NCBI RefSeq assembly: GCF_018446385.1
Contig: NC_056003.1
Span: 21,387,198 to 21,451,197, forward strand
Reading direction: 5' to 3'
Length of the DNA stretch: 64,000 bases
Origin: Zingiber officinale
Taxonomy: Eukaryota; Streptophyta; Magnoliopsida; Zingiberales; Zingiberaceae
Under the pieces are notes generated by a model. The model saw nothing but the letters and a program-made list of their open reading frames with translations, was not told the DNA's origin and did not search any database. The translations under genes were made by a program, and so were the position numbers. Within the stretch, counting starts at the first letter, position 1, and each line of letters begins with the position of its first letter. Shown here one piece after another: positions 1 to 64,000 of the stretch.

Positions 1-31
1 GGTCCGGCATTTAATGATCATGCTTTTGCAG

Positions 32-740
32 TGTCGACAATCTGTGCAGGGATTCTTTCCTGCGGAGTAATATGGATGCTCAAGGGTGGGTGCCCATCTC
101 ATTGATTGCGACCTTCAGGCGGGTGAGTTGCTGTGAATTCTTATTTCTGTTTCCCTTTTTACCTTCCTTGCTATCTGGTGTGTTGTTTAATAGATTCTGA
201 TATCATTTTATTTGGTATAACACTGATGATCCTGACTTAACATGTGCAGGTTAAGAGGGTGACTAGTAACACAAACTATATATTGAGTGCTTTAAGAAGT
301 TCAATAGTGATTGAAATACAGGTACAATAATTCACTTTGTTGTTTATTCTATATACTCCAAGACTCCTGAGTTTACTTTCTATTGATTGTATCATTATGG
401 GTCACTTTGTGTTTTTATTGTATCTTGATCCATCATTATTCTCATCATTTTACATTTTACTCAACTATTGCACCATTCATCTATCTGCAAAGTGAAGGTC
501 ACAAGAAGCCTTATCTTCTATGTTTCTTGAATTCCTCTAGGTGATTGCCTAATCCATCCCTACTCTTGCTTCAAACATTTACAGGGGGAGAACATAAGAA
601 GGCACAATGACTGGAAAAGATGGATATTGCCATCGGCAAATGGTCGAGATGGACAACCTTCGGGTTCCACCGCGTCTGCATCAAATTATGATTCGGTCGT
701 AGGGGATTCTTCCAGGCAAATTGTGACAGCCTCAAATTGA
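32..740 (+). CDS. La-motif protein, LARP1 type (3' end of gene, partial)
   Basis: C-terminal part of a La-related RNA-binding protein. Three exons are visible: 32-122 (after a TTTTGCAG acceptor, ending before GTGAGT), 250-321 and 585-740 (TGA stop). Exon one encodes [20 protein letters not shown] followed by [10 protein letters not shown], the second half of a La motif as in plant LARP1 (normally YFS-x-x-NL ... MD-x-QGWVPI). Exon two continues with [18 protein letters not shown], and exon three with [12 protein letters not shown], which closes the La module, then a short Ser-rich tail. Known for the family: LARP1 proteins bind mRNA and act in translation and mRNA decay in the cytoplasm. The N-terminal part lies outside the window. 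The tail after the La motif is short, as in the smaller plant LARP1 paralogues. A LARP6-type assignment is possible but less likely. Confidence 0.85.
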
Positions 741-1335
741 GGTACTTCAAATGGGATTGGCTGCTGGGATGTTGAACAACCAGCAGGATCACAATCCAGC
801 TCAAGACGGAATTTGCTGGTCAGTGAGTCAGATCATCATAGTCTGAGTTTGATCATCCAGCAAGTCAGTCAGTGCGGTCTGACTTTGATTCCCCGAGAAC
901 TACCACAACCCATTCAACAATAAGAAACGGATGGATTCGTTGTTTTAGACCCAAGTCGACTTGACTGCCAAGACGACGCCAAAGAGAAGCAGTCATCTCT
1001 TTTCATGAAAGGAACGAAATAAAAAAATAAAACTGAGATTAATTTAAACTGGGTGTGTGGCCTTAGAGCAGCTATTGGTAATATGCTACTTGGTTTGTAC
1101 AGTTTAGTTTGACTTTGATGCTTGCTTATTGTCGATACTGTAATTCATGGGTGCTTTTATCCTTAGATTTTTTTGTTTGGATAGTACTGTTTTTGAAGAT
1201 GGAGATCATATTTTGAGAACCAGATTTGGAGATGTGAAAACTTCTTGACAGGAAATCAAAGTTGACAGACTGACGAAACAATCTCTGCTAACTATACATT
1301 CAGTATGATTTTCTTTGAATGCCTTGTTCTAAGCA
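741..1335 (+). other. 3' UTR and flank of the LARP1-type gene
   Basis: No ORF of interest. The stretch follows the TGA at 738-740 and is likely 3' UTR at least to about 1030-1200; an AATAAAA-like signal occurs near 1015-1031. The copia element at 1341 inserted immediately downstream. UTR length is inferred. Confidence 0.5.
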
Positions 1336-1340
1336 CTTAC

Positions 1341-1939
1341 GGTTAGATTTACAATAGATTATACATGAACTAAAGGATGCGTCTTAACATGATCTAGTTA
1401 TTATCAATATGTAAAGCTTATTATCAATATGTAAAGCACAATAGAAAACTAAAGCAATAGCTTAAGAATGGCTGACTTGAATTCATTTCAATAAACTATT
1501 ACTTTTTATTTGTCGCCGGCATTCTTGCTAGTACAGAATAATTTTCTGTATAAGTGGACGGCGACAATCCTTAGTTTTTTCTCAATAGGGAAGAAAGGAG
1601 GTTGAAGAAGCTTTTGAATGTACCTTAATTCATAAGCATCTTTTTTTTATATACCAAGCTCATCCTATGTGGACTATCCACCTTAAAGTTCATCTATCAT
1701 TAACAACCCATCAATTTTAATGAACCGGATTATTGGATTTATATATTAAATTTATATCCATTTAATCTAAATACTCTTTATATGCATTGAAGCATTGGAT
1801 AACTTAATTGTGTTTAGTTACTTTTATAGAAATTAGTTGTGTGTGTGTGTTAATCAAGTGTAAGCCCACCTTATGGAGATTAAGTCTATCCATGTGGACT
1901 CAATTGAATTTAGTCCACCCATGTAGACTTAATCTTACA
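1341..1939 (-). repeat. 3' LTR of the old copia element
   Basis: About 599 bp, clearly related to 10789-11324: both contain TTATCAATAT, a GAAGAAGCT block and TTATATACCAAG. The LTRs differ by many substitutions and small indels, so the insertion is old compared with the copia at 46526. Ends CTTACA at 1939. Confidence 0.85.
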
Positions 1940-2471
1940 TTCTCTCACTTGGCTATACTTGATTCCTTATACACCACACAACTCATTAGTTCAGCTCAAT
2001 ATGCTAAATTTTATGGGTTAAATATCTCTTTAAACAATCTCGTCCATTAAATAATTAGTACCGGACTAAAGAAGTCATATTTACTATAACTATATCAAGA
2101 CCCAATAGTAATTACAATACTAATATCATTAACGACATAGATTAAATGTGGATGTATAGTACAAGAATGACATGAAATGTGTTATGCAAGTGTCTATTCT
2201 CAATAAGTCCTTTTGTGACCCAAACCGGATCCAAATCATATTTACCAAAATCGTATGCTAAACTGTAGTGGTAAATCATGATTTAACTTTATGACTCCAA
2301 ATGGAGTCTGCATCATATCTACAACAATCAAGTATAAAACTGCAATAGTCAATATGATATCCATATGTCAAAGAAAGTCAAAATCATATACACATATAGA
2401 AAAACTACAGTATATATAATGAGCCAAAATATGTGTTCATGAATATAGAACATCACACAAAATACAGATTC

Positions 2472-3031
2472 TTACATAATGGGTACTTCATCAAAAGGAA
2501 GAAACCTCATATTTAGCACATGCTGATGAAACACCTTGGGTTGTAAACCCTTGGTAAGTGGATCCGCTAACATGGAATCTGTCCTTATATACTTTATCAT
2601 TATTTGGCCATTCTGAACTCTTTCTTTAACCGCCAAAAACTCTATGTCGTTGTGTTTGGACTTCAACGAACTGCGGTTGTTCTTATAATACAATTCTGTA
2701 GCTTGGTTATTACAATTGATCCTCAATGGTCTGTTAATGCCCTCCAATGATCTGTAACCCTATGATAAGGTTTCACATCCACATCCCATACATAGTTGGA
2801 AGCTTCATAGCTAGCTATAAACTCTGTCTTCATAGTGGAAGTGACTATTAGCATTTGTTTGACGCTTTTCCATGATATAACCTCTTCTGCCAACATGAAG
2901 ACATAACTTGAGGTGGACCTCCTGCTATTCAAGCATCTAGCAAAATTGGAGTCTAAGTATCCAATAATCTCCAGATGACCTAATCTCCGATATATGAGCA
3001 TGCAATCTTTCGTTCTTTGCAAATACCACAT
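2472..3031 (-). pseudogene. Copia RNase H region, broken
   Basis: Two overlapping minus-strand reading frames give an RNase H region: DSNFARCLNSRRSTSSYVF (normally D-x-D-x-A ... STSGYVF) and later SKHNDIEFLAVKERVQNG, YIRTDSMLADPLTKGL, the usual copia C-terminus. A frame change falls near 2725-2750, so no continuous product can be made. Part of the element at 1341-11324. Confidence 0.85.
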
Positions 3032-3329
3032 AACACTCTTTATGGCTTTCTAATGCTCTGGTCCAGGGTTGTTCAAATATTTGTCCAACATCCCCATAAT
3101 GTACCAAGATCCGGACGCATACATACGTGAGTATACATCAAACTCCCTACTGCTGATGTATAGGAGAATTGCTGCATTTCTTTGATCTCAAGTTCATGAC
3201 GTGGACATTGTTGCAAGCTAAGCCTATCACCATTTGTCGCCAGCATGTCGTTGGGAGCACAATTCTACATGTCATATCGAATGAACACCTTTTATATATA
3301 GGTTTTTTGTAATAGTCTAAATGTGTACC

Positions 3330-3803
3330 TTAAATAATCACGAACAATTTGTATGTCAAGATAAAAGATACTTTACCAAGATCCTTTATTTCAAATTCAC
3401 CGGATATAAATGACTTGGTTTCTAGTAGCAGACTCTTATCATTACTTGCCAACAATATATCGTCCACATATAGAACAAGTATAATAAACTTGTTCCCACT
3501 GAACTTGATATACAAACATTGATCAACTAGATTCTCCTTGAAACCATATGAAGAAACTACTTGATCAAACTTCTAGTACCATTGATGAGATGTCCACTTT
3601 AAACCATAAATGGACTTCCTTAGTTTACATATTAGGTGTTTTAAATCATCCAACTCAAAGTTCTTCGGTTGCACCATGTATATAGTTTCTTCAGTATTTT
3701 CATTGAGAAACGCAGTCTTAACATCCATTTGATATAACTCTAGGTTATAATGAACTACAAGTTTCATGATTACCTTCAGGAAGTCTTTTGTCAAAATTGG
3801 CAA
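3330..3803 (-). pseudogene. Copia reverse transcriptase fragments
   Basis: Minus-strand fragments carry MDVKTAFLN (RT start), KSIYGLKW and LVLYVDDILLASND, the YVDD active-site box, followed by KDLG. The two pieces (3573-3803 and 3330-3515) are separated by a stop or frame change near 3520-3575. More RT sequence runs upstream to about 4280 in fragmentary form. Non-functional. Confidence 0.88.
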
Positions 3804-4284
3804 AAATGTCTCCGTGTAATCAATATCCTCCTTTTGAGTAAATCCCTTGGCAACTAGGCTTACCTTATACTTTTCAACATTATCATGTTAATCCTATTTG
3901 GTTTTAAATATCCATTTACAACCAACGGATTTCCCACCTTTAGACAATTCTACAAGTTTTCAAACGTCATTGTCCGTCATAGACTTCATCTCTTCCTTCA
4001 TGGCATTGATTCATTTATCCAAATGAGGGCACTGTTTGACTTCTTGGAATGATGTGGGATCATCTTCCAACCCAATATCAAATTCATGCTCTTGGAGATA
4101 TACATAATCACGAGACATCATGGATCTCTAATTTCTAATAGATCTTCTTAATGACACTTGATGGATCTTGAGGTGATTGAGAGTCATTCTCAACTATAAG
4201 AGGAAATGCCTCTATTTGAGATGATGTACCTTCCAAATGAATTGGAGGTGACATTAGAATATCATGGCAAACTACCTCTTCGGG

Positions 4285-5247
4285 TTAAGCAGTTTCAAGT
4301 ATATGTGGAATAGTAACCATTTCATTATCAGTTGCATTAGTAGTTACTATATTAAGATCACTAATGTTATTTTCAAATGATATTTCCCTAGCTTTATCAT
4401 TCCCACCATCCTCAAAGAATTTGACATTATCCGTCTCGAAAAAGCATCTACTTAAGGGGTTATAAAACTTGAAATCTCTAGAGTTTTCAGAGCATTCTAC
4501 AAAATGGCAATTAACAGTGCTTGAGTCTAATTTTCTTTTGTTAGGCACATAGGGCCTAGCTTCAACTGGACAACCCAAGATATGTAAATTCCTTAGACTA
4601 GACAATCTACTTGTCCACAACTTGTATGAGATTTTCATTACTGCCTTACTAAGAACTTTGTTGAGTAGATAAACTATAGTCTTGAGTGCTTCACCCCACA
4701 AAAACTCTGATAAAAAAGAATATGCAATCATACTTCTCACCATATCCTTAAGGGTCTGATTTCATCGCTCTACTATATCATTTTGTTGAGATGTCCCAGG
4801 CATTATGTATTGCACCATGATACCACACTCAGCAAGGTAATTTGCAAAAGACCCAGAACGTTGTTCATCTGATTCGTCAGATCTACCATGGTATTCTCCA
4901 CCACGATCTGATCTTACGGTCTTAATCTTCTTACCAAGTTGATTTTCAACTTCGGTTTTGAAGGTTTTGAACATGTCTAGGGATTGCGACTTCTCATGAA
5001 TAAGATACAAGTATCTATATCGTGAATAATCATCTATAAAACTTATAAAATATGTTTGACCATTCCAAAAAGCTTTAGGGAATGGTCCACATATATTTGT
5101 ATGTATAAGTTTTAAGACTCCATTACTCCGCCTTAAACCCTTATTACTTTTGTTAGTTGTTTTTCCCTTGATACACTCAATGTAGATTCCAAAATCTGAC
5201 ATATCAAGATAATTGAGAATTCCTAATACATTAACCTTTCTAGGCAT
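4285..5247 (-). pseudogene. Copia integrase core, catalytic Asp lost
   Basis: Minus-strand reading has LIHTNICGPF, FIDDYSRYRYLYLI, TVRSDRGGEYHG and GTSQQNDIVER, the integrase core of Ty1/copia. The first catalytic Asp (HTD in active copies) is Asn here, the second (SDRGGEY) and the Glu near IVER remain. A stop at about 4744-4761 separates the two halves (4762-5247 and 4285-4743). The second half has [16 protein letters not shown], and [17 protein letters not shown] from the region linking integrase to RT. Confidence 0.88.
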
Positions 5248-6126
5248 TGTTTAGATATATGCCCTAAACGCCTATGTCGCAATATGGATGAATTCTCATT
5301 TGTCACACCATATTTCACACCTATACTATACATCACAAAATTATTTGTATGAATTTCAGTGTCTAATCTCTATAGTTTGTCAATCAAAGGACTAGTACCA
5401 CACAAGATATAATTTAAAAAAATACTAAACTTTTCATTTCTAAATGAACAACTGTATCCGAATTTGTCTAAACATGAAATAGAAATTAAGTCCATTTAAA
5501 AGACGACACTATAAATATATTTTTCAAACTCAAAAGTACATTATTCCCCAAACAAATTCTAAAAATACATATTGCCTCTACTTTTGTCTTCTTACCCATT
5601 CTTATATAGATAAATCTTTCAACATCAATTTGTTGGTGCAACCTTAGGTCAAGGTTGACCTGGTTGACCTGACTCGAGTTGTATTTTGATGTTTGACGAG
5701 AATAGAAAAGTTCTATTCTGATGTTTGACGAGAATAGAAAAGTTCTATTATGATGTTTGACGAGAATAGAGAAGTTGAAGTTGTATCTTAATGTTTGACA
5801 AGGATACAAACTTGGGAGATTGTGGGTGCAATCTTTCGTCAAGGTTGACCTGGTTGACCCCAGGTGAGTCGACCTGATTCGGGAAATCCTGGTAAGTGAA
5901 GCCAGATGAAAGTCCTGGTGAGTGAAGCCAGGCAGTTGGAAAGTCCTGGTGAGTGAAGCCAGGCAAGGAAAATTCAGATAGGTCAAGGTTGACCAGACAT
6001 CTGGTGAAAAGTCCAAGTATGGAGACTTGACACGAGAAAAGTCCAAGTATGGAGACTTGGCACGGAAAAGTTCAAGCAGGGAGCTTGGCACGGGAAAAGT
6101 CCAAGTATGGAAACTTGGCATGGGAA

Positions 6127-6525
6127 GTCGGAGAGGGCTTGGTAGCTCGTTCTCCGGACTAGGTCAGAGAGGGCTCGGGAGCTCGTTCTCTGGACCGGAT
6201 GTGGAAGTCGGAGAGGGCTCGGTAGCTCGTTCTCCGGACTAGGTCAGAGAGGGCTCGGGAGCTCGTTCTCTGGACCGGATGTGGAAGTCGGAGAGGGCTC
6301 GGTAGCTCGTTCTCCGGACTAGGTCAGAGAGGGCTCGGGAGCTCGTTCTCTGGACCGGATGGAGTCGGAGAGGGCTCGGTAGCTCGTTCTCTGGACCGGA
6401 TGGAGTCGGAGAGGGCTCGGTAGCTCGTTCTCCGGACTAGGTCAGAGAGGGCTCGGTAGCTAGTTCTCTGGACCGGACGAAGTCGGAGAGGGCTCGGTAG
6501 CTCGTTCTCCGGACTAGGTAGGGTT
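6127..6525 (+). repeat. GC-rich tandem array in the solo LTR
   Basis: Repeating units built from GTCGGAGAGGGCTCGGTAGC and GTCAGAGAGGGCTCGGGAGC halves, each about 40 bp and paired into about 80-bp units (starting near 6127, 6207, 6287), then shorter single units near 6363, 6405 and 6480. Coding is not suggested. Confidence 0.85.
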
Positions 6526-6547
6526 TAGGGCTGGGAGCTCTAAACCT

Positions 6548-6876
6548 GGATCGGTCTGGTGACCGATCCAGTGATACGCTGGTTGACTGATCGGTCTGGT
6601 GACCGATCAGTAACCAAACAGTGTGTTTCTGTGAATTAACTGATCGGTCTGGTGACCGATCAGAAGCGAAGAAGATCATGAGAAGAAAGAGGGGGGATCG
6701 GTCTGTGGACCGATCCACCTGAGTCCTGATCGGTCCACAGACCGATCAGAGACGAGGCCAACTCTCTGTGAGAGTTGGCTGATCTGTCTGGGGACCGATC
6801 AGCCTAAGGCCTGATCGGTCCCAAGACTGATCAGAGCACTCCTGGACCGATCAGGAGTGTGCCTGATCGGTCCAGG
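6548..6876. repeat. Cluster of eight short palindromes (GATCGGTC-GACCGATC type)
   Basis: Eight dyads at about 6548-6569, 6588-6609, 6641-6662, 6695-6716, 6727-6748, 6779-6802, 6811-6834 and 6841-6876. Most read GATCGGTC-N4-GACCGATC. The last has perfect 15-bp arms (6841-6855 and 6862-6876) around a 6-bp loop. They end about 80 bp before the TATA-like site. Possible protein-binding dyads or hairpins; function unknown. Confidence 0.85.
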
Positions 6877-7499
6877 CCTAGCCGTTGCGACACAACGGCT
6901 ATCTCTGCTTCGTCTGTTTTCGTCTGTTCTTCTTCGCAGGTTGCAGGGAGATACCAGATGATATAAGGCCTCTACAGTAACAGTTCTTGCTAATCCTAGT
7001 CACTGCTATTTGAGCTTTGCTGAGCTCTCGGTTTGCAAAAGCTTCGCGTGAGCTTCGTGCTGATTTTCTAGCGGCTGGAGCCGTGAAGCTGCTGCTTCAT
7101 CAACGGACTCCGACGAGAAGGCAAGCAAGTGTGTTTACAATTTCTATTATTCTTGTTTGCTTCCTCTATTGTTGTACTCCTCTGTTTTGCTGTTGCAAAG
7201 ACTTTGTGGTGAGGTTTCTCCACCCAGAAGGAGTTCATATTAGCCGATTATCCGGGGTTTCATCCACCGACGGATTGATAGGCTTCGTCCACCTTACGGA
7301 CACGCCGAGGAGTATGAGTATCATCTCCGAACCTCGTTACATCGCTGCGTCTAAGGTTTGATCTTCTCGTTCTCGTTTCTATTATTTTATTTCCGCTGCG
7401 CTAACCTAATTCGTAGGAAGAAACGAAAAATTGGGGTCGGCTATTCACACCCCCCTCTCTAGCCGCATCCAAAGGTCCTACCACAATTGACATTCGGCT

Positions 7500-8434
7500 C
7501 ATGAGATAATTCTGCATAGTTACACTTATGTGAGTAGTTGCAGCAGTATCTATCTACCAAGTGTTATTAGATACAATAATTAGGTTGACTTCTAAACTAA
7601 TAAAGTTGAGAAGTATATTTATCTTAACACATTAGTTGACATATCTAGGGTAATCCTTCTTCAGATGACCTTTTTTTTTACAAAAGAAATAAGTCAGGCT
7701 CGGATATTATTGTTTTTGTACTTATACCCTGAACTCCAGTGCAAGTTGTTTACCCTTACTCTCACCATTACCCTTCTTCTTTTTCTTGTGCATATACTAA
7801 GATGAGGATACATAGTGAGCACTTTGAGATGTGTCACCTCTCAATCTCTCTTTTTCCTGTACACACTGAGCTATGAGCTTATTTAGTGTCCATTTTTTTT
7901 TTGAGTATTATAGCTAATCTTAAAAGGAGTGAATTGTATAGGCAGAGAGATTAAGATAAGGTTTATAAGGATACTTTCAGACATATCTAACTTTAGTATC
8001 TTAAGTCTTATAACCAAGTTGGACATCTCCATGATGTACTCTCTAACATTACGGTTTCTTGTGTACCGTATGGACACTAACTTTATGATCTTTACATTTG
8101 AGGTGAATCGATCCGCTAATCACTTAAGGAAGGTTTTAGCATCTTCCTTCTCGGTTATCTAACTCCTGAGTGATTCCGGAATTGACATTCTCATGCTTAT
8201 CAGACTTATGAGATTAGATCGCTCCCACTTGTCAAAGTTCACCTTTTGATCTGCAGTGGAATCATCAGTTAAAGGTGCAGGGCGATAATGCCTAAATGCA
8301 AAGTCTAGATCCATGCAGTCTAATAAAACTGTAATATGCTCTCTCCATTGTCCAAAGTTTGTGTCAGTAAGCATGGGGATATTGTTTAAATTATCATACA
8401 TTGAGAGTACTACATAAAGAAAAACAAAGAACAT
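7500..8434 (-). pseudogene. Copia gag (UBN2-type), broken
   Basis: Minus-strand frames carry NIPMLTDTNFGQWREHI near the start (8434 side), then LISLISMRMSIPESLR, and after a frame change VREYIMEMSNLVIRLK and ILISLPIQFTPFKISYN, which match the layout of plant copia gag (NF-x-W, then LPxxYxxF). The interval 7500-7880 likely held the zinc knuckle and linker but is too decayed to assign. Belongs to the element at 1341-11324. Confidence 0.75.
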
Positions 8435-9973
8435 AGTTCAATTTAATAAATAAGACATATATCTTTATAGTTGTGCAATAACAAAATGCAATAAACAAAA
8501 CATGCAACCATATGGACATTAATAGAGATTTCTAGTGCAACATTACATCAAGTATTTGGACTAACTTATAACTTGTTATTGGTACTTTCATCTGCCACAT
8601 AACTCGTTGTTATTGGACAACGAGGTCGACAAGGTAAGTCAGATACGATCTCTTCCATCTGATAAGTTGTTTAAATATATTAAATTATTAACTAAAAACT
8701 ATTGCAAAATTGAAAAAGAAAATAAAGAATTAAAAATAATTTTAGCCAAATCTTATATGTTAGAAGATTTTGAAAAATTAAAAATTGAAAATGATAAATT
8801 GAGGATACAAGTAGAAAACTTAAAACCATACATGCTTAATTGTTCAAGCTTAAAATTTTAAAAGACTAAGATGGTATCTTAGATTTCACAGGGGTCAAAT
8901 TAAAAAAATTCCAAAAAGTTATATACCCTGTAAATTTCTAATAACCCAGTAGTAAGGAACCTATATTGGGTTCCTAAAGAATATTTGAATTGAAATTATG
9001 TTAGGCTTTTAGAAAATAAATTAAATGTTTAAATTCTTTAAGAGATTTTATCTAGAAGTGGTTGATGATCCAATAACTAAGAAGGCATAATGCCTCACCA
9101 CAGCCTGAAAGTCAATTACTGAATTGAATATTTAATTGGCAAATTGATAAACATGTAATAGTTAATTAAAGTAATGCTTTCAATCTGTGTTAATTGTTTG
9201 AAAACTTCATAACTTAAAAAAATTATTTTTTAAAAAACTTAAAATATTGACATTGCAATTTTTTTAATATCAAATTATTTTTAAAGTTTATCAAAATTAT
9301 TTTCAAAAACTTGATAAGTTTTTACTTTTTATTTGAAAACCTAAATTTTTAGAAAAGTTACCCTTGGATTTTTTTTACCCTAATTTTTTATGTGATCAAA
9401 GGGGGAGAAAGGAAGATTAAGTGTAGGGAGAGGTAGTAGTTAAAATTCAAATTTTAATTTACAATTGAAAATCTTTTTGCATTTTATTACAATTTTATTA
9501 TCTTGACTTGGTATTACAATTTTTTACTTGGTATTGCAATCTTTAATTTATGGTTAGTTTACCCTAACTTAACTTGGGTTGCTCACATCAAAAAAGGGGA
9601 AGATTGTTGGAACCCTAAGGTTGTTTTTGATGTGATCAACCAAGTTTAGGTTAGGTCCTGTTATGTTTTGATCCTTGTGTCTAAGTGTGCAAGAGTTTAG
9701 GAGCACAGGAAGTCGAGTGGAAGATGCAGCTAGCGAGAATGACGACACAGAAGAGAGCTGACGGGCTCAGTGCGTCTGAGGGACGAGGTGCTGGGGAAGA
9801 GTACACTAGTGGACAAGAAGGACGCGCGCGGAGGCCCGAGGGACGAGAAGTCGAGGAGGAAGGTTGCTCGAGGAGAAAGTCAAAATTGGATTCGGGTGAA
9901 CCTTATTTCGGTTAGCCGAAATCACCCAAGCGGAAGAGCGAGAGGAGGAGGAAAGAAGCTGAAGTCTTCTGCT

Positions 9974-10215
9974 GGAAGGTGCCTTCACTGTGCATGGAAG
10001 GTGCCTTCAAGCCTTCATGGAAGGCGCCTTCCTTACGCATGGAAGGCGCCTTCAACTCATCATGGAAGGCACCTTCCATGACTATGGAAGTCACCTTCCA
10101 TGGCTATGGAAGGCGCCTTCGACCAGGCAATTCTGGCCGTTACGAAAAATAATAAAGTTTTATCCTTGACCTTGCTGGAGGCCTCCCAACCTTATGGAAG
10201 GCGCCTTCAGCCTGC
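9974..10215. repeat. Array of GGAAGGCGCCTTCC palindromes
   Basis: About eight copies of a self-complementary core, GGAAGGYGCCTTC, spaced 20-35 bp from about 9974 to 10130, with one more at about 10195-10210. They lie immediately upstream of the LTR TATA box at 10235. Confidence 0.88.
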
Positions 10216-10234
10216 GGATAAGATTTTTCAGGGG

Positions 10235-10243
10235 CTATAAAAG
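10235..10243 (+). promoter_or_regulatory. TATA box of the LTR promoter
   Basis: CTATAAAAG in GC-rich surroundings about 25 bp downstream of the last palindrome; the U3/R boundary would fall near 10265-10275. The same layout is seen at 34435-34443 in a related repeat. Confidence 0.6.
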
Positions 10244-10788
10244 GACCCCTGGACCTAGGAATGATGTAACAACTTCTATATTCATTTTCTAACAATAGTT
10301 TGAGCTATTAACGAGTGTAAGAGGCTTCTCCGCCTTTACCGAATGAGACTTTTTAAGAGCGTTCATTTGTCTTGGTTTAACAACTACCTAGGTTGTAACC
10401 AAGTAAATTCTGGTGCCTCTTTCTTTAGTTTCTTATTGTTTAACTTTATTTGCTATTGCTACTAACCTAAGTTGAAAGATCGAGAAGGTGTTTGTTTTAG
10501 TGTTTCAGGCAACTCAACCTTTTCCAGCCGGCCTACCTGGTCCAATAATTTTCAGCCCTAAAATCATGCTACCAATCGTGTTCTTCGATGATAATGCGAA
10601 AAACTCGATTTATTGGTTAAATCTTAATCTATCCATGCTACATAGCCTACATTCAATGAATACACATTAATTTCACTCATTTTTATGGAATCAAATGCAA
10701 AAATTAATATATATGTGTCAAAACATTAAAAAATTATCCTTACGCCTTAAATATGATAATAAGCTAATCATAAGCTTTAATACCAATT

Positions 10789-11324
10789 GTTAGATTTGCA
10801 ATACATTATACATGAACTAAAAGATGCATCTACAACAGGAGCTAGCTATTATCAATATCTAAAGCTCAATAAAAAATTGAAACAATAGGTCAAGAATGGC
10901 TGCCCTGAATTCATCTCAATAGACTATTGCTTCTTACTTATGGCCAGTGTTCCTGCTAGTGCGGAATAGTCTTCTACAAGAGTGGGCAGCGGCAATCCTT
11001 AGTTCTTTCTCAATGGGGAAGAAAGGTGGTTGAAGAAGCTCTTAAACGTGCCCTAATTCATGAGCATCTTCCTTTATATACCAAGTTCATCCTATAGAAA
11101 CTATCCACCTTAAAGCTCATCCATCATTAACAACTTATCAATATTAACGAACCGGGTTATTGGATCTACACATTAAATCCACATCCATTTAATCCAAATC
11201 CTCTTTATATGCATTGAAGTATTAGATCACTTAATTGAGTTGACAATTAGTTATGTATGTGTGTTAATCAAGTGTAAGTCCATCTTATGGGGATTTAGTC
11301 CACCCATATAGATTTAATCCTACA
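10789..11324 (-). repeat. 5' LTR of the old copia element
   Basis: About 536 bp from TGTTAGATTTG to TCCTACA, paired with 1341-1939. Adjacent on its left (10775-10788) is the primer-binding site, reading TTGGTATTAAAGC on the minus strand, a decayed match to the initiator tRNA-Met site TGGTATCAGAGC. Confidence 0.87.
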
Positions 11325-11329
11325 CTTAC

Positions 11330-12350
11330 AAATTCTTACACGAGTACTTTGAACAATGGAAATCTGCATATGAAAGTCGGGGTGCTCAAATTATTTCCGG
11401 ACACTGTGACCACTTAGTCGTGGATGATCAGGTAGGATGTCAATTTCTTGGCGATGGAATTGGCCAACTTAAAATAATGAATTTTAGGGAGTGTCTAATT
11501 GTATGCTACTAAAATGGAGATCTACACTGTTTTTCTTTTTTCTGATTAGTTTGGAATTTACAATACAAAATTATTATTTATTAAATGAATTTGTTGATAA
11601 ATTAAAACATTTTAAAATAATATGTATACTATACCCTAGCAATGGAGATTCCTCTCTTTGGGTAAAGACCAAAATAATCAAGTTTTAAATCTGTCAAGCT
11701 TTTGATTAAGCTAAATCCTAATTGATCTGTAAATTTGACTGTTTGTTTGGTTTAGTTGCTTAGGGTCTAAGAGGAAAATCTGAAACTTCCCTCAGTTTGT
11801 TTCCATTGCGCCTTTGCTATGACTTTATATGAACATCTGCTTTTGCTCTTTTGTCACAATAGTATGCCACTTAATTTTGTGCACTTTTACTGAACCAAAG
11901 AACGCCAAGGATTATATAAACAAAGACTCCAACTACTTATTTTAGTATGCTTCAAATCGTGACTTATGACCGAAACGCCCGCCTTCATCTCTAAACTAAT
12001 TTTAGATGTTAATTTGAAATTATATTACATGCAAAGCCAAGCTTATCAACTACTGTGTCAACTTTTTTTTCCTAGTTGCATCGTATATTTGCTGACTAAT
12101 TTTATAAAAAAATTTCCACTAACTACCAGGATAATTCGGAAAGCACTCGTAGCGAGTAGTCCATTGATTCAGTTACATTTTTAGGTCAACCGTCCATTAA
12201 ACAAAATTCATCTGTTAATTCTTCAAAGTGGAGACTCGATTGCCGATAATGTTACACCATTGCCCATGTCATTTCTATTTTTTTTAATGCTTCGCCCCAC
12301 TATTCTTAAAGGTGGGAGGTCATTCAACCACCGAATACATTCAAAAACAC
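11330..12350. other. Non-coding stretch between copia and TIR element
   Basis: AT-rich, with no convincing gene. A short open stretch just after the copia (about 11331-11440) has no stop in one frame but no family signature. It is the right flank of the empty copia insertion site. Confidence 0.5.
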
Positions 12351-12353
12351 TCA

Positions 12354-13482
12354 GGGCACGTTTGGTTCAAGGTTATCGCTGATAACCTTGGTAGGTTATC
12401 AACAAAAACCTTATTTAGTTTAGATAATGTGTGATTCCTGGTAATGAGTGATTCCCGCCACGTCAGCAATTTGGGAATACAACCAGGAATCAGAAAACCT
12501 TGAAAGCCTAAGGTTTTCTAGGATTTCGGGGTTATCATATTATTTTTTCCAAAATTACCCACCCTTTCCTATCCTCGCCTGGCACTCATGTGGTGATACT
12601 GATCATTGATAACCTTGGATTTTGGTGCTCATCGACGCGGACTTCGGGAACGTGGCCAGGTTCGCGGAGGTGGTGATACTGATCGCGTCGTGCTACGACT
12701 TGCAGGGGGTGGCGGAGCACACGTACAGGCCGCCGACAAGGGATTCGGGGAAGAAGAGAATCCCTGAATCCCTTGGCGGAGCACACAACGGGGTCATCGC
12801 CGGCTCCGCCAAAGCCATCTGCCATTGATGGCCCCCTTGGCGGACTCCACCCCCCAGCTCTGCGCCAGATTCAACACCTGAGAAATAACGAGCGGCACCG
12901 CCAGTGGCAACCCAGCGTCGACGACGACGAGAGGGTTGTTGGTGACGAAGCTCACGATCCCGTCGAGGAGCCCGCTGAGATCGAAGTCCGGGAAGGGGGA
13001 GAAGCTGCCGAAGGTCTGGTTTAGCGCTTCCTCATAGGTCAAGGCTCTGGTGAGCCCTCCGGCGCCGAGAACGGACGAGAGGGCGGCGAGGTTACGGATC
13101 CTGAGGGGTAGAAGCGACCGTCTGGCCTCGACCCTTTTTCCGGGGGAGGAGGAAGAGGAAGCGGCCTTGTGGAGCGAGGCTAATGGAGTGAGGCCTATAG
13201 CATTTAGAACTTCCATGGCATCACTCTCATGATTGGAGTTCGGAAATAACGACAGGGAAGAAGAGAAGTCACGGGAGAGAAGAGATAAAAAGATTTTCAT
13301 TCAATTAAATTAATTCAAAAAGTTAAAGGATAAATTAGTAAATGTAAAACTAAGTAATTGCATAATCTCAGTTGAACCAAACACCTAATAAGTTATGTTG
13401 TATTTCCCATAACCTTAATTATGTGATTACCTGGTAATCACATAACCAAGGTTATAAATGATGACTTGAACCAAACGCATCT
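12354..13482. mobile_element. Pack-type TIR element carrying a TROL gene fragment
   Basis: About 1.13 kb between inverted termini. The left end reads GGGCACGTTTGGTTCAAGG; the right end, reverse complemented, reads AGATGCGTTTGGTTCAAG, with further matching AT-rich subterminal sequence (ATAACCTTGG in both). A 3-bp repeat TCA flanks both ends (12351-12353 and 13483-13485). The GTTTGGTT terminus and a 3-bp duplication fit PIF/Harbinger-like non-autonomous elements, though TCA is not the classic TTA/TAA. No transposase inside; instead a GC-rich host gene fragment occupies about 12590-13300. Superfamily is uncertain. Confidence 0.65.
12794..13216 (-). pseudogene. Captured 5' fragment of TROL-like thylakoid rhodanese gene
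   Basis: Minus-strand frame from ATG at 13216. After a Ser/Arg-rich transit-peptide-like start (MEVLNAIGLTPLASLHKAAS) it has LTRALTYEEALNQTF, LLDGIVSFVTNNPLVVV, PLAVPLVISQVLN and SWGVESAK. These match the N-terminal part of plant TROL (rhodanese-like protein 4, which anchors ferredoxin-NADP reductase at the thylakoid): LTYEEAL, NFVTDNPLVI, VPFVLSQVL, KSWGVESAK. The rhodanese domain, second membrane span and FNR-binding tail are missing; the match stops at SAK, where sequence changes, probably at an exon end. The frame stays open upstream to 13300. GC content is far above its surroundings. Whether it is transcribed is unknown. Confidence 0.82.
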
Positions 13483-13485
13483 TCA

Positions 13486-15080
13486 TGGTACTACGTTGAC
13501 TTTGTCATCTTTATAAGGTCATCCAATATTAAATTGAGTACTTTACCTTTGAAGACAAACTCTCCGTCTTTCTCCGCTCGTGGGTATTTGGATTGAAACC
13601 CCTAACTTAGGTTTTTAATCAAATTCAATGTCAACGCATGCCCCACTAGAGGATTGAATCGTGGTGCTCTTGGATATTCGTGTAATGCTTTACTTTTTCA
13701 AGCCAAGTCTAAAATGAATCAAACGATTAAAATAGTTGTTGGAATTTGACTTGATTTACAAACTTGAATTTAATTTTTTTTTAAATGTTATCGTGCTCTA
13801 ATTTCAAATTTGTCTGAATCTTTTATATTTATAAAACTTATTTAGTTGGTTTATGAGTTTGATTTTAAATGTTTGTTTGTTTATTTACTATACATCAGTA
13901 TCAGTTTATAAGAACAAACTTGGTTTTCTTCGTATTATTCAAATGAACAATGTAAAAGCCCAAAGGATGAGATGAATGAAAACACACACACACACACAAA
14001 AGAAGAAGAAGACGACTGTGAACCTTACACAGCCACAACTCATGGATTTCATGACTTTCTTCCTCCTCATACTTTATTTTGTTTTTCATTTTCTCCTTTA
14101 AATTGAACACAAAAAAATACTAAATTCAGTTAGTCCCGGATGACTGTCCGATTTCATGGAATTCTTCCATTGACCATTAGAATAAATTGGGGAGCACTCA
14201 CCCCGATAACTTCTTTAAACTGAACAGAGAAAGAGACCCTATAAATAAATGATCAGATCGAAATGCAGGCATGGCATAGTTTAGTGGATCACTGAAACAT
14301 CCCACCAAAAATGCTCATCCTACTCACTGCGTGCCAATCAGTTTCTCCATCATTTTTCTTTAATATTATTATTATTTATTTTTGTTGCTAACTTTTTGAG
14401 TGATCAATGGCGCATGCCATCTTTATCTCTTGCTCCACTAGCAAATGGAGGGCGTTTGGCTTTTGTTAGCTACCATGATGGAGCCACCCACAGACCTCCG
14501 CCCCCAAGCACATGCCCCACGCTAGGGACTAGGGAGGCAAATGCTTCATTTTCCCTTTCATTAATTTAAGAGAAGTTGTTGGAATGTATTTGTTGCGAGG
14601 TCCATATTATTTATTACTTATTTATTTACTTATTTGATATTTGTTTTTAGAAAAATATACAAATGCTTAATTGATTGATTTATTTATCCATTCTTTCCAA
14701 ATTCTTATTATTCTATCAATCCTACTTAAGCAATAAGCATAATTATCTAAATCCATGAGTTGACTTCAATGTGGGACGTGCATTTAAGCAACTAAAATTC
14801 ATAGCTGGTATTTAGGTATGATTACTATAATAGATTATGAGATCGATTAATATAATAATTTTAATTAAGTTAAAGTAATTTTAAATGGATATAATAATGA
14901 TAAAGTAATTATAATTCAGTGAAAATTAAGACGCTGTTTTAGTAAATCATGCAAAATATTTATTTAATAAAGATTTAATTAATTAATTAATTAATTATAT
15001 ACTTCGGATAAATAATTTTTGGGAATTTATGAAAAGAGCCACTGCAACAGACAGACAAACAGAAGCGCGCAAGCAAAAGA
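13486..15080. other. Intergenic region upstream of the MCA gene
   Basis: AT-rich. Contains a (CA)n microsatellite at about 13982-13997, an ATTA/TTAA run at about 14976-14996 and AG-rich sequence from about 15060, which probably marks the start of the MCA 5' UTR. No gene recognised. Promoter elements were not assigned. Confidence 0.5.
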
Positions 15081-15838
15081 GGGACTGAGGGAGAGAGGAT
15101 GATTTGGAAGCGAGGCCAGTAGAAGAGGGGGAAGAGGACAGAGCGCTCGTGCCGCGTCGCTCCAAAAGAGGGGAAAAGGAGAGCTCGCAAATCGCCCACG
15201 GGATTCGGCCGACCGATCGAGCTCGCACTCAAAGCAATGCCTGCGATGCACCCACCTCGATGCCTCTCTCTCTTCTTCCTCTAGTCACTGCTGCACGACG
15301 GCGCCCGGGCCTCCCCTGCTCTGGAGAAAAAGGAACGAACGGTGGGAGAGAGGCGGCGAGATGGAAAAGACGTGGTTTTTCCAGGTCTAGTTGCCGCGGC
15401 GGTGGATCTGGAACTTAGATCTGTGGACTTACTTGAAGCTGTAACGTTGGAAGCTCGTTTGGTTTCCCGCGTTTCTCATATCGGTACTTCCACATTTCCT
15501 CCTTGATTTGCACCCTGATCGAAGTTTTCACCTTGGAACTTAAAACGTTTCCTTTTTGATAATTCATCCCCTAGGAATCTTCGACGGGAGATATCTGACA
15601 AAAAGGAGAAATTTTGGAGTGGTTTCATTGCAGGTATTGTGATCTGTAGACTGTAGCACGGATTCTGAAGTTTAGTTTTAATTATTGTCTGTCTAAGTTT
15701 GTTCCTTGTCCTCTTCGGTAGACGGGTGGCATCCTAAGTCGTCGCCATGTGCTATTGCGTCTGTTAAACTTCATTTCCTTTCCTTTGTTGCGTGGAACAA
15801 CCTACATTTAGGTTTTCTCCGTCCTAACCGACTCCAAA

Positions 15839-18800
15839 ATGGCGAGTTGGGAGCAGTTGGGAGAGCTGTCGAACGTGGCCCAGCTGACGGGTCTCGACGC
15901 CGTCCGTTTGATCGGGTTGATTGGGCAGGCGGCGGCTACTGCACGGATGCACAAGAAGAATTGCCGACAGTTCGCGCAGCATCTGAAGCTGATTGGTAAT
16001 CTCTTGGATCAGCTGAAGATTTCGGAGCTGAGGAAGTACCCTGAAACCCGGGAGCCTCTCGAGCAGCTAGAAGATGCTCTTAGGAGGTCTTACATTCTCG
16101 TGGATAGTTGCCAAAACAGGAGTTATTTGTACCTTTTGGCAATGGGATGGAACATGGTCTACCAGTTTAGAAGAGCTCAGAATGAGATTGATCGATATCT
16201 TCGACTCGTTCCACTCATCACCCTCGTAGATAATGCTCGAGTCAGAGTAAGATTTTTTTTAATAAAAAAATAATAAAAAAAACTTGTTAATTCATCCATC
16301 TTTTGAAGTTTTCCTAGAATGCAATCTTTCGCTGTCATTTACTTCCCTTTATCGAAGACTTTACATTTAATAATTGCAAGATTGATTCAGTTTGAAGTAT
16401 TGTCAAATGGTTTTGGTTACTTCTTCTCTGTTTTGATTTGATTTGCTGTTGCAGTTTCTTTTTAGCTCCTCTTTGTCTGCATTAATAGATTGAAGAGTTT
16501 ACATTTAACAATTGCAAGTTTGATTCAGTTTGAAGTTTTTTCAAATGGTTTTGGTTGTATCTTTTCTGTTTTGATTTGACTTGCAGTTGGTAGAGCTAGC
16601 AGTTTGACTATCCTGTATACTTTTTTTTGGTAATCGATTTAGTAAACAGCAAAGTTTTTACCTGAGTAAAGAAATATGCCAGAATGTCTGTCATCAGCGG
16701 AAATGGCCACAAGTGAACAGAAACCCACCTGATAGTTTTTCTTGCAAATAACATGACCAGCGATCATTTTACCACAAGAAGTCTTGTTTTGAAACCATGT
16801 GGGGTTGTTTGTATTAAATGTTATCCTTCAATCGTTGTTGTTAATACTTGGGTATCCTTTTATTTCTTTTTGCCTCTCTACTTCAACTTCAATTAATATA
16901 ACTTGTCTAACTATGTACTTTTCTTGTCTCTAAATGTTTTATAATATCTTAACTTATTTTCTGCCATTTTATCATTAGTTTAAGCACCAGGTTGTCTTCA
17001 CATAGCAAGATTTTAATTTTCTCTTCTAGTGGTCGTGGACATTCAATTCTGGGATTAGAGATATTTTTACAGAATAACTTTGTATGGTGAAAATTTTACT
17101 CATGTTGGATAGGCTTTTGTCCGAAGTGTAAGTGAGCTTTGGTTTAGTTAAAGTGTCAAAGGATTCAATTATTCAATACAGAATTTCCTTTGTTTGGCAA
17201 GTTTAAATTTCATATATCCTAATTAAAAGTGGTTTTTTTTTGTTTTCATTCTAACCTGATTTAGGGTTTCATTGAGTAATTTCCGAGTTTTTTTTTTTTG
17301 AAGTTTATCTAGGACATTTTGGTGGATCTTTTGGGTTTTCTATAAAAACTTTTGAAGTTATCGTTGATCTTGGCATGTCAATGTCCTTTCTTATGATTCA
17401 TGTAATATTTGCTTTTGTTCTTTCCCCTAGAGCTTCTTATTTCCTTTTTCATATGATAGGAAAGGCTTGATTCCATTGAGAGGGATGAGCGAGAATATAC
17501 CTTGGATGAAGAAGATAGAAAAGTGCAAGATGTCATTTTGGATCGTGAACGATCAACAAATCCTTCCACAGTTCTCAAGAAATCTCTCTCTTGTTCTTAT
17601 CCAAATGTGCCATTTGATGAAGCCCTTAAGAAAGAAAGGGAAAAGCTGCAAATGGAGCTTGAGAGATCGTGTGATATAGGTCAAAGTGAAATGATCCAAC
17701 ATTTGATAGGGGTAACACAAAATGTGGAAACAGCATTAGAAGAAAAAAGTGCACATCTTAAAAGTCCAAAGAAAGTTGAGCTAAAATATTCAGATCCCAA
17801 TGATTACAAAGAGAAGTCCTTTGATGGGACAACTAGGTTGGTCTTGTTTTTCTATATGTATAGACATAATCGTAAATCCATAGAATACATCTTTCTTTAG
17901 AAGATGCTAATATATCTGCAGGCAACCTTACTACAGTTTTCATTTTTCATAACAAAGCACACTTGTACAATAATCCATCATTCCAGTGATTAAAATTTTC
18001 CACTCAAGGAATTAAAATTTCATTAGATTAGACAATCTGTATTTATAATGTCTATGTAGTTTACTTGAATTCCAATAGAAAAATAGTGATTTTCCTGCCT
18101 CAAATGATTCTACACTTCCATGATCTTGAGTATTAATTTATGAAATAGTTGTTTTCTAGAAAAGTTCAACTTTAGGGACTCATAATGTACTTATTCAAAG
18201 AGTTATAGATTATCATATAAATTTTCAAATATAGCAAACCAAAGGAAAAGTTATTGTTCACTTTGTTCTCGGCTTACCACTTTTCCTTCAACCTCTTGTT
18301 TTTGTTACATCAGGCATACTCCTAAGGTAACAATTCTTTTTTGTTCTTTTGCTGATATTGCTGGTCAAAACATGTGTCTTTAAGTAAATTCAATTGTGTA
18401 ATTCTTTGAAAAAATGGTCCACTGGCGACATGTCCATGTAATGGTGAGATTATCACATGATAAATAATTGCTAGGAAGGAATTTGATTCTAACTCACATG
18501 TGATTTACCTCGATTCAATGATAAAATAACGCTGCTGTCATTTTCTTCCCTAATTGTTGAATATTTTACCATGATTATATTTATGTGTTTCTCTAAAAGA
18601 AAGACATTTAGCCCAAGCAATGACAACCATGAGCAGTATAGAATTCTCCTATACCAATCTTTACATAGCACATGGTGTGACCAGCTTGGACAAGCTTCTA
18701 TGGTGATCCATCCCATCATTGCTCACTGTATTCCCACCCACTCACATGTGAGATCCATCACCATTGTCTGAATAAATAGAGTTTGACCAACATCCCATCT

Positions 18801-21800
18801 TTTGTTTTAAGCATTTTCTTGGATTTTGTTGGAATGAATGTATGAGTTGAAGATATTAAAGCACTATCTCATACTTTATTCATATGAATTTTACTAACAG
18901 TAAGCTTTCTAGTTCATGATGTTTTGCAACGTAAATGTAAACTTCAGAATATGATAACAATTCTGAATTTTGTCTAGAAGGGCTTCACCAGATACATATG
19001 GTCACGATACACCTTCATACAAAGGATTTCATGGACATGAAGAATGGCATGCAGATTTACTGGGATGCTGTTCAGAGCCTTCATTATGTATGTGATTGTT
19101 CGTTTCATGCTTATGCTATTTTGTGAAGTTGCTTATTACAAAACACTGTTATGATTTACTATGTACTTGAATTCCTTGTAGCCAAATGAGTATGTTGCCA
19201 TGTGGAAACAATTTTGTCAAGATTTAATTTTAAATTTGGTCATACTTATTTTTCCATTATAGATTCCTTGTCATGTTGAAAGTGTGTGATATATTTGTAG
19301 TTAGAAATGAAAATAAGGGATATTTTTGTTAAAACCTTAAAAAATCATGATAAACTTAACAATTGATCATAATTTTAACACTCGTCTCCATGCGTGCAAT
19401 GTGGATCATGTGCACTAACTTAGTTATATATATTTTTTGAAATACTGACATTATCAGGGTCTGAAAGACGGCTTCCATTCGACCTTTGGGAAAAGTTGTT
19501 AGTCATTGAAATTTATCATTTGGAGTATGCAGTGAACCAATCAAATTTAACAACACAACTGCTCAATTTTAAGTGTTGCAAAGCTTGTCAAGATAGATTT
19601 TGAGTTATATATGCCTAGTAAAAGAAAGAAAAAGAATCCACAATGGTATTTGTTCTTTTTTTTCATAGACTCATTGGTGAATAGACCTCCAGATCATCTT
19701 AGTCAACTGATGCACTTTTGATGTTCTCCTTCCCTATTCTTTCGATATTACTGGACAGTAGCAGTCATCTGTTCCCTATATTTAGACATTTAATTTATGG
19801 GCTTCTTAAGTGAAGTGTTTTCCCCTCCCAAACAATCTACAGTATGCATACATGAGTGATCAGTTCCTCTTCATTTTAGGTCTCCTGCTACTCTATGTTA
19901 CCAATTAATTTTTGTCAAATTGTCAAAATCAAGTGACGGATGGGGAGCTTTGGCGTAATAGTAAAGTTATTGTCGTGTGACTTGGTGGTCACGGGTTCCA
20001 GTCGCGCAAACAACTTCTTACAATGCAAGGTAAGGCCGCATATAATAGATTCTTCCCTAGGACCCCACATTAACGGGAGCTTTGTGTATCAGACTGCCCT
20101 TTCTCAAACTCAAGTGACCCATGATTTGCTAACCATTTCTGTTGATTTTCATTGTGGATTTTGTTTCTGTATAAGCTAAGATGTAAAATGGACACTAGTT
20201 TATCCATCTTAGGCAGGATTGAAAACTATTTCAAATATGGTTATAGATTTTACAAGATTATTTTTATACAGTTCTTTTCTAAAATTAGATAAAAATTATA
20301 TTGCCTAATGATGTTTTGCAGGTTTGCGAACTTTATTCTATCCCTGCGGAACATTTTCACAGATTGCTAGTGTGGCAAAAGATAGACCAATTTGTAAGTT
20401 AGTTTTTTCCACAGCTAGTTTCTTGCCTAATCTTTCTGTTGGTAGTCAATATATATTTTGTAAAAATGAATAACAACCAAACAAACCTACATCTATTTAG
20501 AATTTTCTTTTGTTTGCCATTGTCATTTCAGATTAGAAACAATCAATTCTATGTTAGTTGACATCGTATATCTCTTGATTCTTGGACATAGACTGGAAAA
20601 AAACAATATCTGGTGTATTTATTAAAATATACAAGAAACTAGACCAATCTGCTTTAAAGTTTCAGATTCTTTGGGTAGCTAGATAATAGATATAATTCAC
20701 TGGAAAGACTGCTTGTTCTTTTTACTGTTGCACTTCCTGCAGACAAATGCGTGTACTTAGCTAAATAAACAATAATTCATATTTGATATAAGGATGAACT
20801 GTCACAATCTTCATTGAGAGTTTGAATCTATTCAATTAGCATTATTGTCAAGGCCAATTTACATAATCACGAGAAACTCAGTTGGGAATAAGGATGACTA
20901 TCAAGATAAGTGTTGAATATAGTTTACCTCAAAATGAATCTAGATATTTTGAAAGGAAAAATAATAGAGATGAAAAAAGATGATTAGCGCTATATTTTCC
21001 AAGAACAATAAGCTCTTCAAAGGGAATGAAGACGACTTCCATAAGATTCTTGCCGGCACTTTTTCAGTTTCTTATGAACTTGTTGGCAGATTCCATTTGG
21101 ACAAAATTGTTCTGAATAATCTATGTTTAAACTATGTAATGATTAAAAAAGACCTCTAGCATTCGTTGGCTTTTTCTTCTTGCGGACAGGAACCTGGATG
21201 CTCGCAGTCCTCTTTTCAGTTTTGCTCTTAGTCATCTGTCGTGACTTTTACGGTGTAGGAAGCTTCCATTTTTGTAAAGTAGCAATTTCATATAAACTTC
21301 TCATTAGATATTCTGTTCATAGTCTGATAGAAATTTCTGACGTATACTAGCGTTGAACTGAGGCCTTGTTTCTTGTCAACAGCTTCTGCTGAAGCATGTA
21401 ATGATTTGATGGCTTATACATTAGTATTATCGTGCTGTTGTTACACTTGCTGTGTACGAAGGAAGCTACGGAAAATGTTCAATATTACGGTAATCTGGCT
21501 TCCGTCATTCTGTCATGTTTACTTACAAAGTATACTGACTTCTGCAAAGTTTTTTAAAAATTTAAAAATTGATAATTTTTGTCTAAATAAATCTGGTAAG
21601 AAGTTATCTTGTATACCTTCAGATATTCATGTCAATGTAGTATGCATTGCTCAATGACTGCTATTGCATTATGAGACGGCAAACAGTGTTACAATCATTT
21701 GTTAAATAGGTGGTGCTATAATTCTAAACCTCGTAATTTTATGTTTGTTCACAATTTTTAAAGGCTTAACAATGCTTTCAGAAAAATAAAGAGGTGTAGA

Positions 21801-23400
21801 GAAGCCAAACTACTTTTCAGAGTTTGCTGATAAACTACTCTTTTACAATTAGGGAGGGCTTTGTGATGATTTCTTGTCTCATCTACTTTGCTGTTGCTGC
21901 GCCCTAGTTCAAGAATGGCGAGAAGTTGAGATTCGTGGAGCTCAAGGTAATGGCTCTTTACTTTTCATAATAAAAAATGGCTTTATAACCCAAAGTTAAT
22001 GACCATTATTAGAAAATGACTTTATAACCCAAAGCTATTATGTGCAGCAAGTGTAGTTCAGCATTGCTATTTTCAAGTTTGGTTTACGGTTTTTATCATA
22101 GGTCAATATATGCTCATATAATGTTGATTCTAACAATGCAACAGGATATTTGTTTTCCTAAATTATATGTGGTATTAGAGCCTCCTTTCTAGAATTAAGA
22201 TTTTGCAAAGCAAAATTCACCTTCAGAGTAGGTTGTTGGCGTTTTACTCATCCTTTGATTTCTTCACCTCACTTCTTAGTATCCTTGTTCTGTACTAGTG
22301 TCCATTGAACTCCTTTAACTCATGCATCAGCATGTCAGTGTTCTCACAGTAGTCAACAGATCGACAACTTGAGAAAATCCAGTTTCACCACTTGCAATGC
22401 TAGTCATGGTTCTTCCTTGCTTGTCATCCACATTTCACCAGCATCCTTTCACCATTATGCGTCTGCCTTCCCTCGTGTCATCCTGTAGATCTCACCAGCT
22501 TTGCTGATCTGTGATGCACCAACAGATCTCCAGCAAGCCTCACTCTTTATAAAGCTGTCCATCAGCGCAATTCCTCCATCCAATGGGATGCCTTAGCCGC
22601 AGAATTTGGCAATGGCCTACCATCATCATGTCTTATAGTTCAACATCTTCTTCCTGACCAGAGCAAAGCCAACATCTTATCCAAGATCAGCATACTTGAG
22701 CATCATGTCTTTCGTGTGTCTCTTGCTAGCGTCATCCTGCACACAGTCCACACGTCATCCGAGGTTTCTCTGTTTTTGGACTGCGGCTATAAATGGCCTG
22801 CTTCACCTTCAAGATTTCCAGACTTCCCAATTTTCAATCCAGTTGGTTGTTTATGGGCATTTTGTCTTGCACTCTTCTAATCGGAGCAAAATTTATTCCT
22901 TTCGATCATTCCAATCTTCTTTGGGTAATTAAGAAATAGTAATACCAATCTTCTTTGGGTAATTAAGACTAATTCTATATCTTCACTTCAGTTCTATGAT
23001 AAACAATGCCACAGGGTATAGATAGATGCATTCCTGGGTCTTCAGCATAACACCCTTAAGAAGACAAAGTATGTAATGCTTAAAACGAACGAGTGGAGTC
23101 TTAGTTATATCCCTTGCGTACATGATTCATATCTAAAAAACTAAAAACTTAGCCTTCATTGAAAGAAATCCTTGCCATAGATTCTGCTGCATATCCATTG
23201 CTCACTTCTCAACAACAACAACAGAGCTCTATAGTTTGTCTCTCACTGGATGAATGTTTCTCCATGATGTCTAAGATTCTGTTTCTAACAAATTGCAAGC
23301 ATTCTGTCTAATCTTCCTGACTGTTAAAGCTGTTCGTTACTCTGCAGGATCCTGGAAAACAAAAACAAGTCCACCAGCTTCTCAGTACATGGAATCCTAG
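15839..23400 (+). CDS. MCA1: MCA-type mechanosensitive Ca2+ channel (PLAC8 domain), complete
   Basis: Homologue of Arabidopsis MCA1/MCA2, plasma-membrane Ca2+-permeable stretch-activated channels. Coding exons: 15839-16246, 17460-17836, 18978-19087, 20322-20393, 21383-21489, 21853-21946, 23348-23400. All junctions are GT/AG and phases agree, giving 1221 nt and 406 aa. Start: AAAATGGCG, followed by ASWEQLGELSNVAQLTGLDA. The N-terminal hydrophobic stretch (about residues 19-35) contains Asp20, equivalent to the Asp needed for channel activity in Arabidopsis. Next come the conserved HKKNCRQFAQHLKLIGNLL block, an acidic EF-hand-like stretch DEEDRKVQD and a coiled coil (exon 2). The Cys-rich PLAC8 part spans exons 3-6 (HADLLGCCSEPSLC, FYPCGT, LSCCCYTCC, HLLCCCCALVQEWREVE). 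The usual length is about 400-420 aa, so it appears intact. An upstream non-coding exon is likely between 15080 and 15838. MCA1 versus MCA2 cannot be decided. Confidence 0.95.
19938..20109 (+). mobile_element. tRNA-derived SINE (Au-like) in MCA intron 3
   Basis: About 172 bp flanked by 9-bp direct repeats TCAAGTGAC (19929-19937 and 20110-20118). The body starts near TGGGGAGCTTTGGCGTAATAG (A box) and has GGTCACGGGTTCCAGTCGCG (B box), then GCAAGGTAAGGCCGCATATA and GGACCCCAC...GGGAGCTTTGTG. These are hallmarks of the plant Au SINE family. Sense to the host gene, within an intron, so probably spliced out. Confidence 0.9.
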
Positions 23401-24918
23401 GTATCAAGTTTCCGCTGATATATGTCTATCCTATGAACACTGCTACATCACTAGTTTTTTTTTTTTTCTTTCGAATACGAGTCTTCTTAACTTGACCGTT
23501 CCAGTTTACGAACTCTAATAGGTTGGCAGGATTGAGTAACCGTGTTGTGCAGGTATTTAACAATGCTACAGTTGTAAATGTTGGATCCATGAATTTATGT
23601 TTGCCATGGTTTGTTATCCTACAATTATAAACTGTTGCGCCCCAAATTTTCCTCGAGTATAGAGCAAAAGCATAAGATGATACAATAATGGTTGAACTAA
23701 GCGTGGTGGTCATGGCTTGACAACGTCAAGCTCACAACAACCACTTCTCTTGAATCATGCATTATGTGTGATGGCCTTTGTCAAGTATTGTGGCCAAGAA
23801 CAAATAAGAACATAGTTGCAACTTGTTTATACTGATTCCGCATAGAGATGGAGCGGTTGAAACGGTCGCCGCGTACCTCGAGTTGGTTACTTGAAATATT
23901 CCAAAAGCTTAACCATTTTTAGAAATGGCACTTAAAATTTTAATTATGCTAGAAGTTTTTGTTAATCTTTTTTTCAAGTAAAAAAAAAATCCAAGTGTTA
24001 GGACACTCAATTAATCCCGGAGATGATAGGTCTTCCCCGGAAAGTACTAGTGAATCCACACCCAGCAACCAACTAGCTTGTCGAACATTATACACTTCAT
24101 CCAATCCAACTTGATCAACGCATTGTCTAAACTGACATCCCAACCTCATTTGACGCATTCACCTCGATAGGCATGTTAGCACAATGCAGTTCAACCAGCC
24201 TACTTACCCTGTGTGACTTGGCTAGCCTCCAAGACAGGCAAGCTTAAAAGCCTACTTGATTGTCCAACTAATCCATCCAACACTTGGCCTGTGCACCCTG
24301 GCCCATTCAACTTGGTTGTCCAACTCGACCTACCTAAAGTTTACTGTCAGAGTAAAACATATCGCTCATCCCAAATGATCTAATATGGCCAATTCCATGA
24401 TAAAATACAAAGAGATAAATCCCAATGAGATATTTTACTCCTGTTGAGAATTGATTCCGAGGCCTATTAAATAAATACCCATATAAAATATCAACTGCAT
24501 CAATCCGAATCCGCGGAGGCAACTAAAGTCTAGTGTTGAAGCATGATGATCAAGTGTGTAAAGCCAACTACTATTTAGCAAGTTCAATGCACTACACGAA
24601 TCTTGCCATTTTAGGAATTCTTGTCGGAGCAAAATGATTGCTAACTCGAGTCCCAACAATGCCACAGTGATTCTCTTCAAATCCTGGAATGTATTTACAT
24701 GGTTACAAGGAAAAGAGAGAAGCCTGGAGAACATCAAATGTGGGAACGAAAGGCAAGCCTGTTTCCTCACTTCTTCAAGACTGACCAATAAACCATGAAG
24801 GGGCCTTCACCGTGAAACCCCCTATACAGCCTCAGGATTAAAATACCTGAAACCATCGACTGTATAGAGGGCTTCAAGCGGTTTGCAAGTGAATCCCTCA
24901 AGTTTGTTTCCTCGTTCC
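23401..24918. other. Shared 3' region of convergent MCA and TRM-like genes
   Basis: 3' UTR of the MCA gene on the left (to roughly 23700) and of the TRM-like gene on the right (from about 24300). A middle block, about 23990-24330, is rich in CAACTTG/TCCAACT words and may be an old repeat remnant. No gene seen. Confidence 0.5.
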
Positions 24919-27900
24919 TCATAACAATCCGGCAGCAACATCATCGACCAAGGAATTGAAAAGCTCTGACTCAATCTCTATTCCTGCTTCGAATGCTTCA
25001 ATTTCATAGTGAACCCAACCACCTAAATGCGTACTCATGTCTCGATTCACAAGTTCATCCACCATCCAGTCTCCAATGCTACTCCAATCTGAGATCTCCT
25101 TGTAGAGTTCATCTCCCAAACTTTTTGCAGCAACAGCTACCCCTTTCACCCATGATTGGAATCCTGACCGGAAATACTGACTGCATTTCCTGTCCAAGCA
25201 TTCGTTCACAGAGTCGAATAATATCTTCCGCCTCATCCTCAGCCTTTTCTCCTCCGCTTCATTTGGTGTTGAGATTCTAGTCTCTTCCAGCTTGTGAAAA
25301 AGAATTGGATCAAGTATCTCGAAAGAATGGTCAAGTGGGCATGGTATCAGATCCTCAAATGTAAAGCCGGTGTTAATAATTATCTCTTTCACATATTCTA
25401 GTTCATGAGTGGATGAATTAGTATGACCACCGTTGCGGATTTCAGATACTAATTCTCCATCTCTATTTTCAGAAAATTGGGAAACTGAATTTGATAAATC
25501 AGCACAAAAAGTGGAACTTATTTTGTTTCCTGCAAAGAGAAAACTAAAATTGTTTACTTGTTGAAGAAAGCATCGAGTGTAAGCATTCTGATAGTACCAT
25601 GAACACTGCTGCAGCTCAGCATAGAGTTCCAGGATAAAGGGCTCAGATCTTGGTGACCAATTTCGTCCACCTTGCTGTGAGATCCTGCTCTACTCATTTC
25701 CTGCAGTGACTCAAAAAGCTGTTCAATTGGAAAAGCAGAATGCTCAAACAAATGCATCGTAAATTTATCTAGTAATACTTGGAAGTATCGAAACATAAGA
25801 AAACTAGCATTTAACAGTTTGACGTAATCTAACTCACAAGTCTAAGCTAAGTATGTTGTTTGTTAACATATACTCTTGACTTTGTGTGCAATGTAACTGA
25901 AAAGGCTTTGCGTAGTCTAGAGTGGCATCCATACTTGGTTAACACAGGTCCAATACCTAATTTTGATAAAAGAAGAAATGGAAAGGCATAAAAAAAACTA
26001 AAATGACAGACCATTTCAAATTTCATCTCTTATAACTTATCAAAAAATTGATCTTCCCCCCAATTTCAATTTCCAAGTCAAACTATAATGAACAGCAAAT
26101 CAGAATATAAAGCCATTACCAACAAATACTACAATCCAGACCTTTTCAGCAAAATTGTTCTTCAAAAACTCATTTAAATCGAACATTGGCACCAATTATT
26201 CACGTTACCAAAGTTTCCAGTTTTCTATCAACAGCTTTTAAGCTGACTTTACATCTTTTGGATCTGATCTTTTTGAAAGGTTAGTTAACAAAACCATCAC
26301 TATGAAGGCTTTTACTGCCTCACACCAGAAATAATATGTACTTATGAATTTGGTTATCTTTTACCTCGTTATGTAAAGATGAGGGTTGAGAAAGAAGTGA
26401 GGAAAAAACACTAGAAACAAAGAAGGCTAAGGAGCCATGTTTTAAAAGCAGTCCTTGCTCACCATGTTTTACAAGTTATATGTGCTTCCATTACACATTC
26501 AAACTGAAGGTGATAAGTGTTAGCTCTTTAATGCATATGTCTTTATTCTTTAAATGGTTCACCAAACTATGATAAGCACTAGGTTAAAGAGAACTCAATA
26601 TTTGTGATGAGGCAACACATGGAAAAGATAACTATTCCAATCTATTTTAAATTCAATAAAATCTTTTAAAAACACAACAAATTGAGAAGGGATGAGATCC
26701 CTGGCTACAAAAGATGGACAAATGCAATCAAATGATTTAACAAAGAAATTAGCTTGGGTCGGACTTTGACATGGAATTTAATTTCAGAAACACAAGCTAA
26801 TAGACTCTGTTACCAGAGGAGCTGCAGACTCACTTGTACCCTGGTAGTATAAACTAAAAACCCACTTACTTGTTGTTATGATAATGATTGTAAATATAGC
26901 TAAATCCCTTTCTGAAGAAGAATAACAAACTTCACATTGACTTTGAAGGCTTTTGTAAAGATACTATAAGTTTTGGTTATGGCTACAAATTTGAAATTTC
27001 GGCATTATTTTGCATTTTTGTTATTCAATAGATGGTTTGTGTTAAAACCCTTATTTTTTGGTCCGAAGATAACCTTATGTTATGAATTACTTGTATTTGT
27101 TAAGTTTTACAACTATTTAAACAAGATTTTATGAATAATTGAAGAAATAACTATTTTAATACGAAGTGCTTATGCTAATGCATATAAGCAAAAATCATTA
27201 AAAAAAAACTTAAACATATAGTCTGGAGACTATATTTAGCTAGTGTGCACAGGCCCCAGATCTCCGAGGCAGAGACTTCATCAGTAACCAGATCATATAT
27301 TGGGTAATCAGATACTGTATTGCTTGCTTATGTTTCTTAAAACTCTTGGTCAAAGGATCTTTTACGTATGGCAAAAAGGCACCTTTTAGCTAAGTTAAAA
27401 TCACTGAAAAAAACATGGACAGTCTGAGACCAAATTAAGCTGGTGTGCTCAGGTCCTAGATCAAAAAAAAAAAAAATCCACCAGGTCTCCAGGCTAGATA
27501 AATCTTTATGCCACTGAACTTGTGAATTATGTTGATACTCACTAGAATAATTTTTTTTGTGAATCAAACTGTTTTTTTCTCGTAAAGAACAATTTTTTAT
27601 GAACAAAAGCACGGCAGACAGTTGGTCCAAGTCAATGTTTGCTTAGTACTAAGTCCGTATATCTGCATTTCAAGATCCAGCCAAAAGATTTGGTCTCCAG
27701 GATTATTTTGCTCAAACTTAGACTTATAAAACTAGAACATTCTCATTTGTCAATAAATAAATGAACATAACATATTAATTATTATGAGATTCCAGATTGT
27801 GGTAGCTGTCAAAATTTATAATTAATTCATAAGATATTAAGAAATAAAAAAATTAAGCTTGCATAATGTGTGCAAATATATACATAAAGTCCTAATTTAT

Positions 27901-30662
27901 GGATTATCCACACTCAGAAAAGATGAATGAGGATAATATAGTAACTCAACCAAAACAAAAAGGGGCACGTTCACATATGCCCAGCAACATGGGCACTAAT
28001 ATACAGATATTCAAGGGAATTTAATGCGGTTGAGGGATACAATAGATAGTTTTGTTGGTAGAAATCAAGCGTGCAATTTTTGATAATCTTTCTGGTAATT
28101 ATCTTGAAGAGAATGGAGAAAGGAACATGGTTAAATAACTCATTAAGTTATTAGCAAAAAATTGTCTAGTTGACCCTCCTGATGAAAAAAAAAAACACCA
28201 ACATGTTTAAATATTTTCAAACCCAATTTAAATCTCAAATTTCTCTTTGGAAAACAATAAGAAAATAAACAATGAAAAGACAGTGTCCATTGTGAGAATT
28301 TCCCTGTTACCAATATGTATCGACAAAAAATTACAGGTACTGGTTAATTAATGACAATATTCATCATTCAAATTTTCAAAAACTAGACTACTTTTGTTGC
28401 ATAAGAAAGACACCATGAAAGGACTTAAGTGACAAAACATGATCATGTCAAATCCTTACTTCGAACAAATACTGGCAGGTTTTTCCAAATTAACAGCATC
28501 TGTAGTGTCCAATGATTTATTTTTCTCAAGCCATAAATTTACATGTTTGCGAAGAACATAGGCAAAAGAATAAATAGTAGCAGCATACCTGTAGCCTAAA
28601 GCTCATGTTGCCTTCTTCCATTTCGCTAGCTAATGAAACTGATTTCAAACTAACAGATGAAAATGAGGCTTTCTTTTTGCGCTCAGAACTATATTCATTA
28701 AAAGCAGAAGCCGAATCATCCACAATGGGTATGCATGCTGAAACACTACCTCGTTTAAGTAAATTAAAATAAGGTGATTGAGCACCTGTAGTTAAATCTT
28801 GCAACTTTCTTTCTAAAAGAATGCCTAGACAGTCCTGTTCTATAACATTCTGTTTTGAGTGGGGTAAGATTTGGTTGTCTGAATATACAACATCTTGACA
28901 TTTCTTATCAGAATATTCATTCTTTTTGACCTGGTTTTCCACCTTGCTGCTGAAGGACAGTGATGAGCCCTTTGGCTTACTAATTTGTGAGGTGAATGTA
29001 AATGAAACAACATCTGTGCTCTTTTGCACATTATCATACCTGCATTTCAAATGTTCATCCAATACAAAATTATGCTGTACCAGGGTCCAAGATTTACCTG
29101 GGGGCACCTGAGCGATCCCATTAGAAAAACTTGTTTGGGAAGATGACTTTGTCTCTACCAAACTATTATGCTGTGAGAAGTTTTTGCAACCTGACGGCAC
29201 TGCCTCTTTCTCGGAGTAATAAGTTCCTATTCCTTTCTTGTAACCCACTTTATTACTCACTGGAAACTCACTTCCAATCTTTCTCTTCTCAGATGACACA
29301 TGTCCAATAACGTTTTTGGTCCCTTGCTGCTCTGTAACTGATGGCTGCAAAGTTAACTTGCCTTTACCAGACGGATACTTGTCCTTCTGATTACTTCTCT
29401 TCAGCACACTGTAACCATTAACAGAAGGAGCTCTCCTATCCTGGTTGTTGTTTTGGTCATCCAACAGACTATTAGCTGGCTTGTTTGAGCTGCACCCCTC
29501 ATTATCTTTGCCTAATGTTGTGCTGCTCTTCAAGCTTGCTCCCTCCTTCCTCTGTGAGTTTACCTTTGCTTTAATTGGAAGCGAACCTGAGTTCTGATTT
29601 ACTTTAGCACCTGAATACTGGGACTCATTTGAACTTCCATTCAATTGAGCACCTGTATCATCTTTCAGGCTCTTTGAACTCTTTAAGGTCCGTCCTCTGA
29701 GAGATGCAGGATCACCAGTCTTTGAAATTCCAACAGATGATTCTATCTGTTTTGATATATTCCTACGTGTTTCTATGATCCCTTTGGATTCACTATCCTT
29801 TAGTGATTTCAGAGGCATCCTGAAAGAATGAAGTCCACCCATGGTAGTACTGTGAAATTCTGGTTCAAGAATCTTTGCTGCAGCTTCAATTATATAAGAT
29901 GCATTTCTAGGAGCGATGAGACCAGAATTTCTAACAGGAGAAAGTAATTTGTGGTGGGTAATTGATATAGTTTTAGCTCCTCTAGGAGGCAACATTTCTA
30001 TTTGAAATTTCTCAATTGGGCTGCTCGGCATCCTCTGTAACTTTGTTTCTATTTTTCCAGAATAGATATTGTTTCTTGTAATCACATGATATACACTATC
30101 ATTGGAGTAATATTCAGCATCTCTCTTCTGACTATTGTTACCCCAAAAAGAGCTTGAGTCATCTAAGAGTGGAGAATCAGGCTTAGAATTGCTAGAGGCT
30201 GGCATAGAGTCCAAACCCATAAGCTTGGCTACAACTCCTGGAGCTTTAAATCCACCTTCCTCTTGATCAGTTACCAAATTACCATAATAGTTACTGCCAA
30301 CCTCGGTGCTTGCTTGCCCATCCGATTCATTTTGATCAACCTGCAAAAAAGAAAGCGCATTAAAAAGTAGATTTGTACCAACTTGAAAAAAGGACAGAGC
30401 AAAAGAGGTTTAAAGGCACCTGGTGGAGTTGTGGCTCTGACTTATTATAATCACACTTATTGCCCTTGGTTGTTTTTTCTGTAAGAAGAAGACAGTTTAA
30501 GTTGCAACAGGCTTGACTTCAACGTCCGAATAAACAAGCGAGCAAATACCAATGAGGAAAAAACAACATACCAGAACAAGCGTCTCCGTTGTAGAACAAT
30601 TTCTTGCGTGATTTCCTGTTCCAATCAAACAAATGAAAGAAACCTCCACCCTCTGAGCCCAT
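24919..30662 (-). CDS. VARLMGL/DUF4378 protein, TRM (TON1-recruiting motif)-like, complete
   Basis: Five coding exons on the minus strand: 30662-30572, 30478-30420, 30340-28589, 25718-25598, 25529-24919. All GT/AG and in phase; 2634 nt, 877 aa. Start MGSEGGGFFHLFDWNRKSRK is the typical N-terminus of this family. A DUF3741/VARLMGL motif, GVVAKLMGLDSMP, is at about residues 85-97. A long Ser/Lys-rich disordered middle follows (exon 3). The C-terminal DUF4378 domain lies in exon 5 (YVKEIIINTGFTFEDLIP, LDHSFEILDPILFHKLEE, RKILFDSVNECLDRK, STHLGGWVHYEIEAFEAGIE). Family members include LONGIFOLIA/TRM proteins that bring TON1 and PP2A to microtubules; a role here is inferred. The acceptor of exon 4 is ambiguous (an in-phase CAG lies 18 nt further in). 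Intron 3 is about 2.9 kb. Confidence 0.93.
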
Positions 30663-31150
30663 CTCGCGTAACCCCAGCGTCAAATGCTTCTAAAGCTCGA
30701 TAACTAAACTACAACCTCGTAAACCTAACAAACAAAACAACAACCTTTAACATCAACTACATTAATCAAGAAAAAAAAAAGAAGAAGAATGTTAGACAAA
30801 ACGCAAGCAGCGGAGGAGGCGAACCAGATCTTAAAACGGTAAAGAAATCAACTTTACACTACACTACAAGACCTCAATGATTTGGAGAGAGAACAAACCA
30901 GGAAGGCGAGCGAGGCAGCGAGATTGAAGCGAGGCACGGCATCCCCAAGCGAGTTTGTTCGAGTTTGAGCCGGGATTAGGGTTCTAAGGCGAGGACGGGA
31001 GAATGGGCTGGAGAGGTAGAAGGCGAGGGCAGGCATCGAGATTAGGGTCGTGCGATGGGCGTAGGAGGACGAGGAGGCAAGAAGAGCAGAAGAAGAGAGT
31101 GGGAAGCCATTAATGAGAAAAGGAAGCGACGTTGAAGCAAGTGGAGTGGG
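30663..31150 (-). other. 5' UTR and proximal promoter of the TRM-like gene
   Basis: Minus strand upstream of the ATG: GC- and CT-rich sequence to about 31140, then AT-rich. It contains upstream ATGs, for example near 31110 (a short reading frame of about 25 codons) and 31036 (60 codons). A UTR intron is likely, between about 30870 and 30700, but its borders were not fixed. The uORFs could dampen translation if they are retained in the mRNA. Confidence 0.5.
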
Positions 31151-32200
31151 AATATTTAATTCGGAGATGGAGACGGATCCTTCACGAGTTTAAAATAGAA
31201 AATTCGCAGTTACACTAAATGAAATGGAAATAGTAATAAAATGGCGTTTCAGGGAAAAAAAAAAGGGGTAAAAATGTATAATAATAAATTTTAATAATTT
31301 TAAATGAGAAAAACTATCTTTAAAAGATTTTTAAATTGTTTTTTAAAAGTTTTAATTGAGGCTTTATAATTGCTAACGAGATAAACAATTCAACTAAAGC
31401 TAAAGATACATAATAGAACAATATAACTAATTTATTTTATTTTATTTTATTTTATTTTATGTTATTCATGACTTTTAAACATTAATAAATATGATAAGAA
31501 AGAAAATTAATATTGTGTGGAATGATTGGCAGGCAACCTAGCTTGTTGCGTAGGCAATGATGTGGATTGGCAGTCAGATTAAATTAATAAAATTGCAGCA
31601 TTAAATTCCACGTTTAGAATCCTATTCCTTGAGAGGTGGACGTCACTGTCATGCAGCTCCAATAACTAACCGGACCAACTGTGATGAATAGGGTAGCATT
31701 GACGAATGGGGATGATTGATTAGAATACATGAAAATTTTCTAATGATAAATTAAAAAGGGGTTACAATGACCGGTTCAATATCATATGATTACATGTTCT
31801 ATTTAAAAACAAATGTTTATAAATACATTATAACTAGGATGCATGGATGTTTAAATGACAATTTAAAACTTTTCACTATATCATAGTCCCTGAATGACCA
31901 ACTCTTCTTTATGAGTTGCCAAGTCATAAGTTAAATGAGTTGATGATCATTTTATTGGTTTTTAATATTATTATTATTAGTTAATTAGAGGTGACCGATT
32001 TAATATAATAAGGTACAGATTAATTTTTGATAGATATATAGTTTCAGAAAAAATTTCTTCCATCCACTAGTTATTTAATTGTTATAAGTTGAATTCGTAA
32101 TTTATTTTTTTCATGTAATATGAAAATAGACTGTGAGAAGCGCTTAGGATCAGTATAATCATCTTTTATTATATTATTATTATTATATAATCATCTATTA

Positions 32201-32233
<33 letters not shown>

Positions 32234-33758
32234 CTCAGGGAAATAGTGCGATGGTTAGACATTTCAAACAACTAATCAAATATTTAAGAGTTGAATTTCA
32301 ACTGCGATGTATTATAAAGAATTTTTTAGTGGAATAAACACTTGGATAGGCCTTCATAAAAATTTCTTGATTTATCCCGGTAATTGATAAAAAATTTTCA
32401 TGAAATAGGATAAGTCATGTTTAGAATTGGTTAATTTGAAAAGTTAGATTTCTAAATTATTTTTTAAAATTATGGTCCTACAACTGTAGGATATACTTTT
32501 AAAAAAATTATTATTAAGAATATTCAAATAAAATTATCTCTTTTTATATTCATAGTTAATTATAATTTAAAATGATATATATTATAATTTATTTTTTAGT
32601 TGGTTAATCTGTCCGTAAAGATTTATCCTTTCTTTCCTGCAACAACAAATTAATATATTAAAATGGATTATTATTTCACTTCTGCAAGGTACTCATGTGT
32701 CAGAAATTCAGCTTTACTTTGGTTGCTAAAACAGCAGCGGGAAGAAAATAATCTTGTGCAAAATAACATTTGTCAGAGCGCGCGCCCTGCCGAAAGTTAT
32801 TCGGCACAGTCCTTCGATATTTAAGTTACCGCTAAGCTAAAAGAATAATAAAAGAAAAAAGAAAAAAGAGATATTAGATTTAGATTTTTCATGTGGTCGT
32901 CGATTTTAATTATTATATATAATTAATTAATATCGTAAAATTCAAGGATGGTTAGATCTTAAAATTATAAATTGCAACGGTGAGAAATATTATGGGACAG
33001 TGACAATAATGGTCCCGGGTTACAAGGACCGTGGTTAATTATGATATATTCTTGCAAGGACTATTTCTAATTATGATATGTACCTGCAATGCAGGATTCT
33101 GTCCTCTAACTTACGAGGACCATAAAGGGTCAGACCCAACATAAAAGGTTTCAAGGGAGTTGAGCATAGAGTACAGAGGTCGAGAATAGCTAGCTCTAGC
33201 GGACTGCTTCTTAGACTTGGACACTAGAACGTGTTGAGTGCTGCTACAGTGTAGCTAAGTTAGTGTTTGGATGGTAAAGTTATTTCAGGTAAGGATTGAT
33301 TTTTGTTGGATTCATGTTTTTAATTAAAAATGTCCTTTAAATTTAAGAGATTTGGTACTATGATTTTTTTTTTCAGAATTCATTATGAGACGATAAGACA
33401 TTCGAGAGGAATAAAATCATGTTTTATATATTACTTTCTAGAAGACTGAGTCGCATGAGGGATTCATCAACTTCTTCCGAAAACTAGCAGTTGTTGTGTT
33501 TAAATTTGCTCAAAATATTACTTTTTAACCTATTATGATGGATGGAGGTTGTTAAGGTGGTTCATTTTGCCTATCGACTAAAGGAAATCAAATGTTAGGG
33601 AACGCTTCAAGTGCGTCATTTTGCTAAAAGCCTTTATTAATTAATATATTTTTAAGATGATTACGTATGGTAGTCATTACGGTGTAATTGAGTTGGTACT
33701 AGAGTGATAAAGTTACTTTGAAGACGGGTTAATTATTGTAATGCAATTTAGATGAATG
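31151..33758. other. AT-rich intergenic region with microsatellites
   Basis: No gene recognised. Holds a (TTTTA)n run at about 31430-31460 and a long (ATT)n run at about 32160-32235. A GC-rich patch at about 33000-33140 (GGTCCCGGGTTACAAGGACC and TTACGAGGACC) may be a repeat remnant. Confidence 0.55.
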
Positions 33759-34780
33759 TGTAAGAACCCCGGATAGATTTTGATATGGTCAACCAAGTTA
33801 AGTTAGGTGTTGTGTTTTGATCTATTATGTATAAGTGCGTATAAACTTAGGAACACAAGAAGTCAAGTGCAAGACATATCCGACGAGAAGGATGACACGG
33901 AAAGGGAATCGGCGAGCTCAGTGCATTGAATGAACAAGAAGTTGCGAAAGAGTACACCGATTGATGAGAATGACTCACGTGGCGTATTTGAGGAACTAGA
34001 AGCCGGGGAGGAAGCCTGCTCGAGGAGAAGGTCAGAGTTGGGTTCGGATGAACTCAACTTTGGCTAACCAGAGCATCGCCCAAAAGGAAGAGCGAGGAAA
34101 AGTTAACCTTTCTTGAAGGTTAATTGCTCAAGCTGACGGATGGAAGACGACCTCAAGGAACATGGAAGGTGCCCTCGTGCATTCATGGAAGGTGCCCTCG
34201 TGTCTTCATGGAAGGCTCCCTCAAGGAACATGAAAATCGCCCTCGCCCCTTCATGGAAGGCTCCCTCAAGCTGATTGGAGTCGCCTCTAGTAGCCGTTGA
34301 GAAGGATAAAGTCTTATCACTGGAGGATAAGTTCTATCCTCTTGGAGGTGGCTTGGACCTCCTTGGAGGTGCCTTGGACTTCCTTGGAGGCGCCTCCAAG
34401 CAACGAGCGTCAATGGATACTTTATCCCAAGAGGCTATAAAAAGCCCCCTGATGCTAGGAATTAAACACAACTTGATAACAACTTCTGCATTCAAATCCT
34501 AGTAAATTTTTGAGCTATCAAAGATTACAAGAGGCTTCTCTGCCTTTAGCAAAGGAGATTCTTTTTGAGTGGAGCTTTGCAACTGTCTTGGATTAACAAC
34601 CATCTATAGGTTGTAACCAAGTAAAAATTCTAGCCTTCTCACTTACTACTTTTATAAGTTGTTATTTCTTTTAATGTTAATTGTTTATGCTTAGCGAACT
34701 TGTATTCTTGCTAAGTTTCAAGTAAGAGAAAATTCTAACTCTGGTTTCAAGACTATTCATCCCCCTTCTAACTGATTATT
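33759..34780 (+). repeat. LTR-like repeat related to the 9605-10547 LTR
   Basis: Shares with 9605-10547 the order GATATGGTCAACCAAGTTAA, a GGAACACAAGAAGTCAAG block, CTCGAGGAGAAGG, palindrome-like ATGGAAGGTGCC/GGAGGCGCCTCC units (34160-34400), TATA box GCTATAAAAAGCCCCCTG (34435 onward) and AAGAGGCTTCTCTGCC. Probably a solo or fragmentary LTR; the right border (about 34780) is approximate and no clear target duplication was found. Confidence 0.65.
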
Positions 34781-35329
34781 GTTATATGCAAAAGTTCTTA
34801 TCCCAATCTTATTATAAAGCTTAAGACAATAATACTCACTAATCAATACCGTCGATGGGTTCCTAGAACTTCCATGCTTTGAAAAATATCAAACTTTTAA
34901 AATTTTTGAATGGTGTATGTAGTGATGTAGCTAGGATTTTCAACCAACGGGGGTCAATTCAATAAATTTAAAAAATTAATACAAACACAAAATTGAATTA
35001 TTCAACTCTAAAAACTTGAATTTAAAAAATATATAAGCTAAAATTTTAAAAAATTCCAACATTAGTGAAAGTTGATTTTCACAATCCAAAAGTTTAAATT
35101 TCAAATTTAAGGAGCCAAAAATGAATTAAATTTAAAATTTTTGACTTTATACCTTGATTTTAGTTGAAACAATGATTCGTCGATACTCAGAGCTTATCTA
35201 TGATTTAAAGTCGTAGAATCATTTGTAATATCTATTCCTTATAATATTTAGTATTCTTACATATGATACTTCCATTTTGATCTAAATAATCATTATAATT
35301 AACAATCTAATAAAATAACAGTACAATAA
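34781..35329. other. AT-rich sequence without recognised features
   Basis: No ORF, repeat family or RNA gene recognised. Lies between the LTR-like repeat and the CACTA-type subterminal region. Confidence 0.5.
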
Positions 35330-36300
35330 AAATGTTCAAAGACAATGGATTTTATTTGTTATCTTTGCCCTTTAAAAATTATTGTAATCGACACTATTGT
35401 TAAAAGTAAACTAAAACGACAACAGCTTCAAAACTATTGTCTTTAAGCATCATAGACAACAGTTCTACAATAATTTTAAACTATTATTTTTTAATATCAA
35501 AGATAATAATTTTGCTATATTTAAAAACTGTTGTCTGGATGCTTTTGACAACAATTAAATATCTTGATTAGAAAATATTTTGACAACAATTACAAATCAT
35601 TGTCTTTGATTTTTTTTCATAATAGTTTATGACCGTTGTCTTTATTCAAGGGACGGATTTACATTAGGATCCGAGGGGGCCACGACCCTCCCCCAAACAT
35701 ATTTTTATATATTTTTTTTATTTTCGTAGTATATATATTATTTTACCACTTAAAAAAAAATATGTATTGTTGGTCTAATGGTAAGTTTTGTTTTTCTTTT
35801 TAACACACCTCTTGAGTTTGAATCCTTTGAGGATTAAATTTCAAAATTTTCTTCTTTATTTTTCATATTTCAACTAAATATGCATTTTACATTTTTAAGG
35901 TTTGGAGAGGTCATTATTTAAATGCGTTTAATAATTATTTTCGTCACTTAGTATATGACTCCCCTAAACCTAAAATCTTAGATCCATCCCTGTTTTTTCA
36001 ATAATTAAAAACTCAAATTTTTATAAGACAAACTGTACACAACATTTATTTACAATACACAACATCTTTTACGAAATTACATCAATATCTTTAACCATTG
36101 TCTTTTACAATACATGTACAACATCTATTTACAATATTATTTTTACAACAAATTATCTTTTACACAGCTATTTTACAATAAATAACATCTTTTACAAAAT
36201 TAGATGTACACATAATGCTTACACAATATCTTTTTACAACTCATAAGCTACTAAACCTAACTACATCTTTAGATTTCTTGGATGCTCAAAGCTAAAAAAA
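35330..36300. repeat. CACTA-type subterminal repeats (left block)
   Basis: Many copies of GACAACAG / ACTATTGTCTTT words in both orientations (for example 35412-35450, 35560-35640), continuing after the inserted MITE with ACAACATCTTTTAC words (36030-36240). The same words form the right block at 60250-60571. A candidate terminus CACTATTGTTAAAAG is at 35392, but it matches the right terminus poorly and related words lie outside it. Confidence 0.5.
35647..35992. mobile_element. MITE-like element with GGGACGGAT termini
   Basis: About 346 bp. Left end CAAGGGACGGATTTAC, right end reverse complement CAGGGATGGATCTAAG, so 16-bp imperfect inverted termini; GGATCCGAGGGGG follows inside. CAGGG termini suggest a hAT-like origin. 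The 8-bp flanks do not match. It lies inside the CACTA-type repeat block. Confidence 0.55.
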
Positions 36301-36388
36301 ATAAATAATATTTACCATAAATGAATCAATAGCTGCTTAATCTATAGATTTAGTATACAAATTTACTTTATTGCAATAGTAAATATTA

Positions 36389-37157
36389 TGATCCTGTCCG
36401 AATCGCCGAACCAAGGGACGTTGGGCACGTGGCACTCTCCTAGTCGATGGCACAGGCCTCCGAAGCTCCGGCGATCCTGCACAGAAGTCGGGCCGGGAAG
36501 GGGTTCCCGGCGGCGACCCTCCGACGCTCAAGTCAGGTAAGTAGTGGAAAAAGGAGCTCCCAATCTTGTAGAATGCGTACCTCCGGCGAAGTCTACGGTT
36601 CTTTATATAGGGCGATGAAAAAGCTCCTACACGCCTATCGAGGTGCGTGCGTATCCGCAGCCCATGCCTCGGTGTGTGCCTGTCAGAAAACTTACCTGAC
36701 GCCATACTGCAACAGTCCCATCGTACCTTCGATGGCACAACAAGATACCCCGTTGTCAGACTAGGAGTATGGCTTAGTCATGTGACTTGACGGCTATCAG
36801 GAGATGTTCCTGTTCTCCTTTACCGCCGGCCGGGACGTACGTCCGGCCGGCTGGATGGAGAACATCGTCCGGACGGCACGCCCCTCACATCTCGCCTGTC
36901 GCTTGTGCTGAGATGCCGGGGAGACTTCCAGGCGAGTGACTTCCTCTCGGCTCTGAGACATTGTTTCATTGAGCGTCGGAACCCCAACCTGGTCAGGGCG
37001 CCTTTTACTACCGAATGTCCATTGGTCGGCCGATCGGCCTTATCCATTTCTTCCAAGTCCGGTCGGCTCACCCTTCTCCGGCGGGCTACTTGGCCATTTG
37101 ACCTCCACGTGGCGTTGACCCCTCGTTAGGGGGTCCCAGGCTCTTACCACCGGATCA
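36389..37157 (-). repeat. 3' LTR of the Tat-like element
   Basis: 769 bp. Nearly identical to the partner at 42039-42834, but lacks about 27 bp present there (TTTCATCCCCTGCGCCGGCC region, between two copies of CCGGACGGC; junction near 36877), a deletion between short direct repeats. Confidence 0.93.
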
Positions 37158-37540
37158 CTTGCCTTCCCCTCGAGTCTAGTCGAAGGAGGCGAAGTCCGAC
37201 TGACTGGACTGCCGATCTGACAGAACAACGATAATTGCATTGGGCCGCTCGGCCAGGTCTAATGATGCTCGCCCGTTCGGCGATATCTGATCCGTGCCTT
37301 GTGGTCTCTTGGACTCCATGTCCTATGCTCTCCCCTACTATTCATCATGTGCACTGCGCACGGTAAGGGGAGCTCATTAAATGCGGCCAATATCCAGCTG
37401 ACACGTGGCGATCATGCGTTTGTCAGAGTATGGCGGTGGCGTCACTTCCGATGGGACAACCGCCGTTTGAAATGGACGGCTGGATGATGACCTCGTTATC
37501 GACGACCTGGATCGGACGGTGGATGTTGCTCCCGGGCGGC

Positions 37541-37549
37541 GATATAAAG
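37541..37549 (+). promoter_or_regulatory. TATA box for the antisense ORF
   Basis: GATATAAAG within GC-rich sequence, about 260 bp upstream of the antisense ORF start at 37805 and outside the LTR. It suggests the plus-strand ORF has an internal promoter independent of the LTRs. Functional status is inferred. Confidence 0.55.
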
Positions 37550-37804
37550 CCCGCGACTCCGTTTCCGCCGCCTTGTTGCTTCATCTTCCTCCGGCGCTCC
37601 TCTGCTCGTTTTTTTTTCTCCGGCGACCTCGCTCCTCAATTCTTCGGCAACCCCCCGGCCCCCGTCGATCATCTTTCTTGCTCGTAAGACCCTCCTTCTC
37701 GTTCCCAGCGTTTTCTTCTTTCTGTTAATCGTTTCCTTCAGTCGGTTTTCCTCCATTCCTTGCTTGAACCTTCCCTTTTGGTCCCGTATCCTTGTCTGTC
37801 GACC

Positions 37805-39791
37805 ATGACTAGCACCTCGCAGCCGACCGGCGGTGCTCCGGGTCTTTGGTATTCGAACATGGAAAGCCGGTTCGACGAGGAGGACGCCTTGCGCCTCACT
37901 CGAGCCTATGACCTGCCGATCGACCACCAAATAGTGTTAGCCACACCCGTCCGACACTGTTGTTTTCTTTCGAGACCAATTTCTGGCCGGACTGCGTTTT
38001 CCACCCCACAAGTTTTTCTTAGAAGTTTGCAATTATTTCCGCGTTCCGCTCGGCCAGGTTGTTCCCAACTCTATTAGGTTGCTTAGCGGAGTGATAGTTT
38101 TATTCAAACTGAACGGCATCCCCTTAGAACCAAAAACTTTCCACTACTTTTTTTATCCCAAGCAAGCCGAGTGGGGCACCTTTGTTTTCCAGTCTAGGAT
38201 AGGCTTCGTCCTTTTTGATAATATGCCGAGCTCCAACAAACATTGGAAGGAGCATTTTTTCTATATACGTTTTCCCGAACGGCCAACTTTTCGCACCAAG
38301 TGGCAGACGGCGATGCCATCGCAACCAGAGCTCGGCAAATTTAGAGGTGACGCGGCCTACCTTCATGTAGCCGAACGGCTAGTTGGCCAGCGCTATCATA
38401 TTGACAAGCTACTCCTCCCGGGAGTAATGCACATATTCGGCTTGTCCTCTACCACAGCCGATCTGCCCTGCAGCATGAGTAAGTTTCTTTATCTTCCCAT
38501 TTGTTTTGTTCTAACTGATTTATTTTTTGCTCCTGCAGCTGAAGTCATGTGGCGCGCCAAAGCTACCGAGAAGCTCAAATTGAAGGCCGCTCAGATTGAG
38601 GCGGTGACGAACAAGGAGGCCGCCGAACGGGGCCTTGCTCCGGCTGATCCGGCCGGCGAAGAAGGTGAGGGGACACCAACTGTCCCCGAAGCCTCAGACG
38701 CCCCAGCCCCTCATGATGAGGCCGTCGGCGATATAGAACCTCCCACTGAAGCTGAGGTGGAGGGCCGTTCGGCCGATGATGTGCCGCTGCGCACTCGAAA
38801 ACACCGACGACCAGAGTCCGCCCCTGCCTCTACACTTGATGAGCCCCAACCCGAGGGCGCTGCCAGGCTGCATCGCGGGACGGCCGACCGACCCTCATGG
38901 TTCTCAGGGCCACTAAGCGGGCCCCGGACGTTGACAGCTCAGCTCGCGGGTAGCGTTCTGAGTCTTCTGACGAAATTGAAAAGGAGGAATGTTACTAGTC
39001 GGTCCTTAAACTTGTCTGCATTAGCAAATATGACCTGCCAAAGAGTTTTGCTTTTTGACGAATTTTCCTAAATTCATAGATTTCAATCAAAATTTTCATT
39101 AAAGAACCCAAATGCTACACTTTCTTAATATTTCAATTATTTTTTGTCCATGTTCATTATCACAAGTTAGCGATCGATACATGCCATGATTAATAACAAA
39201 CAAAATACGATGGGGGGTGCCGGGCCGTCGACGGCCGCTCTGGAGAAGGCCAAAAAACTACTGGATGCCGAACGGAAAAGGGCTTCCGATCTAGCGAGCA
39301 AGGTCGTTCGGCTTGAAACGATGATCAAGCAACGAGATAAGGAGATCAAAACGGCGACCACTCGGAAGCAACAGGCCATCAATGATATGGACCACATGAA
39401 GGTGGAGATCAGGGGGCTGGAACAACGCATCAAAGATTTGGACGCCCTGCTAGCCACCGAGAAGGAGAGCCGCTCGGCCGATCTCCAAAGATTTGATGGA
39501 GATTTGAAGGATCTTCAGGCCGCCAGCGACGCTGCCCACGCCGCGCTCAAAGAATATCAAGAGGGGGAGTCGGCTCGCTCCGAAGAAGGGAGGAAGGCGT
39601 TCCTCCGCTCGGAAGACTTCGGAGAGAAGTTTACTAACAAGATATCCCTCACTTTCGAGGAGGCGATCAAGGCGGCGGTGGGCTATCTGAAGACCAAAGG
39701 CCACCTGCCTGCCGAGCTGACCATCCCCCCCGAGGACCTCGCGAGCGTGATGGACTCCATCCCCGACGCTCTTTTTGATTTTGATGTGTGA
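37805..39791 (+). pseudogene. Antisense ORF of Tat-like element (putative gypsy-type transposon domain)
   Basis: Plus-strand reading from ATG 37805 (SNMESRFDEEDALRLTRAYD), then after a frameshift near 37945-37950 a long frame with LLSGVIVLFKLNGIPLEP, FYPKQAEWGTFVFQSR and HIFGLSSTTADLPC, typical of the plant 'putative gypsy type transposon' domain found antisense in Tat/Retand and related elements. A possible 60-bp intron (GT 38479, AG 38538; flanks ATGA/GTAAGT and TGCAG/CTGAAG) keeps frame. An acidic Pro/Ala-rich linker follows, then a second frameshift near 38890, an AT-rich interruption at about 38985-39190, and a C-terminal coiled coil at 39186-39791 (LDAERKRASDLASKVVRLET ... IPDALFDFDV). 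The role of these antisense proteins is not known. Broken by at least two frameshifts. Confidence 0.78.
38985..39190 (+). other. AT-rich interruption within the antisense ORF
   Basis: About 200 bp of markedly AT-rich sequence separates two GC-rich coding parts of the antisense ORF. It may be a small insertion or a diverged intron; splice sites are not convincing. Confidence 0.4.
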
Positions 39792-40194
39792 GGAGCGTTT
39801 TTATGAACTTTTTTGTATTCCCTTCGTTCGGCCCAACTTATCTCTGTAATGACTTATTTGATTTACCTAATGAGTAATAGATGACCTTCTGCTCCTTTCA
39901 CTTCTGTTTTAGCAAGGCATTTTTCCGTCGTCACGCCAAAGTGTTCTTTATATCCTTTCCGCTCGGCACCACGCTTCTGTCCGGCTCAATTCGATCGTCT
40001 TAATGGCATCTATCATGCGACCGCGCAGCTGCTAGGCTTTCGAACGTAACCGCTCGGCATTTACATGCTAATATCCCTAACTTCCACTGACCCACTTTTT
40101 CTTTGTGCCTTACCCCCAAAGGGTTTTTCCGTACATTTTTGATAAGCGAGCCGCTCAGCCGTATAACCAGGCTATCGTTGATTGCATCATGTGA

Positions 40195-41165
40195 CTGGCT
40201 ATCCGCTCGGACGTTTATAGACGCTGACTCGTCTCTCGATATTTATCGTCGAAGCTCGACGGTCTTCCGCTCGGACGTTTATAGACGCCGGCTCGTCTCT
40301 CGATATTTAACGTCGGAGCTCGACGGTCTTCCTCTCGGGCATTTATAGACGCCGGCTCGTCTCTCGTTATTTAACGTCGAAGCTCGACGGTCTTCCGGCG
40401 GGCCGTCTCTCGATATTTAACGTCGGGCTCGACGGCCTTCCGCCGGAGCGTTTATAGACGCCGGCTCGCTCTCGATATTTAACGCCGGAGCTCGGCGGTC
40501 TTCCGCCCGGCGTTTATAGACGCCGCTCGTCTCGATATTTAACGCCGAGCTCGGCGGTCTTCCGCTCGGACGCTTTATAGACGCCTCTCTCGATATTTAA
40601 CGTCGGAGCTCGGCGGTCTTCCGCTCGGACGTTTATAGACGCCTGCGCTCTCGATATTTAACGCCGGAGCTCGACGGTCTTCCGCCGGACGTTTATAGAC
40701 GCCGGCTCGTCTCTCGATATTTAACGCCGGAGCTCGGTCTTCCGCTTCGGACGTTTATAGACGCCGGCTCGTCTCTCGATATTTAACGCCGAGCTCGACG
40801 GTCTTCCCCTCGGACGTTTATAGACGCCGGCTCGTCTCTCGATATTTAACGTCGGAGCTCGACGGTCTTCCGCTCGGACGTTTATAGACGCAGGCTTGTC
40901 TCTCGATATTTAACGTCGGAGCTCGTCTCTCGATATTTAACGTCGGAGCTCGACGGTCTTCCGCTCGGACGTTTATAGACGCCGGCTCGTCTCTCGATAT
41001 TTAACGTCGGAGCTCGACGGTCTTCCGCTCGGACGTTTATAGACGCCGGCTCGTCTCTCGATATTTAACGTTGGAGCTCGACGGTCTTCCACTCGGACGT
41101 TTATAGATGCCGGCTCGTCTCTCAATATTTAACGTCGGAGCTCGACGGTCTTCCGCTCGGACGGA
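40195..41165. repeat. Tandem array of about 64-bp units replacing pol
   Basis: About 15 units of the pattern CCGCTCGGACGTTTATAGAC, then GCCGGCTCGTCTCTCGATAT, then TTAACGTCGGAGCTCGACGG, then TCTT. Units near 40430-40620 are shorter and degenerate, those from 40680 on are closer to identical. Each unit contains TTTATAGACG and GATATTTAACG. The gag frame runs into the array and ends there (41129). Confidence 0.92.
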
Positions 41166-41993
41166 GGAGCCCGCTCGGTTGGAATTTCTTTTTTCCTGGC
41201 CGCTTGTGCCTCTTCCACGTTGATGTATTCGTTCGCCCGGTGTAGCATGTGATCATAGTCTCGGGGCGGCTTTCGGATGAGCGATCGGAAGAAATCCCCA
41301 TCCACCAGGCCTTGTGTGAAGACGTTCATCATGGTTTCTGAGGTGGCCGTTGGAATGCCCATCGCCACTTGGTTGAACCGCTGGATGTAAGCTCGAAGCG
41401 ATTCACGGGCTTCTTGCTTGATGGCGAACAGGCTCACGCTCGTTTTCTGGTAACGTCGACTGCTTGCAAAATGGTGGAGGAAGGCCGTTCGGAAATCTTT
41501 GAAGCTTGTGATGGATCCGTCCGGCAATCTCCGAAACCACCGTTGAGCCGAGCCCGAGAGAGTGGTAAGAAAAACTCGGCACTTTACTCCATCTGTGTAT
41601 TGATGGAGAGTAGCTGTGTTATCGAACTTACCCAGATGATCATCCGGGTCGGTTGTTCCATTGTACTCGCCGATCGTCGGAGGCGCGTAGTGCTTTGGCA
41701 TAGGGTCTCGTAGGATAGCCTCTGAAAATTGGCGATTGATCCGCTCGGGCGACACGTCCGCTCGGGGGGTTTTCCCCTTTCTGTTATCTCGTCTAGGCAT
41801 TTCATCCGAAGAAGATCCCCTATCCCGGTGGTGCTTCCGCTCGGCCGCCAGACGCTGAAGTTGCTTGCTGCTCCGGCCGCTCGGCTGCTGCCTTCTGTTT
41901 TTGCTCCACAAGCTTGGCGGCCCTTATCTCGATCAGAGCGTCGAGTTCCTCAGTCGAAAGTGTCACCGCGTGTTGTCGTCCAGCCTCGTCCAT
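41129..41993 (-). pseudogene. Tat-like gag, frameshifted near the N-terminus
   Basis: Likely start ATG at 41993 (MDEAGRQHAVTLSTEELDAL), with a frame change near 41870-41890 into the main frame, which reads to 41129. The main part has PPTIGEYNGTTDPDDHLGKF, LTTLSGSAQRWFRRLP, SFKDFRTAFLHHFASSRR, LFAIKQEARESLRAYIQRFN and ANEYINVEEAQAARKK, the Retrotrans_gag capsid domain of Tat-lineage elements. The C-terminus, including any zinc knuckle, is cut off by the tandem array. Capsid-like protein could form only if the N-terminal shift is bypassed. Confidence 0.88.
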
Positions 41994-42038
41994 TGTTTCC
42001 GATCGGATGCAGGAGCGTTCCCACAGACGGCGCCAAAT

Positions 42039-42834
42039 TGATCCTGTCCGAATCGCCGAACCAAGGGACGCTGGGCACGTGGCGCTCTCCTAGTCGATGG
42101 CACAGGCCTCCGAAGCTCCGGCGATCCTGCACAGAAGTCGGGCCGGGAAGGAGTTCCCGGCGGCGACCCTCCGACGCTCAAGTCAGGTAAGTAGTGGAAA
42201 AAGGAGCTCCCAAGCTTGTAGAATGCGTACCTCCGGCGAAGTCTACGGTTCTTTATATAGGGCGATGAAAAAGCTCCTACACGTCTATCGAGGCACGTGC
42301 GTATCCGCAGCCCATGCCTCGGTGTGTGCCTGTTAGAAAACTTACCTGACGCCATACTGCAACAGTCCCATCGCGCCTTCGATGGCACAACAAGACACCC
42401 CGTTGTCAGACTAGGAGTATGACTTAGTCATGTGACTTGACGGCTATCAGGAGATGTTCCTGTTCTCCTTTACCGCCGGCCGGGACGTACGTCCGGCCGG
42501 CTGGATGGAGAACATCGTCCGGACGGCTTTCATCCCCTGCGCCGGCCGGACGGCACGCCCCTCACATCTCGCCTGTCGCTTGTGCTGAGATGCCGGGGAG
42601 ACTTCCAGGCGAGTGACTTCCTCTCGGCTCTGAGACATTGTTTCATTGAGCGTCGGAACCCCAACCCGGTCAGGGCGCCTTTTACTACCGAATGTCCATT
42701 GGTCGGCCGATCGGCCTTATCCATTTCTTCCAAGTCCGGTCGGCTCACCCTTCTCCGGCGGGCTACTTGGCCATTTGACCTCCACGTGGCGTTGACCCCT
42801 CGTTAGGGGGTCCCGGGCTCTTACCACCGGATCA
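42039..42834 (-). repeat. 5' LTR of the Tat-like element
   Basis: 796 bp, TGATCC...GGATCA. Contains TTTATATAGGGCG on the plus strand (42252 region; its reverse complement CGCCCTATATAAAG is a good minus-strand TATA box), consistent with minus-strand transcription. The primer-binding site is immediately to the left. Confidence 0.93.
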
Positions 42835-42985
42835 TATTACTACATTGAATTAACATAGAAATTATAATAGTAATGGTACTCTAAACATTCTTATATGAAA
42901 TTATAAAAGTTAATTGGTAAACATAGTGAATATGGTTATCCCAAGTTAGGCATCGAGAGTATACTTAATTTGCTTATCTTTTTAC

Positions 42986-44030
42986 TCTATGCATGAAGAT
43001 TGAACCTTCCAAGTATCTTGTAAGAAATTAATCCATATATGGATAATATCAGCTTTTACATTGCATAAAGTGACAGATTTTGCAAGCTCATCTTCCTGCT
43101 AATTAAAGAAAAGTCAAATATTGCTATAATAATTTCTTTAGAATGATAAACCTTTAGACGAATAACTGAACTTTGAAAACCTTTGTTTTGAGGTGCATAA
43201 TCATTTGATTGCTTGCATCATCAAATAGGTCTTTCTCCTCCCTGGTTTTCTTGAGTCGTGCAGAAGCAGCTGCCAGAGAAGCATTAACCTGATATAAAGT
43301 ACAGATTTGGTCACTTTCACTGGTAGAAGAGTATTTAAAATTTATACTTTGTGCTTTTTCTCATTTAAATTTCCAGAAGTTATAGGCCATCATGTAAACA
43401 TGCATCCTTCATCAAAATAGACTAGAGAACCTCCAACAATGGATCTAGTCTGCTCCTTTGTAATGACTTGATGTCTATACAACATCATACAAAGGTTTAG
43501 TACAAACCCAGTTCTCGACAACATACTCTTAATGGATGTAGTTCAAACTAGCAGATAGTTGGAGCTCTGTAGCAAATAAGATCCGCCAAATTTGATACAA
43601 TATGATTCATGGATGATATACAGTGGCAGTGGTCTTGAAAGTAATTCACTGAACCATTGGCATCAATGTAAAAAAACATAAAAAATATTTAAGAGGAAGT
43701 TCAAGTACTTGATGTGGTAAGATATATATGATAAACTGGAATCACTTATATGTCAACATTTGGTCATTGGAGGGTAAAGGTATATCCATCATAGTCTTCC
43801 TGATAAAATCATGTTGATGATAGCAGATACAGCTTGGGTGTATTTGGAAGTAGTTTAGTGACTCCGTGAGTTCAACTTATTATCAGCTTATTACACACCA
43901 TGAACAGGGGAAGACTCCAATATAAGAAAAAGAAAATCTCATGAAACTTAAAAAGGAAATTTCTACAAAAAAAAAAAAAAAAATCTTCTTTAGCTCAGCC
44001 TCAAGTCCATCTCTTTGATCCTCCAGCCTA
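42986..44030 (-). pseudogene. Decayed exons of a plant coiled-coil protein gene
   Basis: Three consecutive exon-like pieces on the minus strand. About 44030-43982 ends RLEDQRDGLEAELKK, but the donor after it reads AT, not GT. 43288-43181 is a clean 36-codon exon (AG before, GT after): VNASLAAASARLKKTREEKD, LFDDASNQMIMHLKTK. 43095-42986 (AG before; GT donor) continues EDELAKSVTLCNVKADIIHI, WINFLQDTWKVQSS. Phases agree between the last two. The protein looks like a plant coiled-coil protein of unknown role; I do not name it. The Tat-like LTR element lies just downstream (42834) and no further exons were found, so this is a fragment, possibly captured by a surrounding transposon. Confidence 0.6.
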
Positions 44031-44574
44031 GCAACATCAAAGAGTTAAGGGTAACTCCTGATTTAAATTGGCAAAATAAGCCAATAATAGATATCCGGGT
44101 AGGTTCAAAGCACCAAGTCACCATCAATAAACATGAAAGTTTAGATGCATAGGTAGAGAGATGAAGATGATGTTGAAATGAAGCAATCAAGAGGAATGTA
44201 CACTAAAAAGTTGGTTAAACAAGTTGTTCCAAAGAGAAATGTGTATGAGCAACCATGCCCACTAGCCAAACTTGTAGCTCTAATTATATTGTCATGTATT
44301 AATGGAGCACCTTTATCTTTACAGGACACGACTGTAAGTCTAAGTAATGAGTAGAATCCTGGACAATTATTATCCACCAGAAAATGACATAAAAATAATC
44401 AAAATCAAAATCAAAATGCTATATCAGTATGAGAATTTACAATACATTAACAGAATATGAGGATAAGTTTTTTTTTACAACAGAATTATCATCCAGAATA
44501 GTAGTAATTTTATGTGATGAGACGCTCCCCCAATACATGACATCTTGACACAACATGATACTGTAAGTATCATG
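44031..44574. other. Non-coding, intron-like sequence
   Basis: AT-rich, with a poly(A) tract just to its left (43967-43983). No further exons recognised; could be intron of the captured gene fragment. Confidence 0.4.
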
Positions 44575-46150
44575 TGGTAGTTTTGATATGATAAACCAGA
44601 TTAAGTTAGGTCTTGTGTATTTGATCTCTGTGTCTAAGTATGCAGGAACTTAGGAACACAAGAAGTCGAGCAAAAGACGCAACTAACAAGAAGGATGACA
44701 CAGGAAGGGAGTCGGCTTGGTACATTCGAAGGATGAGGTGCTGCGGAAGTGTATACCAGCGAACGAGAAGGATGCGCGCGTTGGTCTGAGGGACGAAAAG
44801 CCGAGGAGGAAGGCTACTCGAGGAGAAGGCCAGACTTGGATCGGGTGAGCTCAATTTCGGACGATCGGAGCATCACCCAAGCGAGCGGAGCGAAAAATGG
44901 TTAACAAGGGAAGTTAACTATTTTTGGATGAATAGTGTAGAAGGTGTCTTCCATGAACAGTACCGGAGACTCCTTCAAAAGCTTGGAAGACATCTTCCAT
45001 GAACAATACCGAAGATGCTTTCAGTGAACAATGCTAGCCTCAGTGAACAGTGCCAACCTTAAATCCAAGTGGGTCAAGGCTGACCAGACACCTAGTGTCT
45101 GGAAGTCCAAGTGGGTAATGGAGGACCGGACACTTGGCACGGAGAGAAAAGTCTAAGTGGATCAAATGTTGATCGGATACTTGGGACTAGGAGAAAAGTC
45201 CAAGTGGGTCAAAGGATTGACCAGACACTTGGCATAGGGAAAAAAGTCCAAGTGGGTCAAAGGATTAACTGGACACATGGTGACGAAATCCCAACAGGTC
45301 AAGGTTGACCAGATACTAGGCATGAGGGAGTCCCAATAGGTCATTGTTGATCTGATGTTAGAGTTGGGAACCCTAACTTGAGTTTAGGGTTGATCAATCA
45401 ATCAACCGATCGATTGAACCAGAGTCTAATCAATCAGTTGATCGATTAGGAGATTTGCATGAGCAATGATAGCCCAATTGATCGGCTAATCGATTGGGGC
45501 TATGCCAATTGATTGGGCTACTCTAATCGATCAAGCTATTGATTGGGGTTGGTTTTCTCGTGATGACATGAGGAAGTCGGAATCGATTTCGGGGTCTTCT
45601 ATGAAAGTACAGAAGGTTGCTAGATTGATCAGCCGATCGATCAAACTACTCTCAATTGATTGGTCAATCAATTGGGATATGACTGTTGCGTATGTTGCGA
45701 GCTTTGGACGGTTGTGATTACTAGGATCTAACGTGGCAATCAATTGGGAGCCGACCTAATAGATTGGGAGCCCTAAAAGGGCAAATATAAAAGCGACAAC
45801 GAGTTAAAACAGTACATCACTCTTCACGCCATCTTCTCTGCCAGTTCTTGGAAGCTTAGGATTGAGGTGTTGCTGTACTTCCAAGATTACAAGAGGCATT
45901 TACAAGCAACAAGAGATCAAGTAAGAAAGATTTTCATTTGTATTTGCGTATTTACTTCTTGTTTCAAATTGTATTGTTTGTGTGAGTTGTAAGAGGTTTC
46001 TTCACCTCTGGATTATTTTCGAGAAAAAATATTTTTGATAGTGGAGAGTATGCTCGACATGGATTCTTGCATTAGTCACCTCTTCTTGAGGTGGATACCA
46101 AATAAATCCTAGTGTTAGTATTGGAGAGTCTGTCACTTCAAGTTTATCCG
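44575..46150 (+). repeat. Third LTR-like repeat, diverged, with CAATTGATCG-type dyads
   Basis: Begins like the repeats at 9605 and 33759 (TTTTGATATGATAAACCAGA, GGAACACAAGAAGTCGAG, GAGGAGAAGGC). It then holds tandem AAGTCCAAGTGGGTC units (45055-45260) and short dyads built from AATCGATTGG/CCAATTGATC (45390-45770). TATA box ATATAAAAG at 45785-45793, then ACAAGAGGCATTTACAAG. Right border near ATGTTCTAACA (46150) is approximate; no clean target duplication. Confidence 0.6.
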
Positions 46151-46229
46151 TAAAATGTTCTAACAGTCATGTTACCCCCGTCTAGGTGTCAATAGATGAG
46201 ACAAAAGGTTGATGGACCCAGTGGTTTAA

Positions 46230-46520
46230 CGACCTTTTAATGGGTCGACTTGGTTCTGCTCTGCCAGGAAGACTGGCTAGTTGGATGTTATGCTAGGCTA
46301 GTTGGTTTTGGAAGCAAGATTGGTCAACCGATCAGATCGACTTTGGCGGGTCGGCCGGTCGGGTTGGCCTTGGCTGGTCAACCGATCGAGTCAACCGGTT
46401 GGGTTGTCTGATCAAGTCAGCCTTGGCGGGTTAGCCGATCAAGTCGGCTAGTTGGGTCGTTTGGTCGGTTCAGCCTCAACGGGTTGGCCGATCGTCTGGT
46501 TGGGTCGACCTTGGCAGGTT
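46230..46520. repeat. GGTCGGCCGGTCGGGTTGG-type low-complexity repeat
   Basis: Degenerate repeats of TTGGTCAACCGATCGAGTC, GGGTCGGCCGGTCGGG and similar words. Continues directly after the copia insertion (56203-56290), showing that the copia at 46526 landed inside it. Confidence 0.7.
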
Positions 46521-46525
46521 GGCTG

Positions 46526-49086
46526 TGTTAGGGTGTATACTAAATGCCTAGCTTTTGGTATAAACATTTATTTAGTAATAAGAATCACATTGGTCAAATG
46601 TCTACATTTATGATAAATGTAGTTGTTCAATTAATTTATATTGTAGATAACATGGTGTGTGGTGTCACACACAGAGGATCATGTTATCAGTACCTTATAA
46701 ATTATAAACAGTAGCTCACGACCAAAATGGAAAGGAACAAACCATTAGAAGGTCGTAGTGTAATTAGGTATCAGTTTATTTTGACTGTATAATTACACTA
46801 GTACACTTAGAGTGTATTGAGTAGGACCATTTGAGGTCGTTTCTTTTATACTGATTTTATAAAGAAGCAAAGACCTCGGTTATTATGGAAGTGTGTGCTC
46901 TTAATCCTAATATAATAACAAGCACATATATTTGATATTTATTTCTTTAATTTATCAATGGGTGAGATTTAGTTCGATGAATCAATAAGCCCGATAAGTT
47001 GGGAAATGGTATCACTTATAGTGTGTGTTGTTGATTATAGAAAGAAACTGTGTCCTAGAGATACTAGGTTGATAATGTCCTCAAGAGGAGCTCATAAGGA
47101 TTGTCATGTTAAACCTGCAGTGGACCTAGTCCGACATGATGATAAGGTTGAGTGGTACTACTCTTGGACTAAGATATTAATTAAATGAGTTGTCGTTAAC
47201 TCACTTAATTAGTGGACATTCGATATCTTAAACACGGGAGACTAACACACTCATGATAAGAAGGAGCCCAAAATGTAATTTGGGATTGGTGCGTAGTTCA
47301 ATAATAGTTCTCTAGTGGAATGAATTATTATTGATAAAATTAAGTTGTGTGTTCAGGGCGAGCACGGGATGCTTAATTTTATCGGAGACCAAAACCAATT
47401 CCTCCTCTCGGTCCCTATCGTAGCCTCTTGTATATAGAGATTTATACCCACCACATACCCACCTTCTTACCCAACCAATAGGGTCGGCCAAGCTAAGCTT
47501 GAAGCTCAAGCTTAGGGCCGGCCAAGCCTAAAGGTTGGCCTTAAGGTGGCCGGCCAATAGCTTGGAGCCCAAGCTTGTGGCCACATCATATTAAAAAGGA
47601 TTTTTATTAAAATTATTTCTTATGTGGATATCATAGTTTTAAAAGAGAGTTTAAAAATTAAATCTTTCCTTTTAAAGCTTTCTACAAAGATTAAGAAAAG
47701 ATTTGAAATCTTTCCTTATTTGTAGATTGAAAGGAGATTTTATTTTAAGAAAAACTTTCCTTTTTAACCATGATAATAATTTAAAAGAGAAGTTTAAAAT
47801 TAAATATTCTCTTTTATTAGTTTCTACAAAAGATTAAGAAAAGATTTGATATCTTTCCTTATTTGTAGATTAAGAGAGATTTTAATTTTTAGAGATAACT
47901 TTCTTTTTATCCACATGTTTAAAGAAAAATTTTAATTTATTAAATTTCCTTTTTATTAACCACCATGAAGGAAAAATTATTTGAGAAATTTTTATAAATT
48001 TCGAAAGCAAATAAGGAAGTTTTAATTCTTGTGTGAATTAAAATTTCCTTGATTAAAGGGATTAAGGTGGCGGACCATTACAAATAGAAAAGAAAATTTA
48101 TTTTAATTAAATAAAATTTTCTTTTTAATGGCAAAAGAATTAAGGAGGGTTTTATTTAAATTTCCTTATTTGCCAAGACCAAGGATTATAAAAGAGGGGG
48201 TAGAGGTGCCTTCATGGGTGATCAACTCTATTTTATTCTTCCTCTCTTTTCCTCCTTGGTGGCCGGCCCTAGATTCTTTCTCTTCTCTTCTTCTTGTGGC
48301 CGGTGGCAATCCCTCTTGGAGCTCTTGATGGTGGCCGGTTCTAGCTAGAAGAAGAAAGAGAGAAAGGAGGTTTTGTTTCTTGCATCCCTTGGAGCTTGGT
48401 GGTGGTGGCCGGACCTCTACTTCTCTTGGAGAATTTTGGTGGCCGAAACCTAGAAGGAAGAAGAAGGTGCTTGGTGGTTCTCATCTCGGAAGATCGTTGC
48501 CCACACAACGTCCGAGGTTAGAAGAGGAATACGGTAGAAGATCAAGAGGTCTTTCTAGAAGGTATAACTAGTATTTTTTCTTTCCGCATCATACTAGTTA
48601 TTTTGGAAATAATACCAAATACAAGAGGCTTACGTTCTAGTATTTCGAATATGTTTTTCGAAGTTGTGTTCTTTTGTTTTCTTTCTTTTCCTTGTGATTT
48701 GATTGTTCTCTTTGGTTAACCTAAAGTTATTTTAGGAAATTAAATATTAGCTTTCTATTAAAGGTTTTGTCTAGTCGGTGGTGGTTGCTCCCATATCCAA
48801 GAAGGTCATGTGCCTCGCCACGTCAATACTGGGAACCTTTTATGGAAATTAATATTTAATGGAATTAATAACTTAAGGAGACTTGGGTCGAACGTGTTAA
48901 GTTCTGCAGGAGATCCAAGTCAAAACCTAAAGAACAAATAGATTAAGTTTTGGATCAAACGTGTTAAGTTCCGCAGCGATCCAAAATTTAATTTAAAAGA
49001 ACACATGGTAGCTAGGAAAAGGTTCAGACCTTTGTACAAAATTTTTGTACAGTGGAACCTCTAGGTTTTCCGAGTAGCAACCAACA
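46526..49086 (+). repeat. 5' LTR of the copia element
   Basis: 2561 bp. A TATA box GGATTATAAAAGAGG lies at about 48183-48195, so U3 is about 1.7 kb; a second TATA-like TGTATATAGAG is at about 47430. Within 47590-48130 are imperfect repeats of AAGATTAAGAAAAGATTTG / TTTCCTTATTTGTAGATT. GGCCGGCC words recur. Confidence 0.93.
48186..48194 (+). promoter_or_regulatory. TATA box in the copia 5' LTR
   Basis: TTATAAAAG followed by a G-rich stretch; conserved in the 3' LTR (near 55294) and, reversed, in the solo LTR (near 57509). Confidence 0.55.
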
Positions 49087-49088
49087 AT

Positions 49089-49100
49089 TGGTATCAGAGC
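49089..49100 (+). other. Primer-binding site (initiator tRNA-Met)
   Basis: TGGTATCAGAGC starts two bases after the 5' LTR end, an exact match to the usual plant copia primer site. Confidence 0.93.
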
Positions 49101-50059
49101 TAGGGTTTTGCCTCCGTGTATTTGGTATTAGTTTAATTATGCACATGTCATACATAATTTAGGCAGGATAATAGTAGGATGTGCTAACTTTGTGGATGCA
49201 GGATCCAACTATTATGGCTTATAGTTTTATGTGTGTGATTGGACCCTTGGACATGTCAAGGGCATTTATATGTGTGTGCATGATTGTATTATAAAATACA
49301 GCAGGAGTTGTATTTAGTTTTATTAGGATTTTATTTTGATCTAGATACATGTACATTCCTTTTATGGAATATAGGATCAAAATTGTAAAATTCTATTTAT
49401 GTCGCGGATCGAATCTTGCAAAGCGTGGAACCTTCTAAGGACCAGAGGCGCAGCGGAACAAGGAGCAAGATGGATGCGACAGCTAGACCCGGTGGCGGTG
49501 GCCAAATATGGCAGCAGCTTGGGATGACAACACACGGAGGACAACTAGAGATAAAAGCCATAATAGTTGAAAATTAGATTTTCTATTTATTGCTTTTATA
49601 TTGTGCTGTGTGTACATGTTAGTTTACAAGTTTAGTAGGCTAGCATAGTTAAAATTCCTCATTAATAAATAACTAAGTGGGAGAGGGATTTTTAAGTAAA
49701 TCCCATGGTCTCCATTACTGGTTTGTAAGTGATGCAAACAAGCTTGCGCGTTGGCTCTGAGTGCCTTCCTCCATAACGGATGAGCTTGTTTGTGGATCAC
49801 TAGAATAGACTTCCATTTTTGGATGACTATAGGAAGTTAATTAAGAGCGTGTGATCTTCCCCAACGGAAGGGGCATAATCTTATTAATGGACTTAGTATC
49901 AAGTAATGGTATACACTTAGACACATCTAATAGTATCCTCCCCATCGGAGTCACTGCTATTATTTGTGTGACCAAATGAAACCAACTATTAATTTGTCAT
50001 AAAACTAGGTTGACAAGATAATAAAATTAAAGGGTTAAAACCCCTCTTACAAATGATTG

Positions 50060-50440
50060 ATTTTGTATACGTCCACACTAACGTGGCATACAAAATTAAC
50101 GGTGTTTGAGATAATTTTATTTGTCATAAAGTTACGTTGACAAGATAGTTAATGGGTAAAACCCTCCTCTTACAAATGTTGATTTTGTATACGTCCACAC
50201 TAACGTGGCATGCAAAATTCACGGTGTTTTGAGGTGTTGGTAAATTTAAATAGTATTGTTAGAGGAATCAATATTATTTTAAATTTAGAGTCTTGACCAA
50301 ATATTTGATTAAAGATAGACCAACTATTAATTTTATTCATAAAGTAAGGTTGACGAGATAATAAAATTAAATGATAAAATTTCCTCTTTGAATTTGTATA
50401 CGTCCACGCTAACGTGGCATACAAAATTCATGGGGAATTT
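50060..50440 (+). repeat. Three dispersed copies of a hairpin-forming motif inside the copia
   Basis: TTGTATACGTCCACACTAAC followed by GTGGCATACAAAATT occurs at about 50065, 50187 and 50394, each preceded by AGGTTGACAAGATAATAAAA-like sequence (repeat unit about 120-210 bp). Each motif can pair with itself (GTAT..CCAC / GTGG..ATAC). They sit where gag would be expected. Confidence 0.75.
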
Positions 50441-51179
50441 TAAGGAGTTGGTCTTAACCAAATATTTTTGTGATTCTTAGGAAGATGGTCAATCCTAGCT
50501 GATATACTTTAGGATAGACTTAGTGGTCCCAATTATAATTGATTGGAAATAGAATTTGGACATTAAGGTAGACCCTCTTAGAACTAAGAACAATATAGGT
50601 GTATTTTATTCATTAGTTGATACATGTTTAGTGGAGTTATCTACCAGTACCTGGTGTGTAGATATGAGAGCCACTCATGTCTGCAATTCATTGCAGGGTT
50701 CCAGAAAACCCGACAACTAAATGAAAATAAAAACACCGTCCACATGGGCACTACTGCAAAAGTAGCAGTGTTGCAATGGGAGAGGTTTATTCTCTAATAG
50801 GAATAAAATTTGGATTATTAGGAATTGTCTTTACATACTAAGTTTAGAAAGAACCTGATGTTTCTAAACTATTATAGAATAGATATTGTGTCTATTTTGA
50901 TAACAAAGTTGTTATCAAGAAAAATAGGCAAGTTATCTATTCGGTATGTTGGTTGACAATTTATAATCCAATAACTCCCATGATGCAACAAATGGAAATT
51001 AATAACACATCTTCTAACTTAAGAGAAAGCAACCTTCGAAAATGAACCAATTATATCTTTGACATCTAAGGCTAGGTTATATTAACTTAAGTAGGATTCA
51101 TTGGTAGCTGATGAACTTTTGGGTTCATTAGTAGTGGAAATCTTTCCAACCTGCGAGTCTTACTTGGAAGGAAAATAAC

Positions 51180-53640
51180 CAAGAAGCTTTTAAGTCCAAG
51201 GGGTATGGAGTCAAAGATATGTTGAAATCGGTTCATTCTGATTTATGTGATCCTATGACTATCCAGACAAGAGGTAGTATTGAATATTTCATCTATTTTA
51301 TAGACAACTATTCAAGATACAAATAAATTTACTTAATGTACCGCAAGACTAAGTACTTTGATTAGTTCAAAGAGTACAAGGCTGATGCGGAGAAATGTTA
51401 AAGTAAATATCACTATGGTAAGATCATAGTGGCAAGTACCTCTTGAGAGATTTTAGGAGTCACTTATCAGTAGTTGGATTTCAACCCCAACTAACTGCAC
51501 CTGGTACACCCCAACAAGGATGGTGTAGTAGAAAGAAGGTAAAAGACTCTTATGAAATAATTAGATAGATGATGAGTTATTCAGAAAATTACCAAATTTG
51601 TTTTAAGGATAAACTCTGATAACGAAAGTGAACATAGTACCTTCCAAGTTAGAACTCTCTACTCATATAGAATTGCTGAATAGGTGAAAACCTATTTTGA
51701 AGTATATTCGGATTCGGGTAATCCATCACATATGTTAAAGAGAGACAATGATAAGTTGGATAGGAGTTCACTTGTTTGTAAGTTATCCTAGATAAACAAA
51801 AGTAGGTTTATAATCTTAAAAATCAGAAGGTCATTGTTAGCATCAATGACTGATTTTTTAGAAAAAGACTATATAATGAACCACGTGCTCATAAGTAAAT
51901 TTGTTCTTAAGGAAATAATAAAGGACATGTCTAACCTAGTACCAACTGTACAAGATGAGATACCACAAGAAAACTGCAACACGTATCACAAATTGATACA
52001 CAATTACAGAAAGTGTCTTGTTGTAGTGGGAGGGTTGTTATGCAACCTAAATAGGTTCATGTTTTGGGAGAGTTTTTGGACTCGATCCCTGGAGGACATG
52101 AACCTGATCTCCGGTCATATGATGAAGCACTCCAAGATAAAGATGCAGCATCTTGGCAAAGAGTAATGAATAAAAGAATTAGAATATATGTATTCTAATA
52201 AAATCTGGAAGCTTGTAGAATCACCAAATGGTGTAAAAGCCGTTGGGTGTAAAAAGGTCTATAATAGGAAAAGAGGGATAGACAGGAAGGTAGTAACTTT
52301 CAAAGCAAGGCTTGATGAAAAGAAAACTTTTTCACTGGTAGTCATGCTTAAGTCTATCCGGATTCTTTTATCTATTTGGCAAGTGGATGTCAAGACAGCA
52401 TTCCTTAATGGAAGTCTTGAAGAAAACATCCATATAAAGCAACCAGAAGGGTTCATTGCAAAGGGCTAAGAGCATCTTGTGTGTAAGCTCAATCAGTCTA
52501 TGGACTGAGGCAAAGCTTCAAGGTCTTGGAATATCCGGTTTATCAAAGTAATCCAGATCTATGGATTTAGTAACCGGATAAGTCTTGTGTATACAAAAGA
52601 TGTGATGGAAACATGGTGGTATTTTTTGTACTATACTTAGATAACATTTTTGGTAGTTGGAAACAATATCAAAATGTTGTCAGAAGTAAGGGTATGGTTG
52701 TCCAAACAATTTGATATAAAGGACTTGGGAGAATGTATATATTCTTGAGATCAAAGTAATAAGGGATCGCAAGAAAAGAATATTTTACTTATCCCAAGCT
52801 TCATACATCGGAAAAATCCTTGTTCGTTTTAAGCATACAAAACTCCAAGAAAGGTTTCTTACCTTTTCAGGATGGAGTAACTTTATCTAAAGATATGTCT
52901 CTGTAGACATCAAAGGAGATAAAGGAAATATAGGCAGTTCTTTATGCTACGGCTGTTGAAAGCCTAATATATGCTATGCACGAGATCAGAAATCTGTTTT
53001 GCCAAAGGCATAGTTAGCAGATATCAAAGTAACCCTGGACAAGGACAGTGGACTGCAGTAAAGCATATATTGTAGTACCTTAGAGGCACTAGAGATTATA
53101 TGCTAGCTTACAAGATAGTTAATTTGGTCCTTGTGGGTTGCATGGATTTTGACTTCCAATCGGATAGGGACAATAATAAGTCAACCTCGGGGTTTTGTGT
53201 TTACTTTAGGAGGTAAAGTCATAACTATGGAAGAGTGATAAGCATAGGTGTTTTTCTGGACTCCACCATAGAAGCTTAGTATATGGCAAGCCTCTGAGGT
53301 AGCTATAAAAGCTGAATGACTCAATAATCTCAAGATAGACTTAGATATGATTTCTGGTTTGTCCAAAGATTATTACAATTTATTGTAATAATATTGGTGC
53401 AGTAGCAAACTCGAAGAAACCATAAGTCTATAAAGGCAAGTAAACACAAAAGAGCGCAAGTACCACCCAATACGAGAAATCGTATAAACGAGGAGAAGTT
53501 GTTGCTGCCTAGATTGCATCAGGTGATGACCTATAGATCCTTCCACCGAGGTCCTTAAGGTAAGAGCTTTTGATGGACATGTTGAAGGGTTAGGAATCAG
53601 ATGTATGGCAGCAGATATGGCAGCTTAGTCTTTTAGTATA
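51180..53640 (+). pseudogene. Copia pol remnant (integrase, RT, RNase H), multiply broken
   Basis: Integrase: SVHSDLCDPMTIQTRG and YFIYFIDNYSRYK at about 51231-51325. RT: LEYMYSNKIWKLVESPNG, KARLDEKKTF, WQVDVKTAFLNGSLEENIHI at about 52170-52469, and FDIKDLGE near 52710. RNase H: GQWTAVKHI near 53045 and YLRGTRDYMLAYK at about 53076-53120. Many stops and frame changes lie between the pieces and the YVDD box is not clear (LYLDNIF near 52632). The gag part (49100-50700) has no recognisable frame. Cannot encode its own proteins. Confidence 0.85.
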
Positions 53641-53650
53641 AGTGGGAGAT

Positions 53651-56197
53651 TGTTAGGGTGTATACTAAATGCCTAGCTTTTGGTATAAACATTTATTTAG
53701 TAATAAGAATCACATTGGTCAAATGTCTACATTTATGATAAATGTAGTTGTTCAATTAATTTATATTGTAGATAACATGGTGTGTGGTGTCACACACAGA
53801 GGATCATGTTATCAGTACCTTATAAATTATAAACAGTAGCTCACGACCAAAATGGAAAGGAACAAACCATTAGAAGGTCGTAGTGTAATTAGGTATCAGT
53901 TTATCTTGACTGTATAATTACACTAGTACACTTAGAGTGTATTGAGTAGGACCATTTGAGGTCGTTTCTTACTGATTTTATAAAGAAGCAAAGACCTCGG
54001 TTATTATGGAAGTGTGTGCTCTTAATCCTAATATAATAACAAGCACATATATTTGATATTTATTTCTTTAATTTATCAATGGGTGAGATTTAGTTCGATG
54101 AATCAATAAGCCCGATAAGTTGGGAAATGGTATCACTTATAGTGTGTGTTGTTGATTATAGAAAGAAACTGTGTCCTAGAGATACTAGGTTGATAATGTC
54201 CTCAAGAGGAGCTCATAAGGATTGTCATGTTAAACCCTGCAGGTGGACCTAGTCCGACATGATGATAAGGTTGAGTGGTACTACTCTTGGACTAAGATAT
54301 TAATTAAATGAGTTGTCAGTAACTCACTTAATTAGTGGACATTCGATATCTTAAACACAGGGAGACTAACACACTCATGATAAGAAGGAGCCCAAAATGT
54401 AATTTGGGATTGGTGCGGTAGTTCAATAATAGTTCTCTAGTGGAATGAATTATTATTGATAAAATTAAGTTGTGTGTTCGGGGTGAGCACGGGATGCTTA
54501 ATTTTATCGGGAGACCAAAACCAATTCCTCCTCTCGGTCCCTATCGTAGCCTCTTGTATATAGAGATTTATACCCACCACATACCCACCTTCTTACCCAA
54601 CCAATAGGGGCCGGCCAAGCTAAGCTTGAAGCTCAAGCTTAGGGCCGGCCAAGCCTAAAGGTTGAGCCTTAAGGTGGCCGGCCACATCATATTAAAAAGG
54701 GATTTTTATTAAAATTATTTCTTATGTGGATATCATAGTTTTAAAAGAGAGTTTAAAATTAAATCTTTCCTTTTAAAGCTTTCTACAAAAGATTAAGAAA
54801 AGATTTTAAATCTTTCCTTATTTGTAGATTGAAAGGAGATTTTATTTTTAAGAAAAACTTTCCTTTTTAACCATGATAATAATTTAAAAGAGAAGTTTAA
54901 AAATTAAATATTCTCTTTTATTAGTTTCTACAAAAGATTAAGAAAAGATTTGATATCTTTCCTTATTTGTAGATTAAGAGAGATTTTAATTTTTTAGAGA
55001 TAACTTTCTTTTTATCCACATGTTTAAAAGAAAGATTTTAATTTATTAAATTTCCTTTTTATTAACCACCATGAAGGGAAAAATTATTTGAGAAATTTTT
55101 ATAAATTTCCGAAAGCAAATAAGGAAGTTTTAATTCTTGTGTGAATTAAAATTTCCTTGATTAAAGGGATTAAGGTGGCCGGCCATTACAAATAGAAAAG
55201 AAAATTTATTTTAATTAAATAAAATTTCCTTTTAATGGAAAAAGAATTAAGGAAGTTTTTAATTAAATTTCCTTATTTGCCAAGACCAAGGATTATAAAA
55301 GAGGGGGTAGAGGTGCCTTCATGGGTGATCAACTCTATTTTATTCTTCCTCTCTTTTCCTCCTTGGTGGCCGGCCCTAGATTCTTTCTCTTCTCTTCTTC
55401 TTGTGGCCGGTGGCAATCCCTCTTGGAGCTCTTGATGGTGGCCGGTTCTAGCTAGAAGAAGAAAGAGAGAAAGGAGGTTTTGTTTCTTGCATCCCTTGGA
55501 GCTTGGTGGTGGTGGTCGGACCTCTACTTCTCTTGGAGAATTTTGGTGGCCGAAACCTAGAAGGAAGAAGAAGGTGCTTGGTGGTTTCTCATCTCGGAAG
55601 ATCGTTGCCCACACAACGTCCGAGGTTAGAAGAGGAATACGGTAGAAGATCAAGAGGTCTTTCTAGAAGGTATAACTAGTATTTTTTCTTTCCGCATCAT
55701 ACTAGTTATTTTTGGAAATAATACCAAATACAAGAGGCTTACGTTCTAGTATTTCGAATATGTTTTTCGAAGTTGTGTTCTTTTGTTTTCTTTCTTTTCC
55801 TTGTGATTTGATTGTTCTCTTTGGTTAACCTAAAGTTATTTTAGGAAATTAAATATTAGCTTTCTATTAAAGGTTTTGTCTAGTCGGTGGTGGTTGCTCC
55901 CATATCCAAGAAGGCCATGTGCCTCGCCACGTCAGTACTGGGAACCTTTTATGGAAATTAATATTTAATGGAATTAATAACTTAAGGAGACTTGGGTCGA
56001 ACGTGTTAAGTTCTGCAGGAGATCCAAGTCAAAACCTAAAAGAACAAATAGATTAAGTTTTGGATCAAACGTGTTAAGTTCCGCAGGCGATCCAAAATTT
56101 AATTTAAAAGAACACATGGTAGCTAGGAAAAGGTTCAGACCTTTGTACAAAATTTTTGTACAGTGGAACCTCTAGGTTTTCCGAGTAGCAACCAACA
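53651..56197 (+). repeat. 3' LTR of the copia element
   Basis: 2547 bp, same ends as the 5' LTR; differs by a few substitutions (for example T/C in GTTTATYTTGACTG) and small indels, one of about 25 bp near 54675 where AATAGCTTGGAGCCCAAGC is missing. Confidence 0.93.
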
Positions 56198-56202
56198 GGC
56201 TG

Positions 56203-56596
56203 GTCGAGTTGGCTGGTTAGGTCAGTCTTAGCAAGTCGGCCGGTCGGGTTAACCCTAGCAAGCTGGTTGGCTTTGCTATACTTAGCCAAAAAGACTGGCC
56301 TATTTTGGAAGAGTGGCTTGGGTGGTCTGGTCTGGGAGAGATGGTCGTTGACCTCCTCTTAACTTTGACCCAACTAAGCATGCCATTTTGACCTTTTTTA
56401 CATTTGTGACAGCTTTAAATACTCGTTGTATCAGTCGATGTACGCAATCAGAGGGCGAAAGCGGGAGATCTGTGGCCCGACGATAAGGGGATGTGGAAGG
56501 AGAAGGGAAGAAGAGATATGATCTTGTCAAAAATCGGTGAAGGCAGTGCATTGGGATAGCTTTACTATTGACTCTATGAAAACTTCGCGCTGTCTT
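56203..56596. other. Flank between copia and inverted solo LTR
   Basis: Continues the low-complexity GTCGGCCGG sequence for about 90 bp, then non-repetitive sequence without a recognised gene. Confidence 0.5.
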
Positions 56597-59296
56597 TGTT
56601 GGTTGCTACTCGGAAAGCCTAATGGTTTCACTGTACAAAAATTTTGTACAAAGGTCTAAACCTTTTCTTAGCTACCATGTGTTCTTTTAAATTAAATTTG
56701 GATCGCCTGCGGAACTTAACACGTTTGATCCAAAGTTTAATTTATTTGTTCTTTTAGGTTTAGACTTGGATCTCCTGCGGAACTTAACACTTTCGATCCA
56801 AATCACCTAGGTTATTAATTCCATTAAATATTAATTTCTAAAATTGGCTTCCAGGACTGCATGGCGAGGCACATGACCTTCTTGGATATGAGAACAACCA
56901 CCACCGCCTAGACAAAGCCTTTTAAGGAAAGCTAATATTTAATTTCCTTAAATAACTTTAGGTCAACCGAAAAGAACAATCAAATCACAAGGAAAAGAAA
57001 AACAAAAGAACACAACATCGAAAATAAATTCGAAATACTAGAATCGCATGCCTCTTGTATTTGGTATTTTTACATGGAGATAAAACTAACATGATGCGGA
57101 AAACTATATTAGTTATACCTTCCTTTGTGAACTTTTAATGACCTCTTGATCTTCTACCGTATTCCTCTTCTAATCTCAGACGTTGTGCGAGCAACGATCT
57201 TCCGAGACGAGAACCACCAAGCACCTTCTTCTTCCTTGCAAGTTTCAGCCATCAAAACTTCTCCTAGGATGAAGAGGTTCGGCCACCACCACCATGCTCC
57301 AAGGGATGCTAGAAACAAAGCTTTCTTTCTCTCCTTCTTCTTCTTCTTCTCTAAACTTGATCCGGCCACCATATGAATCTCCACAAGAAGGATGAGGTTC
57401 GGCCATCAAAGAGAAGAGAGGAGGAGAGGATGGCCGGCCACACCAAGGAAAAAAAAGAGGGAGAAAAATAGAATAGAGTTCTAATCATGAAGGCACCTCT
57501 ACCCCCTCTTTTATAATCCTTGGTCTTGGTAAATAAGGAAATTTTAATAAAAACTTCCTTAATTCCTTTGCCATGAAAAATAAATTTAATTGATATAAAA
57601 TCAATTTCTCTTTTATTAATCAACATGGCCGGCCACAATAATCTAAGCAAAGGAAATTTAATTCAATCAAGAATTAAAACCTTTCTAATTTGTTTCCGGA
57701 AAAATAAAATTTCTCTAATAATTTTTATCCCTTCATGATTGGTTTATAAAAAGGAAATTTAATAAATTTAAATCTTTCTTTTAAATATGTGGATAAAAAG
57801 AAAGTTATCTCTAAAAATTAAAATCTCTTTTAATCTACAAATAAGGAAAAATATCAAATCTTTTCATAATCTCTTATAGAAACTTTTAAAATATAATATT
57901 TAATTTTTAAACTCTCTTTTAAATCATGAATATGGTTAAAAAGGAAAGTTTTCTTAAAATTTAAAATCCACCTTTTAATCAACAAATAAGGAAAGATTTC
58001 AAATTTTAAACTCTCTTTTAAACATGTAGATGATTTACAAATAAGAAAAGTTTTTACCAAAAATTAAAATCATCCTTTTAATCTACAAATAAGGAAAGAG
58101 ATTAATCTCTTCTCTTAATCTTTTGTAGAAAGCTATAAAAGGAAATTTTTAATTTTTAAACTCTCTTTTAAAACCATGATATCCACATAAGAAATAATTT
58201 TAATAAAAATCCTTTTTAATATTTTAGTGGTCGACCACCTAAGCTTGGGACCCAAGCTTTGGCCGGCCACCAACTTGGCTCATCCACTTGGTCTTGGCCG
58301 GCCCTAGCTTGGGTTCCAAGCTAGCTTGGCCGACACCATTGGATGGGTAAGAAGGTGGGTATGTGGTGGGTATAAATCTCTATATACAAGAGGCTACGAT
58401 AGGGACCGAGAGGAGGAATTGATTTTGGTCTCCCGATGAAATTAAGCATCCCGTGTTCGCCCCGAACACACAACTTAATTTCATCAATAATAATTCATTC
58501 CACTAGAGAATTATTATTGAACTACCGCACCAATCCCAAATTACATTTTGGGCTCCTTCTTATTATGAGTGTGTTAGTCTCCCTGTGTTTAAGATAATAA
58601 ATGTCCACTAATTAAGTAAGTTACTGACAACTCACTTAATTAATATCTAGCTCCAAGAGTAGTACCACTCAACTTCATCGTCATGTCGGACTAAGTCCAT
58701 CTGCAGGGTTTAACATAACAATCCTTATGAGCTCCTCTTGGGGACATTTTCAACCTAGATTACTAGGACACAGTTTCCTTCTATAATCAACAATACACAC
58801 TATAAGTGATATCATTTCCCAACTTATCGTGCTTATTGATTTATCGAACTAAATCTCACCCATTGATAAATTAAAGAAATAAATATCAAATATATGTGCT
58901 TGTTATTATATTATGATTAAGAGCACACACTTCCATAATAACTGAGATCTTTGTTCCTTTATAAAGTCAGTATAAAAAGAAATGACCTCAAATGGTCCTA
59001 CTCAATACACTCTAAGTGTACTAATGTAATTATATAGTTAAGATAAACTAATACCTAATTACACTACGACCTTCCAATGGTTTGTTCCTTTCCATCTTGG
59101 TCGTGAGCTACTGTTTATAATTTATAAGGTACTGATAACATGATCCTCTATGTGTGACACCACACACCATGTTATCTACAATATAAATTAATTGAACAAC
59201 TACATTTATCATAAATGTAGACATTTGACTAATGTGATTTTTATTTCTAGATAAATATTTATACCAAAAGCTAGACTTTTAGTATACATTCTAACA
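56597..59296 (-). mobile_element. Inverted solo LTR of the same copia family
   Basis: 2700 bp, TGTTGGTTGC...ATTCTAACA, which is the reverse complement of the LTR ends at 46526 and 53651. Perfect GTCTT duplications flank it (56592-56596 and 59297-59301). It is about 140-150 bp longer than the other two copies, with extra AAGGAAAGATT/TACAAATAAG units around 57780-58200. More diverged than the two LTRs of the full element are from each other. Confidence 0.93.
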
Positions 59297-59301
59297 GTCT
59301 T

Positions 59302-60249
59302 GCAACATAGGAAACATTAGTGTCGAGCCAGAGAAGGGGTGTCCGGTGTTGACCATCTGATGCTTAAGTTAGTATTCGGTCTCAGAGAAGAAAGTAATGA
59401 ACCGTAGGCGTGTGCAAATAAGAAACATCTCATATCTTCACTAGTAGATGGAGACCCATTTTTTAATGTCATAGTTGCGCTGTGCACGCATCTCAAAGTA
59501 TTAACATGTTTCCTAAAACTTTTCTAAGAAAGGACAAGTCAAAAAGTGTCTCTGACATCTTTCCTCAAATAAACCCGTAAATTGCTATGAGTTGATAGAC
59601 TGAAAGCTTCTAAAGGACGATTTACCGACGAGATATTCTCTATATTTTCTAACACACACTTCCAAAAGGGTATAATATGACATATATCTAAGTTCCACTA
59701 TAAATCTACTGGCGGCCACTCTACCGATATATCACCGGCTCAACTATTCAGAGTGAAGCTACTGATCTATTTTCACTCTGCTTTCATGCTATCGAAGAGG
59801 CGTATGGTGTCTGATCGGACCTAAGGTTGAATTGGCAAGGAAGGTGGACGGGGTAACTTAGTATTTGACTCTTAACCTCAACTGCAAGTTGCGGAGGACG
59901 GTTGTTCGGATGATCTGGTTGACCTTTCACGTCTAACTGACCCGCTAGGCCAACGTTGCTTGATCCACAGTTCGCAGTCTCATGGTTCATCCGATCCTGC
60001 GACTTTGACCGTTTGACTTTACTCTCCATGTCAGCCGATCCTTGCTACTTTGATCCGCTCTTGGGTTGGCCCCTCTTTATCATCATATCAGGTCTAACAC
60101 GTTGCTCTACGTTGGTTCGCGGTCTCTTTTTAGACTTAGAGGACGACAGTTTCCATAACGCCTCACAATTCACCCACTTTTCTTGGAGAGTATCAATGAG
60201 AGGAGATGAACGTCGAGTAAGTGCAAAAGCATGCGCTATGATTTGACCC
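59302..60249. other. Non-coding sequence, possibly inside a CACTA-type element
   Basis: No convincing ORF. Moderately GC-rich with TGGTTGACC/TTTGACCGTTTGACTTT words, probably repeat derived. Leads directly into the CACTA-type subterminal repeats. Confidence 0.45.
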
Positions 60250-60571
60250 CCAAAAAATAAAGCACATAGATAATAGTTTTCAAAAATCGTTGTCGCAATC
60301 CCAAAAAAGCGTTCATAAACAACGATTTTTTAAAATCGTTATCATAGCCTCCAAAAAAATGCTCATAGACAACGATTTTTAAAAATCATTGTCATAACCC
60401 CTAAAAATCGTTCATAGACAACCGTTTTTTTTATAAACCGTTGTCTTTGATTAAAAAAATGCTTAAAGACAACTATTTTTATTAAAACCATTGTAAAAAG
60501 ATAAAAGACAATAGTTTTAGCATAAAACTGTTGTCTTTTGAGTGTTGTTGAATATATATTTTCTTGTAGTG
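60250..60571. mobile_element. Right terminus of a CACTA (En/Spm) element
   Basis: Ends TTTCTTGTAGTG at 60571; reverse complemented this is CACTACAAGAAA, the canonical plant CACTA terminus. Inside are eight or more subterminal words GACAACGATTTTT / AAACCGTTGTC in both orientations (60280-60540). The left terminus and transposase are not identified; related words at 35330-36300 may be its other end or a separate copy. A TAA follows the terminus. Confidence 0.75.
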
Positions 60572-60574
60572 TAA

Positions 60575-61792
60575 AGTTTATATTTTATAAATCTTCTTTA
60601 ATTAATAAAACATGAAAAAAAAGAAAGGAACAACTTACTCTTTTTGTTGTTGTCATTGAACAAAGGGAAACAAGAGCTGCTTGCAAAGGGTTGCTCGTTG
60701 AAAAAAATAAAAGGTAGATCATTGCTTTAAAGAAAAGCAGATAAGAGAAGATAGGGAGGAAGAGGTAAAAGAGAACTTTTATCTTCTTTGTTAGCAACCT
60801 CGATTAGTTTTGGTGAACTCTGTAATGACACAAAGAAAACAAGGCAAGGCAAGACAAAGCTATTTTTTTAGTACCAACAAAACCCTATAAAACACAAAAA
60901 AAGGAAGAAGATGTGAGGATTGCTCTTGTTGCTGGAAGAGGGTAGCAATTGATACTGCATTTCTTTGCTTGCTGAAGAGAGAAAGGAGAAGAAAAGGGAG
61001 CTCCTGAGCCTAAAAAGAAGAGAAGAAAAGTGTAGGTTTACTATTGTTGGAGGAGGGAATAAGAAGAAAATTGGAAAAAAGAGAAAGAAAAATAAAAGCT
61101 AGGGATGAGCAAAGTCATTACAGTGCATGACAATGGAGTCTAGTTTAGGGAGAAAAAAGTAGAAAAAAAGGAAAGGGAAGATTTTCTAAAAAAATATCTT
61201 AATTTATTTTAAATCGATTAAACTCATTTAAATTCTAACTTGGTTTGACCATAATTTAGCTAAATCAATTCCGATTTGAACAGATATAATCTTTATCTTC
61301 GTACCTATCCATTTACTTTAGTTCGAACTCAATTTGATTTTAATTTAGTACTCTCACTTTATCTTCTATGATTTAGTTCATTCGTTTATTATTATATATT
61401 TTATTTTTAAAATTTAATACTTAACATTGTAAGTCGTAATATTTCTTCGTAAAAGTGCTACCAATAAATATCTTACGTTAAGGGCTTTCTAAATATATAG
61501 TCAATTTTAATTTTGTTGATGATGAGGTGATGAATGAGCCGATCAAAGTGACAGTGAGGGTAGTTTTTTTTGATAAAAAACTCAAGGAGGGCGAACGTAT
61601 CCTCCCGTTAAAAACGATATGATTTAGAGATTTTTAAATAACTTTAAATAAAAACTAATGCACACTTGAAAACTTTATTAGTGTATTACTATTGCCCTCG
61701 TACTTGAATTTTATAGTGTAAATTTAATTTTTAAATTTGTAAAAATTTAATAATTTTTTTTCACAAACTTATTATAAGAGGGGGAATGATAC
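60575..61792. other. AT-rich intergenic sequence
   Basis: Nothing recognised apart from purine-rich AAGAAGAGAAG tracts (60900-61110). Lies between the CACTA terminus and the Harbinger element. Confidence 0.5.
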
Positions 61793-61795
61793 TTA

Positions 61796-62962
61796 GGGCA
61801 TCCACATTGGTTAGAGCTCATTGAGAGCTTTTTCGTTGCCACATCTGCGGCACATCAAAAGTTAAAAACCTCACACCCTTCTTCACTATCAAAAAACCTC
61901 TCAACAACTTCTTCATAGGTCCCACACTTTTCATTATATATATTTTATTATCTCTTCTTCGTATTTACATTTTATATAATTAAATTTTAATAAAATTTAA
62001 ATTCATAAATTACTAATGTAAAATAACTTTCATAATTAAAAAAATTACATAAATATCATAATACATATATCACAATTAATAAATTATTTTTTCACTGATT
62101 ACAATTATAGCGTGCCCAAATATACTCAACTAAGTCGACTCGAAGTTGATGATGTAGTTGATTATCACGTAACTCGTAATTTCTACGGATGAATGCTTGG
62201 AATTCTTGAGTGGAGCCTTGAAATATTTGTGATTGAGGATCTCCTTCATCGTTCGACCAATTGACTACTGCATCTCCCTCATTCTCAATAATCATGTTGT
62301 GCAAAATAATACAAGTATACATGGTGTCCTTCAAATTATCCTTGTACCAAAATCGTCCTGGACCTCTTATCATTGTCCATCATGATTGGAGCACCCCAAA
62401 TGCCCTCTCGACATCCTTTCTCGCGACCTCCTGTCATTTCTTAAATATTTTTCTCTTGGGATCCTGGGGGCATGGAAAGCTCTTGACGAAAGTAGTTCAT
62501 TCTAGATATATCCCATCGGTCAGATAGTATCCTTTTGTATATTGTGTATTATTAATCGTAAAATTAACCTCGAGTACATTCCCTTGTAAGACGTCGTTGA
62601 ATAACGGTGATTCGTTAAGCACATTGATATCATTACGTGACCCTGCAATCCTAAAAAAGGCATGTCATATCCACAAGTCCGAAGATGCAACGACTTCGAG
62701 CACAATTGCTGGGACGCCATAATCTCCTCGAGTAAACTGGCCTTTCCAAGCGACGGGGTAATTTTTCCATTGGCAATGCATACAATCAAGACTGCCCAAC
62801 ATGCCAGGGAAACCATGTATCTGCTCATGCATTTCAAGCAAGTGTTGGATATCAGCAGCATTAGGTCTTCTTAAATATTGTGCCCCGAATACTTCAATTA
62901 CACATTGACAAAAGTTGAATAAACATTGGATGACAATTGTTTCGGCAATCCGTAGATACTCA
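61796..62962 (-). mobile_element. PIF/Harbinger element, truncated by a hAT insertion
   Basis: Left terminus GGGCATCCACATTGGTTAG at 61796 is preceded by TTA (61793-61795), the usual Harbinger target triplet. A minus-strand transposase fills 62092-62954. The element is interrupted at 62963 by a hAT terminus, so its other end lies beyond the window. Confidence 0.8.
62092..62954 (-). pseudogene. Harbinger transposase (DDE), two nonsense codons
   Basis: Minus-strand frame: YLRRPNAADIQHLLEMHEQI, HGFPGMLGSLDCMHCQWKNY, LEVVASSDLWIWHAFFRIAG, SRNDINVLNESPLFNDV, YYLTDGIYLEWTTFVKSFPC, then RKDVERAFGVLQS, WTMIRGPGRFWYKDN, YTCIILHNMIIENEGD. These include the LDCMH...W, RNDINVL...SPLF, YxLxDGIY and CIILHNMIIE blocks of plant PIF/Harbinger transposases with the DDE residues. 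Two TGA stops (62434-62436 and 62380-62382) fall where CGA (Arg) is usual. The N-terminus lies beyond the hAT insertion. The partner Myb-like protein is not seen. Confidence 0.88.
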
Positions 62963-64000
62963 CAGCCCCGGTCCTAACATTCAAGAGGCCCTAGGCAAAA
63001 TGATAAAATAGGCCCTAATTTTTTTTCTAATATAGTAAAATTTATTTACAATGACTTCTTCTAACTTTTCTAGATGCAAAATCATCTATAATATTATTAA
63101 TTTCAAGATTTTCTAAAATCTCTTTTTCAATAGATAAAATTGCTAATCCATTCAATCTCTCTTGCGACATCGTTGATCTCATGTATGTTTTCAATAATTT
63201 TAATTTTGAGAAACTTCTTTCAGCTGATCCTACGGTAACAGGCTTAGTCAACAATATTCTATAAGCAATTGCAACATTTGGATAACAATCTATATTTTTT
63301 ACAAAATTAAGAATATCAACTGCCGACATAATCTCATTTGGTAAAGTTAGTTGCAGTATTTTTAATTCTGTAAACAAATCATCTAACTCAACATCTAATG
63401 AATTTTCATGCGTAAAAGTGGATGTCAGATTAACACAACATCTTCTCAACTCATCATTATCCAATGATTTTAATGTTTTCGAATCAAACAAAAAACCAAA
63501 TATATTTTTAAATGTTTTCATTTCATCAAATCTACTTTTCAAAGAAGAAATTGCCATGTCTACAATAATCATAAAATAATCAATTCTAAAAGATTCTTCA
63601 GGTGATAGTAAAACTTCATCATCTTCTTTCTCATCAAATTGTTTTTTTTTCTAAAAATACGACGTTTCGTTGAAAATATTGGCTCTATATTCATATCAGA
63701 TGCAAGACTTTTAGCAATAGTCAAACTTGTTGCAAAACCATCATTCCTATATTTTTCAAAATATGATATTATACCATCTAATTGTTTCATACCAGAATCA
63801 ATACACATAGATTTTGATTGTAACTTCTTACTTATCATGTTTATAGCAAATAAAATATCATACCAAATAACCATACCAAGTAAAAATTCAAAACTTTCAA
63901 TTGAGTTAACTATACTTTCAGCTTCACTCTTAGACTTTACATCATCACAAATGTCATATAACTCTAATAAAGCACTTCGCACTTCAAGAGCTTGAAACCT
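62963..64000 (-). mobile_element. hAT element, partial, runs off the right edge
   Basis: Terminus CAGCCCCGGTCCTAACATT at 62963 followed by AT-rich sequence and a minus-strand transposase. Inserted in the Harbinger transposase gene; the 8 bp before the terminus (GATACTCA) would be one target-duplication copy, the other being outside the window. Confidence 0.75.
63042..64000 (-). pseudogene. hAT transposase, ZMYM1/TTF-zinc-finger type, C-terminal part, one frameshift
   Basis: Minus-strand reading ends at 63042. The C-terminus contains PNVAIAYRILLTKPVTVGSA, ERSFSKLKLLKTYMRSTMSQ and ERLNGLAILSIEKEI, the hAT dimerisation region of the plant TTF-type zinc-finger transposases. Upstream (63569-63982) are SFEFLLGMVIWYDILFAINM, KKLQSKSMCIDSGMKQLDGI and LASDMNIEPIFSTKRR of the same family. 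The two frames are offset by one base; the shift lies at or near a run of nine T (63642-63650, nine A on the coding strand). The N-terminal zinc finger and most of the catalytic core lie outside the window. Confidence 0.85.

Follow-up and report, generated by a model that had tools for sequence, protein, structure and literature searches.

The 64,000 nucleotides of the Zingiber officinale genome analyzed here (contig NC_056003.1, positions 21,387,198 to 21,451,197; hereafter the window) harbor an LTR retrotransposon at 36389-42834, which lies on the minus strand and contains gag but no pol. The order of its parts is 5′ LTR, primer binding site (PBS), gag, an array of 64-bp units, an antisense gene on the plus strand, purine tract (PPT) and 3′ LTR. 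Both the 5′ LTR (42039-42834, 796 bp) and the 3′ LTR (36389-37157, 769 bp, with a 27-bp gap relative to the other) start with TGATCC and end with GGATCA, and the target site duplication TATTA can be read directly on the left (36384-36388) and on the right (42835-42839). The PBS, ATTTGGCGCCGTCTGTGGGAAC, occupies 42017-42038 on the minus strand, and the PPT is also in place between the antisense gene and the 3′ LTR, whose inner edge adjoins a further part of the element at 37158-37181 (minus strand). All the intact ends listed in an initial annotation of this DNA could be read in the sequence, and its statement that the whole of pol is gone agrees with a tblastn search in which the pol of a relative had no match within the element. 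The lack of pol, combined with intact LTRs, PBS, PPT and target duplication, is the pattern by which a non-autonomous LTR element mobilized in trans is recognized.

The assembly, which comes from cultivated ginger, is haplotype-resolved (PMC8342452). On the homologous chromosome, C17, the allelic site is empty: its flanks, 94-96% identical to those of the window locus, overlap by five bases corresponding to a single TATTA without any insertion, so the window copy is present on only one chromosome of the pair. The two LTRs differ at 14 of 769 sites, apart from the single 27-bp gap (K2P 0.0185). Divergence between LTRs is dated with a substitution rate of 1.3e-8, which gives about 0.7 My for this pair.

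On the minus strand, gag (41129-41995; PF03732, E 2.6e-19) is cut off after the capsid domain, ending in ..ERKTVELRR, and the tandem array (40201-41165) comprises about 15 units of about 64 bp. The plus-strand ORF carries a Transposase_28 domain (PF04195, E 5.5e-10 in the window), which matches the earlier description of gag on one strand and a long ORF on the other; PF04195 is also found antisense to gag in the related copies L024, L031 and L036. The antisense gene is predicted to consist of three exons behind a TATA box of its own. This box (ATATAAAG, 37542-37549, plus strand) lies outside the LTRs, as first reported, and its core, a predicted promoter element, is identical in the window and in 20 of 20 relatives, 264-266 nt upstream of the ATG. 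Exon 1 (37805-38478), with the Transposase_28 domain, precedes the previously proposed 60-nt intron (38479-38538, GTAAGT..CTGCAG), predicted from the sequence. The portion of exon 2 that matches the relatives (38539-38855) is followed by a stretch unlike them (38856-39211, AT-rich at 38986-39200), which replaces the end of this exon together with intron 2, and then by the last exon (39212-39791, stop codon at 39789-39791), which gives only weak Pfam matches of coiled-coil type. The relatives have a second antisense intron of 65 nt and a last exon of coiled-coil character; in L024, the gene comprises an exon with TRP28, a linker and a last exon, separated by two predicted GT-AG introns (60 and 65 nt) of compatible phase. 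The retrotransposition cycle would explain why these introns are retained, because an antisense intron stays in the sense RNA that is reverse-transcribed, and the gene can keep it through transposition.

Both frames are shifted in the window copy, as was noted from the beginning: relative to other copies in this assembly, exon 1 of the antisense gene has a 23-bp gap near 37948, and gag one of 59 bp near 41827-41831. Nanopore errors were considered as a source of these shifts and set aside; the gaps of the window copy (23, 59 and 27 bp) are single and larger, unlike the clusters of small gaps in L011 and L017, and we provisionally treat them as real.

Comparison of coding sequences across subfamilies indicates that gag and the antisense gene evolved under protein-level selection, with dN/dS values of about 0.09. 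For gag, the ratio is 0.093 among eight copies of other subfamilies that share the deletion joint described below (off-frame 1.87 and 2.57), whereas antisense exon 1 gives 0.086 both between L024 and L036 (off-frame 1.25 and 3.43) and between L031 and L030 (off-frame 3.66 and 1.84). A chance open frame on the antisense strand is ruled out by these off-frame controls. Within the family, dN/dS is 0.54, 0.41 and 0.38 for the antisense exons, values that stand without an off-frame control, and 0.364 for gag in frame 0 against 1.386 and 0.539 off frame, which are weaker controls. The constraint on both genes may date entirely from full-length ancestors, before the loss of pol.

The layout of the element fits the Retand lineage, to which we provisionally assign it from this layout and from the antisense Transposase_28 (PF04195) ORF located, as in Retand, between pol and the 3′ LTR of full-length copies. 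Silene Retand and the elements of a 2025 survey (PMC11963269) likewise have an antisense PF04195 ORF in this position, arrays in the same region and a long internal region. As reported there, antisense TRP28 ORFs occur in 97% of recently active Retand clusters, in keeping with the remark in the initial annotation that antisense ORFs are known in Tat/Retand elements, and arrays occur in about half of the clusters; array and antisense gene are both described as common throughout Retand, neither with a known function. The same survey includes clusters that lack domains, 10 of 63 being defective; those in its Table 1 lack GAG, protease, or RNase H and integrase, and clusters were compared by their RT consensus, whereas the window element has lost the whole segment between the gag capsid and the array. 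An antisense gene within the 3′ part of the internal region is likewise a feature of maize Grande and rice RIRE2, and in Grande it is described as transcribed from its own promoter, with a nuclear product (PMC7264820). The window element differs from them in the predicted three-exon structure and in being a copy without pol.

Relatives were sampled with the 3′ LTR and antisense promoter as a query, taking 20 of 34 further matches of nearly full query length, a choice that favors copies keeping the antisense side. The search for related copies with or without pol, suggested at the outset, uncovered both kinds: gag runs into pol in six of the 20 (L009, L013, L020, L023, L024 and L028), and three show the same pol-less joint as the window (L026, L018 and L011). 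Pol was otherwise seen in three, either partial (L015, L016) or as a decayed gag-pol (L017), while three more are pol-less with other endpoints (L010, L014, L021). The other five are truncated or interrupted in different ways, since L022 keeps a pol tail, in L012 the array is joined to a cut LTR, and the remaining three (L019, L025, L027) are interrupted or of unresolved structure. In L024, the pol frame contains RVT_1 (RT), RNase H and rve (integrase), in that order. Full-length relatives with the LTRs of the window element measure 10.5-11.3 kb; gag is followed in them by RT, RNase H and integrase, and only then by the array, which sits between pol and the antisense gene. Among such partners with matching LTRs, L009 and L020 carry pol within LTR pairs of 10.7 and 11.1 kb, and the PBS was compared in L028.

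The site where gag meets the array in the absence of pol (41133-41176, minus strand) includes a shared match, CGTCCGAGCGGAA. In the sense direction it reads ..GCTCCTCCGTCCGAGCGGAA (gag) and then GACCGTCGAGCTCCGACGTTAA (array), whereas full-length copies run on at this position as ..GCGGAAACAACACGC. The 44-letter pattern of the joint occurs at 17 genome sites within three mismatches, and the matching full-length pattern at 35, with no hit for either control (the reversed pattern in the case of the joint). A single deleted copy is therefore rejected as an account of the window element, the joint being common to 17 sites. A deletion at the DNA level after insertion would produce the same joint. 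Thirteen joint copies were examined (the window copy, L026, L018, L011 and L029-L037), twelve of them among the 17 pattern sites; L011 was recognized by alignment, as its gaps hide the joint from the pattern. No pol was found inside the fetched stretches of these 13 copies, where the 7-kb stretches of L033, L034 and L035 show no whole element and pol may lie further out; L018 is inserted in the pol of another copy, and the weak pol-like matches of L011 fall beyond its LTRs. Several copies have target duplications of their own (TATTA in the window, ATGGT in L026, ATGAT in L011, TTACA in L036 and ACACA in L031).

The joint site coincides with the longest exact match between gag-pol and the array (13 bp) in three of six full-length relatives (L020, L023, L024), is tied for the longest in L013 (13 bp) and L009 (12 bp), and reaches 10 bp against a best of 11 bp in L028, in a comparison where five of the six gag-pol stretches begin inside gag, at the end of the sampled stretch. 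Matches as long as those observed were obtained in 11 (L024), 7 (L020), 7 (L013), 8 (L023), 22 (L009) and 62 (L028) of 200 codon shuffles. The match is only mildly unusual by this standard, and homology is a plausible guide to the joint rather than proof of its cause.

The lengths of the elements also fall into two groups, as all 20 LTR pairs within 13 kb span either 6.2-7.7 or 10.5-11.6 kb. Pairs with the window LTRs measure 10.5-11.3 kb (n=5) or 6.6-7.7 kb (n=3), and those with the LTRs of L036, a pol-less copy of another subfamily, 10.5-11.6 kb (n=7) or 6.2-7.5 kb (n=5). Four other short copies of the L036 type are not on the list of joint sites, so other deletions occur too. Within the window subfamily, gag distances from the window are star-like (5/661 for the full-length L009, 10/661 for L026 and 9/644 for L018), a pattern with which one deletion followed by amplification may be compatible. 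The gag of L036, in turn, is 10.9% away from that of the window and 97% identical to three others (C5:145860188, C2:23723024 and C7:39512854), each within an LTR pair (10,535, 10,719 and 10,712 bp, respectively), a spacing from which the presence of pol in these three copies was judged. Only one of the 40 listed matches of the L036 gag is on the joint list (L036 itself), and two of the 40 listed for L035 (L035 and L034), with the best other matches at 97%. Another member of the L036 subfamily with an 11.3-kb pair, L038, has a gag that continues to the protease side and differs from that of L036 by 6.0% overall, and both copies have TGCC just before the joint position. The gag of L036 is so much closer to full-length-sized copies of its own subfamily than to the window copy that we infer separate origins of the joint, in two LTR subfamilies or more.

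We propose, with a probability of roughly two thirds, that the window copy is non-autonomous and derives by deletion from a Retand-type Ty3/gypsy element, through a template switch at the gag/array match that happened separately in two or more LTR subfamilies. Reverse transcriptase copying the full-length genomic RNA would work its way through the tandem array, and from there could switch to the sequence that matches it where the gag capsid region ends, with 10-13 bp shared. The rest of gag and the whole of pol would be skipped, and the parental enzymes would integrate the shortened cDNA, already inside the particle. Given the position of the array between pol and the antisense gene, such a switch would spare the LTRs, PBS, PPT, gag capsid and antisense gene; it would remove pol alone because the best gag match of the array lies just after the capsid domain. 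The initial annotation had suggested that gag and the antisense product survive as what a transposing derivative keeps; this geometry explains their survival more simply.

A rather unlikely alternative is a true non-autonomous lineage, in which one ancestral deletion was followed by transposition as a unit and by exchange of segments with full-length partners. RLG_Quinta with RLG_Cereba and RLG_Sabrina with RLG_WHAM offer models for it, where gag is kept, RT and integrase are missing, and a full-length partner shares the PBS and exchanges gag by template switching, the usual explanation for exchange among LTR elements (PMC11302176). An identical joint at 17 sites would be expected under such a history, as would its presence on several backbones, whose LTRs are about 71-80% and antisense proteins about 40-75% identical to the window family. 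Gag and antisense groupings conflict as well, which speaks for exchange: the gag of L031 is 5.2% from the window, and its exon 1 protein 53% identical to that of L024. L026, L035 and L036 retain a truncated gag that is fully open, and in L036 the antisense exons align without stops too. However, these are only three of the 13 joint copies, so that the open gag sought in other pol-less copies exists in a few. Only 1-4 scattered derived sites unite the joint copies against the other fetched copies, gag clustering yields no clade, and the bases just before the joint track the subfamily, not the joint. Joint copies are no closer to one another than to the full-length members of their subfamilies. 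As regards descent of pol-less from pol-less copies, the pattern of the window subfamily is star-like, and the L036 and L035 gags, which best match non-joint copies of their own subfamilies, speak against it. What holds of the originally proposed pol-less lineage is a Retand/Tat-like element with pol lost, gag kept, an antisense gene behind its own predicted promoter and the joint at 17 sites; mutual closeness of the joint copies does not. With relatives of both kinds present, neither that proposal nor the refutation foreseen for it fits fully. RLG_Quinta is presented as one old lineage and the account mentions no antisense TRP28 gene (PMC11302176), whereas the ginger joint appears to recur.

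Plant LTR elements lose DNA by unequal or illegitimate recombination, and the removal of pol between short matches in genomic DNA, after insertion of a full-length copy, could have used the same 10-13 bp. Such matches are short for this kind of recombination, and independent events with the same endpoint would be needed at all 17 sites, whereas reverse transcription passes the array every time; we consider this origin improbable. An assembly artefact caused by collapse of nanopore reads over a repeat has a next to negligible chance of being correct. The assembly was indeed built from Oxford Nanopore reads (PMC8342452), and L011 and L017 carry dense clusters of 1-6 bp gaps restricted to part of the element, but the joint occurs at 17 sites with subfamily-specific bases, and the two size groups of LTR pairs speak against it as well.

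The element belongs to a known kind, and the complete loss of pol with an apparently recurring joint is its new part. LARD- and TRIM-type non-autonomous elements are LTR elements mobilized in trans without coding regions, whereas some of the ginger joint copies still have gag and the antisense gene as frames. In the literature, judged mostly from titles and the openings of abstracts, neither a pol-less Retand with gag and antisense gene nor a recurrent gag/array deletion was recognized; protein searches gave 2 and 8 matches.

In the ginger elements, the array would have a concrete consequence: a landing match in gag for reverse transcription, leading to pol-less elements with one recurring joint. 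This suggests a way, open to testing, in which non-autonomous elements could arise from full-length ones, and it cautions that many copies of identical structure need not form one lineage. That the antisense gene is strongly constrained across subfamilies is a further argument for a function of its product. An improbable extension would make the array a built-in switch point, from which reverse transcriptase repeatedly casts off two-gene elements, with a capsid-only Gag of fixed ..ERKTVELRR tail and the antisense TRP28 gene, acting as interfering elements or as carriers of the antisense protein. If true, enzyme-less particles could restrain the full-length parent, or the derivatives could keep supplying the antisense protein, and the role as switch point would explain why the array is retained in about half of the recently active Retand elements.

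Among the ginger copies related to the window element, L030 and L031, which both carry the junction where pol is missing (the joint), have antisense genes that are close in sequence, whereas their gags fall into separate groups and are 17.9% apart, the gag of L031 being 5.2% from that of the window. With similar antisense genes and gags from different groups, these two copies read as mosaic elements. A third joint copy, L018, sits within pol sequence that belongs to a different member of the family, at L018 positions 1347-2886 and 9809-10000 in sense orientation. There are also short LTR pairs in the ginger genome, on contigs C15, C16, C9, C20 and C21, which belong to elements of the L036 type (an LTR subfamily other than that of the window) absent from the list of joint sites, and which probably represent deletions other than the joint.

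The alignment of copies revealed gaps of 1-6 bp in L011 (a joint copy) and L017 (a relative with decayed gag-pol), densely clustered in gag and neighbouring parts only, the rest being almost gap-free; the pattern resembles nanopore assembly left unpolished in places more than it does decay. When the window was aligned to other copies, its positions 38856-39211, inside the antisense gene, had no match to them, and include an AT-rich stretch of ~215 bp.

A protein search with the antisense TRP28 product matched the ginger database proteins P0001, P0004, P0006, P0007 and P0009, named as uncharacterized or formin-1-like, a match that marks them as transposon genes annotated as if they belonged to the host.
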